From Candidatus Latescibacterota bacterium (GTDB lineage Bacteria; Latescibacterota; UBA2968), in assembly GCA_022823725.1 (NCBI GenBank), contig JAJEHL010000026.1, positions 62,001 through 126,000 on the forward strand: a stretch of 64,000 bases of DNA. The letters are read 5' to 3'. Positions 1 to 64,000 of this stretch are shown here, one piece after another. Position numbers and translations under genes: made by a program. The notes under the pieces were generated by a model. It made no database searches. It saw only the letters and a program-made list of their open reading frames with translations, and was not told where the DNA came from. How positions within the stretch are numbered: position 1 is the first letter of the stretch; each line of letters opens with the position of its first letter.

Positions 1-274
1 TTGGTATTGATGGCTCACCTCCTGATCAGGATTCGCAGGATTTAAGGATGAACAGAGCCTGCACTGGAGTGGTTCTATCCAGTGATGAAAATCAAAGCCT
101 GCCCCTGCATGATTTTGAGCAGGGGGCAAAACCTTCTGGATCGCGGCTCAAAAGCATACCGCGATGACAAGCTTCCCCTTCCCACTTCCCCTTCCCCCTT
201 CACACTTCACACTTCAACCAAGAATACCATATCTAAAAACCCATGTCAAGGACGGACGGGTTGGAAACCCGCCC
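1..274. repeat. intergenic repeat cluster
   Basis: No gene is visible. In order the stretch holds a piece of the 'cagga tttaagga' type repeat (about 28-55), a hairpin with arms CACTGGA and TCCAGTG (about 60-85), a hairpin with arms TGCCCCTGC and GCAGGGGGCA (about 100-128), a complete ATCGCGGC/GCCGCGAT palindrome (128-168), a pyrimidine-rich 'cacacttc' tract (about 170-215) and a GGGTT/AACCC palindrome ending in cccctac (about 258-275). All recur elsewhere in the window. Confidence 0.85.
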
Positions 275-1204
275 CTACTCCTTTTCGAGTTTCTCCAACT
301 TGCGCTCCATATCGATCTTAACCTCGGCGACAATATTGGCAATCGGATCCTTCTTCCCCGCCTTAATAACCGTGGGCTTCGTGATATCAAAATGCATCTT
401 GTGCTCTATCACCAGCCCGCGCGTCGCATCGATCACCCACGCCCCCCCGCCTGTACCCTTCCCATTGTAATACAAAGACGCCGCACTCACCTCAATCCAC
501 CCCGCGTACTCCACCTCACTCTTTTCATCGATATGCACCTCCACATTCCCCTTTGCATTCTTGATATTCTTCACCTCATAAGTACTCTTAATTTTAATCT
601 GCGAATCGCGCCCCAGCATATCCATACTCGCAAAAGGACGCCAAAAAACGCGCTCACCCGTCCACGTATCGCCCTTATTAACCGGCCCATCTGGCAAAAC
701 GGGCGCAAACGCGGGTATTGCCCCCTGGTACATATCCGTAATCAAATCCTGCCGCTCCACGCGAAACGCGGGAAAATCTGGCTCGAACTTCTGCACCACG
801 CCCTCGGGCGTCACCTGCCAGGTAAAAACCCGATCATTAAACATATCAAACGTAAACGGAAACTGCTCATACGTCTGCTTCTCACCCAGAAAGATCGCTG
901 CACTCGCGCCCTTCTTAATCTCAGCGCGAACCCCCATCACCCCTTCGGGAATCGTCTTCCCCGGCAATGCCTGGGGCACAACCACCTCTTCATGGCTGCG
1001 CCATTCATTATCTATAATCACGCGAATATGCCCGCTCTGCATCACAATCTGCTCGCCCTGATTGCTGTAATACTCCACCCGGAACTTGTGCTTATAACGC
1101 GCCTTGCGCCCCTCTGGGAACTTCAGTGCAAGCGCCGTGGCCTGTGCGCCAGCATCGGCGACCATGCCGATGAGCAGCCCGAGAATAATCGTTAATTTCC
1201 ACAT
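275..1204 (-). CDS. secreted protein of unknown function
   Basis: A 309-residue protein. The chosen start is the ATG at 1204, preceded by GGAGGTG at good spacing; the upstream in-frame extension only reads through a repeat. Residues 1-20 form a signal peptide (WKLTIILGLLIGMVADAGA followed by QA), so the product is exported. The rest is beta-rich, with alternating charged and hydrophobic stretches and phrases such as KGDTWTGERVFW and DATRGLVIEHKMHFDI. This pattern is typical of periplasmic beta proteins of the DUF6263 kind, but that family link is only a resemblance. The tail is charged (ERKLEKLEKE). It sits downstream of an oxidoreductase gene on the same strand, separated by a repeat. No catalytic motif is seen. 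Confidence 0.75.
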   Translation of the reverse strand: MWKLTIILGLLIGMVADAGAQATALALKFPEGRKARYKHKFRVEYYSNQGEQIVMQSGHIRVIIDNEWRSHEEVVVPQALPGKTIPEGVMGVRAEIKKGASAAIFLGEKQTYEQFPFTFDMFNDRVFTWQVTPEGVVQKFEPDFPAFRVERQDLITDMYQGAIPAFAPVLPDGPVNKGDTWTGERVFWRPFASMDMLGRDSQIKIKSTYEVKNIKNAKGNVEVHIDEKSEVEYAGWIEVSAASLYYNGKGTGGGAWVIDATRGLVIEHKMHFDITKPTVIKAGKKDPIANIVAEVKIDMERKLEKLEKE

Positions 1205-1314
1205 AAGCACCTCCAAAACTGCAACTACTGATGACAAGCAAAACCTTCTGGATCGCGGCTCAACACCATACCGCGATGACAAGCTTTTCCTTCACACTTC
1301 CTACTTCACACTTC
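1205..1314. repeat. palindromic repeat plus cacacttc tract
   Basis: A complete ATCGCGGC/CCGCGAT palindrome lies at 1241-1280, followed by direct repeats of a cttcacacttcctactt kind up to the end of the next gene. Nothing coding is seen. Confidence 0.85.
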
Positions 1315-2328
1315 CTACTTCCTACTTCGCGTGCGCTTCACCCGCACCGGACGGCCATTCTTTTCTGCCGACTCCCATGCGGCCTCCGTCAACTGAATCA
1401 CGCGCAAACCGCACACCGGCGGCACCTGAACTTCATCGCGTCCCAAAATCGCATCCACAAAATTTTGATCTGGACTCACAAACCGCGACGGCAAACTATC
1501 CGCATCCACCTCTACCGGTGCGCTGCCACCGTATTTGCACGTCACCTTCCCATTGCGAGAATAAATCGCCCCCTTTGTACCCCAAATCGTAATATCCTCC
1601 CACATCCCCGGACCCGGACCTGTCCCCACAATAGAAAAATTCGCCAACGCACCATTCTCAAACACAATCGACAGCGCCGAATTGATATCCACCTCTGTAT
1701 CCAGATAATCCATAAACGCCGACACGCGCATAGGCGCCTGATCCACCATCCACAGCACAATATCCAGCAAATGGCTCCCCGAATCATTCAACTGACCCCC
1801 GCCCGACAACGCGTGAACCTGTCGCCACTTCCCCTGTTGATTCGCGTACCAATGCTGATCTTGCATCGCCTGAATAAACTGAACCTCTCCGATCTCCCCC
1901 GCCTGAATCTGATTCCGCATAAACCGAAACGTCGGCGACAGGTGCCGTTGATAGGACACCATCAAAACGCGATCCACCTCCTCTGCCTTATCCATCACCT
2001 GAAACGCGTGATCAACCGTACACACCATCGGCTTCTCTGTCAGCACATGCAGACCCTTATCCAGACTGTCCATAATCTGTTCAAAATGCAACGTATGCGG
2101 CGTAGAAATCTCTGTCGCATCCATCTCCACACTGGCAAGCATCTCCTTGTGATCTGCAAACCTCGGCAGTTGCTCTGCCTGGGGCACGCGCTCAAACAAC
2201 CGCGCAAAACTCGCCTCACTCGGATCTGCCAGCGCCACAACCTCCACATCCTGCATCTTCATCAACCGCCCGATGTGTCCGCCCATATTGCCACCACACC
2301 CGATCAAGCCCATTCGCACCTTCTCCAT
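1315..2328 (-). CDS. Gfo/Idh/MocA family oxidoreductase
   Basis: A 337-residue NAD(P)-dependent sugar or cyclitol dehydrogenase-type protein. The N-terminal Rossmann fold shows GLIGCGGNMGGHIGR (residues about 8-22) and the acidic end of strand 2 (VVALADPS). The family signature EKP follows in HVLTEKPMVCTVD (about residues 96-108), and the central HLLDIVLW region fits the C-terminal alpha/beta substrate domain. Length is normal for the family. The start ATG has AAAGGAG about 8 nt upstream. The preceding small gene ends 11 bp before it, so the two are probably co-transcribed. The substrate cannot be read from sequence; oxidation of a polyol or amino sugar is typical of the family. Confidence 0.9.
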   Translation of the reverse strand: MEKVRMGLIGCGGNMGGHIGRLMKMQDVEVVALADPSEASFARLFERVPQAEQLPRFADHKEMLASVEMDATEISTPHTLHFEQIMDSLDKGLHVLTEKPMVCTVDHAFQVMDKAEEVDRVLMVSYQRHLSPTFRFMRNQIQAGEIGEVQFIQAMQDQHWYANQQGKWRQVHALSGGGQLNDSGSHLLDIVLWMVDQAPMRVSAFMDYLDTEVDINSALSIVFENGALANFSIVGTGPGPGMWEDITIWGTKGAIYSRNGKVTCKYGGSAPVEVDADSLPSRFVSPDQNFVDAILGRDEVQVPPVCGLRVIQLTEAAWESAEKNGRPVRVKRTRSRK

Positions 2329-2339
2329 TTATGTCTCCT

Positions 2340-2570
2340 TTATTTATTCAGCGTCAAAACGATTGTGATAGCCGTACCGACATTGGCAATCAGCAATGTA
2401 ATCAGCAGACCAATAACCCATTTGAAACCGCTATCAACGCGCAATTCAAGGTTGGCCAATCGCGTCTCCATGCTGGACATGCGCTTGTCCATTTGCTCAA
2501 CAATACCTTCTATCCGCGCCAGGCGAGCGTCAAATTCTGCAAATTTATCTTGTGGTGTCGGAATTTGCAT
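2340..2570 (-). CDS. small coiled-coil membrane protein
   Basis: A 76-residue protein starting at the ATG at 2570; the longer frame upstream reads through repeats and is not credible. Residues about 10-50 form a heptad coiled coil (DARLARIEGIVEQMDKR, then METRLANLELRVD). A single membrane segment follows at about 54-74 (VIGLLITLLIANVGTAITIVL), leaving a very short tail. The plan resembles the proteins at 20342-20635 and 20866-21366. The stop lies inside the ribosome-binding region of the oxidoreductase gene downstream, which suggests translational coupling. Function unknown; a trimeric or tetrameric membrane anchor is a guess. Confidence 0.6.
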   Translation of the reverse strand: MQIPTPQDKFAEFDARLARIEGIVEQMDKRMSSMETRLANLELRVDSGFKWVIGLLITLLIANVGTAITIVLTLNK

Positions 2571-2701
2571 ACTTTTTCCCTTAATGACGGGCGAGGCATG
2601 CCTCGCCCCTACAATCGGCCGGGTTTTAAACCCGCCCCTACACACACATCCTTCAACCATCATGCTCGAATATAGTTTCACAGATATAATACCGCAATAA
2701 C
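2571..2701. repeat. two GC-rich palindromic repeats
   Basis: A perfect palindrome GGGCGAGGCATGCCTCGCCC followed by CTAC occupies 2589-2612, and a CGGGTTTT/AAACCCG palindrome ending in cccctac occupies 2620-2641. The remaining AT-richer DNA up to 2701 has no recognisable feature. Confidence 0.85.
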
Positions 2702-2741
2702 AAAAAAAAGGCTACTGGACATTTTGTCCAGCAGCCTTTTT
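2702..2741 (-). terminator. bidirectional rho-independent terminator
   Basis: Stem GGCT-A-CTGGACA pairs with TGTCCAG-C-AGCC with one A/C mismatch and a 3-nt loop. Eight A precede it and five T follow it on the plus strand, so it can end transcription in either direction. It lies 50 bp past the stop of the surface-protein unit read on the minus strand. Confidence 0.85.
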
Positions 2742-2756
2742 AAATCGGCACCGCAC

Positions 2757-2793
2757 GGGCGAGGCATGCCTCGCCCCTACAGGGGCAATGCCC
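2757..2793. repeat. GGGCGAGGCATGCCTCGCCC palindrome
   Basis: A second perfect copy of the GCATGC-centred palindrome with its cctac tail (2757-2780), between the terminator and the stop codon of the surface-protein gene. Confidence 0.85.
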
Positions 2794-4845
2794 CTATTTC
2801 AACAGCAACATCTTCTGGATCGCGGTATTTGGACCCGCTTTGATCTTGGCAATATAAACGCCACTACCAACGCTGCGGCCCATAAAGTCCTTAGCATCCC
2901 ACTGGACACTATAACGACCCGCTGTATAATGCTGACTCACGAGTCGGCGAATTTCCTGCCCAATCGCATCGTAAATGATAATTGACACATCTGCGTCAGA
3001 GGGCAAATCGTAGGAAATCGTCGTTCTCGGATTAAACGGATTGGGATAAACAGCCGACGCAAATTCTGTGGGCAGAATGAAACGCGCGCCCAACAGCACC
3101 TCGATCGGATTTGAACGGTTAATCGTCCCATCCAGATCAACCTGCTCGAGAACATAATAAACGATCTCAGCAGCCGGAAGGCTCGTATCCTCAAACATAT
3201 AATCCATCAACTGATCGGTCGTACCGGCACCAGCGATAAGCTCGCTAACCACCTCGTAGGTCTCACCATCCGTACTGCGAAGCACGCGGAAACCCGCATT
3301 ATTGGTCTGCGAAGCCGTGGTCCAATTGATCAGCACGCGGTCTTCAACCACTGAGCCGACAAATGACGACAACTCAATCGGCACCTGCTCGGTAAATTGA
3401 ATGGTCACTTCAACCGTCGTTGTACCATCGGTAGCCGTCACCTTCACAACCGTAGAAACATAACCAGCGGCAGTGATTGTCAAAACGCCATTTGCCTCTG
3501 ACCACTCAATCGTAGATTGCGGATCATCGCCCACACCGGATAACTGCTCCACCGTGAACGCAACCGTAGCCCCTTCGGGAAAGCGGATAGGCGTAACTGT
3601 AACATCCACAGCATCACCGCGCGGGATTGTAACGATGAGACCAGGAGACACCTCCAGATCCGGGCTGTGGTTGTACAACACCGGTGCGGGATTCATCAGT
3701 ATCGTCTCTTCGCCAGAACCGAGAACCGCTCGAAACGACTCGACAGAAACCGTAAACGGCACAACCTCGGCACCCGTCATCAGCTTCAGCGTGCCCAAAA
3801 AGCCACCATTGGACAGCATCACTGCTTCTTCGGAACCGACATCAATCTGATTACCGGACATACCCAGTAGCGTCATACCCTCAGCAGGGTCAAAACCCGT
3901 AATCATCGCCGCAGAAGCCGGATCAACCGCAAAAACGATACTCGCACCGCCGAGACCGCCATCTAAATCACCAGCAAACACCTCAATGGCAATCTCTTCA
4001 TTGGCACCGGCACTCGCCGAGAGCATGCCATCATCCATCATATTCATCATGTCCATGCCTGCGGCATCTAAGGCGGGAATCCTCATCTCGACGAACTCAA
4101 TAGTAGCCTCTACCGAGGTCATACCATCACTCGCCGTCACCGTGGCCGTTGCCGGACCACTCGCCGTCAGCGTCAGCGTGGCACCATCCTGCGCGTGCAT
4201 AACATTATCCATCATCATGCCCTGCACATCAAAGGTAATCGTCGCATCGGCGGGAAAATTCACAGCCGTCAGCGTCGCCGTACCCGTGCCACCTGGCGGC
4301 ACCGGAACCGTAGTTGCACTTGCATCCAACCTGGGAACAGCATTGAAAGACAAGGGCGCCATCATCGCCGTGGTAATATTATCAGTATTTGTGGGCTCGG
4401 CAGCACTGGCCAGATTCATAATACTGACACCAACTGTAAATTCGGTACTCATCATCAAACCCTCTACGGGCGACAGCGTAACAGTCCCGAAATAATCGTT
4501 GGTCAAAGTACCAGAAGGAACAGCACCAAAAGAAACGGTATTCGCCGTTGTACCCAGCGCAAAAAATCCCGTAGCAGGAGTCGCGCTTTTGACCGTCAGC
4601 TTATCCGTATCAAAGGTTACCACACCACCGACAAGAGGACCTGATGACCCGGTGATAAATATCTCAACGACAACATCGGTACCCGCAACTGCGGTACCCG
4701 ATATATTGCCATCATTCATCTTATTGTCGCTGGCATCAATGTCAACGCCCACAACAGCATTTGCATTGGGACCCGCAGACGCTTGCCCCACAAAAGCCAG
4801 CAACGCAAGAGCAGTGAAAAATAACAAGCCTTTTTTCAAAAACAT
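2794..4845 (-). CDS. surface protein: cohesin-like, Ig-like, type A sorting domain
   Basis: 683 residues, start ATG at 4845 with AAGGAG 8 nt upstream; an in-frame TTG two codons earlier is less likely. Residues 1-25 are a signal peptide (MFLKKGLLFFTALALLAFVG, then QASA). Two cohesin-like beta domains (about 30-170 and 265-400) alternate with bacterial Ig-like repeats (VEATIEFVEM, VEVTIQFTEQ). Residues about 495-590 form an FN3-like domain starting IELSSFVGSVVEDRVLINW. Residues about 600-683 are a type A sorting / FlgD-like domain with the signature YPNPFNPRTTISYDLPSDAD and the ending QKMLLLK. The product is probably secreted by a Por-type (T9SS) system and kept on the surface. It is last in a three-gene unit. 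Confidence 0.85.
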   Translation of the reverse strand: MFLKKGLLFFTALALLAFVGQASAGPNANAVVGVDIDASDNKMNDGNISGTAVAGTDVVVEIFITGSSGPLVGGVVTFDTDKLTVKSATPATGFFALGTTANTVSFGAVPSGTLTNDYFGTVTLSPVEGLMMSTEFTVGVSIMNLASAAEPTNTDNITTAMMAPLSFNAVPRLDASATTVPVPPGGTGTATLTAVNFPADATITFDVQGMMMDNVMHAQDGATLTLTASGPATATVTASDGMTSVEATIEFVEMRIPALDAAGMDMMNMMDDGMLSASAGANEEIAIEVFAGDLDGGLGGASIVFAVDPASAAMITGFDPAEGMTLLGMSGNQIDVGSEEAVMLSNGGFLGTLKLMTGAEVVPFTVSVESFRAVLGSGEETILMNPAPVLYNHSPDLEVSPGLIVTIPRGDAVDVTVTPIRFPEGATVAFTVEQLSGVGDDPQSTIEWSEANGVLTITAAGYVSTVVKVTATDGTTTVEVTIQFTEQVPIELSSFVGSVVEDRVLINWTTASQTNNAGFRVLRSTDGETYEVVSELIAGAGTTDQLMDYMFEDTSLPAAEIVYYVLEQVDLDGTINRSNPIEVLLGARFILPTEFASAVYPNPFNPRTTISYDLPSDADVSIIIYDAIGQEIRRLVSQHYTAGRYSVQWDAKDFMGRSVGSGVYIAKIKAGPNTAIQKMLLLK

Positions 4846-4934
4846 TTGCAAAACTCCTTCGCTGAAAACTACTCCTTGTAAGTTCTAAGGGGATAAATTA
4901 GGGGCGAGGCATGGCATGCCTCACCCCTACCGAA
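4846..4934. repeat. degenerate GGGCGAGGC palindrome between surface genes
   Basis: At 4901-4930 the GCATGC-centred palindrome recurs with a 5-bp duplication (atggc) at its centre and one arm mismatch. The AAGGAG ribosome-binding site of the preceding gene is at the left edge. Confidence 0.8.
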
Positions 4935-7900
4935 TTACTTGAGCAGCATCAGCTTCCGCACATCCTGGAACTTCCCTGCCGAAATCTGGTAGAAATAAAT
5001 CCCACTCGAAACCGGCACCCCGCGATCATCCATACCGTCCCAACGGACCTGATATCGACCAACCGACTGCGGTTCAGCAACCATAAGCGTCCGAACCACC
5101 TGACCCACCACATTGTAAATCTGGAGCGTCACATCGGCAGACTCGGCCAATTCATAACCGATCGTTGTGTCGGGGTTAAACGGATTGGGGAAATTCTGGA
5201 GCAGTGCAAACTCTGTAGGCGTCGTCTGAATATCCAGCACACCGCCAGTTAGTGGATTGGCGAGTTGGCTCGGATCGAAAACCAGACCATCGGCAATCTC
5301 GAACCGCGCATTATCTTCAAAATCACGCAACACGCGGAACACCAACCGAACGATATCGCCATCGCCAGAAACCTCTGAGCCATTCACAATCGCATTCATA
5401 ACGTGAACCTGCCCGGCCTCAGGCGACCACCCCCTCAACAGCGGGGTCTCGCCACCTGTTGACGCCAGCAAATCCTCAGTAGCTGGCACAGCTTCGACAA
5501 ACTCGAAATTCTCAGCGTCGTAGTGAAGCACAAACCCATAACCCATCAGAGCCTGTACATTGGCCAGAGACACATCCACAAACATATTCTCGCCAGCCAC
5601 CACGCGATCACTGCCCAAACGCAACGAGAGCTCGGCAGCCTCATTCACGCCAAGAACAGGCGTAACCAGAGACTTGCCAGCCGGACCTGTCGCTTCTTTG
5701 CCATAAGAGCCAAAGAACAGAATGAAGTCATCGAAATTGACCACCGTATCGTCATTCAGATCGGCCTGAATAAAGACTCGCCATTCCTCGCGCGTCGTAG
5801 TGGCCTCACTCTTATTATACGCCATCGTAAAGGCTATAAAGTCCTCAAAGTCAACCGCCAGCGGCGTCATAGCCCCGTACCTGTCGAGCTTCACGACAAA
5901 AACGGGATTGCCATCGGCATCCACAAACAGCCTGCGCTTCGGTGCAAGCTCAACCACCAGAGGCGGTACAATCGACGTCATGTTGGTGCCGTCCATCACA
6001 ACCACATCTATCAGCACCGCGGGTACACCCTGATCAATCAGAGACTCGATCAAAACCCGGGGAACCGTTAAACTGGTCGAACCTGGAGGAAGAACCCCTC
6101 CAACCGCTGCGGTGACATCAATCGGCGGAGCCTCTGTGCCGGGGATACTCGCCATAATCCTGTAACCCGTCACATGCGGAATCATAATCGCGTGACCGCG
6201 ATACATCACAGCATCCATACCGCCATCATCTGCGGACGCCGTCCAGGTAATAATCCCGGTATCCGCATCAGCAGCAACATCGGTCACAGCAGCAGGGGCT
6301 GTATCATCAACCGCAGCCACCATATCTTCCGTCGCCGTAATCGCAGACGAAACAATGGGACCGTGCCCATCCGTTCGGATATTCTGCGGAACATTCACAT
6401 CGCCACCGATGAGAACGCTCACATCGGGATCCAGAGCCGCAAACACCACATTCTTCTGATCGCCAATAATCGAACTGATATAATCAGCAGAAGGCATAAA
6501 CATCTGTGCAAGCTCATCCTCGGTGACAATCCGATTGGGATCCACACCCAGAAGCTCAACAATCGCCTGTACGCTCTCCTTCGAGAACACGCGCTTGCCA
6601 GCAGGCGTAATCACTTCCTCTGCCGAACCCATACCGCTCTCGGCAGCAACGCCCCAGCGGGTTGCCTTCGAATCCGTCACCGGAACAACGGCACGCGTCG
6701 TACCCTCATTATCCATCGCGTCGATAACAGCCCAGGGGACCCACTCTGCCACCGGGTTACCCTCTGCATCATTCACCATCATCTCGCGATAGACGCGATA
6801 CTGACTCACATCCGCGTGATTTTCCGAATTGGCAAAAGTCAACATGATATAATGACCGTTATCCCCAGGATTGTCCTGCACCATCACACTCGCAGGCGCA
6901 GCGGGCTTCATCTGGTTAAACGCAACCTCAACCGCAGACGTTGTAATGTTCCCATCAGTAGCCGTCACAGACACCGTAACCGTACCAGTAGCCGTCAGCG
7001 TCAAAACGTGGCCATCCTGTGACTTTGAAACATCATTTTCTGAACCGCTCACCACCTGGACATCAAACGTAATCTCAGCAGTGGGAGGAAAGCCAACAGC
7101 TGTCACCATTGACGAACCGCTGGGAACAACAGCCTGCGGAACATCAACCTCAGCCATATCGGTTGTAACTTCGGGCATCTTCCTGAAGGTAACGGTCGTC
7201 ATCGCAGACATCGAGCCATCAGAGGCGACTAACGTCATGGTAGAAGTCTGGGATAAATCATCAGAATCCACCGCCATCAACGTCGCAGTCGCACCATCCG
7301 TATTAATATTCACCGTCGCTGTGCCGGTTACTTCGCTGACAGTCCAACTAATATCTGCACCCAGACCAGTCGCTGTAACTGTAACCGTCACATCCCCACC
7401 TTCCGGAATAATCACATCGGGATTATCCGCCGTCAGATAAGGAGCGGGATTCACAAACGAAATCGTCAGCGGCGCAGTTTCATTGCCCATATCATCTTCA
7501 GCGACCACCGTCACATCGCCAGGCGTACTCGTCGTCACCTTCCAGGTCGCAGCACCATCTGCCGCCGCAAACCCGGCACCACCCGTAATCCGGAACCTGA
7601 TATTGGCACCTTCATCAAAACCGACAGCCGTAACCATCGCTTCGGCCGAGGCACCAAAATCAGCAAATACCACCTCGGTACTCTCAGTCTGTAGTTCTGG
7701 CGGCGCCTTTGTAAAAACCACCGTAACCGGACCCATCGCAACGCCGCCAGCCATAGCCGACACCGTCACAGTGGCATCGCCCGATACGGACAACATCACA
7801 GAGTTACCATCGTCAGACACCGTGCCCGCATCAGCGGGATCTACGGTAAACTCAACCATTTCACCATCGGTATCCATCGCGGTTACCGTCGCCGTACCCA

Positions 7901-8792
7901 TCTCGCCGTGAGGAATCGTAACCTCGGTTGCACTCGCTTCGAGAAAGGGCGCGAACTGAGTGACCATCAAAGCCTCACCGCCACCCACAGCCCTCTTCAT
8001 GCCATCTGCTGTAAGCACCGTCAAAGAGGCAACACCAATGCTAAACTCAGTCGCATCGGGATCCACGTCAAACGTCACAGAGCCGTATTTGCCGTCTGTC
8101 AATGTCACAGCCGGCAAGGCCAAAAGCGTAACGTTCATACCATCTATTCCGCCATCAGGCGGAGTACCTAAACCACCACCGGGCGTCACATCAGCAGCAG
8201 GTGTCACACCTGCGACCGTCGCCGCGCCAGCGGGGTCAACCATAAAAGTGATCTGAACACCAACCGTTGCTTGCGTCAGACCGGGAACAGCCACATCAAC
8301 AACGAGTTCACCATCGTCATTGACCTCGCCATCACTCGTCAGAGCAGCTTCAAGACCATTAAACGCGAACATAGCGGATACGGGAATTATAAGTGCATCA
8401 AGTTGCACCGTCTTAAGACCAATGGAAAATTCCAGACCCGTCACATCTACGTTTGTTATAAAGGTGAACTGGGCGCTTGCGGGCACAGCTACTGGACCAG
8501 TAATAGAGAGCAAGGTCGCCGTATCACCTGAGGGTGATACTATCCAGCCATTTTGAGTATTGTTCTCATCTTTCATAAGGGCTAAAACAGACGTATCAAT
8601 ATCAAACGCAATCTCTATGGCGCTTACAGATTGGGTAATACCTGTTTGGGACACTTCAACGAAAATCTCCGTGCCCTGTCCAGATACCTTACTTGAAGGA
8701 CTCGTGAGCGACACACTCTGCGCAGAAGCCTGCCCTGCAAACATCAGCAATGCCAAAGCAGTCATAAACAAAAGACTTTTTTTCAAAAACAT
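4935..8792 (-). CDS. large surface protein: cohesin-like, Ig-like, dockerin-like, sorting domain
   Basis: 1285 residues with a signal peptide almost identical to the next gene's (MFLKKSLLFMTALALLMFAG, then QASA). N-terminal cohesin-like domains span about 25-280, Ig-like repeats about 285-630, and FN3-like sequence about 640-880. Residues about 945-1040 hold a dockerin-like pair of EF-hand-type loops (ADLNDDTVVNFDDFILFFG). A cohesin-like domain (SLRLGSDRVVAGENMFVDVS) covers about 1050-1180, and the type A sorting domain (QNFPNPFNPDTTIGYELAES ... RKLMLLK) about 1190-1285. Its last 360 residues closely match the C-terminus of the 2450-residue neighbour, so the genes share a duplicated cassette. 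Predicted role is cell-surface adhesion or scaffold; no enzyme domain is seen. Confidence 0.85.
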   Translation of the reverse strand: MFLKKSLLFMTALALLMFAGQASAQSVSLTSPSSKVSGQGTEIFVEVSQTGITQSVSAIEIAFDIDTSVLALMKDENNTQNGWIVSPSGDTATLLSITGPVAVPASAQFTFITNVDVTGLEFSIGLKTVQLDALIIPVSAMFAFNGLEAALTSDGEVNDDGELVVDVAVPGLTQATVGVQITFMVDPAGAATVAGVTPAADVTPGGGLGTPPDGGIDGMNVTLLALPAVTLTDGKYGSVTFDVDPDATEFSIGVASLTVLTADGMKRAVGGGEALMVTQFAPFLEASATEVTIPHGEMGTATVTAMDTDGEMVEFTVDPADAGTVSDDGNSVMLSVSGDATVTVSAMAGGVAMGPVTVVFTKAPPELQTESTEVVFADFGASAEAMVTAVGFDEGANIRFRITGGAGFAAADGAATWKVTTSTPGDVTVVAEDDMGNETAPLTISFVNPAPYLTADNPDVIIPEGGDVTVTVTATGLGADISWTVSEVTGTATVNINTDGATATLMAVDSDDLSQTSTMTLVASDGSMSAMTTVTFRKMPEVTTDMAEVDVPQAVVPSGSSMVTAVGFPPTAEITFDVQVVSGSENDVSKSQDGHVLTLTATGTVTVSVTATDGNITTSAVEVAFNQMKPAAPASVMVQDNPGDNGHYIMLTFANSENHADVSQYRVYREMMVNDAEGNPVAEWVPWAVIDAMDNEGTTRAVVPVTDSKATRWGVAAESGMGSAEEVITPAGKRVFSKESVQAIVELLGVDPNRIVTEDELAQMFMPSADYISSIIGDQKNVVFAALDPDVSVLIGGDVNVPQNIRTDGHGPIVSSAITATEDMVAAVDDTAPAAVTDVAADADTGIITWTASADDGGMDAVMYRGHAIMIPHVTGYRIMASIPGTEAPPIDVTAAVGGVLPPGSTSLTVPRVLIESLIDQGVPAVLIDVVVMDGTNMTSIVPPLVVELAPKRRLFVDADGNPVFVVKLDRYGAMTPLAVDFEDFIAFTMAYNKSEATTTREEWRVFIQADLNDDTVVNFDDFILFFGSYGKEATGPAGKSLVTPVLGVNEAAELSLRLGSDRVVAGENMFVDVSLANVQALMGYGFVLHYDAENFEFVEAVPATEDLLASTGGETPLLRGWSPEAGQVHVMNAIVNGSEVSGDGDIVRLVFRVLRDFEDNARFEIADGLVFDPSQLANPLTGGVLDIQTTPTEFALLQNFPNPFNPDTTIGYELAESADVTLQIYNVVGQVVRTLMVAEPQSVGRYQVRWDGMDDRGVPVSSGIYFYQISAGKFQDVRKLMLLK

Positions 8793-8864
8793 TACAAACT
8801 CCTATAGTTGAAAAATGGACAGGGAAGCCCCCTCAACTGGGAGACTTCCCGATCCATCGGCGAA
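8793..8864. other. short intergenic gap with hairpin
   Basis: 72 bp between two surface genes, containing an inverted repeat GGGAAG/CTTCCC (about 8821-8850) without a T-run. It may be a processing or attenuation hairpin that lets the unit be expressed unevenly, but only the inverted repeat is seen. Confidence 0.45.
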
Positions 8865-11800
8865 TTACTTGAGCAGCATCAGCTTCCGCACATCACTGAA
8901 CTTCCCGTCTGCCGAAATCTGGTAGAAGTAAATTCCACTCGAAACCGGCACACCGCGATCATCCATACCGTTCCAGCGAATCTGATAGCGACCCGCATTC
9001 TGTGCCTCAGAAGCGACCAGCGTCCGAACCACCTGACCCAACACATTGTAAATCTGGAGTGTCACGTCGGCGGACTCGGCCAAATCGTACTTAATGGTCG
9101 TATCCGGGTTAAATGGATTGGGGAAGTTCTGGTGCAAAGCGAACTCTCTGGGCGTGCTCTGGAGTTCCAACACACCCGCGACCACCGCCGGGTTCTGAAG
9201 CTGACTCGGGTCAAAGACCAGACCGTCGGCAATCTCGAACCTGGCGTTATCCTCAAACTCGCGCAACACGCGGAAGACAAACTGGACCACATTGCCACCG
9301 CCGGAAACCGCCGTGCCATTATACAAACCATTGGCAACGGTAATCTGACCGTCGGAAACAATATGATGGAACAGCGTCTCGCCACCTGTTGACTTGAGCA
9401 GATCCTCATCGGCAGGCGTCACACTCACGAACTCGAACTTATCGGACTCGTAATTGAGCGCGAACCCATAACCAACCAGCGCAGCGACATTGGCAAGCGA
9501 CACATCGACAGCCACCAACTCGCCAGCGACCACGCGCTCACTACCCAGACTCAGTGAGAACTCAGCATTCTCATTGATACCGGGCAGCAAAACGAGAGGC
9601 TTCGTCGCCGGACCAACAGCTGTCCTGCCCCAAGAATCGATAAACACGAGGAAGTCAGCGACATTAACAGTGCCATCGTCATTGACATCTGCCTGAGCGT
9701 TGTAATTCTCATCACCTTCGTTGGTATTTAACGCAGCAACCAAAGCGAGGAAATCATCCACGCCAACTGTCCGAGTCGGATCATCCTCGACGATGAGATA
9801 AACCGGATCGCCATTTGCATCCGTATAAGGCGTACGCGCTGGCGCAACAGGCCCCTCGACAAACGTAATGGTAAGCGCATCCGTCGAATACACACCATTC
9901 GAAGCCGACACTGTCGTCGTGCCTGCCATACTCGCGGTAATCATCAACGGAGCATTGCCATCGGCATCTGCTGCCACGGGATCTCCGGCCGTACCGTTCC
10001 GGGTAAAGGTAACCATATCGCCTTCGTTAAAGCCCTCTGCGCGAACTGTTACCGTTATATCACCTGGATCAGCGGGAATCGAGACATCATTACCCGCCTG
10101 ATCTGTATCCATACCGGGCACCCAGAGCGTAAGCACAGGTTCCAGAGGCTCAGAAATGGTGAACTTCGCAGAACTTCTGATGTTCTGGCTTCGGGAATCA
10201 TCCTCATTCAAGGACGTATTCACGACCCTGACCTGGACCGTCTGACTGCGTCTATCGCCAGGTGCTACGAGATCATAAGAAGCACCTTCCTTCGGGACAC
10301 TCAAGATCAATAGCGCGAAGTCTTCGATAGCGGGAACACCAACAATCTCGACATCAATGCCATCCTTATACTCAAAGGCATTGTCTCCCACCCGGGTATC
10401 CAGCACAGCCAAAGAGTCTTCGGCAGTCTCTGGATCAGACTTAAAGGCTCTCACCGAAGGATTGCCGTGCCTATCGACCGGGACCACCCGAAGGGTGTAA
10501 TCTTCCCAAATCTCTGGCGCAGCGCCTTCTACGCCTTCTTCCCAGGTGGTTATTTCAAACCCAGCAAAGTCGGCAGCACCAACATAGAGAGGATCGCTTT
10601 CGCTACTGAATCCCGTTCCTGCCGTACCACCCTGATGTTCGACCACAACTTTAATGACACCAGTGGCCTTGTTCGACTTGACCGCAACTGTGCGCTTACC
10701 AATTCTCCAATCGGCAGCACTCAGCATAGCCATACCATCGGGATTATCGGCATCATCATCTACGCCCTCGCCCTCAAACCACACGGACATGGCCGCATCG
10801 CCTGAAGCATCCTCGGCACTGATACGCACTGCATTCTTATACGTCAGCGCACTGCGAGTCACATCAGCTCCGGCATCGTGATCTTGAGCCTGAATCGTCA
10901 GCATATTTGCCTGGCCCGCAATCACGGAGTCTCTCCCAGAGATGTCGAACTGGTTCGCTACTGGATTATCGAATTCTGCGTTAAACCGCATATTCGCAGA
11001 GGAATCCGCAGGCGTGATGAAAACATTCCCCGCGAGATCGCGGACAAAGATCATCATATCATACGATATCTCATCCTTTAACTTACCAGAGATATCGATG
11101 CTATCTTCACCCTTTGACGTTACACCACCACGGGGCACGGTGACATCGGATCCATCTGAACCTTCAAACGTAACCGCAATCGAATCCACATCTTCCGACA
11201 ACGTAAAGACCGGCGGTGTGGCATCGTTAATCTGGCCATCCGGGAGCAAACTGTTCTTGGGGAACCAATCCGTAATCACTGGCGGTGATGCATCGTGCGT
11301 AACACCAGAAATTGTCGTTTTGGTTGTGTTACCCAAGACATCGGTCGCCAAAACAGCCAGTTCAATCTCTGTACCGGCCCTATTCGCGCTCGATGGCACG
11401 TAATCGGTGCCCGGATGTTCGTCATCATCGGTGCCTGCTTCTCCGTCTTTCACAGGAGAACTGAGTTGACTCGTGACAACTATTACTGAGTCTAACTCTC
11501 CAACAGAACCCCCGGTATCGGTGTAATAGCGCAGGTAGCGCGGACTGGTTGATGCTTCTTCGCTGCTTAACGTATCCGCTCCGACTGCAAAGACCATGAG
11601 CGATGAAAGGGCTTCATCAAACGAGACTCTCAGAGGATTGAGATGATCATCTACGTTCTGGCCCTCAACAACAGACTCATCAGCACCAGTAAAGCGCATA
11701 GAATGCGTATGATCATAAAGACTGTCGGGATTCGCAGATGGATACAGGATCGAAACGCTCGGAGAACGCGAATCTATGTCAAATGTTGTCCATCCGGAAA

Positions 11801-14800
11801 ATGTAAAGTTACCGGCCTGATCCTTTACCCCTGCGCGAACTCTCGCCCGCGCATTGTTCAGATCAACCTCGGAACCTTTCGCTCCTACACCCTCTACAAA
11901 ATCGTCGAGATTAACTTGGAAGTATCCTTCAGTTACCGTATAGGTGTGAATCAAGGAATCGTCGGCAGCAGCAATAACCTGAGAAGTGCTAAAATCTTTG
12001 TTCTTACTCGGGTTATTCCTTTGGGCGGCAGAGAGTGTTTGTCCTCTCACCGACCCCGAACCATCAACAACCTGTAGCTGAATCCGCAAACCACTTTCAC
12101 GGAAAAGATTGGTCTGACTAACCGCGACAGCTACGCGAATCTCGTCGCCAACGGTAGCATCAATAGCACTGCCAACTTCATCCCCTGACGTAACCCTAAC
12201 CGCTTCAACGCCAGAATGTGCAGGCACCAAGTTATCGATCCTTATAAGCCTGCCATCGCCGACTTTCGCGTCGTTCACAAGGGCGGGATCGGCAGGATAC
12301 ACCGATGTCTCGTCATCCCTGGTTTCGATCGCGTCTGTGTCGTTTCCAGACGTGAACTCAACATGCGCATACGCGCCCAGATATTGACCATTCGCCACAG
12401 GATCCCGACTGGCATCGTGGGCTCTTATCCTGATCTCAAATCGGATCGTGTCATTGCCGCGCCAAATAACGTCACCTCTACTGGGACTTCCCGGTTCTTC
12501 AAAAGTAACGGCTCCGTTATCCTCCAGGTTAAAACCAGACGCGGTGACTTGCTCAATTTCATGACTTGCATGAGCCGTATCGCGCACCGAGACCTTAATG
12601 CTCCCAAAATCCGCCCAGGGATAAGCTACATTACCGTGGCGGGTCACATCGACAAAGATCTTGTCATTACCCACGTTCGCCCAGGCAGTCCCTGTTGGCT
12701 TGGCTATGACAGCACGATAACCAGCGACATCAAGTGCGCCTCGCGCCCTTATGGGAATCGCGCGCGTACCCGTCTCATACATATCTGCCGAGGCAGTCAC
12801 GGTAATGTTTCCTGCTGCATTTACATCAGCCGCAGTAAGAGACAAAACGACCTTGGCGTTGCCATCGGCCCGCCTGGTGGCAGGATCGTGGTCAGGATGC
12901 TTCCTTGTATTCGTGATTGTCACTGTGTTAGACGCAAGCGTTCCTTTGTCGGTAGCCACATTCACGACCAACTCATCCGGAATCGGCGTATCTGGTGATG
13001 CCAGCCAGACTGCCACTGTCAACGTCAAATCCTGAGCACCACCATTCAGTGTCGCACTGGGCGGAGTGATAGCGCTGAACGAGAGCGTTCCCAAAGAAGC
13101 GTCATCATCCACGACATCAATCATTGCCGTGCCACTTACATAACCAGTAACACTACCAGTCACTGTGATTGAACTGGTCGTAAAGACATCATCATTAACT
13201 GGTGTAATAGCTACCGTGGCTGTGTTTGAGGTCGCAGGGCCCACTATTGGAATCTGAGTTGACACTGGTGCCGTGCCTCCGGTTACCATGACATCAACCA
13301 TCACTGTAGTCCCTGTAGCCGGTGCTGCATCCAACTCCGCAGTCACAACCACATTTCTCGTGCGACTGTTCTCTCTGATGCTTTCCAGACTGGTAGAGAC
13401 CTTGATCGTTCCGTCAGCTACGGTATTATCATCTACGTTGAGTGTCAAGGTACCCGATTGGCCACCAGTCATACCAGTCACTGTAATCATTTCGTCGTCC
13501 AAATCGGCATCTGTCGGCGGCGTGTAACTAATGGCAACATCCGCCGTGCCCGATGCTTCGCCTACCATAACAGACACAGTGACTGTTGAGGACATAATAC
13601 CAAGATCAGAGAGCATACCACTGTCAACAGACAATGCTACCTCATGATCCTGAGCCGCTCCTGCGACCACATTGACCGTCACGGTTGCTGTCCCAGTGAA
13701 TGCCATTCCTTCAGTCAAGGAAAGCGTAGCAGGAGAAAACTCGACACTTGTTACTGCACCCGCATCATTATCTGTTACGTTGAGTGTCAAGTCGCCCGAT
13801 TGGCCACCACCTGTAGCTGTTATGACAATCATTTCATTGGCAGAATTATCGTCTTCCGGCGGCGTGTAACTAATGGCTACATCCGCCGTGCCCATTGCTC
13901 CGTTTAGAGGAATTTCCACAGAGATTGGGGAATTAATCGTGCCCAAAGGAAGCGCAGTATCACTCGAAAATGCTACCGATACCGTCTGAGCAGGTCCCGC
14001 TACCGCATTGACCGTCACGGTTACCGTCCCAGTGAATTCCATTCCTTCAGACAATTCAAGCGTAGCAGGAGAAAACTCGACACTTGTTACTGCACCCATA
14101 TCATTATCTGCTATGTTGAGTGTCAAGTCGCCCGACATTGTCCCAACCGTACCTGTTATGGTAATGGTTTCGCCATCAGAATTATCGTCTTCCGGCGGCG
14201 TGTAACTAATAGATACATCCGCCATGCCCGATGTTGCGTCTGCGGCAACAGACACAGTGACTGTTGAGGACATAATGCCAAGAGCAGTGAGATCATCAGC
14301 ATCCATATTGCCGTCACCGTTAACATCTTCTGCGACCGACAATGTCACCTCATGGGTAGCAGCAAGTCCCGCTTCTACAGTGACCGTCAAGGTTGATGTC
14401 CCAGTAAATGCTTCTCCTTCAGTCAAATCAAGCATATCAGGATCAAACGCGACAGCTATTACAGCACCGGCTACTGGATCGGGATCCACGCCGGAATCTG
14501 TTATTGCCAGTATCGCTTCATCCATTTGGTCGCCAATAGTAGCTTCCAATACAATATTTTCGGCATCCCCCAGAGCGTCTCCAGCGTCTCTTTCTGGCGT
14601 TAAAACAATGTTAACACTCCCCGCGACGGGATTAGCAGAACCATCCCCTGTGACAGTAATAGACACTGGCAATGTTGGAGAGGTTGAATAATTGTCTGCA
14701 GTAGTATCATCAGCTTTAACAGCTACCATCACGGTCCGGGTTTCATCATCCGCAAGCGCCGCCTCAAAAGTGACAGACACTCCTACCGTCACGATAGTAG

Positions 14801-16217
14801 CACCAATATTATCAGCAAAAGTGGCTGCGGCGGTGGGAGGATCAGCATCACTACCAAGAGTACCATTGAGACTGAGCGCGACGGCTGTTGCACTATTGTC
14901 TGAATCTGAGATGGTCAGTATCGCTTCATCTGTTTGATCACTGTCCTCAACAGTAGCTTCCAGTACAACATTTTCGTTATCCTGATCAGTGTCTTCTGCT
15001 GGCGTTACAGCAATGTTAACAGTCCCCGAGAGGGAAACAGCAGAACCATCCCCAGTGACAGTAATAGACACTGGTAGTGATGGAATGGTTGAATAATCCC
15101 CAGCTTCTGCAGTAGTACCATCATCTTTAACGCCCACCATCACGGTTCGGGTATCACCAGTCGGAAGCGCTGATTCAAAAGTGACAGTCACTGCTATCGC
15201 CAAAGCAGAAGCACCAGCATCATCAGCAAAAGTGGCTACGGCGACAGGGGGATCAGCGTCACTACCCTGAGTACCATTGAGACTGATCGTGACGCCTGTC
15301 ACACTAATGTCTGCGTCTGTTATTGCCAGTATCGCTTCATCTGTTTGGGCACTGTTGGCAACAGTAGCTTCCAATACAACATTTTCGTCATCATAATCAG
15401 CATCTTCTGCTGGCGTTACAGCAATGCTGGTACTCCCCACGAGGGGATCAGTAGTACCATCCCCAGTGAGAGTAATAGACACTGGTAGTGTTGGAATGGA
15501 GGAATAATCCCCAGCTTCTGCAGTGGTACCCATAGTTTTAACACCCACCATCACGGTCCGGGTTTCACCAGTCGGAAGCGGATTTTCAAAATCGACACTC
15601 ACTGATACCGTCACAGCAGTAGAACCACCGTCATCAGTAATAGTTGCTGCGGCGGTGGGAGGATCAGCGTTACTACCCTCAGTACCATTGAGACTGAGCG
15701 TGACGCTTGTTACACTAATGTCAACATCTGTGATGTTCAATATCGCGTCACTGTTTAGCGGATCCCCCGGAGTTGCCGGCGTTTCGCCAGCAATAGTAGC
15801 TGTCAATACAATACTTTCGTCATCAGTATCAGTATCTGCTACTGGCGTTAAAATAATGGTAGCAGTCCCTCTGGCGTTGGCCAGATCACCAGCAACCACA
15901 GTAGCAGTAATAGACAGTGGTAATACTGGTTGAGATGCATAATCCGTAGCTTCTGCAGTAGTACCATCAGCTTTAATATCTACCATCACGGTCTTGGTAT
16001 CACCAGCCGTAAGATCAGCATCATAATTGGCAACCACTGATACCGTCACAACAGTAGTACCAACATTATCAGCAAAAGTGGCTGCGCCAGTACCATCGGC
16101 TACACCATTGAGCGTGAGCGTGAGGGTTTGTAAGTCTTGTGCATAACTATTTGGCACTCCCAGCCCAAGTGTCAGCAAGAGAGCGGCCAAAAAGCCAATT
16201 GTTTTGTGAAAGTTCAT
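8865..16217 (-). CDS. giant 2450-residue repeat surface protein with sorting domain
   Basis: Signal peptide MNFHKTIGFLAALLLTLGLG (cut near SYA-QD); the start has AGGAGG 8 nt upstream. Residues about 30-560 contain four near-identical modules of about 130 residues (SLNGTxGSDADPPTAAATFA ... TRTVMVGVK ... DENVVLEATV). About 565-960 holds three Calx-beta-like modules (SFTGT... DNDMGAVTSVEFSPATL), one with an EF-hand-like DVNGDGNMDADD. A long unique beta-rich region follows (about 1070-2080). Then come a dockerin-like segment (ADVNDDGTVNVADFLVFIDS, about 2140-2205), a cohesin-like domain (about 2217-2342) and a type A sorting domain (QNFPNPFNPDTTIKYDLAES ... RKLMLLK, about 2355-2450). Secreted, calcium-binding adhesin or sheath protein is the best inference. 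Confidence 0.87.
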   Translation of the reverse strand: MNFHKTIGFLAALLLTLGLGVPNSYAQDLQTLTLTLNGVADGTGAATFADNVGTTVVTVSVVANYDADLTAGDTKTVMVDIKADGTTAEATDYASQPVLPLSITATVVAGDLANARGTATIILTPVADTDTDDESIVLTATIAGETPATPGDPLNSDAILNITDVDISVTSVTLSLNGTEGSNADPPTAAATITDDGGSTAVTVSVSVDFENPLPTGETRTVMVGVKTMGTTAEAGDYSSIPTLPVSITLTGDGTTDPLVGSTSIAVTPAEDADYDDENVVLEATVANSAQTDEAILAITDADISVTGVTISLNGTQGSDADPPVAVATFADDAGASALAIAVTVTFESALPTGDTRTVMVGVKDDGTTAEAGDYSTIPSLPVSITVTGDGSAVSLSGTVNIAVTPAEDTDQDNENVVLEATVEDSDQTDEAILTISDSDNSATAVALSLNGTLGSDADPPTAAATFADNIGATIVTVGVSVTFEAALADDETRTVMVAVKADDTTADNYSTSPTLPVSITVTGDGSANPVAGSVNIVLTPERDAGDALGDAENIVLEATIGDQMDEAILAITDSGVDPDPVAGAVIAVAFDPDMLDLTEGEAFTGTSTLTVTVEAGLAATHEVTLSVAEDVNGDGNMDADDLTALGIMSSTVTVSVAADATSGMADVSISYTPPEDDNSDGETITITGTVGTMSGDLTLNIADNDMGAVTSVEFSPATLELSEGMEFTGTVTVTVNAVAGPAQTVSVAFSSDTALPLGTINSPISVEIPLNGAMGTADVAISYTPPEDDNSANEMIVITATGGGQSGDLTLNVTDNDAGAVTSVEFSPATLSLTEGMAFTGTATVTVNVVAGAAQDHEVALSVDSGMLSDLGIMSSTVTVSVMVGEASGTADVAISYTPPTDADLDDEMITVTGMTGGQSGTLTLNVDDNTVADGTIKVSTSLESIRENSRTRNVVVTAELDAAPATGTTVMVDVMVTGGTAPVSTQIPIVGPATSNTATVAITPVNDDVFTTSSITVTGSVTGYVSGTAMIDVVDDDASLGTLSFSAITPPSATLNGGAQDLTLTVAVWLASPDTPIPDELVVNVATDKGTLASNTVTITNTRKHPDHDPATRRADGNAKVVLSLTAADVNAAGNITVTASADMYETGTRAIPIRARGALDVAGYRAVIAKPTGTAWANVGNDKIFVDVTRHGNVAYPWADFGSIKVSVRDTAHASHEIEQVTASGFNLEDNGAVTFEEPGSPSRGDVIWRGNDTIRFEIRIRAHDASRDPVANGQYLGAYAHVEFTSGNDTDAIETRDDETSVYPADPALVNDAKVGDGRLIRIDNLVPAHSGVEAVRVTSGDEVGSAIDATVGDEIRVAVAVSQTNLFRESGLRIQLQVVDGSGSVRGQTLSAAQRNNPSKNKDFSTSQVIAAADDSLIHTYTVTEGYFQVNLDDFVEGVGAKGSEVDLNNARARVRAGVKDQAGNFTFSGWTTFDIDSRSPSVSILYPSANPDSLYDHTHSMRFTGADESVVEGQNVDDHLNPLRVSFDEALSSLMVFAVGADTLSSEEASTSPRYLRYYTDTGGSVGELDSVIVVTSQLSSPVKDGEAGTDDDEHPGTDYVPSSANRAGTEIELAVLATDVLGNTTKTTISGVTHDASPPVITDWFPKNSLLPDGQINDATPPVFTLSEDVDSIAVTFEGSDGSDVTVPRGGVTSKGEDSIDISGKLKDEISYDMMIFVRDLAGNVFITPADSSANMRFNAEFDNPVANQFDISGRDSVIAGQANMLTIQAQDHDAGADVTRSALTYKNAVRISAEDASGDAAMSVWFEGEGVDDDADNPDGMAMLSAADWRIGKRTVAVKSNKATGVIKVVVEHQGGTAGTGFSSESDPLYVGAADFAGFEITTWEEGVEGAAPEIWEDYTLRVVPVDRHGNPSVRAFKSDPETAEDSLAVLDTRVGDNAFEYKDGIDVEIVGVPAIEDFALLILSVPKEGASYDLVAPGDRRSQTVQVRVVNTSLNEDDSRSQNIRSSAKFTISEPLEPVLTLWVPGMDTDQAGNDVSIPADPGDITVTVRAEGFNEGDMVTFTRNGTAGDPVAADADGNAPLMITASMAGTTTVSASNGVYSTDALTITFVEGPVAPARTPYTDANGDPVYLIVEDDPTRTVGVDDFLALVAALNTNEGDENYNAQADVNDDGTVNVADFLVFIDSWGRTAVGPATKPLVLLPGINENAEFSLSLGSERVVAGELVAVDVSLANVAALVGYGFALNYESDKFEFVSVTPADEDLLKSTGGETLFHHIVSDGQITVANGLYNGTAVSGGGNVVQFVFRVLREFEDNARFEIADGLVFDPSQLQNPAVVAGVLELQSTPREFALHQNFPNPFNPDTTIKYDLAESADVTLQIYNVLGQVVRTLVASEAQNAGRYQIRWNGMDDRGVPVSSGIYFYQISADGKFSDVRKLMLLK

Positions 16218-16408
16218 CCTATCGACCTCCTAAAAAATGTAGGATCGAGTAAATGATTGTTTACGAACGTCTTAATTCTACTGCCATGAACGGGTCTGAG
16301 ACCCATTCCTACCTCGCGCTGTCCCCAGTGTTGTTTAAGACCGGACCCCAGAACAGGGTGAGAGCCGCGACCTTTGAGGCGCAACGGAGAAGCACTACCA
16401 GATTCCAA
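16214..16408 (-). CDS. possible leader ORF overlapping giant surface gene
   Basis: A 64-codon frame begins at a TTG at 16408 behind a GGGAGGG Shine-Dalgarno-like sequence and stops in an ATGA overlap with the giant gene's start. The peptide (MESGSASPLRLKGRGSHPVL...) looks like nothing known and part of it reads through a degenerate GGGTCTGAGACCC repeat, so coding status is doubtful. The overlap would allow translational coupling. Kept as a low-confidence candidate because of the ribosome-binding site and overlap. Confidence 0.3.
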   Translation of the reverse strand: MESGSASPLRLKGRGSHPVLGSGLKQHWGQREVGMGLRPVHGSRIKTFVNNHLLDPTFFRRSIG

Positions 16409-16659
16409 ATTTATATCCCTCCCTTCAACTGACTTGTTTTCATTTTCTTAAATTCCTTATCTAACAACAGGTTACGTAACAACTTATGAACTCGCCATTT
16501 TATTCGAGTACCTCCTTCCAAAAACAGCCTAACACACACCAATGCAACATCCTCACAATGGCGTTGAGAATTAATGCGTTAGGAGAAAATAATACCCCTT
16601 CTGTTTTGTTTAATGTTTGGTTCATGGGAACTGCTCCACATTAAATATATAACGGGCTA
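16409..16659. other. 5' leader of surface-protein unit
   Basis: AT-rich non-coding DNA between the consensus promoter and the possible leader ORF. On the minus strand it contains GGAAGGAGG at about 16507-16516, followed by a five-codon frame ATG-GCG-AGT-TCA-TAA. Together with 16218-16408 it makes a transcript leader of about 430 nt, unusually long. No known riboswitch is recognised. Confidence 0.5.
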
Positions 16660-16688
16660 ATTATATGCAATCAAAAACATAGTGTCAA
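16660..16688 (-). promoter_or_regulatory. consensus sigma-70 promoter of surface-protein unit
   Basis: Read on the minus strand: TTGACA (16688-16683), a spacer of exactly 17 bp, TATAAT (16665-16660). Both hexamers match consensus. It points at the giant surface gene about 440 bp downstream. Confidence 0.8.
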
Positions 16689-16737
16689 GCGTTTTTTCTC
16701 TGGTAATGATATGATAATAAAAAAGAAAGGCAAAGGC

Positions 16738-17118
16738 AATCAGAATCAGGATTTACAGGATTATAGGATGGACAGGATGAAAGCCTGCCCCTGCATGATT
16801 TTGAGCAGGGGGCGAAAAGCAAAACCTTCTGGATCGCGGCTCAACGGCATACCGCGATGACGGGACGAAGATGTTGTTTATATATAATAAGGAATATAGG
16901 GGAAGAATAAAAGAAAAATCGGGATCAGGATGGGGTGGATGAGAGGATGGACGGGATGAAGGCAAAAGCAAAGGCGAAACCTCTGGATCGCGGCTGACAC
17001 ATTGCCGCGATGACAAACAACAACGACAACCTTCTGGATCGCGGCTAATGCATGTCCCCGTATAAAACACGACGGGGCAGGCTATGCATATATAACAATG
17101 AACATGAGGGAAATCGCG
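16738..17118. repeat. repeat cluster (cagga type, TGCCCCTGC hairpin, three ATCGCGGC elements)
   Basis: Contains two copies of the aatcagga/ggatggacagga tract (16738-16778 and 16918-16958), a TGCCCCTGC/GCAGGGGGC hairpin (about 16788-16814), complete ATCGCGGC palindromes at 16822-16861 and 16978-17014, and an unpaired left half at 17028-17046 followed by a piece of the CCCCGTAT repeat. No gene seen. Confidence 0.85.
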
Positions 17119-18051
17119 TCATACATCCAACGTTTGCTCAAATGCCTCAAGGCTGGACACCTGGATCGCAGCACGAAGCAACTGCTTCAGGCGTTGCAAA
17201 TCGTCAATCGCGGCAATGCGGGCAGACAGGGGATGCGCTTCACTCAGGTCAAATCGAATCTCCAACACGTCGAGAATATCTTCAATGGCACGTTGCCTAC
17301 CCCCTTGCTCAATGCCTTGCTCAAGGCCTTGCTCAAGGCCCTCCTCTCTGGCTTCCGCTCTGCTTTCTTGGGTCAGGGATTGAAAAAGGGATGATTCGCG
17401 GATCAGATCCATGATGCCCTCCTTAAAAATAATATCAGAAATCGTTTCAGACGCATACACCAACTCGCTCAATGCCACCATACCAGCCAGATAATCCGCC
17501 TTGGAAGACCGGGCGATGGGATGCGTCCGAGCCGTGTGAATACACTGTTGCAACCACGCATCTAAGACCATCCCTTCAGGTGGCTTCATCAACGGCGTGA
17601 AAGGAATCAGACCCGATTGCCCCGATTCGAGGACGTGCTCGCCTTCTATCTCAATCAGTCTAATCACCCTGTACTGAATCGCGAATTGGTAGCCGAGATG
17701 CTCCTGGACATAATACCCGGGATCGCGTCGCCCTGCATTGGGACGCAGGTAGATCACGTTGGAAAAGATCGGCAGGCCATGTTGCCGAATAGCATGTCCA
17801 ATATAGCCCGCCATGCGGCGCGGCATGGGTGGATTGGTGCTGTCAGTCGTTTGAAACTCGTTGTGGACCAATACCTCCTCGTCATCGATACGCACGCGAA
17901 TCAGGCTATCGGTCTGGTGTGCTTCAATAGTGAGTTGCTCTGTGTCAATAACTGCGAGAACTTCAACATCCTCGCGTCCGAGGGTGAAGCTGGCAAAGTC
18001 GTCGGGATAAGTTTGAATGAGGTGTTTGGATATTGCATCAAATTCTGCCAT
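17119..18051 (-). CDS. Rpn-like PD-(D/E)XK nuclease, copy 1
   Basis: 310 residues. The start is set at the ATG at 18051 because copy 2 begins with the matching MAEYDSVSKDLIQTYP. The core resembles the recombination-promoting nuclease (Rpn, COG5464) group: HQTDSLIRVRIDDEEVLVHN followed by EFQTTD supplies a plausible D...ExQ active site (about residues 44-68). A helical C-terminus follows. Near residues 245-260 is a short run of EQG repeats encoded by 12-bp DNA units. Rpn proteins cut DNA and raise RecA-independent recombination in E. coli; that activity is inferred here. It shares 5' flanking sequence with copies 2 and 3. Confidence 0.7.
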   Translation of the reverse strand: MAEFDAISKHLIQTYPDDFASFTLGREDVEVLAVIDTEQLTIEAHQTDSLIRVRIDDEEVLVHNEFQTTDSTNPPMPRRMAGYIGHAIRQHGLPIFSNVIYLRPNAGRRDPGYYVQEHLGYQFAIQYRVIRLIEIEGEHVLESGQSGLIPFTPLMKPPEGMVLDAWLQQCIHTARTHPIARSSKADYLAGMVALSELVYASETISDIIFKEGIMDLIRESSLFQSLTQESRAEAREEGLEQGLEQGIEQGGRQRAIEDILDVLEIRFDLSEAHPLSARIAAIDDLQRLKQLLRAAIQVSSLEAFEQTLDV

Positions 18052-18533
18052 GTGAGATGCCTCAGGTCTGAGAGTTGGTCGTATTTTGGACAAACGCAAC
18101 AGTCAGAACTCAAGCAAATATCAGGCCAATGTCACAAAATTGAGTGATAAAAGGAGGCTCGACAGAAACTCAGGCACCTCATTATGCTTTTAATATGCAG
18201 TATTGCGGTCTTATTCACAACTCGAATTTAAGGATAACCACACGCGGAGGAGAGCAAGCGTGGGATGCAAAAGTGTATATTTTGAGCCATGAATGGGCGG
18301 GTATGTGAAAGATATGTACCGCTTGGGCGAAAGGCAAAACCTCTGGATCGCGGCTAACACCCTGCCGCGATGACAAACAACAACGACAGACAAAGCATGC
18401 CCCTGCATGATTTTGAGCAGGGGGCAAAACCTCTGGATCGCGGCTAACGGCACGCCGCGATGACGGACAGGAGCCTGCCCCGTAGTGCCTACCGTATAGA
18501 ATCATTGCCTATACGGGGGCCGTCCCCTACAAA
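18052..18533. repeat. Rpn 5' flank plus repeats
   Basis: 18052-18310 resembles the upstream flank of Rpn copy 2, including gtgtatattttgagcc and gggcgggtatgtgaaagata. It is followed by complete ATCGCGGC palindromes at 18337-18374 and 18427-18464 with a TGCCCCTGC/GCAGGGGGC hairpin between them (about 18398-18425), and a CCGTATAG/CTATACGG hairpin (18492-18516). No gene is seen in this stretch. Confidence 0.8.
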
Positions 18534-20171
18534 TTACCTGCTCTCAGCCGCGAAGCGGATGCCACTATTGGGCGGGGGTTCTGGCGCATTGGGATTGATG
18601 CGCGTCATAATCTGATCCAAACCGCCGATGATAATCGGATTGTACCCCTCCCATTGGCGGATAGGCGCATCATTCTCGTCGCGGCGCCAGATCTGGACAT
18701 CCCCAAAACGCTTCTCCACCGAATAGCCGGGAATGGTGAGATTGGGATTCCCCGACACAATATGGCTGACCGATGCCCTGATCGTCTCCATATCCTTATT
18801 TATAACACGCCCTGAAAACGCATCGTAAAACGGAATCTCCCGGTGCAAATAATAATAACCGGGAAGATTGTAATACGGTCTGTCAACCTGCCACACGCCC
18901 AGAACACCGGGCGCGCGGGCGAGATACCGATACGCGGCAAAAACCGGATCCTGACCGCGGACAAACCCCACCTTCCCCGTCTCTTTGGAAAAACCGCGAT
19001 ACACCTGATCTTGGGACGGCAGCGCATTCAGAACCCCACCTATCGAAACCGCCGCGAACAAAACGCCCACCACTCCCCAAACGCGCGCATTCCCGCGTAC
19101 CACAAATCGCGCCACCACATCTGCACCCATCACAAGCCACAGCGGAACAACCACAAAAACGAACCGGTACTCCTTGTGCGCCTGCACAGAATGAATCAGC
19201 ACCACCAGAGCCACCATCGCCAGCAAGAACCCATAGCGCCGCAGATCGCGCAGTGCAATCACCACACACAGCGCACCCAACCCGACACTCGCCAGCAAAA
19301 GCCACCACAAAAACTGGTATCCCGGGGACTCGCCAGCGCGCCCCTGATCAACGATGAGATTGAAACGGATATTCGTAATATAGGAATGAAACAGACCGCC
19401 ATCCCACGTCATCGCATCAAACAGACCCATCGCCAACAGAAACACACCCGCTGCAACCGCGAGATGCACCTTCTTCTCCGTCCTAAAAAAGAACACACCC
19501 AAAAGCAACAACGCAATCGGCGCGTATTGCAACCGCACCGCCGCCGCCAGCACCGCTATGAGCGCCACCAGCCAAACCGCCCCCACCCTATCCACCGATG
19601 ACCGCACACACAGCACGAGCAACACCATCAACAGCGCAGCAGCCACAAACTCGGTCATCGGCTTGTGGGCAAACCCCGCCAACTCATACCAGAACGCACC
19701 GGCCAATAACGCGACCCGCGCCGATGGCTCCCCAAAATGTTCCCGCGCAAAAAAATACATCCCCACCGGAATCAGCAGAGAAACCGCACAAAACATCAGC
19801 TTGACACCGCCCACATACCAGACCGGCTCTCCGAGCAAGACAAAGTCAAACACCTTCAACATCCCGGCAACCAAACCCGGCACCAGCCATGCACGCGCCC
19901 CGTAGAAAAACTCCCAATAAGTAACCCCACTGCCAAAGACCAGGCGATGCGCCGGCTCCAAATACTGCATCACCTCATCCGGGTGCAAAACAAAATCGCC
20001 ACACAGCGCAATCGCCGCACGCACCGCAAACGCCAAAACAAGCACCGGCAACAAAAACTTCCACGGACGCTCATCGGACTCCTGCAAATGCAACAAGCCA
20101 TCCACCAAAGAGACAGGCGACCTCTGCCCCCTTTCTCGGCGCGTCCTTCTCGTCTTCCTCCCTTTTGCCAT
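18534..20171 (-). CDS. GT22-like (Alg9/PIG-B type) membrane mannosyltransferase
   Basis: 545 residues from the ATG at 20171 (TGAGG upstream); the longer frame reads through a repeat. After a basic start (MAKGRKTRRTRRERGQR) there are about ten hydrophobic segments. The first large loop carries HPDEVMQYLEPAHRLVFGSG and YWEFFYGARAWLVPGL, the HxDE-type signature of the GT22 family (dolichol-phosphate-mannose dependent Alg9/Alg12/PIG-B relatives). The C-terminal 150 residues form a soluble domain (FGDVQIWRRDEND). It probably transfers a sugar from a lipid-phosphate donor outside the cytoplasmic membrane. Acceptor unknown. It stands alone between repeat clusters. Confidence 0.8.
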   Translation of the reverse strand: MAKGRKTRRTRRERGQRSPVSLVDGLLHLQESDERPWKFLLPVLVLAFAVRAAIALCGDFVLHPDEVMQYLEPAHRLVFGSGVTYWEFFYGARAWLVPGLVAGMLKVFDFVLLGEPVWYVGGVKLMFCAVSLLIPVGMYFFAREHFGEPSARVALLAGAFWYELAGFAHKPMTEFVAAALLMVLLVLCVRSSVDRVGAVWLVALIAVLAAAVRLQYAPIALLLLGVFFFRTEKKVHLAVAAGVFLLAMGLFDAMTWDGGLFHSYITNIRFNLIVDQGRAGESPGYQFLWWLLLASVGLGALCVVIALRDLRRYGFLLAMVALVVLIHSVQAHKEYRFVFVVVPLWLVMGADVVARFVVRGNARVWGVVGVLFAAVSIGGVLNALPSQDQVYRGFSKETGKVGFVRGQDPVFAAYRYLARAPGVLGVWQVDRPYYNLPGYYYLHREIPFYDAFSGRVINKDMETIRASVSHIVSGNPNLTIPGYSVEKRFGDVQIWRRDENDAPIRQWEGYNPIIIGGLDQIMTRINPNAPEPPPNSGIRFAAESR

Positions 20172-20341
20172 CTGAGGCAACCTCAATGAATAAAAAACAA
20201 ACGCCTCACGGGTCGCCAAAAAATTTGACCGACCTGGAGGCACTTGAAGAAAGCTAAAACCTTCTGGATCGCGGCTATAATCATGCCGCGATGACGGCTT
20301 TGGTTGAGACATAAGGGTGATGCATTATCGGTCCCCAGTAA
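20172..20341. repeat. ATCGCGGC palindrome
   Basis: A complete palindrome at 20257-20295 between the GT22 gene and a small coiled-coil gene. The rest has no recognisable feature. Confidence 0.8.
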
Positions 20342-20635
20342 TTAACGGCTGGCGGGTGCCCGACCCGATATGGCTTCGCGCAATCCCTCAAGCAAACCTT
20401 CTAACTTCGCCTGTTGACGCTCCATCGTGCCCATCCGCGCTTCCAACCTCTCAAAGCGCGCATCCATTTGATCGAGCTGTCCATCCATTTGATCAAGCCG
20501 TCCATCCATTTGATCAAGCCGCGCATTCACTTGCGCTTTGAAATCTTTCATATCCTCACGGATATTCTTCTGCCCGTTTAAGATCAGACCGGCAAGACCA
20601 ATGCCAACAGCGATAATCGTTATCATTTCTGTCAT
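20342..20635 (-). CDS. small membrane-anchored coiled-coil protein with heptad DNA repeat
   Basis: 97 residues: an N-terminal membrane segment (MITIIAVGIGLAGLIL, about residues 4-19), then a coiled coil built on the heptad LDQMDGR. Three heptads are encoded by 21-bp tandem DNA repeats (20461-20523), so copy number can change without breaking the frame. The end is GRAPASR. Function unknown; it resembles the coiled-coil membrane proteins at 2340-2570 and 20866-21366, with the membrane segment at the opposite end. Confidence 0.65.
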   Translation of the reverse strand: MTEMITIIAVGIGLAGLILNGQKNIREDMKDFKAQVNARLDQMDGRLDQMDGQLDQMDARFERLEARMGTMERQQAKLEGLLEGLREAISGRAPASR

Positions 20636-20865
20636 GACTGCCTCATTTATTTTATTCTAACCTCAATAATATTGAATATAAGAAATATAGGGAAAGAACA
20701 ACAGCAAATACAATCAGGATCAGGATTTACAGAGCCTGCACTGGAATGGTTCTATCCAGTGATGAAAGGATGGACAGGATAACATCAAAATCAAAGGCAA
20801 AACCTCTGGATCGCGGCTGACACATTGCCGCGATGACAAGCAACAACGACAAGCAAAGGCAAAAA
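20636..20865. repeat. repeat cluster (cagga, CACTGGA hairpin, ATCGCGGC)
   Basis: A cagga-type tract (about 20710-20730), a CACTGGA/TCCAGTG hairpin (about 20738-20760) and a complete ATCGCGGC palindrome (20800-20837) precede the end of the next gene. Confidence 0.8.
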
Positions 20866-21366
20866 CTAAAGAACTTTCAAAATATACGTCATAATTGCCA
20901 ACATGATTGTCAGGCAAGCAGTCACAATGCCCGCACTCCAATATATCCGTGTCGCAAGCGCATCAAATCTATTGTCCGTACGCAACACCATCGCGTCGAA
21001 ACGCGCATCAACCTTATCAAACCTATCATCCGTACGCAACACCATCGCGTCGAAACGCGCATCAACCTTATCAAACCTATCATCCACATAAATTCGCAAC
21101 TCTTTTACCGTGTTGTCAATACGCTCAACCGTTGCTTCCAGCCTGACAAGACGCTTGTCAATGTTGCCAATCACGATTTCATTCTGGCGGATGCGTTCCG
21201 CATTCTGCGTTATCTGTTTGTCCAACCGCTTTAACACCTCATCCTGAACCGCGCGATGGGCGTCTAACCTCTCGAATATCCCAATCTGAGTTTCATGGTA
21301 TCCCTCAAATTGTTTGGACATCGTTTCAATAGCTGTTTCAATACGGCTTTCGTCAACCTCAGCCAT
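20866..21366 (-). CDS. coiled-coil protein with C-terminal membrane anchor (DUF1640-like plan)
   Basis: 166 residues. Residues about 1-135 are almost entirely coiled coil (RIRQNEIVIGNIDKRLVRLE, then ATVERIDNTVKELR) and 140-162 form a membrane helix (IYWSAGIVTACLTIMLAIMT). An 18-residue unit, DDRFDKVDARFDAMVLRT, occurs twice in tandem, encoded by two virtually identical 54-bp DNA repeats (20977-21084). The plan resembles DUF1640/CCDC90-type proteins, but no diagnostic motif is seen. A ggagg sequence lies just upstream of the start. Function unknown. Confidence 0.65.
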   Translation of the reverse strand: MAEVDESRIETAIETMSKQFEGYHETQIGIFERLDAHRAVQDEVLKRLDKQITQNAERIRQNEIVIGNIDKRLVRLEATVERIDNTVKELRIYVDDRFDKVDARFDAMVLRTDDRFDKVDARFDAMVLRTDNRFDALATRIYWSAGIVTACLTIMLAIMTYILKVL

Positions 21367-21651
21367 TGGAATACCTCCTCTAATTAACGGCTGGCGAGTG
21401 CTCTATTACAGAATATAACACCCTGTGTGTAGCTCATCAAGTCAAGCGAGGTCGGGGGCACCGGGAAAAAACCCTTCTTCTTCGTCTGTGGCATCTGCGC
21501 GTGCGCGCGACACAAAACTCGCATCGGGAGCGCGCACCGTATCCGGATATGAAAGCACTACGGGGCAGGCTCTACATGATTTAAGCAGGGGCCGCGACGA
21601 CGGCAACAGCACAACCTCTCGGCGCAAGCGCGTAGCGGTCAGAGATTGGCG
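21367..21651. repeat. gap with Uma2 fragment and repeat halves
   Basis: Besides the Uma2 fragment listed separately, 21549-21600 holds a gcactacgggg piece, an aagcaggggcc piece and the right arm of an ATCGCGGC element. 21600-21650 is a sequence (cggcaacagc...ggtcagagattggcgtcatg) that also follows the third Rpn copy at about 23664-23717. Confidence 0.75.
21445..21548 (-). pseudogene. fragment of a Uma2 family nuclease gene
   Basis: About 104 bp nearly identical to the middle of the complete Uma2 gene at 22970-23521. They encode TVRAPDASFVSRARADATDE, then EEGFFPGAPDLA. Both ends are lost, and the left end abuts repeat DNA. It is too short to make a product and is best read as the scar of a deleted or recombined second Uma2 copy. 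Confidence 0.75.
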
Positions 21652-22557
21652 TCATGCATCCAACGTTTGCTCAAATGCCTCAAGATTAGACGCCTGGATC
21701 GCAGCGCGGAGCAACTGCTTCAGGCGTTGCAAATCGTCAATCGCGGCAATGCGAGAAGATAGCGGGTGCGCGTCGCTCAGGTCAAATCGAATTTCCAACA
21801 CTTCGAGAATATCTTCAATGGCACGTTGCCTGCCCCCCTGCTCAATACCTTGCTCAATACCTTGCTCAATACCCAGTTGCTTGATGTATTGTGCAAACGA
21901 CGACTCGCGCATAATAGCATCCATAAGACCCTCCTGTAATAGAATACGATTGATCAGGCTCCGATCATACTCTAACCCACTCAATATCATCAACCGACCC
22001 AAAAAGTCAACCTTTATTGATTCATCCACCCGCAGCGCATTCGTCGCGTCAACACAGTGACGCAACCACGCCTCTGAATCTATTCCAGCAGGACGTTTCA
22101 TCAACGGCACAAACGGAAACAAGCCCGAAGGTCCGCCATCAATAATCTCCTGTCCCTCTATCTCACTCAATCGAATCACTGTGTATTCTACCAAAACGCG
22201 ACGGCCGAGAAAATCCAAGATATAATACCCTGGATCGCGCCGACCTGCATTGCGCCGCAAGTAGATCACACTGGAAGAAACCGGCAGACCATGCTGCTCA
22301 ATCGCACGTATAATATAGCCCGCCATGCGCAGCGGCATAGATGGATCGTCAGTGGTTTGAAACTCGTGATGGATCAATGCCTCCTTGCCCGCAATATGGA
22401 CGCGGATGAGGCTATCGGTATGTCGTGTTTCAACGGTGTTTTGCTCTGTGTCGAGTATGTCCAGGACCTTTACATCGTCCTGTTCAAGTGTGAGTCGGAT
22501 GAAGTCTTTGGGGTAGGTCTGGATGAGATCTTTTGAGACAGAGTCATATTCGGCCAT
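21652..22557 (-). CDS. Rpn-like PD-(D/E)XK nuclease, copy 2
   Basis: 301 residues, starting MAEYDSVSKDLIQTYPKDF. Same architecture as copy 1, with the probable active-site stretch HTDSLIRVHIAGKEALIHH followed by EFQTTD, the RRNAGRRDPGYYI segment, and a helical end almost identical to copy 1 (DDLQRLKQLLRAAIQASNLE). Three IEQG units near residues 232-245 are encoded by 12-bp DNA repeats. The middle is more diverged from copy 1 than the C-terminal 75 residues are, which suggests recent conversion of the 3' end. Likely a recombination-promoting nuclease; not demonstrated. Confidence 0.7.
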   Translation of the reverse strand: MAEYDSVSKDLIQTYPKDFIRLTLEQDDVKVLDILDTEQNTVETRHTDSLIRVHIAGKEALIHHEFQTTDDPSMPLRMAGYIIRAIEQHGLPVSSSVIYLRRNAGRRDPGYYILDFLGRRVLVEYTVIRLSEIEGQEIIDGGPSGLFPFVPLMKRPAGIDSEAWLRHCVDATNALRVDESIKVDFLGRLMILSGLEYDRSLINRILLQEGLMDAIMRESSFAQYIKQLGIEQGIEQGIEQGGRQRAIEDILEVLEIRFDLSDAHPLSSRIAAIDDLQRLKQLLRAAIQASNLEAFEQTLDA

Positions 22558-22969
22558 GTGAGATGCCCTATGTCTGATGGGTGAGTTTTATCAGACACAA
22601 AGCAAATATCGCGCCAACATCACAGAATGGCGCGATAAATTATATGGACAGAAGTTCAAGGACCCGCATCATGCTTTTAATATGCAGTATTGCGCTTTTG
22701 TTCACAACTTGAATTTGTGGATTGTCTGTTGAAGCGGAGGTGAAGGAGGACAAATGTTGGCGGAAAGAGTGTATATTTTGAACGATGAATGGGCGGGTAT
22801 GTGAAAGATATGTACCGCTTGATTAGGTGGCTGTCGCATAAGCAGGGGGCAAAGGCAAAACCTGCTGGATCGCGGCCCCGTATAGAAGCACTACGGGACA
22901 TGCTTAAACCATGCCGCGATGACAACCAACAAGCAAAGGCAAGCTGTATCTGAACCTGTTTTGTTAAAA
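22558..22969. repeat. Rpn 5' flank, hairpins and nested palindrome
   Basis: Upstream of Rpn copy 2 lie two inverted repeats, TCTGAT/ATCAGA (22572-22594) and ATCGCGCCA/TGGCGCGAT (22608-22636, 9-bp perfect arms). The flank shared with copies 1 and 3 follows (about 22755-22820). Then an ATCGCGGC palindrome (22858-22923) carries a CCCCGTAT/TACGGG repeat in its loop. No gene seen. Confidence 0.8.
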
Positions 22970-23521
22970 TTAGAACACATCTGCAAGTGGCAATTGCCAG
23001 CCGGGCACGACATCATCGCCGTCAATTGTGTCGCCTTCTGTGAGAATGCGAATATCGTCAAACCCGCGATAGATCGTCGCCGTGCGCGTTTTGGGATTGA
23101 GAACAATAACCATCTTCGCACCTGCCCGCAACCAATCAAGGGCTTTGTCTTCCACTTCGACAGCGCGATCATTTGGCGAAATGACTTCAACAGCGAGGTC
23201 GGGTGCGCCAGGGAAGAAGCCTTCTTCTTCGTCTGTGGCATCTGCGCGTGCTCTCGACACAAAACTCGCATCGGGAGCGCGCACCGTATCCGGATCGGTC
23301 CAAATTAAAAAACCCGTCTCGGCAGCATAGATTTCACCGAGATTGTTATTTCTCACAAATGATTCGAGACGGCTACAGATTGTCGCTGCAATTCTCCCAT
23401 GTTGTCTGCCTGCTGGCGCCATCTGGTGCAATTCTCCCTTTATGAGTTCATAGCGATAGCCATTGTGCGGCATCACCAGAAGCTCATCGGCTGTCATGGT
23501 GGCAACGGTTTGTAGGGCCAT
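22970..23521 (-). CDS. Uma2 family (DUF820) endonuclease-fold protein
   Basis: 183 residues from the ATG at 23521; the upstream extension reads a repeat. The protein has the Uma2 plan: N-terminal MTADELLVMPHNGYRYELIK, then GELHQMAP, and the restriction-endonuclease-like core with DASFVSRA, LAVEVISPNDRAVEVEDKAL (E-V-x-S and K positions) and WLRAGAKMVIVLNPKTRTAT. Uma2 proteins have a PD-(D/E)XK fold and are abundant in cyanobacteria and some uncultured phyla; biological role unsettled. A fragment of a second copy lies 1.5 kb away beside Rpn copy 2. Confidence 0.85.
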   Translation of the reverse strand: MALQTVATMTADELLVMPHNGYRYELIKGELHQMAPAGRQHGRIAATICSRLESFVRNNNLGEIYAAETGFLIWTDPDTVRAPDASFVSRARADATDEEEGFFPGAPDLAVEVISPNDRAVEVEDKALDWLRAGAKMVIVLNPKTRTATIYRGFDDIRILTEGDTIDGDDVVPGWQLPLADVF

Positions 23522-23717
23522 ACCTGAACCTATTTTGTTTAGGAAAAAATAAAAGACAAAAGCAAAACCTTCTGGATCGCGGCTCAACGGCATACCGCGA
23601 TGACAACCAACAACGACAAGCAAGAGCAAAACCTGCTGGATCGCGGCTTACACCCTGCCGCGATGACGGCAACAGCCCAACCTCTCGGCGCAAGCGCGTA
23701 GCGGTCAGAGATTGGCG
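23522..23717. repeat. two ATCGCGGC palindromes
   Basis: Complete copies at 23565-23604 and 23628-23667, then a 50-bp sequence shared with the 3' flank of Rpn copy 2. Confidence 0.85.
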
Positions 23718-24182
23718 TCATGCATCCAACGTTTGCTCAAATGCCTCAAGATTAGACGCCTGGATCGCAGCACGGAGCAACTGCTTCAGGCGTTGCAAAT
23801 CGTCAATCGCGGCAATGCGAGAGGATAGCGGGTGCGCTTCACGCAGATCAAATCGAATCTCTAATACATCGAGGATCGCTTCTATCGTGCTTCTTCTTTC
23901 ACCTTGCTCAATGCCTTGCTCAATACCTTGCTCAAGGCCTTGCTCAATACCTTGCTCAAGGCCTTCCTCTCTGCCCTCCTCAAGGCCCTCCTCTCTCGCT
24001 TCCTTTCTGCTTTCTTGGGTAAGGGATTGAAAAAGTGATGATTCGCGGATGAGATCCATGATGCCCTCCTTAAAAATAATATCAGAAATCGTTTCAGACG
24101 CATGCACCAACTCGCTTAATGTCACCATACCAGCCAGATAATCCGTCCTATATGACCGGGCGATAGGGCGCGTCCGAGCATG
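23718..24182 (-). pseudogene. Rpn-like nuclease, copy 3, N-terminal half deleted
   Basis: Only the C-terminal half remains, homologous from HARTRPIARSYRTDYLAGM onward to copy 1 and ending with the same DDLQRLKQLLRAAIQASNLE helix. The nuclease core (DSLIRV ... EFQTT) is missing. Immediately upstream (about 24190-24255) lies a remnant of the 5' flank that precedes copies 1 and 2, so an internal deletion joined flank and tail. The EQG/EEG repeat run is the longest of the three copies. A frame stays open into the flank up to 24299, but the product would lack the active site. Confidence 0.75.
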
Positions 24183-24299
24183 GAACGCGCTGGGAGGTAA
24201 GGGTGTACGTTTTGATCTATGGAGGATGGGATCGTGTGAAAAATATGTGCTTTTATCTCCGCGATGACAATCGTCACTTATACAATTATTATAACGCAA

Positions 24300-24920
24300 T
24301 CATTTTCCGATACTGTGTTCAAGTCGGCCGATCTCGTCGCGCAGCCTGGCGGCTTCTTCGTACTCTTCCAGCGCAACCGCCTCTTGCAAACGCGCCTTGA
24401 GCGCATCTACCTGCTGCGTCACCTGGTCGGGTGCCTCTTCAGTGGATTCATCCTCTCCCGCAGCCCTTATAAAAGCAGCAATATTCTCAACGTCTTCAAT
24501 GGGTGTCTCGACCTCTTGCATCTCCACCGACAGCCCCGCCTCCTCAATCACCTGGTCTGCCACAAAAATCGGGGCATCAACGCGCAACGCCAATGCCAGC
24601 GCATCGCTCGGACGCGAATCAATACAAATCGATTCCCCATCGCGGACAAGCGTAATCTCCGCAAAAAACGTCTCGTCTTTCAACGCACTGACCAGCACCT
24701 GCTCAACGTGTACATCGAACCCCTCTAAAATATCACACAACAAATCATACGCTATCGGGCGCGGCGGTGGCTCATCGTGAAGCACTATAGAAATCGCAAC
24801 CGCCTCAAAATTGCCAATCGCAATGGGCAAAAAGACCTTCTGGTCCTTGTCCTTTAGCCAGACCAGCGGATGACTGCTATTGGGTTCAAGCTGCACGGCA
24901 ATCACTTCCATTTTTGTCAT
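24300..24920 (-). CDS. bifunctional nuclease domain (DUF151) protein with UVR motif
   Basis: 206 residues. Residues about 1-135 match the bifunctional nuclease / DUF151 family: FLPIAIGNFEAVAISIVL, RPIAYDLLCDILE, FFAEITL and CIDSRPSDALALALRVDAPI are its conserved blocks. Residues about 165-205 form a UVR-type helical hairpin (ALKARLQEAVALEEYEEAAR, then LRDEIGRLE), as in many DUF151 proteins. The start has AAGGA 8 nt upstream. It lies 14 bp downstream of the Phd-like gene and is probably co-transcribed. Role uncertain; nuclease activity is known only for a few relatives. Confidence 0.88.
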   Translation of the reverse strand: MTKMEVIAVQLEPNSSHPLVWLKDKDQKVFLPIAIGNFEAVAISIVLHDEPPPRPIAYDLLCDILEGFDVHVEQVLVSALKDETFFAEITLVRDGESICIDSRPSDALALALRVDAPIFVADQVIEEAGLSVEMQEVETPIEDVENIAAFIRAAGEDESTEEAPDQVTQQVDALKARLQEAVALEEYEEAARLRDEIGRLEHSIGK

Positions 24921-24934
24921 GCGAGAAATCCTTA

Positions 24935-25213
24935 TTATTTTAGCCCAACCTCTCGGCGCAAGTCGTCAATGGATTGAGCGGGTTCTGTACCGGCCTTGGC
25001 TCGGTTTAGCGCTGTTGCCAGTCGTTCTGCATTTTTGGGTGAACTGAGAAGATGAGCAGTTTCTATGAGGCTGGAAAGCTCGGACGCAGAAATCAAAGCA
25101 ACATCTTCATGTCCCCGACGGGTGATGATGACGTAATCATTGTCATTCGTTACATCTTTGCAAAGACTGGCGAGCCTGGCGCGTGCCTGAGTATAGGTAA
25201 ATATCTTCGTCAT
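24935..25213 (-). CDS. Phd/YefM family antitoxin-like protein
   Basis: 92 residues from the ATG at 25213. The N-terminal Phd/YefM fold is clear: FTYTQARARLASLCKDVTND, then YVIITRRGHEDVALISASEL. The C-terminal half is helical and charged, as expected of a toxin-binding tail. No YoeB, Doc or RelE gene is next to it, so it looks like an orphan antitoxin or a repressor. A promoter identical in layout to that of the UPF0175 gene lies just upstream. Confidence 0.85.
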   Translation of the reverse strand: MTKIFTYTQARARLASLCKDVTNDNDYVIITRRGHEDVALISASELSSLIETAHLLSSPKNAERLATALNRAKAGTEPAQSIDDLRREVGLK

Positions 25214-25229
25214 GTATAATATCCTGCTG

Positions 25230-25258
25230 TGTATAAAACGATGACACCTTAGAGGCAA
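25230..25258 (-). promoter_or_regulatory. promoter of phd-like gene
   Basis: Minus strand TTGCCT (25258-25253), 17-bp spacer, TATACA (25235-25230), about 16 bp before the start codon. The block of about 45 bp around it is nearly the same as that before the UPF0175 gene. Confidence 0.6.
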
Positions 25259-25367
25259 AGGCGAAAACCTCTGGATCGCGGCTACAACCCTGCCGCGATG
25301 ACAACCAACAACGACAAGCAAAGCATGCCCCCCGTATGAAAGCACTACGGGGCAGGCTCTGTATGCT
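25259..25367. repeat. ATCGCGGC palindrome and CCCCGTAT composite
   Basis: A complete palindrome at 25265-25302, then a CCCCCGTAT/TACGGGGC composite (about 25326-25355). The next gene's C-terminus is itself encoded by the adjoining aagcaggggcc repeat. Confidence 0.8.
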
Positions 25368-25601
25368 TTAAGCAGGGGCCGCTTCTTCCTGAACCTGAGT
25401 TTTACGCCAACGGGGTTGGATTCCCACGATCCGAGCCTGATGTACCATTTCCTGCTCTGTTAGATCGGCGAGTTCTGCTGCTCTGCCAATTGATACAAGG
25501 CCGCGCTGGTAGAGCAACAAGGCTTCCTGGATTTTGACCTGAGACAATCCGAGCAACAGAAGCTCTCCCAACCGATCTTTATAGGCTTCCAACTCCGCCA
25601 T
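25368..25601 (-). CDS. UPF0175 family antitoxin-like protein, possibly frameshifted
   Basis: 77 residues. The UPF0175 core is plain: KIQEALLLYQRGLVSIGRAA followed by ELADLTEQEM. UPF0175 members are usually antitoxins next to a PIN-domain toxin (DUF3368), which is absent here. The ATG at 25601 lacks a ribosome-binding site. An ATG at 25636 with AGGA upstream reads MAKTSVEFPIKK in another frame and meets this one in a run of six A (25606-25601). So the true N-terminus may be MAKTSVEF... with a one-base shift in the run. The last residues (EEAAPA) and the stop come from an intergenic repeat. Confidence 0.7.
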   Translation of the reverse strand: MAELEAYKDRLGELLLLGLSQVKIQEALLLYQRGLVSIGRAAELADLTEQEMVHQARIVGIQPRWRKTQVQEEAAPA

Positions 25602-25648
25602 TTTTTGATCGGGAATTCGACTGATGTTTTTGCCATATAATGTCCTGA

Positions 25649-25677
25649 TGTATAAAACGATGGCACCTCAGAGGCAA
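25649..25677 (-). promoter_or_regulatory. promoter of UPF0175 gene
   Basis: Minus strand TTGCCT (25677-25672), 17-bp spacer, TATACA (25654-25649). Spacing and sequence are almost the same as at 25230-25258. It supports expression from the ATG at 25636. Confidence 0.6.
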
Positions 25678-25747
25678 AGGTCGGTCAGAAAAATAAGCAG
25701 ATGTTTACGGATCCCAATTTCATCTTGAGCAAGAATACATGTACCTG

Positions 25748-26353
25748 CTAATCCCATGCATGTCCAACCATTTTTTCAAAATTTGCTCTGATAGCTAAAT
25801 CTTCTCGTATATCCAATATATCATCCTCATCCCATCCAACAGCACGCAACCAATTATTCCACTCAATAGGTCGAATAGTGTTACCTGTATCTTCGTATTC
25901 TTCCAGCTTGTGAGTATATTGAGATAGCTCATAAAAAGATAGGTGTCCAATTTCTTTTGTCACTCTATCTATATATTCCATATCCGCTTCAGACAACGCA
26001 CCTCTACCAACTTCAACATCTCGCAACTTTACAAGATGTTTGGTATCAAGCCCCAAAAATACCTTATTCCAATACCTACCATTGCCTTCTTTTATCAGTC
26101 TATATGTACAGCTCAATAACGGTCCAAACTTCATATTACAAGGACGATCAAAAGTGATGGGATAACCGCGATCCTCCAGAGACTTTCGATCTATCAAATA
26201 GATCATCTTGAGCAATTTGCCCATATCCATCTTATTGTTAAATTTCTTTACCAATAAGGCAGCAACCTGCACTGTTTTTCTCTCATCAAAATCGGGAAGT
26301 TTCAAGTCGTCAACGTGAGAGGACCGTAATTCAGAGAGATTTTGTTGACTCAT
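25748..26353 (-). CDS. Panacea (SocA-like, DUF4065) domain protein
   Basis: 201 residues. The Panacea/SocA core is visible: KMDMGKLLKMIYLIDRKSLE, DRGYPITFDRPCNMKFGPLL, SCTYRLI, and the helical end with HLSFYELSQYTHKLEEYEDT. Proteins with this domain act as antitoxins for many unrelated toxins (PanAT systems) or as a proteolytic adaptor (SocA). The start has AGAGGT upstream and lies 20 bp after the stop of the GIY-YIG gene, so the two may form one transcript. No known toxin fold is adjacent on the other side. Confidence 0.75.
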   Translation of the reverse strand: MSQQNLSELRSSHVDDLKLPDFDERKTVQVAALLVKKFNNKMDMGKLLKMIYLIDRKSLEDRGYPITFDRPCNMKFGPLLSCTYRLIKEGNGRYWNKVFLGLDTKHLVKLRDVEVGRGALSEADMEYIDRVTKEIGHLSFYELSQYTHKLEEYEDTGNTIRPIEWNNWLRAVGWDEDDILDIREDLAIRANFEKMVGHAWD

Positions 26354-26373
26354 TGTAAAATACCTCTATAAGG

Positions 26374-26661
26374 TCAGATGATGTCCGTGTACAAATCCCG
26401 CCATCTCGGATTATTCTTTTCAATCAATGCCAGTTTCCATACCCGTTTCCATTTCTTCACACTCTTCTCCCTGATGATGGCACTTTCCATCGTTTCATGA
26501 ACCTCATACCAGACCAATGTATGTATGCCATAATGCTTCGTGAATCCTTCTACCAGATTGTTTTTGTGCTGCCAGACTCTTTGGACAAGATTCGAGGTAA
26601 CGCCGGTGTACAGAGTTCCGTTGCGTTTGCTCGCCATGATATATACGCAGGGTTGGTTCAT
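26374..26661 (-). CDS. single-domain GIY-YIG nuclease family protein
   Basis: 95 residues, typical for the stand-alone GIY-YIG group (COG2827). The fold signature is VYIMASKRNGTLYTGVTSNL, then VQRVWQHKN, and the catalytic Glu region SAIIREKSVKKWKRVWK, ending NNPRWRDLY. The family is common in uncultured and environmental bacteria, often in several copies beside repeats. Cellular role unknown. It precedes the Panacea gene on the same strand. Confidence 0.88.
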   Translation of the reverse strand: MNQPCVYIMASKRNGTLYTGVTSNLVQRVWQHKNNLVEGFTKHYGIHTLVWYEVHETMESAIIREKSVKKWKRVWKLALIEKNNPRWRDLYTDII

Positions 26662-27033
26662 TCCTTAAATATTCTGGATTGCTGGGTTATTGAAAATAAT
26701 ATAGACGGATACAGAGATAAAAAGCAAGCGGAAATAGTCTGTCTCCTTTATTAACGATAAAACCTTCTGGATCGCGGCCCCGTATAGAAAGCACTACGGG
26801 ACATGCTTACACCCTGCCTGCCCCTGTATGCTTTAAGCAGGGGCCGCGATGACGGCGGGGCTCACTTCTCTTTTTTACCTTCTATTAGCAGATAAAACCT
26901 TCTGGATCGCGGCTTACGCTTGCCCCTGTATGCTTGAAGCAGGGGCCCTGCCGCGATGACGGCGGTACCCTCTTCTCCCTTCACACTTCCTACTTCTCCC
27001 TTCACACTTCCCACTTCACACTTCTCCCTTCTC
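26662..27033. repeat. nested palindromes and cacacttc tract
   Basis: 26662-26759 has no feature. 26760-26853 is an ATCGCGGC palindrome whose loop contains a CCCCGTAT/TACGGG element and a TGCCCCTGT/AGCAGGGG element in series. 26895-26960 is another palindrome with one nested hairpin. 26970-27030 is a run of ttcacacttc and cttctccc units. Confidence 0.85.
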
Positions 27034-27062
27034 TTGACAGCCTGCGCGTCGCATTGTATCAT
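27034..27062 (+). promoter_or_regulatory. sigma-70 promoter of formylglycine-generating enzyme gene
   Basis: TTGACA (27034-27039), 17-bp spacer, TATCAT (27057-27062), about 46 bp before the start codon. Confidence 0.7.
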
Positions 27063-27108
27063 TTTATAATAAAGAACTCACGCAACCCATACACTCAGGA
27101 GAATCGCT

Positions 27109-28056
27109 ATGTCCTCCCCCTGCTGCGGTGCGAGCAGACCTGTCTCATCCAAAAAAAGAAAAACGCGCAAACAAAAAAACAGGCGCAGAAGTGATACATC
27201 TCTCAAAAACATGATTCGCATATCGGGCGGCACCTTTCTCATGGGAACAGACGGCGACGAAGGCTTCCCGGAAGACGGCGAAGGACCCATGAGAGAAGTC
27301 ACAGTCGATCCCTTTTACCTCGATGCGTGCGCCGTCACCAACGCCGACTTTGCCAAATTCGTCCGCGCAACCGCGTACAAAACCGAAGCCGAACGCTTTG
27401 GCTGGTCCTTTGTCTTCCACCTCTTTGTACCCCCCAACACCGCAGCGCACATCTCGCAAACCGTCGTCGATACCCCCTGGTGGTGGGCTGTTGACGGCGC
27501 CTGCTGGCACCGCCCCGAAGGACCGGGAACAAATGTCAACAACCGCTGGCACCACCCCGCCATCCACATCTCGTGGAACGACGCCGTCGCCTATTGCAAC
27601 TGGACGGGAAAACGCCTGCCCACAGAAGCCGAATGGGAATTTGCCGCACGGGGCGGCTTAAACAGCATGCGCTATCCCTGGGGAGACGACCTCGAACCCA
27701 ACGGCAAACACATGTGCAACATCTGGCAGGGCGCATTCCCCGAACAAAACACCAGAGCAGATGGACACATCGGCACCGCACCCGTCACCTCATACCCCCC
27801 CAACAACTACGGCATCTACAACATCTCGGGCAACGTCTGGGAATGGTGCAGCGACTGGTTCAGCCCCACCTTTCACCTCAAAAGCGCCTCTGTAAATCCC
27901 ACGGGACCCCACATTGGACAGGCGAAAAGCATGCGCGGCGGCTCCTACCTTTGCCACGACTCCTACTGCAACCGATACCGCGTAGCTGCCCGCAGCGCAA
28001 ACACGCCGGACAGTTCCACGGGGAATTTGGGATTTCGGTGTGCGCAGGATGCGTAA
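27109..28056 (+). CDS. formylglycine-generating enzyme (sulfatase modifying factor)
   Basis: 315 residues with AGGAG before the ATG. The FGE-sulfatase fold is complete: MIRISGGTFLMGTDGDEGFP, DACAVTNADFAKFV, NRWHHPAIHISWNDAVAYCN, GKRLPTEAEWEFAARGG, GNVWEWCSDW. The catalytic cysteine pair is present as C282 and C287 in SYLCHDSYCNRYRVAARSAN, TPDSS, matching the pair that separates true FGE from the many non-catalytic relatives. It converts the active-site Cys of sulfatases to formylglycine using oxygen and copper. The N-terminus is odd: MSSPCCGASRP resembles the sulfatase CxP/AxR modification motif. No sulfatase gene is in the window. Confidence 0.93.
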   Translation: MSSPCCGASRPVSSKKRKTRKQKNRRRSDTSLKNMIRISGGTFLMGTDGDEGFPEDGEGPMREVTVDPFYLDACAVTNADFAKFVRATAYKTEAERFGWSFVFHLFVPPNTAAHISQTVVDTPWWWAVDGACWHRPEGPGTNVNNRWHHPAIHISWNDAVAYCNWTGKRLPTEAEWEFAARGGLNSMRYPWGDDLEPNGKHMCNIWQGAFPEQNTRADGHIGTAPVTSYPPNNYGIYNISGNVWEWCSDWFSPTFHLKSASVNPTGPHIGQAKSMRGGSYLCHDSYCNRYRVAARSANTPDSSTGNLGFRCAQDA

Positions 28057-28062
28057 TCAAAC

Positions 28063-28101
28063 AAAAAAAGCGGAAGACGCGAACACGTCTTCCGCTTTTT
28101 T
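28063..28101 (+). terminator. bidirectional terminator between FGE gene and rplI
   Basis: Perfect 10-bp stem GCGGAAGACG / CGTCTTCCGC (28070-28079 and 28086-28095) with a 6-nt loop, preceded by seven A and followed by six T. It serves the two convergent genes. Confidence 0.92.
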
Positions 28102-28119
28102 ATCGCTCAAAACCCGTAC

Positions 28120-28563
28120 CTACTCCCTCACCACCCACACCTTCACAGATACCACAACCCCTGCATAAAGCCGAATGGGCACATCATATACCCCCAGGGA
28201 TCGAATCGGCTCTTCGAGTTCTATGTCTCGGCGATCAATATCGAACCCCAGATCACTGAGTGCAACGGCTATTTGCTGCGCCGTCACCGATCCAAAAATG
28301 CGATCCTCTTCGCCGGCCTTAACCGCCACATTGCACGAAACCTCTTTCAAAGCCTCTGCCAGCGACTCGGCATCGCGCGTTTCACGAGCGCGTTGGGCTT
28401 CGCGCTGCTGGCGCACCTTCTCGTACACCGCCATATTGTGCTTATTTGCAATCAGCGCCACCGAACGAGGCAACAAAAAATTTCGCGCATAGCCATCCTT
28501 CACCTCAACCACATCGCCAGCATTGCCCAGCGCATCCACATCTGCTGTAAGAATAATTTTCAT
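28120..28563 (-). CDS. rplI: ribosomal protein bL9
   Basis: 147 residues from the ATG at 28563 with AGGA upstream. The N-terminal RNA-binding domain has VEVKDGYARNFLLPRSVALI, the bL9 signature. The long linking helix (EKVRQQREAQRARETRDAES) and the C-terminal domain (GSVTAQQIAVALSDLGFDID) are both present, so the protein is full length. It is last in the rpsF-rpsR-rplI unit. Confidence 0.96.
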   Translation of the reverse strand: MKIILTADVDALGNAGDVVEVKDGYARNFLLPRSVALIANKHNMAVYEKVRQQREAQRARETRDAESLAEALKEVSCNVAVKAGEEDRIFGSVTAQQIAVALSDLGFDIDRRDIELEEPIRSLGVYDVPIRLYAGVVVSVKVWVVRE

Positions 28564-28690
28564 AATATATTCCTGAAATATGTTAGAAAACCGCAAGCAG
28601 TCAGCTAAAAACCTCCTGGATCGCGGCTAACACCCTGCCGCGATGACGACGAGATTCACTTCCTACTTCACACTTCTTACTTCACGCTTC
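28564..28690. repeat. ATCGCGGC palindrome inside ribosomal operon
   Basis: A complete palindrome at 28608-28647 and a cttcctacttcacacttc tract at about 28655-28690 separate rpsR from rplI. Confidence 0.88.
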
Positions 28691-28945
28691 TTATCTAATC
28701 GAATCATTCACATAAGGCATAAGCGCGAGGAAGCGGGCGCGCTTAATCGCGCGCACCACAGAGCGCTGACACTTTGCACAGGTACCCGTCATCCGCCGGG
28801 GAACAATCTTCCCGCGCTCGGTAACAAACCGGCGCAACAAACGCTCATTCTTATAATCGACAACCACCTGCTGACCTCCACCTTCAAAGCGGCTATCCCT
28901 GTTACTCTCGCAAATATAGCAAACCTTCACTCGTCCTCTATTCAT
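28691..28945 (-). CDS. rpsR: ribosomal protein bS18
   Basis: 84 residues. The conserved core is [48 protein letters not shown]. It has four cysteines as CYIC and CAKC, so it is the zinc-binding (C+) form. Its ATG overlaps the stop of rpsF in an ATGA, so translation is coupled. Confidence 0.96.
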
Positions 28946-29298
28946 TGGGCAACCTCCTCTTCTGAAACATCTTCAGACAATTCTTCAGCCGCCTCTTCGG
29001 CGTCATCCTCTTGAGGAGGAATTTCAGTCTGAAGAATCAGATGCCGCAAAACAGCCTCATCCAAACGGCACGCCCGCTCAACATTCGCAATCGCGCCCGG
29101 ATCGGCCTGAAAATAAAAAATTGTATAATCGCCCTGCTGCCGCTTTTGAATCTCATAAGCGAGCCTGCGCACGCCCCAGCGGTCGATATTGACCACCGCA
29201 GCGCCCTGATCGGCGAGCAATGACGCATAGCGTTCGACTGTCTCATCCGCATTCTCCTGCGTACCGACAATCAAAGCCATCTCGTACTCTCGTGACAT
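28942..29298 (-). CDS. rpsF: ribosomal protein bS6
   Basis: 118 residues from the ATG at 29298 (GGGGGAT upstream); the longer frame reads a repeat. The S6 fold shows [47 protein letters not shown], and [20 protein letters not shown]. The C-terminal tail is very acidic ([20 protein letters not shown]), as in many bS6 proteins. No ssb gene lies between it and rpsR. Confidence 0.96.
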
Positions 29299-29465
29299 AA
29301 ACCATCCCCCATGGACGTGTGGTTCAGAAAACCGTGTTCTGAACGGGGTTAAAAAAGAATAGACGAACCCTGCCCAACCACCCAAAACCTCTGGATTGCG
29401 GCTAAAACCCTGCCGCAATGACGGCTTTCATGTACATTACCTGATTCGTTGATTCGTTGATTCGT
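29299..29465. repeat. rpsF leader hairpin and AT-variant palindrome
   Basis: An inverted repeat TTCAGAA/TTCTGAA lies about 25-45 bp upstream of rpsF (about 29324-29343), possibly part of an S6:S18 control leader, though I cannot confirm that motif. 29385-29422 is a palindrome with the paired ATTGCGGC/GCCGCAAT arms. The end holds three tandem gattcgttg units. Confidence 0.65.
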
Positions 29466-31484
29466 TCACACAAGCAGTGGAGCCAGAATCAGCGAAACCA
29501 CCGACATCAACTTAATCAAAATATTCAACGCGGGACCAGACGTATCTTTTAGCGGATCGCCAACCGTATCGCCAACCACGGCAGCTTTGTGCGCCTCGGA
29601 CCCCTTACCCCCCAAATTGCCCTCCTCAATCAACTTCTTCGCATTGTCCAGCGCACCCCCACTATTTGCCATCATCAGCGCCAGCAACACACCCGACACA
29701 GTCGCACCCGCCAGCATACCGCCCAACGCCTCTGCCCCCAGAACAAAGCCCACCAGCACCGGCGTCAAAACAGCCACCAGCCCCGGCACCACCATCTCGC
29801 GCAGTGCCGCGACAGAACTGATATCGACACAGCGACGCGTATCCGGCTTGCCCGTCCCCTCCATCAACCCCGGAATCTCGCGGAACTGGCGACGCACCTC
29901 TTCAACCATCTTAAACGCCGCATTGCCCACACTCGTCATCGTCAACGCCGCCACGCAAAAAGGCACACCACCGCCCAAAAACAAACCGATCACAACCAGA
30001 GGTTTGACCAGATTAATAGACTCTATCCCCACAGCCACTGAATACGCGGAAAACAGCGCCAGCGCAGTCAGCGCAGCAGAACCAATCGCAAACCCCTTGC
30101 CAATCGCCGCCGTCGTATTCCCGAGCGAATCCAGCTCATCGGTAATCTCGCGCGTCTCCGGACCCAAATTCGCCATCTCGGAAATACCGCCCGCATTATC
30201 TGCAATCGGACCGTAAGCATCCACCGCCATCGTAACGCCCACAGTCGATAACATACCCACAGCCGCAATCCCAATACCGTATAACCCAGCAAAGTGAAAC
30301 GCCCCGGCAATGGCAACACAAATCCCCAAAACCGGCAGCGTCGTACTCTCCATCCCCACCGCCAAACCCGCGATCATATTCGTCGCCGACCCCGTCTCTG
30401 AAGAATGCGCAATGCGCCTTACAGGCGCCCCGCCCGTATAGTATTCCGTCATCAGGGCAATGGCAATACCGACGAGACAACCAAAGAGAATCGCCCAAAA
30501 CACCCCGCGAGCCAGACCGAGATATTCCGCCGCAAAAAAAGATCCAACAAGCATCAAAACAGCCGAAATATACGTGGCATAGCGCAATGCCGCATCCGGG
30601 CTTAAAGACTGCAAAATGCGAATGGACCCCACCCCGACCAGCGACGCCAACAAACCGATCATAACCACGATAAGGGGATATTGCATCGCAGCGACCCTCA
30701 CCACCTCCGAATCGCCCCCCAACCCGCTCAACGCCGTGCCACCAGCCGTTGCGGCAATCGCAATCGTCGCAATAATAGACCCCACATAAGACTCAAAAAT
30801 ATCTGCCCCCATCCCGGCCACATCGCCCACATTATCGCCCACATGATCTGCAATAACAGCCGGATTTCTCGGATCGTCTTCCGGTATCCCGGCCTCAACC
30901 TTACCCACCAGATCTGCCCCCACATCTGCCGTCTTGGTATAAATACCCCCGCCAACCCGGGCAAACAGCGCAATAGAACTCGCCCCCATAGCAAAACCAT
31001 TAATCATAGCCGCCTGATCGGGTTTGCCGTAAAAATAAAAAAGCAAGCCCACGCCAAAAAGCCCCAGACTTGCCACAGACAGCCCCATCACTGCGCCACC
31101 TGAAAACGCGACATTTAACGCCTTATCCCGCCCACTCTCACTGGCGGCATAAGCCGTCCGCACATTTGCCTTGGTCGCCGCCTTCATCCCGATAAAACCC
31201 GCACCAAGCGAACAAAGCGCGCCGCCCAAAAAAGATATGGCCGTGGGCAAATTGATGCCCCAGCACACCAGCGCGAACACCACAACAATAAAAACAGACA
31301 GCACGCTGTATTCGCGCTTCAAAAAGGTCACGGCCCCATCCTGGATATCTGCTGCGATCTCTCGCATCAACGCCGTGCCCTCTGGTTGTCTGGCAACATA
31401 GAGATAAATCAAACCAGCACAAACCAACCCAACCACGCCCAGCACAGGTGCCAAAATCACAATCATAAAAAACTCCAAACCCAT
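29466..31484 (-). CDS. hppA: membrane-bound ion-translocating pyrophosphatase
   Basis: 672 residues, about 16 hydrophobic helices. The PPi site is intact: [50 protein letters not shown], and near the end [20 protein letters not shown]. The segment [20 protein letters not shown] has Ala at the position that is Lys in K+-independent enzymes, so it should be the K+-dependent type. It couples PPi hydrolysis to H+ or Na+ export; I cannot decide which ion. ATG at 31484, with another in-frame ATG six codons on. Confidence 0.95.
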
Positions 31485-31652
31485 CCGCGCACAATGACAA
31501 CAAAAACTTCAAAACCTTCTGGATCGCGGCTTTAAGCCTACCGCGATGACAAACAAAGCCTGCCTCCCGTATAAAGGCACTACGGGACAGACTCTGTATG
31601 ATTTAAGCAGGGGCCGCAATGACATGCCTTTATCGTCCTTAATTCCCAATTC
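31485..31652. repeat. ATCGCGGC palindrome and CCCGTATA composite
   Basis: A complete palindrome at 31512-31550, then a TCCCGTATA/TACGGGA element and an aagcaggggccgcaatgac half element (about 31560-31623). Confidence 0.85.
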
Positions 31653-32204
31653 CTAATTATACTGATTCATCGCCCGTTCAATACCTTCTTTTGCCCAACA
31701 AAGCGCGCCCTTAACCGCGTGCCCAACAGCATCTACAATCACATCTCCATCTTCGACTGAAAACGCACCCAACACATAATCGATCATCCCATCCAACTCG
31801 GCGGGTTGCCCAATACCGATGCGCAACCGCGGAAAATCAGCAGACCCCAACGCGCGTTCAACAGACCGCAAACCATTGTGCCCACCGTGACTTCCCGTGC
31901 GCCGGAAGCGCAACCGCCCCAAACTCAGATGCACATCGTCAACCACCACCAGCACATCTGCTGATCCAACCTGAAAACACCGCACAACCTCCGCCACACC
32001 CAAACCGCTCTTATTCATATAAGTCAGCGGCTTGACCAGCACCAGATCATCTGAAAACTTGCACCACGCACAAAACTCAAACGCATGCCAAGGCATATTT
32101 TTGCCCAGCGCATCAACCACCCAAAACCCCACATTGTGGCGCGTACGTGCATAGCGCGCGCCCGGATTGCCCAGCCCCACAATCGCCTTTGTACGCCTAC
32201 TCAT
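31653..32204 (-). CDS. pth: peptidyl-tRNA hydrolase
   Basis: 183 residues from the ATG at 32204, inside the last codons of rplY (8-bp overlap); GAAGG precedes it. Family blocks: AIVGLGNPGARYARTRHNVG (catalytic His), LVKPLTYMNKSGLGVAEVVR, VVVDDVHLSLGRLRFRRTGS, HGGHNGLRSV, FPRLRIGIGQP. It releases tRNA from peptidyl-tRNA dropped by ribosomes. The coupling with rplY is a common arrangement. Confidence 0.96.
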   Translation of the reverse strand: MSRRTKAIVGLGNPGARYARTRHNVGFWVVDALGKNMPWHAFEFCAWCKFSDDLVLVKPLTYMNKSGLGVAEVVRCFQVGSADVLVVVDDVHLSLGRLRFRRTGSHGGHNGLRSVERALGSADFPRLRIGIGQPAELDGMIDYVLGAFSVEDGDVIVDAVGHAVKGALCWAKEGIERAMNQYN

Positions 32205-32892
32205 CGCCTTCTTCGTCATCGTCGCGCCTTCTGCCGCGCTCAATAAGCTCTGGCTCCTGCATTTCTTCGCCTTCTTCGCCCTCAGCGACCACGCCTTCTT
32301 CATCCTCCACATCCTCTTCTTCTTCGATAACAAGCGCGGGCGCAGCCACCGCAAACATCGTGCGGTCGCTATCCGTCACAATAGACAAATCATCGCTATC
32401 CAGAACAACATCCGAAACGTGCAGCGAATCCCCGATATCCAGATCCGATACATCAATTTCAATATTATCGGGTATTTCTGTAGGCAGGCACTCAACCTCA
32501 AGCTCGTGCAACATCTGTTCCAGAATCCCCTCGCCAATCCGCACCCCAACGGCCGACCCCGTGGCGTGAACAGGCACCTCAACCACAATTTTGCGCGTCA
32601 AATCAATGCGGTGAAAATCCACATGCACTATCTCGCCGCGCACGGGATGATACTGAATATCCTTAATAATAGTACTATGGCTCGTATCGCCTGCGCTCAG
32701 CGAAATAATCGCATTGCGACCGTGTGCCTTCAGCAAATCGGACAATGTGCGATAATCCACAGAACAGGCAACAGGCGCGGAATCTTCGCCATAAACAACC
32801 GCGGGCAACTGACCGCGATAGCGCAAGCGCTTGGCAAATTTCTTTCCCGATTCCGTGCGAACATCTGCATTGAGAGAAACTTGATCGGACAT
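32197..32892 (-). CDS. rplY: ribosomal protein bL25 (CTC form)
   Basis: 231 residues, the long CTC/TL5 form. The N-terminal 5S rRNA-binding domain carries RTESGKKFAKRLRYRGQLPA, VVYGED and the C-terminal domain VEVPVHATGSAVGVRIGEGI, LEQMLHELEVECLPTEIPDN. The last 60 residues are strongly acidic (EEEEDVEDEEGVVAEGEEGE). It lies between ispE and pth. Confidence 0.95.
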   Translation of the reverse strand: MSDQVSLNADVRTESGKKFAKRLRYRGQLPAVVYGEDSAPVACSVDYRTLSDLLKAHGRNAIISLSAGDTSHSTIIKDIQYHPVRGEIVHVDFHRIDLTRKIVVEVPVHATGSAVGVRIGEGILEQMLHELEVECLPTEIPDNIEIDVSDLDIGDSLHVSDVVLDSDDLSIVTDSDRTMFAVAAPALVIEEEEDVEDEEGVVAEGEEGEEMQEPELIERGRRRDDDEEGDE

Positions 32893-32955
32893 ATCTATTC
32901 TCCAAAATCAGGGGCTGGGAAAACCTATCCCCAAACCCTCTTTATTCATCGGTGT

Positions 32956-33837
32956 TCATCTGCGTTCATCTGCGCCATCTGCGGATCCAACAGGACAACA
33001 CAAAAACGCCCGAAACTGATCGGACCTGAACCCTGCCCAAACAGCCTCGGCAACATCTCGAGACTCAAAAACACCGTAAAGCGTGGAACCACTGCCAGAC
33101 ATCGACGCAACGATTGCGCCGGCATCTGTCAACCGCGACAAAATATCGCGCGTCTCTGGATGCGTTTGAACAATAAGCGGCAAAAAATCGTTTTCAATAC
33201 GCTCAAAAAAATCTGAACCGGGTAAATGCTTTACAGAAGGGATGAAATTATCATATTCACCATGCCCTGTCAAGGTCTTTTTGTAATTTGCAAAAGCCCA
33301 GCCCGTGTGCACCTGAAACCCCGGACAAACCAGCACATAAACCACGTCTGCAGACCAGGGCACATACCGCATAAGCTCTCCCCGACCCGAAACAACTGCC
33401 GTGCCCTTTTGCCGCACCAAGAACGGCACATCGGACCCCAAAGTCGCGCCTATCTCGCGCAGTTCTCCACCTGAAAGACCCGCTTTCCACACCCGATTCA
33501 AAACCCGCAACACAGCCGCCGCATCGGAACTTCCGCCCCCCAAACCCGCCGCCATTGGAATCCGCTTCTCTATCACAACCTCAACCCCCCGGTCCATTCC
33601 CGTATAAGACCGAAACGCCGAAACCGCCTGATAAACCAAATTCTCTGGCCCCGTGGGCAAATCCGCATCGTCACACGACAAAATAATCTGCCCCTGCTCG
33701 GCGTGCCTGAAAACGAGGCGGTCGCACAGATCCACAGTCTGAAAAACCGACAAAATATCGTGAAACCCATCGCCGCGCCGCCCGAGAATCTTCAACCCCA
33801 AATTGAGCTTTGCATACGCGTATTCGACAATATTCAA
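32956..33837 (-). CDS. ispE: 4-diphosphocytidyl-2-C-methyl-D-erythritol kinase
   Basis: About 293 residues. GHMP kinase motifs: YAYAKLNLGLKILGRRGDGF, PMAAGLGGGSSDAAAVLRVL (ATP loop), and MSGSGSTLYGVF near the end. It acts in the MEP isoprenoid pathway. The start is uncertain: no ATG lies near the kinase N-terminus. The only upstream ATG (33891) is inside an intergenic repeat, so I chose the TTG at 33837, which has GGTGG upstream. The last residues (GSADGADERR) are encoded by a copy of the catctgcg repeat, so the native C-terminus has been replaced or extended. Confidence 0.88.
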   Translation of the reverse strand: MNIVEYAYAKLNLGLKILGRRGDGFHDILSVFQTVDLCDRLVFRHAEQGQIILSCDDADLPTGPENLVYQAVSAFRSYTGMDRGVEVVIEKRIPMAAGLGGGSSDAAAVLRVLNRVWKAGLSGGELREIGATLGSDVPFLVRQKGTAVVSGRGELMRYVPWSADVVYVLVCPGFQVHTGWAFANYKKTLTGHGEYDNFIPSVKHLPGSDFFERIENDFLPLIVQTHPETRDILSRLTDAGAIVASMSGSGSTLYGVFESRDVAEAVWAGFRSDQFRAFLCCPVGSADGADERR

Positions 33838-34181
33838 AAGCAACCACCGTCTGAAGCGATGTACAACTGGTCGTTTTTCAGACCAGTTCATCAGGATTTT
33901 CAGGATTAGAGGATGAACAGGATAAAAGCCTGCCCCTGCATGGTTTTGAGCAGGGGGCAAAATCAAAGGCAAAAGGCAACCACCGATAAACACAGATTGA
34001 CGCTTTTGGTAAAATATAATACATTCGAGAGACAGGCCAAAAACCTCAAAACCACTGGATCGCGGCTTACACCCTGCCGCGATGACGGGCGAGGCATGCC
34101 TCGCCCCTACGGTTGTTCACCCTTCACAGACCATCTTTTTCATCTGCGTTCATCTGCGTTCATCTGCGGATCACACTTCTC
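33838..34181. repeat. repeat cluster between ispE and TPR gene
   Basis: Holds an ACTGGTC/GACCAGT inverted element (about 33865-33892) that recurs at about 47360-47387, a cagga tract, a TGCCCCTGC/GCAGGGGGC hairpin (about 33930-33958), a complete ATCGCGGC palindrome (34049-34086) directly joined to a GCATGC-centred palindrome (34087-34110), and catctgcg direct repeats up to the gene start. A TATAAT at 34015-34020 has a TTGACG only 12 bp away, too close for a normal promoter. Confidence 0.82.
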
Positions 34182-37100
34182 ATGATCCTTATAATAAACA
34201 CATTAACCCGCGGTATCACCACCGCATTGTGCATCATCCTCATCTCATCCCACCTCTGCGCGCAGGGGACCGAGGATGAAAACGCCCATTACGAACTCGC
34301 ACAGCGAATCTTCAGCGATGGCCTCTATGCCGATGCCGCGCGAGAATACAGGCAATTCATCATCAACTACCCCACCAGCAAGCGACTGCCCGATGCCATG
34401 CTGCGCGTTGGACAGGCGCTTGCCAGAGCCGAACAATACGACCGCGCACTCGAAGCCTTTCGGCAATTCATCGACCGCTACCCCACCCACATCGAAGTAG
34501 GCAGTGCAATGCGCGCACGCGCCAATGCGCTCAGCCAACTTGGAGAACACAGCCGAGCCGGCGCGGCCTATCGCGACGTACACGCGGCCTATCCCGCCTC
34601 GACAAACGCGCCCCAGGACCTCTTATCCGCTGGCGAGAACTACCACAAAGGCGGCGCCTTACCAGAAGCTGGCGCGGCCTTTCGCCAACTCACCGAACAA
34701 TATCCCAAATCGTCTATAGTCAACGAAGCCACCTTCAACCTGGGCAGAGTCTTACTCGAAGAATCGCGCACCGAAGAAGCCCTCGTACAATTTCGCACCC
34801 TCGCCGAACGTCCCGGTTCCGCAAAGCGCAAGCCCGACGCCCTCCTCGAAATGGGCAACATCGCCCTATCGCGCGACAACCTCTCGGAAGCAGAACGCAT
34901 CTTTGCAAACCTGCGCGCCAGATATCCCGCAACACTCGCCGCCCAGAACTCGCACCTCATCCTGGGCGCGTGGCACGCCGGCAAAAACGACTGGACAAGC
35001 GCTGAAAAAACCTATAACAACGCCCTTGTAAAAATACCGAACAACACCCGTCGCCAACAGGCCCTGTTGGGAAGTGCAAATGCAAAACGCAAACTCGGCA
35101 AAAGCGAAGGTGCGCTACAGCGCTATGCCTCATTTCTAAGAGCCTATCCCAAAAGCCCCTTCCACGCCCACGCCCTGATAGGCTATGGCCGCACATTTGC
35201 AGACCTGAAAAATTATCGCAACGCACTGGACGCCTTTAGAAATCTACAGGAAAAATATCCAGACGCAGACGTCAGCATCCAGGCTTATGGCGACATCGGA
35301 AACTTATGGCGCGCGCTTGGAACGCACCAAAAAGCATTGACAGCGTATCAAACATACCTCACGCGCATACAATCCCCTATCGAAAAAGCCAATGCGCGAC
35401 TGCAAATTGCACAAATATGCGAAGACCTGAACTGGTACGACCTCGCAGCCGAAAATTATCGCACCCTGATCAACAGCGCAATACCACACTACGCCTCCGA
35501 AGGTCAAATTGGCCTCGCACGCGTATTTGAAAAAAACGGACAAACCGCACTCGCCCTGCGAGAATATCGCACCTACATCAAAAATCACGGCGACGCCTCG
35601 CACGCCGAAACAGCGGAAACGCGCATCCAACTCCTCACCGAATACGGCACAGAGACCGACCGCGACCGCATCTATATCGACCTCCTTGCCGACCTGCCCG
35701 GCATCGCCGACGACCCACACACGCAATTCAAACTGGGCAAAACCCACCACAGCCAAAAACGCTACAACCGCGCAATCCCACACCTCGAAACCGCGCTATC
35801 AATCCAGGGAATACCCCCCCTGGCTTATGAACACATACTCGTCGAAGAAACACCCGAAACACCTGAAAACACACCATCAACCACATCAGATGACACACTC
35901 GCCCTTGCCGCCGAAGCCGCACGCGCAGCCGAAGCCGTCCTTGCATTGGCTAACAACGATACATCTGCATCAAACACACCCCCACCCAGCGACACACCTG
36001 ATAATGACACACCATCTCATGACGACACACCCATACCCGATGAATCAGCATTCGCCAACGCCCCCGCCTGGACACCTGAAGCCTATTATCTCCTTGGCAA
36101 CAGCTACTTAAAACAGGCGCGCAGAGCCACCCTCGAAAACAAATCCCCAGACGAATGGCAAAACAAGGGCCTCACAACACTCAAAATACTCGTCAAAATA
36201 TTCCCCGACAACGACCGTGCGAAAAACGCCGCACTCGCCGTCATACACACAGAAACAGCCCACATACAACCCGACACCCTGCGCGCACAAACGCGCCTGA
36301 GTGCCTATCGCGCATATCGCAAAACACATCCCAACAGCCCCGATTTGCTCTTGCGAATCGCCGACGCCCATTTCGCCAACACCCATATCGACAGCGCCCT
36401 CAGCCTGTACCTCCAGATAGAAAAAAAAGCCATTGATCCCACACTCAAAGAAAAAGCCGCCTATCGCATCGGCGTGTGTCGGGCCAGGCAACAACAACAC
36501 GTACGCGCCGAAGAAACCCTGAAAAACTTCCTCTTCAACTATCCGCAGAGTGATCTATTACCACACGCGCAATTTCAACTGGGTCGCATACTCCTCGACC
36601 GGGAATTTTACGCCAGCGCTGCCGAAGCATTCTCCGAACTCCTCTCTGCATCCCCAACGCTCGCACTCCAGCGATCTGCCCGCTCGCTATTGGCAGAAAG
36701 CTACCACCGCACAGGCAACTATCAACGCGCCATAGAAATAGACGAAAGCCTGATCACCCACAACACCACCCCTCAATTATTGCGACGCCTCGCCCAATCC
36801 TATGCCCACAACAACCAGCGCGACAAAGCCATCACAACTTATAACATGTACCTCCGCAAATATCCACAAGCACCCGACGCCGACAGCATCGCCTACACAC
36901 GCGCCGAACACCTGACATCTCTCAACCGCACATCAGAAGCCCTCGCCGCCTTCCGCGAATTCTCCAAAAAATATCCCAGCAGCCCGCTCGGCACACAGGC
37001 AGATCAAGCTGTGGGCGACATCCTCTTTCAAACGGAAAAATACGCCCAGGCCATCACCGCGTACCGGCGCGTACCAGAACCCGCGCGCAACGAAACCATG

Positions 37101-38069
37101 GCCGCCCGCGAAGTCTTGAGCCTATACCGCCTCCGGCGCATTGGCGAAGCCAACAAAGCCGCGGGCCAATTCAAAAAAACCTATAAAACAGCAACCGAAT
37201 GGCTCGCCCGTTTCGAAGTCGAAAAAGGCAGATATCAACTCGCCGTCAGAAATCCCAAAAAAGCGCGACAAATTTTTGAAGACATCTCAAAAAAATACGC
37301 CGCCACCGAAGCAGCGGCCGACGCGCGTTATTACATCATCCGCGCCTACCACAACGAAGGACCCGACAAAGACGGCAACAACGAGCCCTATCTCAACGCA
37401 CTCACCGCATTCATAAAAAATTATCCCGACAGCCCGCACTGGGTAGATGCCAATATCGAACTCGCCGAATTTTGGGAACGCAACGAAGAATACAACCTCT
37501 CTGCACGCGCGTATCGCAACGCCATTGAAAAAGGCGTCGCCCAATCCAAAAAACCCGACGTCCTCCACAAACTCGCAAAAAATTACAGCAACCTCAACGC
37601 ATACGACCTCGCCATCAACTTTGCGCGCCAGCTCATCCGAGAATTTCCCCAGAACCGTCTCGCCCTGAGCGCCCGCATCGACATCGGCACCATTTACCTG
37701 CCCAACAAAGGCGACCACGAACAAGCCATCGCAGAACTTCGGCCCCTGCTCAAAATCGTGACCGTGGAAGACGAAAAAGCCAGCATCCAGTATGCCATCG
37801 CAGAAAATTATTTTGAAATGGGCGACTATGCCAACGCACTCCGTGAATTTTTGATCTTGCGCTACAACCAGAACGCGAGACCGATGTGGATCGTATCCGC
37901 ACAAATGAAAGCAGCAGAATGCTATGCGGCACAGAACAACATCGAACAAGCCATACAAGAACTCGAAGCCATAAAACGCAGCCACGGCGTGGCCAGCATG
38001 TACGGCATTGGCGCGGAAGAAGTCATTCAAAAAATAAAAACACAGTCTGAATCAGGATTTACAAGATGA
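34182..38069 (+). CDS. large periplasmic TPR-repeat protein
   Basis: 1295 residues from the ATG at 34182, chosen because a signal peptide follows (MILIINTLTRGITTALCIIL, ISSHLCAQG); the upstream frame reads repeats. The body is a chain of TPR units of the BamD/YbgF-like type (AAREYRQFIINYPTSKRLPD, AMLRVGQALARAEQYDRALE), about 25-30 in all, broken near residues 560-625 by a Thr/Pro/Asp-rich linker (TPPPSDTPDNDTPSHDDTPI). It is probably a periplasmic scaffold for envelope assembly or polysaccharide export. No catalytic domain is seen. It lies ahead of a sigma-54 regulator gene. Confidence 0.9.
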   Translation: MILIINTLTRGITTALCIILISSHLCAQGTEDENAHYELAQRIFSDGLYADAAREYRQFIINYPTSKRLPDAMLRVGQALARAEQYDRALEAFRQFIDRYPTHIEVGSAMRARANALSQLGEHSRAGAAYRDVHAAYPASTNAPQDLLSAGENYHKGGALPEAGAAFRQLTEQYPKSSIVNEATFNLGRVLLEESRTEEALVQFRTLAERPGSAKRKPDALLEMGNIALSRDNLSEAERIFANLRARYPATLAAQNSHLILGAWHAGKNDWTSAEKTYNNALVKIPNNTRRQQALLGSANAKRKLGKSEGALQRYASFLRAYPKSPFHAHALIGYGRTFADLKNYRNALDAFRNLQEKYPDADVSIQAYGDIGNLWRALGTHQKALTAYQTYLTRIQSPIEKANARLQIAQICEDLNWYDLAAENYRTLINSAIPHYASEGQIGLARVFEKNGQTALALREYRTYIKNHGDASHAETAETRIQLLTEYGTETDRDRIYIDLLADLPGIADDPHTQFKLGKTHHSQKRYNRAIPHLETALSIQGIPPLAYEHILVEETPETPENTPSTTSDDTLALAAEAARAAEAVLALANNDTSASNTPPPSDTPDNDTPSHDDTPIPDESAFANAPAWTPEAYYLLGNSYLKQARRATLENKSPDEWQNKGLTTLKILVKIFPDNDRAKNAALAVIHTETAHIQPDTLRAQTRLSAYRAYRKTHPNSPDLLLRIADAHFANTHIDSALSLYLQIEKKAIDPTLKEKAAYRIGVCRARQQQHVRAEETLKNFLFNYPQSDLLPHAQFQLGRILLDREFYASAAEAFSELLSASPTLALQRSARSLLAESYHRTGNYQRAIEIDESLITHNTTPQLLRRLAQSYAHNNQRDKAITTYNMYLRKYPQAPDADSIAYTRAEHLTSLNRTSEALAAFREFSKKYPSSPLGTQADQAVGDILFQTEKYAQAITAYRRVPEPARNETMAAREVLSLYRLRRIGEANKAAGQFKKTYKTATEWLARFEVEKGRYQLAVRNPKKARQIFEDISKKYAATEAAADARYYIIRAYHNEGPDKDGNNEPYLNALTAFIKNYPDSPHWVDANIELAEFWERNEEYNLSARAYRNAIEKGVAQSKKPDVLHKLAKNYSNLNAYDLAINFARQLIREFPQNRLALSARIDIGTIYLPNKGDHEQAIAELRPLLKIVTVEDEKASIQYAIAENYFEMGDYANALREFLILRYNQNARPMWIVSAQMKAAECYAAQNNIEQAIQELEAIKRSHGVASMYGIGAEEVIQKIKTQSESGFTR

Positions 38070-38176
38070 AAGGATGAACAGGATAAAGGCAAAAACCAGG
38101 ATCAAAAGCAAAACCTTCTGGATCGCGGCTACAAACCTGCCGCGATGACAGACAAAATCACTAACCATATTATATT
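38070..38176. repeat. ATCGCGGC palindrome
   Basis: A cagga-type tract follows the TPR gene's stop. A complete palindrome occupies 38111-38149. An AT-rich stretch (ccatattatatt) lies right before the next ATG. Confidence 0.85.
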
Positions 38177-39694
38177 ATGTCAACCGACCAAAAAGAAGCC
38201 CTCATCATCGTCGATCAGCCCACCGAACTGGGCCGGGACCTGCGCGTCGAACTCGAAGAACTCGGCTGGCAAACCCTCGTCACCAACAGCGCGAGACCCG
38301 CCAGAAAACTGATCTCTGAAAACCCGTTTGACCTGCTCATCCTGGACGAAACCACATTGCCCGAAGTGCAACTCGCCGACATATTATCTGAGCAACCTGA
38401 AAAAATCCCCATCTTCGTCATCACCACACAGGACGGCACGCAACTCCAAACAGCCCCCGCATTAGACCCCGATGCCCTGCTCTCCTATCCCCTCATCCCC
38501 GCAGAATTGCGGGACGCCCTGACGCAAAAACGCACCCTACCCGACACCGACATCCTCGGCCGCTCAGACGCCATGCAACAAATCCGGGAAAGCGTGGCTC
38601 AAATCGCGCCCACCCCCGTCAGCGTCCTCATCACAGGAGAAAGCGGCTCCGGAAAAAACCTCATCGCCGAAGCCATCCACCGGCAAAGCGCGCGCAACCG
38701 CGAACCCTTTCTCGTCATCAACTGCGGCGCAATCCCCGAAACCCTTCTCGAAAGCGAACTCTTCGGCCATGAAAAAGGCGCATTTACCGACGCGCGCACG
38801 CAGCGATCTGGCATCTTTGAAGCCGCCAACCGCGGCACCGTCTTCCTCGACGAAATCGGCGAAATGTCCCTCTCTGCACAGGTGCGCTTATTGCGCGTCC
38901 TCGACGCCAAAGAAGTCACCCGCCTGGGCAGCACCGCCCCAATCGCCGTTGACGTCCGCGTCATAGCCGCCACCAATCGCAACCTGCAACAAGCCGTTGC
39001 CGAAGGCAAATTCAGGCAAGACCTCTACCAGCGCCTTCGCGTCATCGAAATCGAAATGCCCCCATTGCGCGCTCACCCACAGGACATCTCCCTCATCGCG
39101 CAAAACATCATCCAAAAACAAAGCGACGAACTCCGCATGCCCCCCATAGCATTTGCGCCCGACGCAATGAACGCACTCCAGCAATACCACTGGCCGGGCA
39201 ATGTCCGGGAACTCATCAACCTCATCGAACGCCTCATGGTGCTATCCAAAACCCGACACATAACCGCCGCAGACCTCGCGCAACACCTCGCCACAACCCC
39301 GGTGACAGAACCCTCTTATCTCCCTGTCCTCGCGGGCAAAACACCTGCGGAATCCGATCGCGACCTCCTCTACTGGGCAATACTCGAAGTCGCCAAAGAC
39401 GTCAAAGAACTCAAAGCCTATCTCATGCAAAGCATGCAAACATCGTCCCCGCCATCGCTACCCGTCCCCATCTATGACGCACCCATAGAAGAAACGGAAA
39501 TCAAAGAAACCGAAGTAGGAGCAGGTTTAAAACCTGCCCCTACCGAAAAGGACATACGCCCCTTGCGAGAACTCGAACGCGAAGCCATCGCCAATGCCCT
39601 GCGCGTAACCGGCGGGCACCGAGAACGCACCGCAAAACTACTGGGCATGGCCGTGCGCACCCTCTACCGCAAAATTGATCAATACGATTTGTGA
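38177..39694 (+). CDS. sigma-54-dependent Fis-family response regulator
   Basis: 505 residues, NtrC plan. The receiver domain spans about 1-115 with a possible phospho-acceptor Asp57 (DLLILDETTLP). The AAA+ domain has Walker A GESGSGKN (154-161), Walker B TVFLDEIGEM, and the sigma-54 contact loop GAFTDA (201-206), where GAFTGA is usual. The Fis-type helix-turn-helix ends the protein (ALRVTGGHRERTAKLLGMAV, RTLYRKI). Between them, about residues 446-457, VGAGLKPAPT is encoded by an intergenic-type palindrome inserted in frame (39515-39543). It would activate sigma-54 promoters; target unknown. No sensor kinase gene is adjacent. Confidence 0.93.
   Translation: MSTDQKEALIIVDQPTELGRDLRVELEELGWQTLVTNSARPARKLISENPFDLLILDETTLPEVQLADILSEQPEKIPIFVITTQDGTQLQTAPALDPDALLSYPLIPAELRDALTQKRTLPDTDILGRSDAMQQIRESVAQIAPTPVSVLITGESGSGKNLIAEAIHRQSARNREPFLVINCGAIPETLLESELFGHEKGAFTDARTQRSGIFEAANRGTVFLDEIGEMSLSAQVRLLRVLDAKEVTRLGSTAPIAVDVRVIAATNRNLQQAVAEGKFRQDLYQRLRVIEIEMPPLRAHPQDISLIAQNIIQKQSDELRMPPIAFAPDAMNALQQYHWPGNVRELINLIERLMVLSKTRHITAADLAQHLATTPVTEPSYLPVLAGKTPAESDRDLLYWAILEVAKDVKELKAYLMQSMQTSSPPSLPVPIYDAPIEETEIKETEVGAGLKPAPTEKDIRPLRELEREAIANALRVTGGHRERTAKLLGMAVRTLYRKIDQYDL
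39515..39543. repeat. palindromic repeat inserted in coding sequence
   Basis: Arms GTAGGAGCAGGTTT and AAACCTGCCCCTAC. It is the same family as the copies at 2620-2641 and about 258-281. It lies in frame in the linker of the sigma-54 regulator. Confidence 0.85.
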
Positions 39695-39937
39695 AAAGCG
39701 ATCAAAAAAACCTTCTGGATCGCGGCTTAAACCCTGCCTGCCCCTGTATGCTTAAAGCAGGGGCCGCGATGACAAAAATACGAGCCTGCCCCGTAGTGAT
39801 TCTATACGGGGTCACGCCTGCATGCTTTAAGCAGGCGTCCAGGGGAGGGGTCCGATTTTCGGAACCATCCAACAGGGTCGCGGGTCTAATCGTCGAAAAT
39901 AGAAACTGCATAACCCAACAAAAAAGGAGTACCCGCC
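39695..39937. repeat. nested palindrome and composite repeat
   Basis: 39708-39773 is an ATCGCGGC palindrome with a TGCCCCTGT/AGCAGGGG hairpin in its loop. A CCCCGTA/TACGGGG hairpin and an aagcaggcgtcc piece follow (about 39786-39842). 39843-39920 has no feature; AAGGAG of htrA follows. Confidence 0.85.
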
Positions 39938-41416
<1,479 letters not shown>

Positions 41417-41426
41417 GGACCCTATA

Positions 41427-42557
41427 ATGAGCACCTCTGAAGCGCGGCTCATGATAGCCGCCAGCGAAACCGACGCCGACATGTATTACGCCACGCGCTT
41501 TCTCGCGCCCGACCCCTTTATCTTCTTTCAAATCGGCGCAAAAAAACACCTCCTCATGTCCGACCTGGAACGCGACCGCGCGCGCGATCAAGCCCAGGTC
41601 GATCACGTCCTCTCCCTATCCGAATACCAGAAAAAAGCAAAAAAAAACGACACCGACGAAGAACCCTCTCAAATCGATGCCTTAAATGAAGTACTACAGG
41701 AAAAAAATATCACCCACCTGAACGTCCCCCGCGCCTTTGCCATCGCCACGGCAGACGACCTGCGCGAACGCGGCTACACAGTGGCATTTCCCGAAGGCGC
41801 GTATTGGCCCGACCGGGAAATCAAAACCCCCGATGAAATCGAACACATCCGCGAAGCACAACAACACACCGAAGCCGCAATGGACGCCGCCATAACCCTC
41901 ATCCGCAACTCGGAAATCCGCGGCGACCTCCTCTACCACAACGGCGAACCCCTCACCTCGGAAACCGTCAAACGCGAAATAAAATTTCTCCTCCTCGAAC
42001 GCGACTACACAGCCGGCCACACCATCGTCGCCTGCGGCGATCAAGCCTGTGACCCCCACAACGAAGGCACCGGACCCCTGCACGCGCACCAATCCATCAT
42101 CATCGACATCTTCCCGCGCTCAAACACCACCGGCTACTTCGCCGACCTCACCCGCACCGTCGTCAAAGGCGACCCCTCTGCCGACCTCCAGAACATCTAC
42201 GACGCAGTACTCGCCGGACAAAACCTCGTCCTCGACAGCATCCGCGCAGACGCAGACAGCCAGGCCATCCACCGATCACTCACAGAACTCTTTGAAAACC
42301 GCAACTTTGAAACCGGCAACACAGACGGTCGCATGCAGGGCTTCTTCCACGGCACGGGCCACGGCCTGGGCCTTGAAATCCACGAACCCCCGCGCATCGG
42401 CAAAACCCCGGGAAATCTCCGCGCCGGACACATCGTCACCATCGAACCCGGCCTCTACTACCCCGGACGCGGCGCCGTACGCATCGAAGACCTCGGGGTC
42501 GTCACCGAAGACGGACTCGAAAACTTAACCACCTATCCGAAATTCTTAACTGTCTGA
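41427..42557 (+). CDS. M24 family Xaa-Pro aminopeptidase
   Basis: 376 residues. The N-terminal creatinase-like domain is short (about 1-130). The pita-bread domain has all five metal ligands: D227 (IIIDIFPR), D240 (GYFADLTRTV), H312 (GTGHGLGLEIHEPP), E340 (IVTIEPGLYYPG) and E354 (VRIEDLGVV). It should remove N-terminal residues preceding proline, in the cytoplasm (no signal peptide). AAGGA precedes the ATG, 11 bp after htrA; the two look co-transcribed. Confidence 0.92.
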   Translation: MSTSEARLMIAASETDADMYYATRFLAPDPFIFFQIGAKKHLLMSDLERDRARDQAQVDHVLSLSEYQKKAKKNDTDEEPSQIDALNEVLQEKNITHLNVPRAFAIATADDLRERGYTVAFPEGAYWPDREIKTPDEIEHIREAQQHTEAAMDAAITLIRNSEIRGDLLYHNGEPLTSETVKREIKFLLLERDYTAGHTIVACGDQACDPHNEGTGPLHAHQSIIIDIFPRSNTTGYFADLTRTVVKGDPSADLQNIYDAVLAGQNLVLDSIRADADSQAIHRSLTELFENRNFETGNTDGRMQGFFHGTGHGLGLEIHEPPRIGKTPGNLRAGHIVTIEPGLYYPGRGAVRIEDLGVVTEDGLENLTTYPKFLTV

Positions 42558-42743
42558 AGCAGGATTTACAGAGCCTGCACTGGAATGATTCTATCCAGTG
42601 ATTATAGGATGGGCAGGATAAAGGCAAAAACCAGGATCAAAAGCAAAACCTCTGGATCGCGGCTAAAACCCTGCCTGCCCCTGTATGCTTAAAGCAGGGG
42701 CCGCGATGACACTTCATCCTTCATCCTTCACACTTCACTCTTC
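42558..42743. repeat. repeat cluster with nested palindrome
   Basis: Contains a CACTGGA/TCCAGTG hairpin (about 42577-42600), cagga tracts, an ATCGCGGC palindrome with a nested TGCCCCTGT/AGCAGGGG hairpin (42646-42710) and a cttcatcc/cacttc tract. The convergent genes on both sides have no separate terminator that I can see. Confidence 0.85.
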
Positions 42744-43664
42744 TCATGCCCTCGGATGAAACGTCCGATGCACCTCCTTCAAATACTCCCGATCCACATG
42801 CGTATAAATCTGCGTCGTTGAAATATCCGCATGCCCCAGCATCTCCTGCACCGCCCGCAAATCCGCGCCACCCTCCAGCAAATGCGTCGCAAAAGAATGC
42901 CGCAGCGTATGCGGACTCACCTTCTTCTCCAACCCCGCTATCACCACGTATTGCCGCAACACCTTCCACACACCCATCCGCGACAACGGACCACCGCGAA
43001 AATTCAAAAACACCTCAACCCCGGTATGGGGCTTAACCAGACCGGGACGCACCGCATCCAAATACTCAGTCACCCACGCAACACCCTCTGACCCAATCGG
43101 CACCACCCGCTCGCGCCCGCCCTTGCCCAGCACCCGAATCACCTCCACATCAAACAACAAATCCACCTGCGACAACCCGATCAACTCCGACACCCGCAAC
43201 CCCGCCCCATAAAGCATCTCTATAAGCGCGCGATCCCGCAATCCCAGCGGCGTCTCCACATCCGGCGCCAGCATCAACCGCTCAACCTCGTAAATATTCA
43301 GCACCGAAGGCAACTTCCGCCCCAACCTCGGCGGCTTCACATGCTCCGTCGGATCCCGGCGCGCCAGCCCCTCCCCCATCAAAAACCTGTGAAACATCCG
43401 CACCGCCGTCAAATTCCGCGCCACACTCGACGCCTCCAGCCCCATCTCCGAAAGCAAATTCAACAGCGCGGACACCTCCGCCTGAGAAATCGCATCCGGC
43501 GCATTGATCCCCAAATCCGTCAGCAGCGTCAAATACCGGCTCAAATCGCGCTGGTATGCACTTGCCGTATTATCCGCCAACCCGCGCTCCAGCGTCACAG
43601 AATCGAGAAACCACTGCAACGCGCGTTCCAGTTCCGGGGCAATTTGTATCTGGTCTATAGACAT
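42744..43664 (-). CDS. xerD: tyrosine recombinase XerD
   Basis: 306 residues. N-terminal SAM-like domain (about 10-110) and catalytic domain with R157 (GAGLRVSEL), K181 (GKGGRERVVP), H252 and R255 (SPHTLRHSFATHLLEGGADL), H278 (LGHADISTTQ) and Tyr287 (IYTHV). The order and length fit XerD/XerC, which resolve chromosome dimers at dif; the match to XerD is by overall resemblance. It follows uvrC on the same strand. No dif site was recognised here. Confidence 0.9.
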   Translation of the reverse strand: MSIDQIQIAPELERALQWFLDSVTLERGLADNTASAYQRDLSRYLTLLTDLGINAPDAISQAEVSALLNLLSEMGLEASSVARNLTAVRMFHRFLMGEGLARRDPTEHVKPPRLGRKLPSVLNIYEVERLMLAPDVETPLGLRDRALIEMLYGAGLRVSELIGLSQVDLLFDVEVIRVLGKGGRERVVPIGSEGVAWVTEYLDAVRPGLVKPHTGVEVFLNFRGGPLSRMGVWKVLRQYVVIAGLEKKVSPHTLRHSFATHLLEGGADLRAVQEMLGHADISTTQIYTHVDREYLKEVHRTFHPRA

Positions 43665-43796
43665 GGTGTATCACCATCGAAAAACGGGCGAGGCATGCCT
43701 CGCCCCTACATTTTTTTCAACCCCTCACAAATCACCTCCGCCAGTTTCAGCCCCACCCCATCTTTTTCAACCCCTCACAAATCACCTCCGCCAGTT
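43665..43796. repeat. palindrome and tandem repeat units downstream of uvrC
   Basis: A GCATGC-centred palindrome (43686-43709) lies next to the first two units of a 50-bp tandem repeat (43711-43760, 43761-43810), which arose from the uvrC 3' end. Confidence 0.9.
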
Positions 43797-43860
43797 TCAG
43801 CCCCACCCCACCTTTTTCAACCCCTCACAAATCACCTCCGCCAGTTTCAGCCCCACCCCA
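43711..43860. repeat. 50-bp tandem repeat, three copies, at uvrC 3' end
   Basis: Units at 43711-43760, 43761-43810 and 43811-43860 differ at one or two bases near the junction. The unit encodes VGLKLAEVICEGLKK. Because 50 is not a multiple of 3, the current reading frame leaves the coding phase in the second unit and stops at 43797. A single-copy gene would end GLKKM at the TAG at about 43707-43709. Confidence 0.93.
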
Positions 43861-45653
43861 TCGACCTCTGCCACCTCTTCAATCTTTGCCTCTCGGATCC
43901 GCTTCACCGAACCGAAATGCTTCAACAATGCGACGCGTCGCGACGGACCCACCCCGGGAATCTCGTCCAACTCCGACGTCAGCGTCCGCCTATCGCGCAA
44001 CTTGCGGTGATACGTAATCGCAAAACGGTGCGACTCATCGCGCAACATCTGCAACAACTTCAGCGCCGACGACGTCTTGGGAATATTCTGCGGATCGGAC
44101 AGCCCCGGCACAAACACCTCCTCCAGCCGCTTCGCCAGCCCAATCACTGGCTGATCTTCAATCCCCAAATCGCGCAGCGCCTCAACCACGCTCGAAAGCT
44201 GACCCTTGCCGCCATCGACCAACAGCAAATCCGGAAACGACTTCCCCTCCTCCATCAACCGCTTAAACCGCCGCGTCACCACCTGCTGCATCATCGCAAA
44301 ATCATTGGGTCCCTCCAACCCCGTAATTTTAAAATGCCGGTACTCGCGCTTCCGCGCCCTGCCATCCACAAAACACACCAGCGACGCCACCGGATCCGAC
44401 CCCTGAATATTTGAAATATCCACCGCCTCAATCCACCGCGGCGGCTTCTCAAGGTGCAAATCGCGTTGAAGCGCCTGCACCGCTGCCGGTGCTTGCGACC
44501 TGCGATTCTCGCGCTTCAACCGCCGCTCTGCCAACAACAACCGCGCATTATTCTCCGCCATCCTCATCAACTGAAACTTATCCCCCCGCTGGGGTATGCG
44601 CATCTCAACCCCACCCTCTGAACGCTCTGTAAGCCAATCGAGCACCGTCTCCCGATCCTCGATATCACACGGCAGGCACACCTCGCGCGGCACAAACGTA
44701 GCCGTCGCGTAAAACAACTGCACAAATTTTGAAACCACCTCCTCCTCAGACGCATCGAGCACCCCCCCAAGAAAATAATTCTGCCGCCCGATCAACCGCC
44801 CATCGCGCACCTCCATCACCACCCCACACGCCTCGTCATCCTCTCGCGCTATCGCTATCGCATCCCAATCCGTCAAATCATTGGACACCACCTTTTGCCG
44901 ACTCGCAGCCTGTTCCAGCGCCTGAATGCGATCCCGATAAATCGCCGCCTCCTCGTACCTCAGCGCCTCTGCCGCTCGCTTCATCCGCTCCTCAAGCGTC
45001 ACCTTCACCTGCGTATGCCGCCCCGTCAAAAACAACACCGCCTCATCCACAATCTTTTGATACGCCCCTGCCACAATCAACCCCTCGCACGGACCGTCGC
45101 ACCGCTTGATCTCGTAATCCAGACACAGCCGCACATTGGACTTTGGCAAATCGTAATCACAACTCCGAATCCGAAACAACCTGTGCATCGTCTCTACCAT
45201 GCGCCGCATCGCCCGCACATCCGTATAAGGCCCCAAATAGCGCGACCCATCCTTCACCACATCGCGCGTCACCACAACGCGGGGAAACGCCTCCTTTGTA
45301 ATGCGGATATACGGATACTTCTTATCGTCCTTCAAACTGATATTGTAGCGCGGCTTGTGCGCCTTGATCAAATTCGCCTCTAAAATCAACGCCTCCAACT
45401 CCGTATCCGTAACAATATATTCCAAATCGCGCACATTGCGAACCAGCGCCCGAAACTGCCGCCGCCCATCATTGGCATTCGGACGAAAATACTGCTGCAC
45501 CCGGCTGCGCAACACCTTTGCCTTGCCGATATAAATAATCTGCCCCTCGTCGCCCTTCATTATGTACACACCAGGCTCTCTGGGCATCAATGCAACAATA
45601 CCGTCGATATGCTCGCGAATGGCGTTTCGGTCGCGTTTCGGTTCATCAGCCAA
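43797..45653 (-). CDS. uvrC: UvrABC system protein C
   Basis: 618 residues starting at the TTG at 45653, which has AAAGGA 7 nt upstream; no ATG fits, and the frame further upstream reads a repeat. The N-terminal GIY-YIG nuclease (PREPGVYIMKGDEGQIIYIG, KAKVLRSRVQQYF), UVR motif (EERMKRAAEALRYEEAAIYR), RNase H-like nuclease (IEAVDISNIQGSDPVASLVC) and tandem helix-hairpin-helix (DEIPGVGPSRRVALLKHFGS) are all present. It makes both incisions in nucleotide excision repair. The last residues (VGWG) come from a tandem duplication of the gene's own 3' end. Confidence 0.94.
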   Translation of the reverse strand: MADEPKRDRNAIREHIDGIVALMPREPGVYIMKGDEGQIIYIGKAKVLRSRVQQYFRPNANDGRRQFRALVRNVRDLEYIVTDTELEALILEANLIKAHKPRYNISLKDDKKYPYIRITKEAFPRVVVTRDVVKDGSRYLGPYTDVRAMRRMVETMHRLFRIRSCDYDLPKSNVRLCLDYEIKRCDGPCEGLIVAGAYQKIVDEAVLFLTGRHTQVKVTLEERMKRAAEALRYEEAAIYRDRIQALEQAASRQKVVSNDLTDWDAIAIAREDDEACGVVMEVRDGRLIGRQNYFLGGVLDASEEEVVSKFVQLFYATATFVPREVCLPCDIEDRETVLDWLTERSEGGVEMRIPQRGDKFQLMRMAENNARLLLAERRLKRENRRSQAPAAVQALQRDLHLEKPPRWIEAVDISNIQGSDPVASLVCFVDGRARKREYRHFKITGLEGPNDFAMMQQVVTRRFKRLMEEGKSFPDLLLVDGGKGQLSSVVEALRDLGIEDQPVIGLAKRLEEVFVPGLSDPQNIPKTSSALKLLQMLRDESHRFAITYHRKLRDRRTLTSELDEIPGVGPSRRVALLKHFGSVKRIREAKIEEVAEVDGVGLKLAEVICEGLKKVGWG

Positions 45654-45796
45654 GATACAATCCTTTCGGCGAATAGACGAATGGACGAACCCCGCCCCAC
45701 CGCCCAAAATCTCTGGATTGCGGCTTACACCCTGCCGCAATGACGGCGCTGTTGATCGAGTTGATTGAGGCGTAAGGTTCATCCATTTCTTAATTC
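45654..45796. repeat. AT-variant palindrome
   Basis: 45706-45744 has the paired ATTGCGGC/GCCGCAAT arms. Its left flank (agacgaa...cgcccaaaa) resembles that of the variant copy at 29385. Confidence 0.85.
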
Positions 45797-46294
45797 CTAA
45801 TTTAATTCCACAATCTCCACATCCATCGCATTCAAATCCAGAATCCCCACCGTCTCCCGCCCCGTCGTCCACCCGCACGCCTCCCCTGGATTAATCACCA
45901 GCGTATCGCCCCTTCGCACATCGATCTCGTGTGTATGCCCGTAAAAAATCACATCATAAGCACCGCTCTGCGCCAGCGCATCCACCTCATCTGGCTCGTG
46001 CAGCATCAAAATGCGCTTGCCCGCCCATTCATGTACATAAGGCGGGCGGTGAATCGGTCCCAGGTCTTCAAAAAGTGCCCGCAAACCGAACTTCTCCCCA
46101 TCATTATTCCCAAAAACCCCGACAAAAGGCACCGTCAAATCCGCCATCCAGCGCGCATTAAACGGCGCGATATAATCCCCCCCGTGCAGCACCAGCCCCA
46201 CATCCCGCGCGTTAAAAAGCTCAACCGCTTTCTCAATCGCGTGTTTATTATCGTGTGTATCCGTAATCAAACCGACCAGATGCGATTTTCCCAT
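45797..46294 (-). CDS. YfcE/MJ0936-type metallophosphodiesterase
   Basis: 165 residues, normal for the family. Metal-binding motifs in order: GLITDTHDN, LVLHGGDYIAP, GVFGNNDGEK, MLHEPD, YGHTHEID. It is a calcineurin-like fold enzyme of COG0622, acting on phosphodiesters in the cytoplasm; natural substrate not readable. Divergent from hisG, with a 164-bp gap. Confidence 0.93.
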   Translation of the reverse strand: MGKSHLVGLITDTHDNKHAIEKAVELFNARDVGLVLHGGDYIAPFNARWMADLTVPFVGVFGNNDGEKFGLRALFEDLGPIHRPPYVHEWAGKRILMLHEPDEVDALAQSGAYDVIFYGHTHEIDVRRGDTLVINPGEACGWTTGRETVGILDLNAMDVEIVELN

Positions 46295-46458
46295 GGTTAG
46301 ACTCCTGTTGTTTAAAATAAAAAAATCAACTCTTTCCGAGTAACGTACTTTTCATTTTTTTATTTGTCAACTCATTCATTAAATTTCCCCAAAATGGCAA
46401 AAAATCGTATCTTTACCCCTGATAAGCCTCAACAGCTAAGTTTACAGGAGCACCCCCC
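46295..46458. promoter_or_regulatory. divergent AT-rich promoter region before hisG
   Basis: AT-rich DNA without intergenic repeats between two divergent genes. It must hold promoters for both. A TTGTCA occurs at 46361-46366 but I see no well-spaced -10 box, and no histidine leader peptide. ACAGGAG precedes hisG. Confidence 0.45.
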
Positions 46459-47337
46459 ATGCCCATATTAAAAATCGGCCTCCCCTCGGGAAGCCTTCAA
46501 GAATCCACACTCAATTTATTTGCCAAAGCCGGGTATCGCATCCGCACCAGCCACCGGTCCTACACGCCCGTCATTGACGACCCCGAACTCGAGGGCTTAT
46601 TTCTGCGCGCTCAGGAAATCGCGCACTACGTCGAACGCGGCGTCCTCGACATAGGCCTCACCGGCATCGACTGGATTCGAGAAAACGAAGCCGACATCAT
46701 CGAAATCGCCGAATTTGCCTACAGCAAAACCTCATCGCAACCCGCGCGCTGGATCATCGCAGTCCCCGAAGACTCGGACATCCAGACCGTACAGGACCTG
46801 CAGGGCAAGCGCATCGCCACCGAACTCGTCACAGCCACGCGCAACCACCTCAAAAACCACGGCATAACCGCCGAAGTCGAATACTCCTGGGGATCCACCG
46901 AAGCCAAAGTCCGCGTCCCCGGCCTCGTCGATGCCATCGCCGAACTCACCGAAACCGGATCGTCTCTGCGTGCCAACAACCTGCGCATTATAGACACCAT
47001 GTTTGAAACCACGCCCAGACTCATCGCAAACAAAACAGCGTGGAACAATGCGTGGAAACGCGAAAAAGCGCAACACATCGCCACCTTGCTCATCGGTGCA
47101 TTCAACGCCGAAGACAAAGTCGGCCTCAAAATGAACGTACGCCGCGCAGACCTCGCTCAAATCGTCAAAAACTTACCCGCGCTCAACAACCCCACAATCG
47201 CCAACTTATTTGACGAAAACTGGGTTGCAATCGAAGTCATCGTCGATGAGCGCGTCGTGCGCGACCTCATACCAAAACTCAAAAAAGCAGGTGCCGAGGG
47301 GATTATAGAGTATCCTTTGAATAAAGTGATTTATTGA
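46459..47337 (+). CDS. hisG: ATP phosphoribosyltransferase (long form)
   Basis: 292 residues, the long form with a C-terminal regulatory domain. Catalytic part: KIGLPSGSLQESTLNLFAKA, LTGIDWIRENEADIIEIAEF, GKRIATELVTATRNHLKNHG, GLVDAIAELTETGSSLRANN. The C-terminal ACT-like domain (about 215-290, KVGLKMNVRRADLAQIVKNL ... IIEYPLNKVIY) normally binds histidine for feedback inhibition. First step of histidine synthesis. Confidence 0.96.
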   Translation: MPILKIGLPSGSLQESTLNLFAKAGYRIRTSHRSYTPVIDDPELEGLFLRAQEIAHYVERGVLDIGLTGIDWIRENEADIIEIAEFAYSKTSSQPARWIIAVPEDSDIQTVQDLQGKRIATELVTATRNHLKNHGITAEVEYSWGSTEAKVRVPGLVDAIAELTETGSSLRANNLRIIDTMFETTPRLIANKTAWNNAWKREKAQHIATLLIGAFNAEDKVGLKMNVRRADLAQIVKNLPALNNPTIANLFDENWVAIEVIVDERVVRDLIPKLKKAGAEGIIEYPLNKVIY

Positions 47338-47739
47338 AAACCTCTGTCTGGAGCGGTGTACAACTGGTCGTTTTCCAGATCAGTTCATCAGGATTTACAG
47401 AGCCTGCACTGGAATGATTCTATCCAGTGATTATAGGATGGACAGGATAAAAACAAAAGCAAAACCTTCTGGATTGCGGCTTACACCCTGCCGCAATGAC
47501 AACCACCGTTCGTCACGCCGGCGAAAGCAGGTGAATAAAGTGATTTATTAACTTCCAAAACCTTCTGGATTGCGGCTCAACATCATGCCTGCCTCCCGTA
47601 TAAAGGCACTACGGGACAGGCTCTGTATGCTTTAAGCAGGGGCCGCAATGACAACCACCGTTCGGCACGCTGGCGAAAGCAGGCGTCCAGTGGATTAAAA
47701 CAATAAACTTATTTGACAAAATATTCAGGAACCTAACCC
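47338..47739. repeat. repeat cluster splitting the his locus
   Basis: Contains an ACTGGTC/GATCAGT inverted element (about 47360-47387), a CACTGGA/TCCAGTG hairpin (about 47408-47431), AT-variant palindromes at 47462-47500 and 47558-47652 (the second with two nested hairpins), and at about 47525-47551 a partial duplicate of the hisG 3' end. An aggaacc sequence precedes the next gene. Confidence 0.85.
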
Positions 47740-50127
47740 ATGCGTGGGATCAGAGCACAGATCAAATTTTCGTACTGTGTAATATTATGCATCATATTGG
47801 GCTGTTCGCTGCGCTTTGTGGGATTGACCAGAGGAGATAGCTCGTTTGTACTGGACGGGGCAAGCCAATCTGAGAAGGCATTTTATCATTTCCACCCCGA
47901 TGAAACGGCCCTCATCCAGGCCGCTTTAGACCCCATTGATCCCCTCGCCCCTAAGATCACCAGCTATGGGATGCTGCCCATCTATCTTTTGAAAGGTGTA
48001 CTGGAATTTAACAGCATTATTTTTGGCCAGGACTTTACAAACCAGAACTCACCCGATAGGGTCCGATACGTATATTTCACCGCTCGTATCCTGGCAGTAT
48101 TGGCTTCCTGTCTGACCCTGTATCTGGTCTGGTTATTGGGTGCCCGGTGGTTCAGTGACCTGACTGGGCTACTCGCTGTCTGCATCGTAGCCGCAGCTCC
48201 AATAGCAATCCAATTGGCCCATTTCTATACTGTAGATGGCTTGTTCACACTGCTGATTCTGGCCACTATGTACGCCCTGATAAGGGCATTGGAACAGCCT
48301 GATTGGCGGTGGTTTGTATTGACGGGCATATTGATCGGACTCAGCGGTGCCATTCGCCTGATAGGCTTATCAGCGGGATTTATACTACTGGTCGGTCATG
48401 TCGCCCAGCAGCGGCAATTAAAAGCAGTCCTGACACCCTCTATTTGGCTGGCGGGTCTATCGGCGGTATTGTGTCTGCTTGCTCTCCAGCCTTTTCTATT
48501 AGACTATGATCTGACTTTTCAGGACACAAACCCTTACGGTCTGGGTTTTGCGATGGACTGGGCGCGAGGAGAATTCCTCACAATCTGGAGCCTGGTAGAT
48601 ATCCACACCATCCCCTATCTGCATCACTGGACCCATCTGTGGCCTCTGGGGATAGGTTGGCCTCTCACCATCCTCTTCATCTTTGGACTATCATATAGCC
48701 TCTGGAAAATAGATCATCAAAAAGGACTGATCTTACTCTGGATCGGGATCTATTTTTACGTAATCGGCGGCTTGCAGGCCAAACCCATAAGGTATCTCCT
48801 GCCTCTGCTGCCTTTTCTGGCTCTTCTATCGGCGGATTTTTGCGTCTGGTTCATCCGATCCCCTCAATTTGTTCGGGCGCGAAAATTGGCCACAGGGATT
48901 TGCGCCGCGGTATTTATGTACAGCACCATCTACGGCGTTGCTTTTGCCAACCTCTACACGCGGGAAGACAGCCGCATCCAGGCCGCACGCTGGATAGACA
49001 AACACATCCCCGCCAACAGCCGAATCGGTGTCGAAAGGGGTGGGTTCTCTATGCGCGGAATGATCAACTCGGAAAAATATTCCGTGCGTCCAATCAAGAT
49101 GGGGGTGCTCTTTACAGTACGCGGATTCACAACCTGTAAAGCAGAGTTCATCTTTGTACAGGATCAGCTACGCCACCTGGATTACATAGCCATAACGGAC
49201 ATCAATCGCTACCAACAATTCACTGCCGCCCCCGAATTGGTTCCGGGGGGTGCGGCTTTCTACCAGACACTGGTAGATGGTGAGTTGGGTTTTGATCTGG
49301 TCCAGCGCTTCAAGCACTATCCCTCTCTCGGCAGCATCGCGTTCAAAGACGACGGCAGTGAACCGACGTTTGTAGGCTTTGATCACCCGACGGTCATGAT
49401 TTTTAAAAAAAACACCGCCTATCAGCAGGGCATAGCACACCTGCAGAAACAGGCAAATCCCCATTGTGTTGATTCTCTGTTGGAAACCGCCTGTTCCGCC
49501 CTTCGGGCAGGAGATTTTAACCAGAGTCTGCTGGCGGCCAAACGAGCGATAGAGCAATTCCCCCAATCGAAAATTGCCTATCTCGTTGCAGCAGAAATAC
49601 ACAGACAGCGGGGAGAAGAGGCCATAAAACTACACCGGGCATACTGGGCAGAGGTTGCACAAAGTCTGAGTTCGCATTGGCTGCTCTGGGGAAGCGGACA
49701 GAGTTTATTGGAATTGGGCCTGACTGATTTAACTTTGTCCGTGCTCGAGGGAGGGACTCGACGAGTCGCCCCAGGGAAGAAAATCGAGGCAGCCAATCTG
49801 TATATCATTCTCGCCAGCCGTCTATACGACCGCCGGGAAAAGGAAGAAGCCGCGAAAGTCCTCTTCCTTTCAATCCAAATTCATCCCCTTCCTATGGCTT
49901 ATAATTTCCTGGCAAATATCGCTACCCAAGGAAAAGACTACAAACAGGCGGTAGAATACTTCGAACAATCGCTACAGATAGACGACAAACAAGCTGATGT
50001 ACACGCCGCTATAGGGAAAATCACGGCCCGATTCTTGAACGATCAGCCCAGAGCTTCGTACCACTTTCAAAGGGCACTGGAACTGGACCCCAAATTAGAA
50101 GCCGATCTATCCAGATGGATAAACTAA
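47740..50127 (+). CDS. GT39-like membrane glycosyltransferase with TPR C-terminus
   Basis: 795 residues. After one signal-anchor helix the first loop has the HPDE acidic motif (FHPDETALIQAALDPID), as in ArnT/PMT-type transferases, and about ten membrane helices follow to residue 420. Residues about 430-550 form an exposed domain, and 560-795 are TPR-like helices (DYKQAVEYFEQSLQIDDKQA). It probably moves a sugar from a polyprenyl-phosphate donor; acceptor unknown. Base use differs sharply from both neighbours: no C excess on the plus strand. This suggests recent arrival between hisG and hisD. Confidence 0.85.
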   Translation: MRGIRAQIKFSYCVILCIILGCSLRFVGLTRGDSSFVLDGASQSEKAFYHFHPDETALIQAALDPIDPLAPKITSYGMLPIYLLKGVLEFNSIIFGQDFTNQNSPDRVRYVYFTARILAVLASCLTLYLVWLLGARWFSDLTGLLAVCIVAAAPIAIQLAHFYTVDGLFTLLILATMYALIRALEQPDWRWFVLTGILIGLSGAIRLIGLSAGFILLVGHVAQQRQLKAVLTPSIWLAGLSAVLCLLALQPFLLDYDLTFQDTNPYGLGFAMDWARGEFLTIWSLVDIHTIPYLHHWTHLWPLGIGWPLTILFIFGLSYSLWKIDHQKGLILLWIGIYFYVIGGLQAKPIRYLLPLLPFLALLSADFCVWFIRSPQFVRARKLATGICAAVFMYSTIYGVAFANLYTREDSRIQAARWIDKHIPANSRIGVERGGFSMRGMINSEKYSVRPIKMGVLFTVRGFTTCKAEFIFVQDQLRHLDYIAITDINRYQQFTAAPELVPGGAAFYQTLVDGELGFDLVQRFKHYPSLGSIAFKDDGSEPTFVGFDHPTVMIFKKNTAYQQGIAHLQKQANPHCVDSLLETACSALRAGDFNQSLLAAKRAIEQFPQSKIAYLVAAEIHRQRGEEAIKLHRAYWAEVAQSLSSHWLLWGSGQSLLELGLTDLTLSVLEGGTRRVAPGKKIEAANLYIILASRLYDRREKEEAAKVLFLSIQIHPLPMAYNFLANIATQGKDYKQAVEYFEQSLQIDDKQADVHAAIGKITARFLNDQPRASYHFQRALELDPKLEADLSRWIN

Positions 50128-50142
50128 ACGAGAAGCAATAAA

Positions 50143-51441
50143 ATGATCGAAATCATCAAACACAACCGCGACAAAACACCCCCAAAACTCGACGCCATCC
50201 TCTCGCGCAGCCCTGATTTCTCCGCCGAACAGGAAGAAACCGTGCGAGAAGTCGTCACCGCCGTAAAAGAACAGGGAGACCGCGCGCTCCTCGCCTACAC
50301 CAAAAAATACGACGGCATTGACATGACACCCGCCGACATTCGCGTGCCCGAATCTGAAATCAAAACCGCATATCGCGACGCCGACCCCAAATTCATCGAC
50401 ATCATAGACGCAGCCGCGGCAAACATCCGCAAATTTCACGAAACGCAAAAACAAACATCCTATTTCATCGAAGACGGCGACGGCGTCATCCTCGGCAAAC
50501 GCATCCTCCCCATCGAACGCGTTGCCCTGCTCATCCCCGGTGCGAGTGCCCCCTTGTTCTCCACCCTGCTCATGGCCGCCATCCCCGCGCAAATCGCGAG
50601 CGTCCCACACCTCTGCATCGCCACGCCACCGCAGGCAAACGGCGCCATACACCCCGCCGTCCTCGCCACAGCCCATCACCTGAAGATACGCGAAATCTAC
50701 AAAGTATTTGGCGCACAAGCCATTGCCGCACTCGCTTATGGCACCGAAACCATACCCCGCGTTGACAAACTCGTCGGACCCGGCAACCCCTATGTTCAAA
50801 TCGCAAAAAAATGTGTCTTCGGAACCGTTGACATCGACATGATCGCCGGACCCAGCGAAATCGTCGTCATCGCCGACCACACCGCAAACGCCAAACACAT
50901 CGCCGCCGACCTCCTCTCACAGGCCGAACACGGCAGCGGCTTTGAAGCCGCGGTCTGCATCACGCCCTCTGCCGACCTCGCAACGCAAATCGCCGACGAA
51001 ATCGCCCGGCAAGCCGCCGACCTGACGCACCGCGAAGCCATACAAAAAGCACTCGACCGCTTTGGCGCAATCGTCGTCGTGCGCGACCTCGCCGAGGGTA
51101 TTGACCTCGCCAATCGCATTGCGCCCGAACACCTCGAACTCATCGTCGCCGACCCCTGGGCGCATCTACAATCGGTTCGCCATGCCGGCGCTGTATTCCT
51201 CGGCGCGGCATCATCCGAACCCGTGGGAGACTACTACGCGGGCACCAACCACATCCTGCCCACAGCCGGCGCCGCCCGATTTGCGTCATCCGTTGGCGTT
51301 GACACCTTCACCAAAAACATCAGCATCTTACAATACACCGAACAACGCCTGCAAAAAACCGCGGGCCACATCATCAGCATGGCAGAAACCGAGGGCCTCG
51401 ACGCCCACGCCAATGCAATTAGAATCAGGATGAAAGGATGA
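50143..51441 (+). CDS. hisD: histidinol dehydrogenase
   Basis: 432 residues, full length. Blocks: YHCP-type region VALLIPGASAPLFSTLLMAA, VFGAQAIAALAYGTETIPRV, DKLVGPGNPYVQIAKKCVFG, DIDMIAGPSEIVVIADHTAN (signature), and NHILPTAGAARFASSVGVDT, FTKNISI. It oxidises histidinol to histidine with two NAD+. The gene begins 15 bp after the glycosyltransferase. Confidence 0.96.
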   Translation: MIEIIKHNRDKTPPKLDAILSRSPDFSAEQEETVREVVTAVKEQGDRALLAYTKKYDGIDMTPADIRVPESEIKTAYRDADPKFIDIIDAAAANIRKFHETQKQTSYFIEDGDGVILGKRILPIERVALLIPGASAPLFSTLLMAAIPAQIASVPHLCIATPPQANGAIHPAVLATAHHLKIREIYKVFGAQAIAALAYGTETIPRVDKLVGPGNPYVQIAKKCVFGTVDIDMIAGPSEIVVIADHTANAKHIAADLLSQAEHGSGFEAAVCITPSADLATQIADEIARQAADLTHREAIQKALDRFGAIVVVRDLAEGIDLANRIAPEHLELIVADPWAHLQSVRHAGAVFLGAASSEPVGDYYAGTNHILPTAGAARFASSVGVDTFTKNISILQYTEQRLQKTAGHIISMAETEGLDAHANAIRIRMKG

Positions 51442-51618
51442 AAGGATGGACAGGATGAAAAGCAAAGGCAAAACCTCTGGATCGCGGCTCAGAAGCATAC
51501 CGCGATGACACTTCACATTTCACAGTCCTTCTTTTTCATCTGCGATCATCTGCGTCATCTGCGGATCACACTTCAACCTTCACACTTCAACCTTCAACCT
51601 TCACACTTCAAACTTTAT
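51442..51618. repeat. repeat cluster before hisC
   Basis: A cagga-type tract, a complete ATCGCGGC palindrome (51471-51509), catctgcg direct repeats (about 51533-51566) and a cacttcaacc tract run up to the hisC start. Confidence 0.85.
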
Positions 51619-52680
51619 ATGACCTATCTCAATAACATAAAACCCGAAGTCCGCGCCCTGCACGGGTATCATCTCACGGCGTATGACTGTCCCATCAAGC
51701 TCAACCAGAACGAAAGCCCCTTTGACGTACCCGACAGCTTGAAAGACGACATCTTGCGCGCCGTCCGCGACAAATCCTGGTCGCGCTATCCCGAACCCAT
51801 GCAAATGGACCTCGTCGAAACACTCGCCGACCACGCAGGCGTCCAACCCGAAGGCCTCATCGTCTGCAACGGATCGAACACCCTCGTACAACTCGTCCTC
51901 GGCGTCGTATCTACCCCCGGTGTCCAGGTCGTCATCCCCTCGCCCTCATTCTCCCTTTACGGCCTCTACACCGACATATTCAGCGGACGCATCCTCGACG
52001 TTCCCCTCACACAAAACTACGGCTTCGACATCCCAAAATTATGCGATGCTGCCAGCCAAAAAAACGTGCGCCTCATCATCCTCTGCTCTCCCAACAACCC
52101 CACGGGATGCGCCATCTCGAACGCGGACCTCGACAAACTCCTATCCAGCACCAGCGCCCTCGTCATGGTCGATGAAGCCTACGGCGAATTCTACAACCAG
52201 ACCGCCATAGACCTCTTGCCCAAACACCCCAACCTCATCGTCCTCAAAACCCTCTCCAAAGCATTTGGCGCCGCTGGCATTCGCATCGGATATCTCATCG
52301 CCCATCCCGGCTTGCGCGACGAAATCATCAAAGGCAAAATCCCCTTTGACATCAACATCTTCTCGCATACAGCGGCCATGGCCATCCTCAACCAAAAAGA
52401 CCTCATACAAAAACGCATCGCCTCTATATGCACAGAACGCGAGCGCGTCTTCCAATCCCTCACCAAAATAGACGGCGTCACGCCTTATCCATCACACGCC
52501 AACCTCATCCTCTTTGAAGTCGCCGACCCAGATGCTGTCTTCACTGGCTTGATCGAACAAGGCATACTCATCCGCAACGTCACATCCTATCCCATGCTCG
52601 ACAAAGCACTGCGCGTATCCATCGGCACAGAACGGGAAAATGACCTGTTTTTGGAGGCTCTTAAAAGAACACTGAAATAA
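51619..52680 (+). CDS. hisC: histidinol-phosphate aminotransferase
   Basis: 353 residues from the ATG at 51619; the frame upstream reads repeats. Class I/II PLP aminotransferase: KLNQNESPFDVPDSLKDDIL, NGSNTLVQLVLGVVSTPGVQ, ILCSPNNPTGCAIS, MVDEAYGEF, VLKTLSKAFGAAGIRIGYLI (PLP-binding Lys in SKAFG). It acts on imidazole-acetol phosphate in histidine synthesis. Confidence 0.95.
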   Translation: MTYLNNIKPEVRALHGYHLTAYDCPIKLNQNESPFDVPDSLKDDILRAVRDKSWSRYPEPMQMDLVETLADHAGVQPEGLIVCNGSNTLVQLVLGVVSTPGVQVVIPSPSFSLYGLYTDIFSGRILDVPLTQNYGFDIPKLCDAASQKNVRLIILCSPNNPTGCAISNADLDKLLSSTSALVMVDEAYGEFYNQTAIDLLPKHPNLIVLKTLSKAFGAAGIRIGYLIAHPGLRDEIIKGKIPFDINIFSHTAAMAILNQKDLIQKRIASICTERERVFQSLTKIDGVTPYPSHANLILFEVADPDAVFTGLIEQGILIRNVTSYPMLDKALRVSIGTERENDLFLEALKRTLK

Positions 52681-52788
52681 AAAATCTTCTGGATCGCGGC
52701 TCAACACCATGCCGCGATGACGGCTTTGTTAATGGCCTTGATTGATGCATATTAGCCCCTATCCTTGTACTTTTCATGAGACAAACCC
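52681..52788. repeat. ATCGCGGC palindrome
   Basis: A complete copy at 52682-52721; the remaining 65 bp have no feature beyond a weak GAGA before the next ATG. Confidence 0.85.
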
Positions 52789-54186
52789 ATGCCAAAACCA
52801 ACAGACATAAAAATCAAATCTGTCGCCACTTACTTCCTCCCCGTCCAAACGCGCATCCCCTATCGCTTTGGCACCGAACAACTCGACAGCGTCACCTGCG
52901 TCAGAGTTCGCATCGATGTCGAAGACAGGCTGGGCAACACCGCTTCTGGCTGGGGCGAAACACCCTTGAGCGCGCCCTGGGCATGGCCATCGCCACACCT
53001 CACGTATGCCATCAGAGAAACAGCCATGAAAAACTTCTGCCTCAAAATCGGACGCGCCTGGGCAGATATCGACACAATCGGCCACCCCATCGAAATCGGC
53101 CACATAGTCCAGGAAAACATCCTCCCCGACCTCCTGTCGGACTTCAACGACGAACAGCAAAACACCACAGGCGACATGCCACGCCTATCCGCGCTCGTCT
53201 GTGCCTCGGCCTACGACCTCGCCCTCCACGACGCTTATGGCATGTGCCACAACATCGACATCTACGACACGTACAACGCAGACTTCATGAACGCCGACCT
53301 CTCGCACTACCTCGAATCCCACGACATCGCGTTCGCCGGCCACTATCCCGAAAACTATCTCATCCGCCCGCGACCAAACCGCCTGCCTGCATGGCACGCC
53401 GTAGGCGGCAACGACCTCCTCGACGACGCCGAGCGCACAGGCGATGAACCCGACGACGGCTATCCCGTAGTCCTGCCCGACTGGATACAACGCGACGGCA
53501 TCACCTGCCTCAAAATCAAACTCACCGGACAAGAACCCGGATGGGACTACGACCGCATCGTCCGCATCGGACAAATCGGCATCGAACAAAACGCCATGTG
53601 GTTGTGTACAGACTTCAACTGCACCGTCCAAACCGTCGATTACGTCAACGACATCCTGGACCGCCTCCTCACCGACCACCCGCGCATCTATCAAATGATC
53701 CTCTATGTCGAACAGCCCTTTGCTTATGAACTCTCTGAAAACCCCCTCCCTGTACACAGTATCTCCGCGCGCAAACCCCTCTTCATGGACGAAAGCGCGC
53801 ACGACTGGCGCATCATACGCCTGGGACGGCAACTCGGCTGGACCGGCGTCGCCCTCAAAACCTGCAAAACCCAGACCGGTGCCCTGCTCTCCCTCTGCTG
53901 GGCGCGCGCACACGGCATGACACTCATGGTACAGGACCTCACAAATCCCATGCTCGCGCAAATTCCCCACGCCCTGCTCACCGCGCATGCCGGCACCGTC
54001 ATGGGCTTTGAAACCAACGCCATGCAATTTTATCCCGACGCCTCAATCCCCGAAGCCGCCATACACCCCGGCGTCTATCGCCGACAAAACGGCCACATCG
54101 ACATCGCCACCGTGGAAGGTCCCGGCTTTGGATACAAACACGACGAAATCAACCGCACACTACCCGAACCTGCTGATCAGAATTGA
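52789..54186 (+). CDS. enolase-superfamily (mandelate racemase/MLE-like) enzyme
   Basis: 465 residues, longer than the usual 360-400 because of an insert near residues 160-235 (YNADFMNADLSHYLESHDIA ...). Catalytic positions fit the MLE subgroup: K242 and K244 (TCLKIKLTG), metal ligands D275 (CTDFNCT), E308 (LYVEQPF) and D334 (LFMDESAHD), and K357/K360 (VALKTCKTQ). Members racemise, epimerise or dehydrate carboxylates through an enolate; the substrate is unknown. It sits inside the his cluster between hisC and hisB without an obvious link to histidine. Confidence 0.87.
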   Translation: MPKPTDIKIKSVATYFLPVQTRIPYRFGTEQLDSVTCVRVRIDVEDRLGNTASGWGETPLSAPWAWPSPHLTYAIRETAMKNFCLKIGRAWADIDTIGHPIEIGHIVQENILPDLLSDFNDEQQNTTGDMPRLSALVCASAYDLALHDAYGMCHNIDIYDTYNADFMNADLSHYLESHDIAFAGHYPENYLIRPRPNRLPAWHAVGGNDLLDDAERTGDEPDDGYPVVLPDWIQRDGITCLKIKLTGQEPGWDYDRIVRIGQIGIEQNAMWLCTDFNCTVQTVDYVNDILDRLLTDHPRIYQMILYVEQPFAYELSENPLPVHSISARKPLFMDESAHDWRIIRLGRQLGWTGVALKTCKTQTGALLSLCWARAHGMTLMVQDLTNPMLAQIPHALLTAHAGTVMGFETNAMQFYPDASIPEAAIHPGVYRRQNGHIDIATVEGPGFGYKHDEINRTLPEPADQN

Positions 54187-54250
54187 AAGACAAAAACCTT
54201 CTGGATCGCGGCTTTAAGCCTGCCGCGCCCCTATACAAAAAGGCACACCA
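54187..54250. repeat. truncated ATCGCGGC element
   Basis: 54194-54230: left arm and loop are intact but the right arm changes after GCCGCG into cccctat, so this copy is broken. Confidence 0.8.
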
Positions 54251-54841
54251 ATGTCCTCTCGCACAGCACATATCCAGCGCAAAACCTCTGAAACCGACAT
54301 AGACCTCTCCCTCTCCCTCACGGGCACGGGAGAATCGCACATCGACACGGGTATCGGCTTCTTTGACCACATGCTCACAGCCCTTACCCGCCACGGCTTA
54401 TTCGACCTCACCATCACCTGCAAAGGCGACCTCGAAGTCGATGCCCATCACACCGTCGAAGACGTCGGTATCTGCCTCGGTCAAGCACTCTCAGAAGCAC
54501 TCGGCGACAAAACCGGCATCGCGCGATTCGGCTCTGCGTACGTACCCATGGACGAAGCCCTCGCCCGCGCCGTAGTCGATCTCTCTGGACGCGCGCACCT
54601 GATCTATAACGCCGCATTCGCCGAAGAACGCATCGGCGCATTTCCCACGGCACTGGGTCTCGAATTTTTTACCGCACTCGCGCACAATGCCCGCTTAAAC
54701 CTGCACATCGACCTCATCCGCGGCAACAACGCGCACCACGGCATGGAAGCCATCTTCAAAGCCGCCGCCCGATCTCTGCGACAAGCCGTCACCCTCGACA
54801 ATAGGATCAGCGGCATACCCTCGACCAAAGGAAGCCTGTGA
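54251..54841 (+). CDS. hisB: imidazoleglycerol-phosphate dehydratase
   Basis: 196 residues, monofunctional. The two metal-binding repeats are intact: TGIGFFDHMLTALTRHGLFD, DLEVDAHHTVEDVGICLGQA, ARLNLHIDLIRGNNAHHGME, AIFKAAARSLRQAV. Its stop overlaps the GTG start of gmhB, so histidine and heptose genes are translationally linked. Confidence 0.96.
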   Translation: MSSRTAHIQRKTSETDIDLSLSLTGTGESHIDTGIGFFDHMLTALTRHGLFDLTITCKGDLEVDAHHTVEDVGICLGQALSEALGDKTGIARFGSAYVPMDEALARAVVDLSGRAHLIYNAAFAEERIGAFPTALGLEFFTALAHNARLNLHIDLIRGNNAHHGMEAIFKAAARSLRQAVTLDNRISGIPSTKGSL

Positions 54842-55398
54842 ACGCTACACCCGCAATATTCATCGACCGCGACGGCACAATAAATGTCGATGTACACTAC
54901 CTCAACCGCGTGGAACAACTCCAGCTCATCCCACGCGCGGGAGAAGCCATTGCGCGCCTCAACCAGGCCGGTTATCCCGTCATCGTAATCACCAATCAAT
55001 CCGCCATAGCGCGCGGCATACTCACAGAAACCGGACTCAGTGCGATCCACCGCGAACTCAAACATCAATTATCAGCCTACAACGCAACCATCGATGCCAT
55101 CTACCACTGCCCGCATCACCCCGACGGAAAAGACAACTGCACCTGCCGCAAACCCGCGCCGGGCATGATCTTGCGCGCAGCCAATGAACACAACATCGAC
55201 CTCGCGGGTTCTATCATGATAGGCGACAACGCAACCGACCTCGAAGCCGGGTGGAATGCAGGCTGTCGCGCAGCCCTCGTGCGCACTGGCTCTGGCGAAG
55301 ACGCCCTGAAAAAAATCGACCGACAAATGCGCGACCGCATAAGCTATATTGGCAACGACTTATTCGACGTCATAGAATGGGAACTCACACATGCATAA
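54838..55398 (+). CDS. gmhB: D-glycero-D-manno-heptose 1,7-bisphosphate 7-phosphatase
   Basis: 186 residues from a GTG that overlaps the hisB stop (GTGA). HAD-IIIA motifs: IFIDRDGTINVD, VIVITNQSAIARG, CRKPAPGMI and MIGDNATDLEAGWNAGC. The GmhB zinc loop is CPHHPDGKDNCTCRKP. It dephosphorylates heptose bisphosphate in ADP-heptose synthesis. Confidence 0.92.
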   Translation: MNATPAIFIDRDGTINVDVHYLNRVEQLQLIPRAGEAIARLNQAGYPVIVITNQSAIARGILTETGLSAIHRELKHQLSAYNATIDAIYHCPHHPDGKDNCTCRKPAPGMILRAANEHNIDLAGSIMIGDNATDLEAGWNAGCRAALVRTGSGEDALKKIDRQMRDRISYIGNDLFDVIEWELTHA

Positions 55399-56818
55399 AA
55401 AATTTCCTCCCATAGACCTCTCCAAAGTCAAAACCCACGCACTCTCGGAACGCGACAGCAAAGTCGCGCTCTCGGGATTTGCCACACCTGCGCGCAGTGG
55501 CGCGTCCTTTGGCCACTTCCTCACCAGCCTGCCCGACATCTTAATCGGCGCGGACTTTCGCCAATTCGCACGCCAACTCACCCATGCCATCCAGGACAAA
55601 AAAACCATCGCCATCGGCATGGGCGGACACGTCATCAAATGCGGCCTATCCCCCGTACTCATCGACCTCATGAAACGCGGCTACATCTCTGCCATAGCCA
55701 TGAACGGCGCCACAGCCATCCACGATATCGAAATCGCCATGCACGGCCAAACATCTGAAGACGTCGCCCACGGACTTCAAGACGGCTCCTTTGGCATGGC
55801 ACAAGACACCGGCGACTTTATCAACCACACCATCAACACATCATCGGAAAACGGATACGGCAACGCACTCGGCAAAAAAATCGCAGACACAGACCTGCCC
55901 CATCGCAACCACAGCATCCTCGCCAATGCCCATACATTAGACATACCAGCCACTGTACACGTCGCCATAGGCACAGACATCACACACCAGCAACCCGGTG
56001 TCAGCGGCGAAGCCATTGGTCGCGCGAGCTATGAAGACTTTCGCACCTTCTGCTCTGTCGTCTCCACCCTCGAAGGCGGCGCGTACCTCAACATCGGCTC
56101 CGCCGTCATCCTCCCCGAACTCTTTCTCAAAGCCCTCACCGTAGCCCGCAACCTCGGTCACACCGTCGATCACTTCATCACCGCCAACTTCGACATGATC
56201 CAGCACTATCGTCCGCGCGTCAACGTCGTACAGCGCCCCACCATGCAAGGCGGCAAGGGCTATGCCTTTACCGGCCACCACGAACTCATGATCCCCCTGC
56301 TCGCGCACGCACTCATCCACGCGCTTGAAGACCCCGTGCCCAATCACAAAATCATCACCCGGGATCAGGCCATCCAAATACGCAACCGCCTCAAAGACAT
56401 CGGCGCAAAAGTCGTCTTCACCAACGGCTGTTTTGACCTCATCCACCGCGGCCACGTCACCTATCTTCAAAAAGCCAGCGCACGCGGCGAAGCCCTCTTC
56501 CTGGGCCTCAACACCGACGAATCCGTAAGCCGTCTCAAAGGTCCCAACCGCCCCATCTTATCCCTCGAAGACCGCGCTGGCGTACTCGCCGCCCTCGAAT
56601 GCATCGACTATATTATCCCCTTTGCCGAAGACACCCCCAAAGACCTCATCGCCGCCCTCTTGCCCGATGTCCTCATAAAAGGCGGAGACTATCAAACCGA
56701 AGAAATTGTCGGACGCGAAGAAGTCGAATCCCACGGGGGCATCGTCACCACCATCCCCCTGATCGAAGGCCAATCTACGACCCACATCATCGAAAAAATT
56801 TACGGAGGCAATACATGA
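55391..56818 (+). CDS. fusion: conserved N-domain plus heptose-1-phosphate adenylyltransferase
   Basis: 475 residues. The C-terminal part (about 320-475) is the RfaE2/HldE-C cytidylyltransferase-like domain: VVFTNGCFDLIHRGHVTYLQ, KASARGEALFLGLNTDESVS, RLKGPNRPILSLEDRAGVLA, IKGGDY. It makes ADP-heptose from heptose-1-phosphate. The N-terminal 310 residues are a conserved domain with IAIGMGGHVIKCGLSPVLID, LMKRGYISAIAMNGATAIHD, and GGAYLNIGSAVILPELFLKA. It may have a deoxyhypusine-synthase-like NAD fold, but I am not sure. The start overlaps the gmhB stop by 8 bp. Confidence 0.85.
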   Translation: MHKKFPPIDLSKVKTHALSERDSKVALSGFATPARSGASFGHFLTSLPDILIGADFRQFARQLTHAIQDKKTIAIGMGGHVIKCGLSPVLIDLMKRGYISAIAMNGATAIHDIEIAMHGQTSEDVAHGLQDGSFGMAQDTGDFINHTINTSSENGYGNALGKKIADTDLPHRNHSILANAHTLDIPATVHVAIGTDITHQQPGVSGEAIGRASYEDFRTFCSVVSTLEGGAYLNIGSAVILPELFLKALTVARNLGHTVDHFITANFDMIQHYRPRVNVVQRPTMQGGKGYAFTGHHELMIPLLAHALIHALEDPVPNHKIITRDQAIQIRNRLKDIGAKVVFTNGCFDLIHRGHVTYLQKASARGEALFLGLNTDESVSRLKGPNRPILSLEDRAGVLAALECIDYIIPFAEDTPKDLIAALLPDVLIKGGDYQTEEIVGREEVESHGGIVTTIPLIEGQSTTHIIEKIYGGNT

Positions 56819-57783
56819 CCCAAAACCGCCTCCGCGAAATACTCCATTCATTCTCCAACCGCCATATTCTCGTCATCGGCGACCTCATGCTCGACCACTA
56901 CCTGTGGGGCATAACCAGGCGCATCTCTCCCGAAGCACCTGTGCCCATCGTCAATATCGAATCCGAAACCCATCGCCCCGGCGGCGCTGCCAATGTCGCC
57001 TATAACCTGCGCGTACTCGGTGCTCAGGTCACCGTTGCCGGCGTCATCGGACAAGACCTCAACGGTCAACACCTCAAAACCGCGCTGAACGAGGAAGGCA
57101 TCAACCTCTCCGGCATCGTCGAAACACCGCATCGCCCCACCACCTCAAAAATGCGTATCATGGGACACACGCAATACCGACAACAACAGCAAATGATGCG
57201 CATCGACAGAGAAGTCATCCATCCCGTCACAGGCAAACTCCTCCACCAGCTATGCGACGCAGTCGCCCATGCACCCGACGCCATCTTTGTATCTGACTAT
57301 GCCAAAGGCGTCGTCACACCCGAACTCATGGACACCGTGCGCCGCAACACCTGCCCCATCATCGTCGATCCAAAAGGCCGCAACTTCGACAAATACCGGG
57401 GTGTCACCGCCATCTCGCCCAACCAATCTGAAGCACTCGGCGTATTTAACCTGGACGATACCGACGAAAAAACAATCATCGACACCGGACATCGCCTTGT
57501 CAAAGAATACGAAATCGCACAAGTCTATATGACCCGCAGCGAAAAAGGCGTAGCCCTCTTTGAGACTGACGACCGCGTCACCCACATCCCGGCCACCGCC
57601 CGCGATGTATTCGACGTCTCGGGCGCAGGCGACACCACAGCCGCAGTCTATACCCTCGCCCTCATCTCGGGCGCATCACCCACCGAGGCCGCTCATATAG
57701 GCAACCTCGCAGGCGGCATCGTCGTCGGCAAAGTAGGCGTTGACACCGTATCAACTGACGAAATCACAAACGCCATACAATAA
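56815..57783 (+). CDS. D-glycero-beta-D-manno-heptose-7-phosphate kinase
   Basis: 322 residues from the ATG at 56815, overlapping the previous stop in ATGA; GGAGG precedes it. PfkB family, HldE-N/RfaE1 type: ILVIGDLMLDHYLWGITRRI, SPEAPVPIV, RPGGAANVAYNLRVLGAQVT, VSDYAKGVVTPEL, and the catalytic DVFDVSGAGDTTAAVYTLAL. It phosphorylates heptose-7-phosphate at C1. Kinase and adenylyltransferase, one HldE protein in E. coli, are separate here. Confidence 0.93.
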   Translation: MTQNRLREILHSFSNRHILVIGDLMLDHYLWGITRRISPEAPVPIVNIESETHRPGGAANVAYNLRVLGAQVTVAGVIGQDLNGQHLKTALNEEGINLSGIVETPHRPTTSKMRIMGHTQYRQQQQMMRIDREVIHPVTGKLLHQLCDAVAHAPDAIFVSDYAKGVVTPELMDTVRRNTCPIIVDPKGRNFDKYRGVTAISPNQSEALGVFNLDDTDEKTIIDTGHRLVKEYEIAQVYMTRSEKGVALFETDDRVTHIPATARDVFDVSGAGDTTAAVYTLALISGASPTEAAHIGNLAGGIVVGKVGVDTVSTDEITNAIQ

Positions 57784-57784
57784 C

Positions 57785-58885
57785 ATGAACATCTTGCACA
57801 CCCTATACGACGACATCGACAACCCCTGGTGTGGTGGGGGCGGTGCCCTGCGCACCTATGAAATCGCCCGTCGCCTATCGCACAAACACCAGATCACCAT
57901 TATAGCAGGCGCGTATCCCAACGCGCCCAGAGAAGAAACCATAGATGGCGTACACATCCGTCGCGTGGGATCGGACCGCTCGTATCTCCGGAGCCGAATG
58001 AGCTTTGCCCGCTATGCCTCTCGCGAAATCGCCCGCGCAAACCCCGACCTGTGGGTGCATCAATTCTCTGCCTTTGCACCCCTCTTCGTATCTGCAAAAA
58101 AAAGGCGCAACAGCCTCCTCGAATTCTTCCACTTCATGGACGACCACGCCACCGCAAAATATCCCCTGCTCGGCCACATCGCCCGCAAAGCCGAACAGCG
58201 CGCCCTGCGCCTTCACCCGAACATACTGACCATCTCGCCCACCGTCACACGCCAGCTTGAAAAACGCGCACCCAACGCGCAATATCACCTCGTCTATACC
58301 GGCGTCGATCAAATCTGTTTCGACGCCCCCTGGGCAGAAGAGAATTACATCCTCTATTTTGGGCGCATGGACATCCACAACAAAGGCATCGACGTCCTCC
58401 TATCCGCCTTTGCCAAACTCAACGCACCCAACATCCGCCTCATCCTCTCAGGTCGCGGAACCCCCCAAAGCAAGCGCGAAATACGATCTATCGCCAATCA
58501 GTTCAACATCGCAAACCGCGTCGAATTGACCGGCACCGTCACACCCGAACAAAAAAACATCCTCATGGGCCATGCCCTCTTTGTCTGCACGCCCTCGCGC
58601 TACGAAGGCTGGGGCATTGTCGCCATCGAAGCCGCAGCCGCAGCCAAAGCCGTCATAGGCACAAATATCCCCGGCCTTGCAGATGCCATCCGCGCCGATG
58701 AAACCGGCCTCCTCGTCCCCCCCGAAAATCCCCAGGCACTCGCCAGCGCCATGAACCGCCTGCTCAGCGACGCCTTCCTGCGCAAACGCCTGGGAACAGC
58801 GGGCCGCAAATGGGCCGCCCAATTCACATGGGACCGCACGGCACAAGCGCAAGAAGAGGTGTATTTGAAAGTTGCCAATGACTAA
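57785..58885 (+). CDS. GT4 family glycosyltransferase
   Basis: 366 residues; start ATG one base after the previous stop. GT-B fold: the N-terminal domain has a glycine loop (PWCGGGGALRTYEIARRLSH), and the donor-binding domain has YFGRMDIHNKGIDVLLSAFA and the E-x7-E region VCTPSRYEGWGIVAIEAAAA, then GTNIPGLADAI. It probably adds a nucleotide-sugar residue to LPS core or another envelope glycan, consistent with its place after the heptose genes. Confidence 0.92.
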   Translation: MNILHTLYDDIDNPWCGGGGALRTYEIARRLSHKHQITIIAGAYPNAPREETIDGVHIRRVGSDRSYLRSRMSFARYASREIARANPDLWVHQFSAFAPLFVSAKKRRNSLLEFFHFMDDHATAKYPLLGHIARKAEQRALRLHPNILTISPTVTRQLEKRAPNAQYHLVYTGVDQICFDAPWAEENYILYFGRMDIHNKGIDVLLSAFAKLNAPNIRLILSGRGTPQSKREIRSIANQFNIANRVELTGTVTPEQKNILMGHALFVCTPSRYEGWGIVAIEAAAAAKAVIGTNIPGLADAIRADETGLLVPPENPQALASAMNRLLSDAFLRKRLGTAGRKWAAQFTWDRTAQAQEEVYLKVAND

Positions 58886-60380
58886 ACGAACCACAACCCA
58901 TCTCTTCATCTTCCTCCTCTGCATCTACGCCCTCACAGCGGGCGGGCATTACGGAGGCGATGGCTTTTGGAATTATCTCACCGCGCAAAGCCTGGTGCGC
59001 GATGGCGACCTCGTCATCTCCGATGAAAGCTTCACCCTGCCCGAAATGCAAAAACACCGCGATGCGGTCACATCGTCTGGACGCCAGTATTCCAAATACG
59101 GTATCGGCATGCCCCTCGCAGAAATACCCTTCTACGCCATTGGCCTCCTGCTCACCCGCATCCTCCCCCATATTCCCGCCGACTACCTCACCATGTTCAT
59201 CACATCGATGACCAACGCAGTCATATCCGCCCTGTGGGTAATCTTCTTTTATCTCATCATTCAATCATTCAACTACACACCAGCCACCGTAAAATGGCTC
59301 ACAGGCGCTTTTGCACTAAGCACCATGGTCTTTCCCTATTCGGGATATGGATATCCAGAACCACTCGTCGGACTGGGCCTGCTCATCGCAACCCACGCCC
59401 TCATCAAACGCGCGCCTTCGCCCATCCTTGCGGGAATTGGCTTTGGCATTGCAATCCTCACCAAATTCTACACCCTCATCCTCCTGCCAATCCCCCTGCT
59501 CTATCTACACCGCACCCGATACACCCCATTCCGCATCGCCATCTTCCTATCGCCCATCATCGCAGCCTGTCTCATCGTCGCCTATCACAACCACCTGCGT
59601 TATGGCAACATCTTACTCACCGGATATCACCTCGACATCCTCACCCAACAAGGTGGCTATCTCGCCTTTATACCCACGCAGATCTTCACCGCCTTTTACG
59701 GCCTGATCTTCAGCACGGGACGGGGCCTCATCTTCTTTTTTCCATTAATATGCCTCCTCCCCATCGCCTATCGCAAATTCCGAACATCACACCCGAACGA
59801 AGCACACCTCTGCCTGGGCTTCACCTTAACACTATTTGTTCTTCTCTTACCCATGATCGACTGGCACGCCGGATCCTCGTGGGGACCGCGTTATTTGCTT
59901 CCCATCCTCCCCTTTTGTATTTTTCCACTCGGCGTCCTCGCCGATATCAAATGGACGCGCCGCCTCGCCGTCCTCGGCTTCTTCGTACAACTCCCCGCTG
60001 TACTGATGAATCCCTATCTATTTACACACCTTGTACAGGACAAAAAAATAGGCGCGACAATCTTCGCGCCTCATCAGATGGGTGATCTCCTTTTTTCGCC
60101 CAATTTATCCCCCATTATCGGCGGCTACTACCAGTTCACCTCGGCAATACACCGCCTCATAACCGGACAATCGCTCAACTACACCATCACCTCTGGCACA
60201 GAACGCTACATCTCAGCATCTCTCGAAAATTACGACCTCATCGACATCTGGTGGGTCAATGTCCTGCGCACAAACATCCTCAGCCCAACAATGACAATGG
60301 CACTCGTCCTCGTCGTCATCTGCCTCATACTCATCGCCATCTATTCAGCGCGCATCTGGATCGCGGATGAAACGGATTAA
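58878..60380 (+). CDS. polytopic membrane protein, probable glycosyltransferase
   Basis: 500 residues from the ATG at 58878 (8-bp overlap with the GT4 gene; a TTG two codons earlier is possible). About 11 hydrophobic segments. The first periplasmic loop has GGHYGGDGFWNYLTAQSLVR and GRQYSKYGIGMPLAEIPFYA, a layout seen in GT39/GT83-like transferases and 'DUF2142-like' sugar polymer proteins. No exact motif match, so the glycosyltransferase role is inferred from topology and operon. It is last in the heptose operon. Confidence 0.8.
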   Translation: MTKRTTTHLFIFLLCIYALTAGGHYGGDGFWNYLTAQSLVRDGDLVISDESFTLPEMQKHRDAVTSSGRQYSKYGIGMPLAEIPFYAIGLLLTRILPHIPADYLTMFITSMTNAVISALWVIFFYLIIQSFNYTPATVKWLTGAFALSTMVFPYSGYGYPEPLVGLGLLIATHALIKRAPSPILAGIGFGIAILTKFYTLILLPIPLLYLHRTRYTPFRIAIFLSPIIAACLIVAYHNHLRYGNILLTGYHLDILTQQGGYLAFIPTQIFTAFYGLIFSTGRGLIFFFPLICLLPIAYRKFRTSHPNEAHLCLGFTLTLFVLLLPMIDWHAGSSWGPRYLLPILPFCIFPLGVLADIKWTRRLAVLGFFVQLPAVLMNPYLFTHLVQDKKIGATIFAPHQMGDLLFSPNLSPIIGGYYQFTSAIHRLITGQSLNYTITSGTERYISASLENYDLIDIWWVNVLRTNILSPTMTMALVLVVICLILIAIYSARIWIADETD

Positions 60381-60498
60381 TGGATGACGCGGATGAAAAG
60401 CCTGCCCCTGCATGGTTTTGAGCAGGGGGCAAAAGCAAAACCACTGGATCGCGGCTTACATCCTGCCGCGATGACGGCACAATTATATTGTACGGCAC
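60381..60498. repeat. repeat cluster before PtuA-like gene
   Basis: A TGCCCCTGC/GCAGGGGGC hairpin (about 60401-60430) and a complete ATCGCGGC palindrome (60438-60475). Confidence 0.85.
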
Positions 60499-60527
60499 TT
60501 GACGTAGCGACTGATTTACTATATAGA
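60499..60527 (+). promoter_or_regulatory. sigma-70 promoter of PtuA-like gene
   Basis: TTGACG (60499-60504), 17-bp spacer, TATAGA (60522-60527). The ribosome-binding site AAGGAGGTG (60573-60581) is near-perfect, so the gene looks well expressed. Confidence 0.7.
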
Positions 60528-60585
60528 TACAATCGATAGATGCTGATCACACGACACCGGGTTAAACCACTAAGGAGGTGCGATC

Positions 60586-61872
60586 TTGAAATTGAAATCT
60601 GTAACAATTGAAAATTATCGCGCCATAGAAAACCTCGAGCTATCTCTTGACCCATCACTAACCGTATTGCACGGAGCCAATGGACACGGCAAAACAAGTG
60701 TTCTGAGCGCGATTGCTGTAGGCTTGGGAGAGAGTCTGGGATCTTTTCTCGATGAATTGTCCTTTGATCTCTCCGAGGAGGATTGGCGCGAGGGCGCAGG
60801 ACCTCCGCAGATCTGTATCACCGATACGGATGAATTTACTGGGAAACGCCAGGGGGAGGAAGCGATAGATGAACGAGAAGAAGCGCAGAGAATAGCTAAA
60901 AATGATGCGATTCGACCGGGATTAGAAGAAGCTCTTGCTACAAAAGAGGAAGATATGCCAATTGTCGCCTTCTATGGCACTGATCGCATGTTATCCGATA
61001 TACCAGACTGGGTATTGTCGCAACGCGGTTCCCAATATAAACCCTCTCGCCGTGCCGCGCTGCAAGGTGCCCTCTCTGCTCACGCAGACTTCGAGGGCCT
61101 TCTGGTATGGTTTTATTTTAAGGAAAATGAAGAACTTCGAGAACGGAGGGAGCGGCGCGATTTCGATTATGAGTTAAAAGATGTATCTGTGATTCGTCAG
61201 GCAATCTCCTCCATGCTCCTAGAAGTGTCCAATCCGCGTATCGAATTAAATCCACTTCGTTTTGTAGTATCTGTGAAATCGAAAGAGGGACGAGTAGAAA
61301 AACTCTCCCTCAACCAATTGAGCGGTGGCTATCGCATCGTACTCGCACTCGCGGCGGATCTCGCGCGGCGCATGGCACAGGGCAACCCGCACCTGAAAGA
61401 CCCACTCCAATCCGAAGCCATCGTCCTCATCGACGAAATCGAACTCCACCTGCACCCAGAATGGCAGCAACGCATCCTCACCGACCTCATGCGGACATTC
61501 CCCAACGCGCAATTCATCGTCTCCACTCACAGCCCGCAGGTACTGACAACCGTTGAGCCACAACGCATTGTAGAACTATACCGAGACGGCGACAACATTC
61601 TTGCCGGAGCACCAGCAGGGGCGACTTATGGTGCCGAAGCCGGGGATGTTCTATCTGTAGTGATGGGTGTGAGCGAAAGACCCGATAACGAATTTACAAA
61701 AGATTTGGAAAAATACCGAAGTCTGGTCAGCGAAGGACAGGGCGAAACAACAGAAGCCTTGAAACTCAGGCGCAAGCTCGAAAAACTCTCACCCCGCGAT
61801 TACGCCCTTAACAGGGCCGATCTCGAAATCAAGCGGCGCAAGCTATTCAAACAGATGGCCGAGTCGCAATGA
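60586..61872 (+). CDS. PtuA-like AAA/ABC-type ATPase (Septu or retron effector type)
   Basis: 428 residues, TTG start 4 nt after AAGGAGGTG. RecF/SMC-like ATPase: KSVTIENYRAIENLELSLDP, Walker A GANGHGKTS (30-38), signature LNQLSGGYRIVLALAADLAR, Walker B AIVLIDEIELHLHPEWQQRI, and switch FIVSTHSPQVL. The C-terminal region (ATYGAEAGDVLSVVMGVSER, then LEIKRRKLF) is characteristic of PtuA, the ATPase of Septu systems and retron Ec78 effectors, normally followed by the HNH nuclease PtuB. The expected start of that partner overlaps the stop (ATGA) but breaks off after 40 codons. The 5' half lacks the local C excess; the 3' half has it. Confidence 0.8.
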   Translation: MKLKSVTIENYRAIENLELSLDPSLTVLHGANGHGKTSVLSAIAVGLGESLGSFLDELSFDLSEEDWREGAGPPQICITDTDEFTGKRQGEEAIDEREEAQRIAKNDAIRPGLEEALATKEEDMPIVAFYGTDRMLSDIPDWVLSQRGSQYKPSRRAALQGALSAHADFEGLLVWFYFKENEELRERRERRDFDYELKDVSVIRQAISSMLLEVSNPRIELNPLRFVVSVKSKEGRVEKLSLNQLSGGYRIVLALAADLARRMAQGNPHLKDPLQSEAIVLIDEIELHLHPEWQQRILTDLMRTFPNAQFIVSTHSPQVLTTVEPQRIVELYRDGDNILAGAPAGATYGAEAGDVLSVVMGVSERPDNEFTKDLEKYRSLVSEGQGETTEALKLRRKLEKLSPRDYALNRADLEIKRRKLFKQMAESQ

Positions 61873-61991
61873 AGAAAATTCGAGAATTGAACATGGCTAC
61901 ACCTGGTCTTGCTGAATACCTAAATTCCGCAGGCGCTAATGCGAAGAGGAAGAGTCGGGACAAATTGGCGACCCGGACGATCCGGATATGA
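61869..61991 (+). pseudogene. truncated partner gene, possible PtuB N-terminus
   Basis: A 40-codon frame starting in the ATGA overlap: MKKIRELNMATPGLAEYLNS, then AGANAKRKSRD... The beginning (MKKIxE...P..L.EYLNS) resembles PtuB/TIGR02646 HNH proteins, which are normally 200 or more residues. No HNH motif follows. I read it as a deletion remnant; a genuine small partner is less likely. Confidence 0.5.
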
Positions 61992-62129
61992 TGAACGTCT
62001 GGATACGCTCCGTATTGATACCGGGTGAGAACGGACAATTGACGCCTTTTTTCACAACAAACCGATCTTACTTTGGCCCACTCAGCGAATCCATCCTCGC
62101 ACAACAACCTCAAACTATGGATATAAACT
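61992..62129. other. short gap with an open fragment
   Basis: A frame ATG 61988 to TGA 62152 reads MMNVWIRSVLIPGENGQLTP, FFTTNRSYFGPLSES... and is open upstream to about 61943. It may be the tail of a gene whose body was deleted, joined to the remnant before it. It is not recognised and overlaps the start of the next gene. Confidence 0.35.
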
Positions 62130-64000
62130 ATGCCTCCCCGCCGTTCTTCTGAAAAAAAAACCCCTTCTACACTCACCAACTTCCTATCCCGTCCATGGGT
62201 ACCCATTGTATTCTTCGCCCTGCTCACAGCCGGCTACTTCTATCACCTCCTCATCACGGGCGATGTGATCTACGGCACCGACACCGGTGCAGAACTTCAC
62301 AGAGGCAACGAACCCTTTGCGGAAGCCCTGAAAAAATTACCACCCAAAAACTGGAGCCGATTCATGGGCGGTACCCCGGAATCGTCCGCCCTGCGATCCC
62401 AATACTACCCCCTCGTCGTCATCGACCTCTTCACCAGCGAACACCGCTATTTTGGCTGGCGTTACATCTTCGCCATGTTCACAGCAGGCTACTTCATGTA
62501 CCTCTGCGCACGCAGCTTTGGCCTCCACCCCCTCGCAGCCCTCATCGCAGGTGCGGCCTACGCCTCTGCACCCGCATTCCTCTCCTTCACGCATGCCGGG
62601 CACTATGCAAAAATGACCGTCATCGGCCTCTTCCCCCTCATGTACTGGGCACTCAACCGCGGCATGGACACGCGACGCATCATCTACTTTTTTATCCTCG
62701 GCGGCACCGTCGGCATCGCCATCTACAGCCCGCACCTCCAGATGGCTTACTTTGCCCTCTGGGCACTGGGCCTGCTCTTTCTCTACAAACTCTTACGGGG
62801 TCTGTTCCACACCCGAAACACAAAAACCGCCCTCTACCAAACCCTCCTATCGGCAGGCGCGATCTGCCTGGGCCTCGCCATAGGTGCAGAAGGCGTCATC
62901 CCCCAATACTGGAACACACAAACATCTTCAAAACGCGCCGCCACCGAACAAACATCCGACGATGGCTACGAATTTGCCTCATCCTGGTCGCTTCACCCCG
63001 AAGAAATATTCGCCCTCGCCATACCCGAATTCGTCAGCTTTGACACAAACACAACACCCCATAAATACTGGGGACGCAACGCCTTCAAAATCAACTCGGA
63101 ATACGTCGGCATCGTCCCCTTCTTCTTCGCCATCTTTGCCCTCTCGCGCACGCGCAAAAAAGCCCACATCGCATTCCTCCTCGGCCTCTTCATACTCGCC
63201 GTCGCCTATTCACTCGGTCCCCACACCCCCCTGCACAAACTCCTGTACCACCTCGTCCCGGGCGTCAGCGTACTGCGCGCACCCGGCATGATCGCCTTCC
63301 TCTTCTCCTTTGCGCTATGCGCCCTCGCCGCGTACGGCCTCCACCGCCTCATCACCGACGACATCACCCCTGAAACCGCGAAAAAACTCGGCATCGCAGG
63401 CGGAATATGCACCGCAATCCTCCTCTTATTCGCCTTCGTCCCCTCCGCACTCTTATCCCTCTGGCAAAACATCGTCTGGACGGACATATCCGCCTGGCAA
63501 GAGATTATATGGCAAAATAGAGATACATCCTTCACCCGCCTCCAAATCGCCCAAAACAACCTCCCCCTCACAGGACAGGGCGCACTGCTCGCCGCACTCT
63601 TCGTCGGCACACTCACCGTCATCTCGTATCTCCGCGCACAAAACAAACTCAAAATCCACACCTTCTTCCTCATCCTCCTCACCATCATCCTCATCGACAC
63701 CTGGCGCATCGACAAAATGTTTCTCAACTACGCCAACCCCAACCGCGTTCTACCAGAAGAGCGCGTCAACGCCGACGCCGTTGCATTCCTCAAACGCGAC
63801 AACAGCCTCTTTCGCGTACTCGCCCTACCCGACCACAACCAGATGCCCCTGCCCGGCATAGACCTCGTAACCGGCTTTAACGACTTCGCCATCAGGCGTT
63901 ACGACCACATCCTCAAATCCGGAACCATCAACTTCTCAAATCCCGCGATCCTCAACCTCCTCAACACCAAATACATCGTCGTGCCGTCTGAACTAAACAT
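62130..64000 (+). CDS. YfhO-like polytopic membrane protein (partial)
   Basis: At least 623 residues; no stop before the window ends. A basic start (MPPRRSSEKK) is followed by a membrane helix (WVPIVFFALLTAGYFYHLLI), then GTDTGAELHRGN and a chain of at least ten more helices. SFTHAGHYAKMTVIGLFPLM and SVLRAPGMIAFLFSFALCAL resemble the YfhO family (PF09586), multi-pass proteins linked to glycosylation of cell-wall or lipid-linked polymers. The C-terminal part visible (FLKRDNSLFRVLALPD ... LLNTKYIVV) is the usual extracellular region of YfhO proteins. A glycosyltransferase role is likely. Confidence 0.85.
   Translation, partial: MPPRRSSEKKTPSTLTNFLSRPWVPIVFFALLTAGYFYHLLITGDVIYGTDTGAELHRGNEPFAEALKKLPPKNWSRFMGGTPESSALRSQYYPLVVIDLFTSEHRYFGWRYIFAMFTAGYFMYLCARSFGLHPLAALIAGAAYASAPAFLSFTHAGHYAKMTVIGLFPLMYWALNRGMDTRRIIYFFILGGTVGIAIYSPHLQMAYFALWALGLLFLYKLLRGLFHTRNTKTALYQTLLSAGAICLGLAIGAEGVIPQYWNTQTSSKRAATEQTSDDGYEFASSWSLHPEEIFALAIPEFVSFDTNTTPHKYWGRNAFKINSEYVGIVPFFFAIFALSRTRKKAHIAFLLGLFILAVAYSLGPHTPLHKLLYHLVPGVSVLRAPGMIAFLFSFALCALAAYGLHRLITDDITPETAKKLGIAGGICTAILLLFAFVPSALLSLWQNIVWTDISAWQEIIWQNRDTSFTRLQIAQNNLPLTGQGALLAALFVGTLTVISYLRAQNKLKIHTFFLILLTIILIDTWRIDKMFLNYANPNRVLPEERVNADAVAFLKRDNSLFRVLALPDHNQMPLPGIDLVTGFNDFAIRRYDHILKSGTINFSNPAILNLLNTKYIVVPSELN

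Follow-up and report, generated by a model that had tools for sequence, protein, structure and literature searches.

Very small hairpin elements nested at near-exact sites in palindromic repeats of a Candidatus Latescibacterota genus

The hairpins SDR1-8 of Nostoc punctiforme (Elhai et al. 2008, Genome Res 18:1484), 21–27 nt in length, are reportedly nested in themselves and in other elements. Insertion of SDR5 of this organism between bases 3 and 4 of HIP1 is stated in a passage of PMC4390886. The CGTC-tagged REPs (Di Nocera et al. 2013) are characterized by a CGTC (often TGTC) end, a stem of 8–9 bp starting with A, T and an unpaired CCA tail; their loop measures 4–5 nt, with other lengths in a few species, they occur mostly as head-to-head dimers and they have no dedicated transposase (PMC3733652). 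REPs inserted in other palindromes are represented by GTAG-15 of Anabaena variabilis, GTAG-23 of T. roseum and CGTC-1 of H. neapolitanus (PMC3733652). IS200/IS605 elements rely on a guide-target interaction and transpose through a single strand at the lagging-strand template (PMC3116915, PMC6006769). In these elements and in REPs, the guide for the target or cleavage site is a tetranucleotide lying at the hairpin's 5′ foot (PMC6006769).

Here we analysed a stretch of 64,000 nt from a Candidatus Latescibacterota bacterium (GenBank assembly GCA_022823725.1, contig JAJEHL010000026.1, positions 62,001 to 126,000; from here: the window). It is part of a 5.3-Mb draft genome (G000), and ten congeners served as comparison set. 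In a search with ribosomal protein L9, from which records close to the window may have been left out, the nearest relatives belonged to other phyla and reached at most about 51% identity. The window contains a palindrome that acts as host (from here: H) and much smaller hairpins, the guests, which are nested in H and in other repeats. H is similar to the CGTC-tagged REPs in its CGTC/TGTC end, its 8-bp stem beginning with AT and its CCA tail, but it differs in its loop of 9–10 nt instead of 4–5 nt, in being mostly single or head-to-tail rather than arranged in head-to-head dimers, and in receiving guests of other families. Because of the loop length, H is described here as resembling the CGTC-tagged REPs and is not filed as a member.

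The guests resemble the Nostoc SDRs as very small dispersed hairpins (26–29 nt) that occupy fixed sites and are nested, with family A in family B, a likeness in form for which homology is not claimed. They differ from the SDRs in sequence and lineage and in forming three stem families with a common tag that is linked to the class of site; moreover, their main host is an oriented, CGTC-REP-like palindrome locked to the replication strand. A direct precedent for guest nesting is given by the palindrome-inserted REPs of A. variabilis, T. roseum and H. neapolitanus. However, most of these are REP dimers that have a single palindrome as target, whereas here single 27-nt hairpins, several host types, up to three levels of nesting and empty alleles are found. 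A short hairpin with a conserved short tag at its 5′ foot is also a feature of REPINs/RAYTs and of IS200/IS605 (PMC3116915, PMC6006769). Single-strand mobility of the IS200/IS605 type is marked by the absence of target duplication, an orientation tied to replication and a tag or guide linked to the target; here there is no duplication at the site of guest E, the hosts are strand-locked but guest A is not, tag and site are associated at p < 1e-6, and no enzyme was found. Unlike in REPINs/RAYTs and IS200/IS605, no Y1 gene was found in the complete genome of the congener G007 with its about 290 copies of H, and the guests have no GTAG tag and are much smaller than REPINs; a RAYT flanked by the repeats was not found. 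On our best reading, the guests add a further form to the REP/SDR-type elements, very small mobile DNA that is known but has found little explanation.

The host palindrome H and its guests

Un-nested H is 31–32 nt long and has the sequence TGGATCGCGGC-(loop)-GCCGCGATGAC, as at 28617–28647 (+ strand, 31 nt). Read on the opposite strand it is (C/T)GTC-ATCGCGGC-loop-GCCGCGAT-CCA, and the complementary-strand form (C/T)GTCATCGCGGC occurs with GATGACG and GATGACA about equally frequent. A variant has the stem ATTGCGGC/GCCGCAAT, followed by CCA. Paired changes are seen in the stem, for example T-A in place of C-G at pair 6, as are swaps of the stem between fixed GTCA/TCCA ends. The window contains 29 5′ arms of H, all of them on the + strand, and most copies are single. 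The exact pattern was present in nine of the ten congeners and absent from the other genera tested.

H itself showed no constant insertion boundary. When loci with and without it were compared, the indels measured about 24–131 bp and their ends varied; fixed ends were accordingly rejected, and no transposition mechanism is claimed for H. In G007 (L206, L207 and L167), H and its flanks form tandem arrays with periods of 74, 95 and 117 bp, and such local tandem duplication adds to the copy number. At about 52680-52789 of the window and in the orthologs of G001, G002 and G004, remnants of H were observed in which one arm or the whole hairpin is gone (AAAACCTCGCCGCAATGAC, AAAACCTAATGAC), as if slippage had removed hairpins precisely. 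G008, the most divergent congener, has no H by the exact pattern. In this genome (L231, L232 and L233) a guest of family B lies in the loop of a GTCA(ATTCTGA..TCAGAAT)CCA-type palindrome with the GTCA/TCCAG ends of H and a different stem, ATTCTGA/TCAGAAT. Hence, nesting may be older than H within the genus.

Guests were searched for as hairpins with a GC(A/C/T)TG tag at the 5′ foot, and three stem families were above background. All are 26–29 nt long with the tag directly 5′ of the stem, which reads (C/T)CCCGTA..TACGGG in family A, (C/T)CCCTG..CAGGG in family B and CACTGGA..TCCAGTG in family E. The resulting catalogue comprises 87 guests in stretches adding up to 1.92 Mb from 11 genomes, those of the window and of the congeners, and as some orthologous congener loci are included, the counts are not fully independent. 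No fewer than 41 of the 87 guests are located in H, which makes up about 0.3% of the sampled DNA. Together with the pattern TGGATCGCGGC-N(4-90)-CCGCGATGAC, which matches 104 times in the genome while its reversed control has 0 matches, this excludes chance. Within H only three of some sixty combinations of position and orientation are used: mid-loop (position 1, 21 guests), antisense in the loop (position 2, 8 guests) and the foot of the 3′ arm (position 3, 12 guests), giving 29 guests in the loop and 12 at the foot. The loop motif GCATGRTTTAAGC is common to guests and hosts.

A preliminary description of the window, made from the sequence only, had named six places at which hairpins sit in the loop of other palindromes, and all six are present. 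The H cores measure 58, 86, 58, 58, 58 and 87 nt in coordinate order, and all lie on the + strand. At 22866–22923, guest A (22876–22903, minus strand) occupies position 2. The composite at 26768–26853 (TGGATCGCGGC...GCCGCGATGAC, with exact arms ATCGCGGC/GCCGCGAT and a folding z of -5.2) contains guest A (GCATGTCCCGTA..TACGGGG; 26778–26806, minus strand) antisense in the loop at position 2 and guest B (GCCTGCCCCTG..CAGGGG; 26816–26843, + strand) at position 3; at the matching place G003 has an un-nested H. A guest B with a GCTTG tag (26918–26945) lies at position 1 in 26903–26960, and guests B are found at position 3 in 39716–39773 (39736–39763) and in 42653–42710 (42673–42700). Three levels are reached at 47566–47652, where the H variant ATTGCGGC/GCCGCAAT contains B at position 3 and A (47594–47621, minus strand) in the stem of B; the two guests are not neighbours, A being inside B.

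In each of the six composites the 8-nt host arms pair as exact reverse complements, and the lengths are quantised: 31–32 nt when empty, 27 nt more with one guest and 54 or 55 nt more with two. When the composites were folded, as had been proposed, each of the six surpassed all of its 200 dinucleotide shuffles (z -3.6 to -5.8), and un-nested H likewise folded better than shuffles (z -4.4). The placement of guests in the host loop was borne out insofar as they lie between the arms; at 26768, 39716 and 42653, B is flush with the host 3′ arm and not mid-loop. In these three composites the minimum-energy fold of the single strand keeps the host stem, and the canonical B hairpin is not formed. That guests always sit between the arms is correct for H with two degenerate exceptions, at about 17035-17100 of the window and at L184:11477, each with one host arm missing; it does not extend to hosts B and D, in which the guest interrupts the 3′ arm, nor to the 19 of 87 guests in non-palindromic repeat motifs. 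The degenerate composite at 17035-17100 has retained the H 5′ arm and guest A, while the host 3′ arm is gone. Random guest positions and unpaired host arms, named beforehand as outcomes that would speak against nesting, were both looked for and neither was found.

Insertion sites, tags and empty alleles

Altogether, 83 of the 87 guests are found at nine near-exact site types, a tally given after two hand corrections. Nested in palindromes are 64 of the 87, and the rest of the site-typed guests lie in two other repeat motifs. Besides the three positions in H, the palindromic sites are the interior of the 3′ arm of B (13 guests, A only), two places in palindrome D with 3 guests each, one within its 3′ arm and one at its foot, and GTAG-type palindromes (4 guests). 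The two others are CAG^GAT in a dispersed repeat (10 guests, E only) and AAA^GGCAAAA upstream of H (9 guests).

In the window, guest A is found inside a guest-B element outside any H host at 25330–25357 (minus strand) and, at 39784–39811 (+ strand), at the foot of GTCACGCCTGC..GCAGGCGTCCA, a palindrome of type D. Guest E (GCCTGCACTGGA..TCCAGTG) occupies CAG^GAT of a dispersed non-palindromic repeat at 42573–42600 (+ strand), a site that is empty in G004 and G002, and further CAG^GAT-type sites at 47402–47429 and 20734–20761 (both + strand). A guest B of 29 nt lies at AAAA^GGCAAAA just upstream of H at 60400–60428 (+ strand), with further copies at 97, 16783, 18395 and 33928. Family E (e.g. 42573-42600) and the nest of A in B at 25330 had escaped the preliminary description. 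Deeper nests include A in A on another contig (C20:36903) and an H of G002 with one A guest and one B guest that itself holds another A. Palindromes of the GTAG type (GTAGGGGCGAGGCATGCCTCGCCC and relatives; about 34086-34110 in the window and at congener loci) sometimes contain A or B. At about 42560-42640 of the window and in other intergenic stretches, H is accompanied by dispersed repeats that are not palindromic (TCAGGATTTACAGGATTATAGGATGGACAGGAT..., CACTTCACACTTC... and TCATCTGCGTTCATCTGCGGATC), some of which receive guests.

The target range therefore comprises two loop positions and the 3′-arm foot of H, the arm interior of B and D, and non-palindromic repeats for E and some B. Thus, guests are not confined to loops, and guest E at CAG^GAT outside palindromes indicates that a loop as such is not required. 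Of the earlier proposal that guests target the loop, the targeting of the host holds, supported by empty alleles and near-exact insertion points, but there are several targets besides the loop.

Tag and site are associated. In family A, H-loop guests compared with guests elsewhere number 12:1 for the tag GCATG and 1:21 for GCCTG (p 2e-7); the corresponding ratios in family B are 13:3 and 1:23 (p 6e-7). As it is seen in both A and B, the association crosses stem families, and it suggests that the site itself, rather than the loop as such, may count for insertion. It could in part be due to subfamilies or to target-derived bases. The similarity of the guest tag to the guide tetranucleotide of IS200/IS605 and REPs might be followed up as a lead.

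Orthologous intergenic regions were compared between species by a strict automatic test and by inspection. Empty-site alleles, whose search in related genomes had been proposed, were indeed found, with near-exact insertion points. The strict test yielded at least seven loci with an empty ortholog at 88–97% flank identity, two of them exact to the base. In one of these pairs, an A guest lies in an H loop (C2:139768), and G005 reads CATCGCGGCATGCTTAAAGCCGCGATCCAGTGGGTGA with no mismatch to the joined flanks. In the other, an E guest is present in G007 and the window's genome reads GGATGGACAGGATGAAAAGC at CAG^GAT. At this E site, the cleanest one, a unique 28-nt insert separates CAG from GAT, and the target is not duplicated.

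Further pairs were recognised by inspection. The H at 42653 is filled in the window and un-nested in G002, G004 and G007, while G009 has no H; one filled against three un-nested alleles favours insertion over loss. The H at 39716 is filled in the window and in G006 and un-nested in G007, and the one at 26903 is filled in the window, un-nested in G003 and occupied by a different guest (A in B) in G006. Empty alleles also occur in the window itself: the H at 34056–34086 (+ strand) is un-nested there and in G006 and filled with B in G005 (about 95% flank identity), and the H at 29392 is un-nested in the window and holds A in G006. The B upstream of H at 60400 corresponds to the empty form GATGAAAAGGCAAAA in G007, and the double nest at C2:161820-161879 is likewise un-nested in G007. 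Some of the empty alleles could be precise deletions. Guests at H position 1 replace one host base, which counts against a clean insertion there.

Replication strand and rival explanations

With leading and lagging strand assigned from GC skew alone, H was located on the G-poor strand of the 740-kb contig (50:2 at negative and 6:20 at positive skew; p 2e-11). For H-stem hairpins between GTCA and TCCA at all fetched loci, the rule was obeyed at 211:13. Whichever way the adjacent genes point, it applied equally (19:1 and 26:4), and it is therefore no by-product of transcription. GTAG-type palindromes are strand-locked as well, 15:0 on the large contig and 51:4 in congener loci. Guests B and E mostly keep the strand rule; guests A do not, and their orientation follows the host. 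Since the hosts are oriented and the sites in them fixed, guests may owe their orientation to the host.

This strand rule bears on the alternative raised in the preliminary description, that the modules are assembled by selection into functional folded RNAs such as terminators, mRNA-stabilising or processing signals. The nested copies do fold well as single strands, and the host stems show paired changes and stem swaps. However, any palindrome is expected to fold, un-nested H folds too, and the position-3 composites omit the guest hairpin from their minimum-energy fold. The orientation of hosts follows replication and not genes, with 30 sense and 20 antisense copies beside tandem genes. An Rfam search gave no family match, and no systematic T-run terminator was found at the hosts. 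Orthologous intergenic regions often have no element or another guest. This proposal thus received no support, and we regard it as very improbable. The reading as intrinsic terminators was rejected, there being no consistent T-run after the stems. Somewhat less remote, and still distinctly unlikely, is that composites formed rarely and were then spread or converted whole by recombination between repeats, the guests not inserting by themselves. The loop motifs common to guests and hosts would supply the homology, and H together with its flanks is in places duplicated in tandem (for example G007 721611-721845). But the host flanks differ in 12 of 12 composites of position 3, 7 of 8 of position 2 and 17 of 21 of position 1, one orthologous H can be empty in one species and hold different guests in others, and identical guest families are also found outside H.

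A serious rival, though in our judgement improbable, is polymerase template switching at hairpins of the lagging-strand template, by which neighbouring palindromes would be copied and no transposition enzyme would be needed. It is consistent with strand locking, with the lack of target duplication and with the lack of a conserved transposase or reverse transcriptase, and the apparent precise hairpin losses at locus 52680 point to slippage at these very sites. On the other hand, template switching normally copies nearby sequence, whereas identical guests are dispersed over the genome, and near-exact junctions, a constant unit length and the tag-site association suit an enzyme better.

A candidate mechanism for guest insertion

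The reading that we favour, with a probability of about two in three, is that the guests are discrete, very small mobile hairpins that enter near-exact sites in older repeats, probably as single-stranded DNA, with the tag helping in the choice of target. An existing host palindrome, mainly H, would stand first and the guest would insert later, leading to nesting. The host stem survives because the main guest sites are between the arms or beside them. A guest would enter as a hairpin of single-stranded DNA, the point of entry probably being the lagging-strand template, and the tag would help to choose the target in the manner of the guide tetranucleotide of IS200/IS605 and REPs. The mover would be an enzyme that is neither a Y1 transposase conserved throughout the genus nor a reverse transcriptase common to all members.

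Among 11 congeners, 6 gave a Y1_Tnp match. None was detected in G007 or in G008, which makes a conserved Y1 transposase unlikely, and the idea that a Y1/RAYT transposase moves the guests at present was rejected. Within about 1.5 kb of the only Y1 gene in the window's genome there is no H, A, B or GTAG element. RVT_1 was found in 4 of 11 genomes, and the match in G007 covers only 66 profile positions; with such sporadic occurrence, a reverse transcriptase common to all members was discarded as well. Three paralogous genes on the minus strand of the window (17119-18099, 21652-22557 and 23718-24299) are weakly similar to nucleases of the Rpn family (TIGR01784, under the cut-off). Every congener has many copies like them, and the copy at 23718-24299 is without its N-terminal half and contains a 12-nt tandem repeat. 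As candidates for the enzyme these genes were dismissed: the ncbifam Rpn match is sub-threshold, and relatives are also present in G008, which has no H by the exact pattern, so that they are not specific.

It is conceivable, although we consider it rather doubtful, that the tag of 4–5 nt is an exchangeable address (GCATG for the H loop; GCCTG for CAG^G-type and other sites) and that tag-programmed hairpins are moved via single-stranded DNA by an enzyme of neither the known Y1 nor the RT kind. If true, such hairpins would be among the smallest mobile DNA known. On the insertion reading, nested palindromes would represent layers of insertion and not designed composite RNAs. The gene-less movement of the smallest bacterial repeats, REPs and SDRs, is a long-standing question. 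Filled and empty alleles exact to the base, a tag open to comparison between two stem families and a host-rich complete genome in which no Y1 transposase was found make this question testable by comparative genomics, for which the genus offers at least 11 sequenced species.
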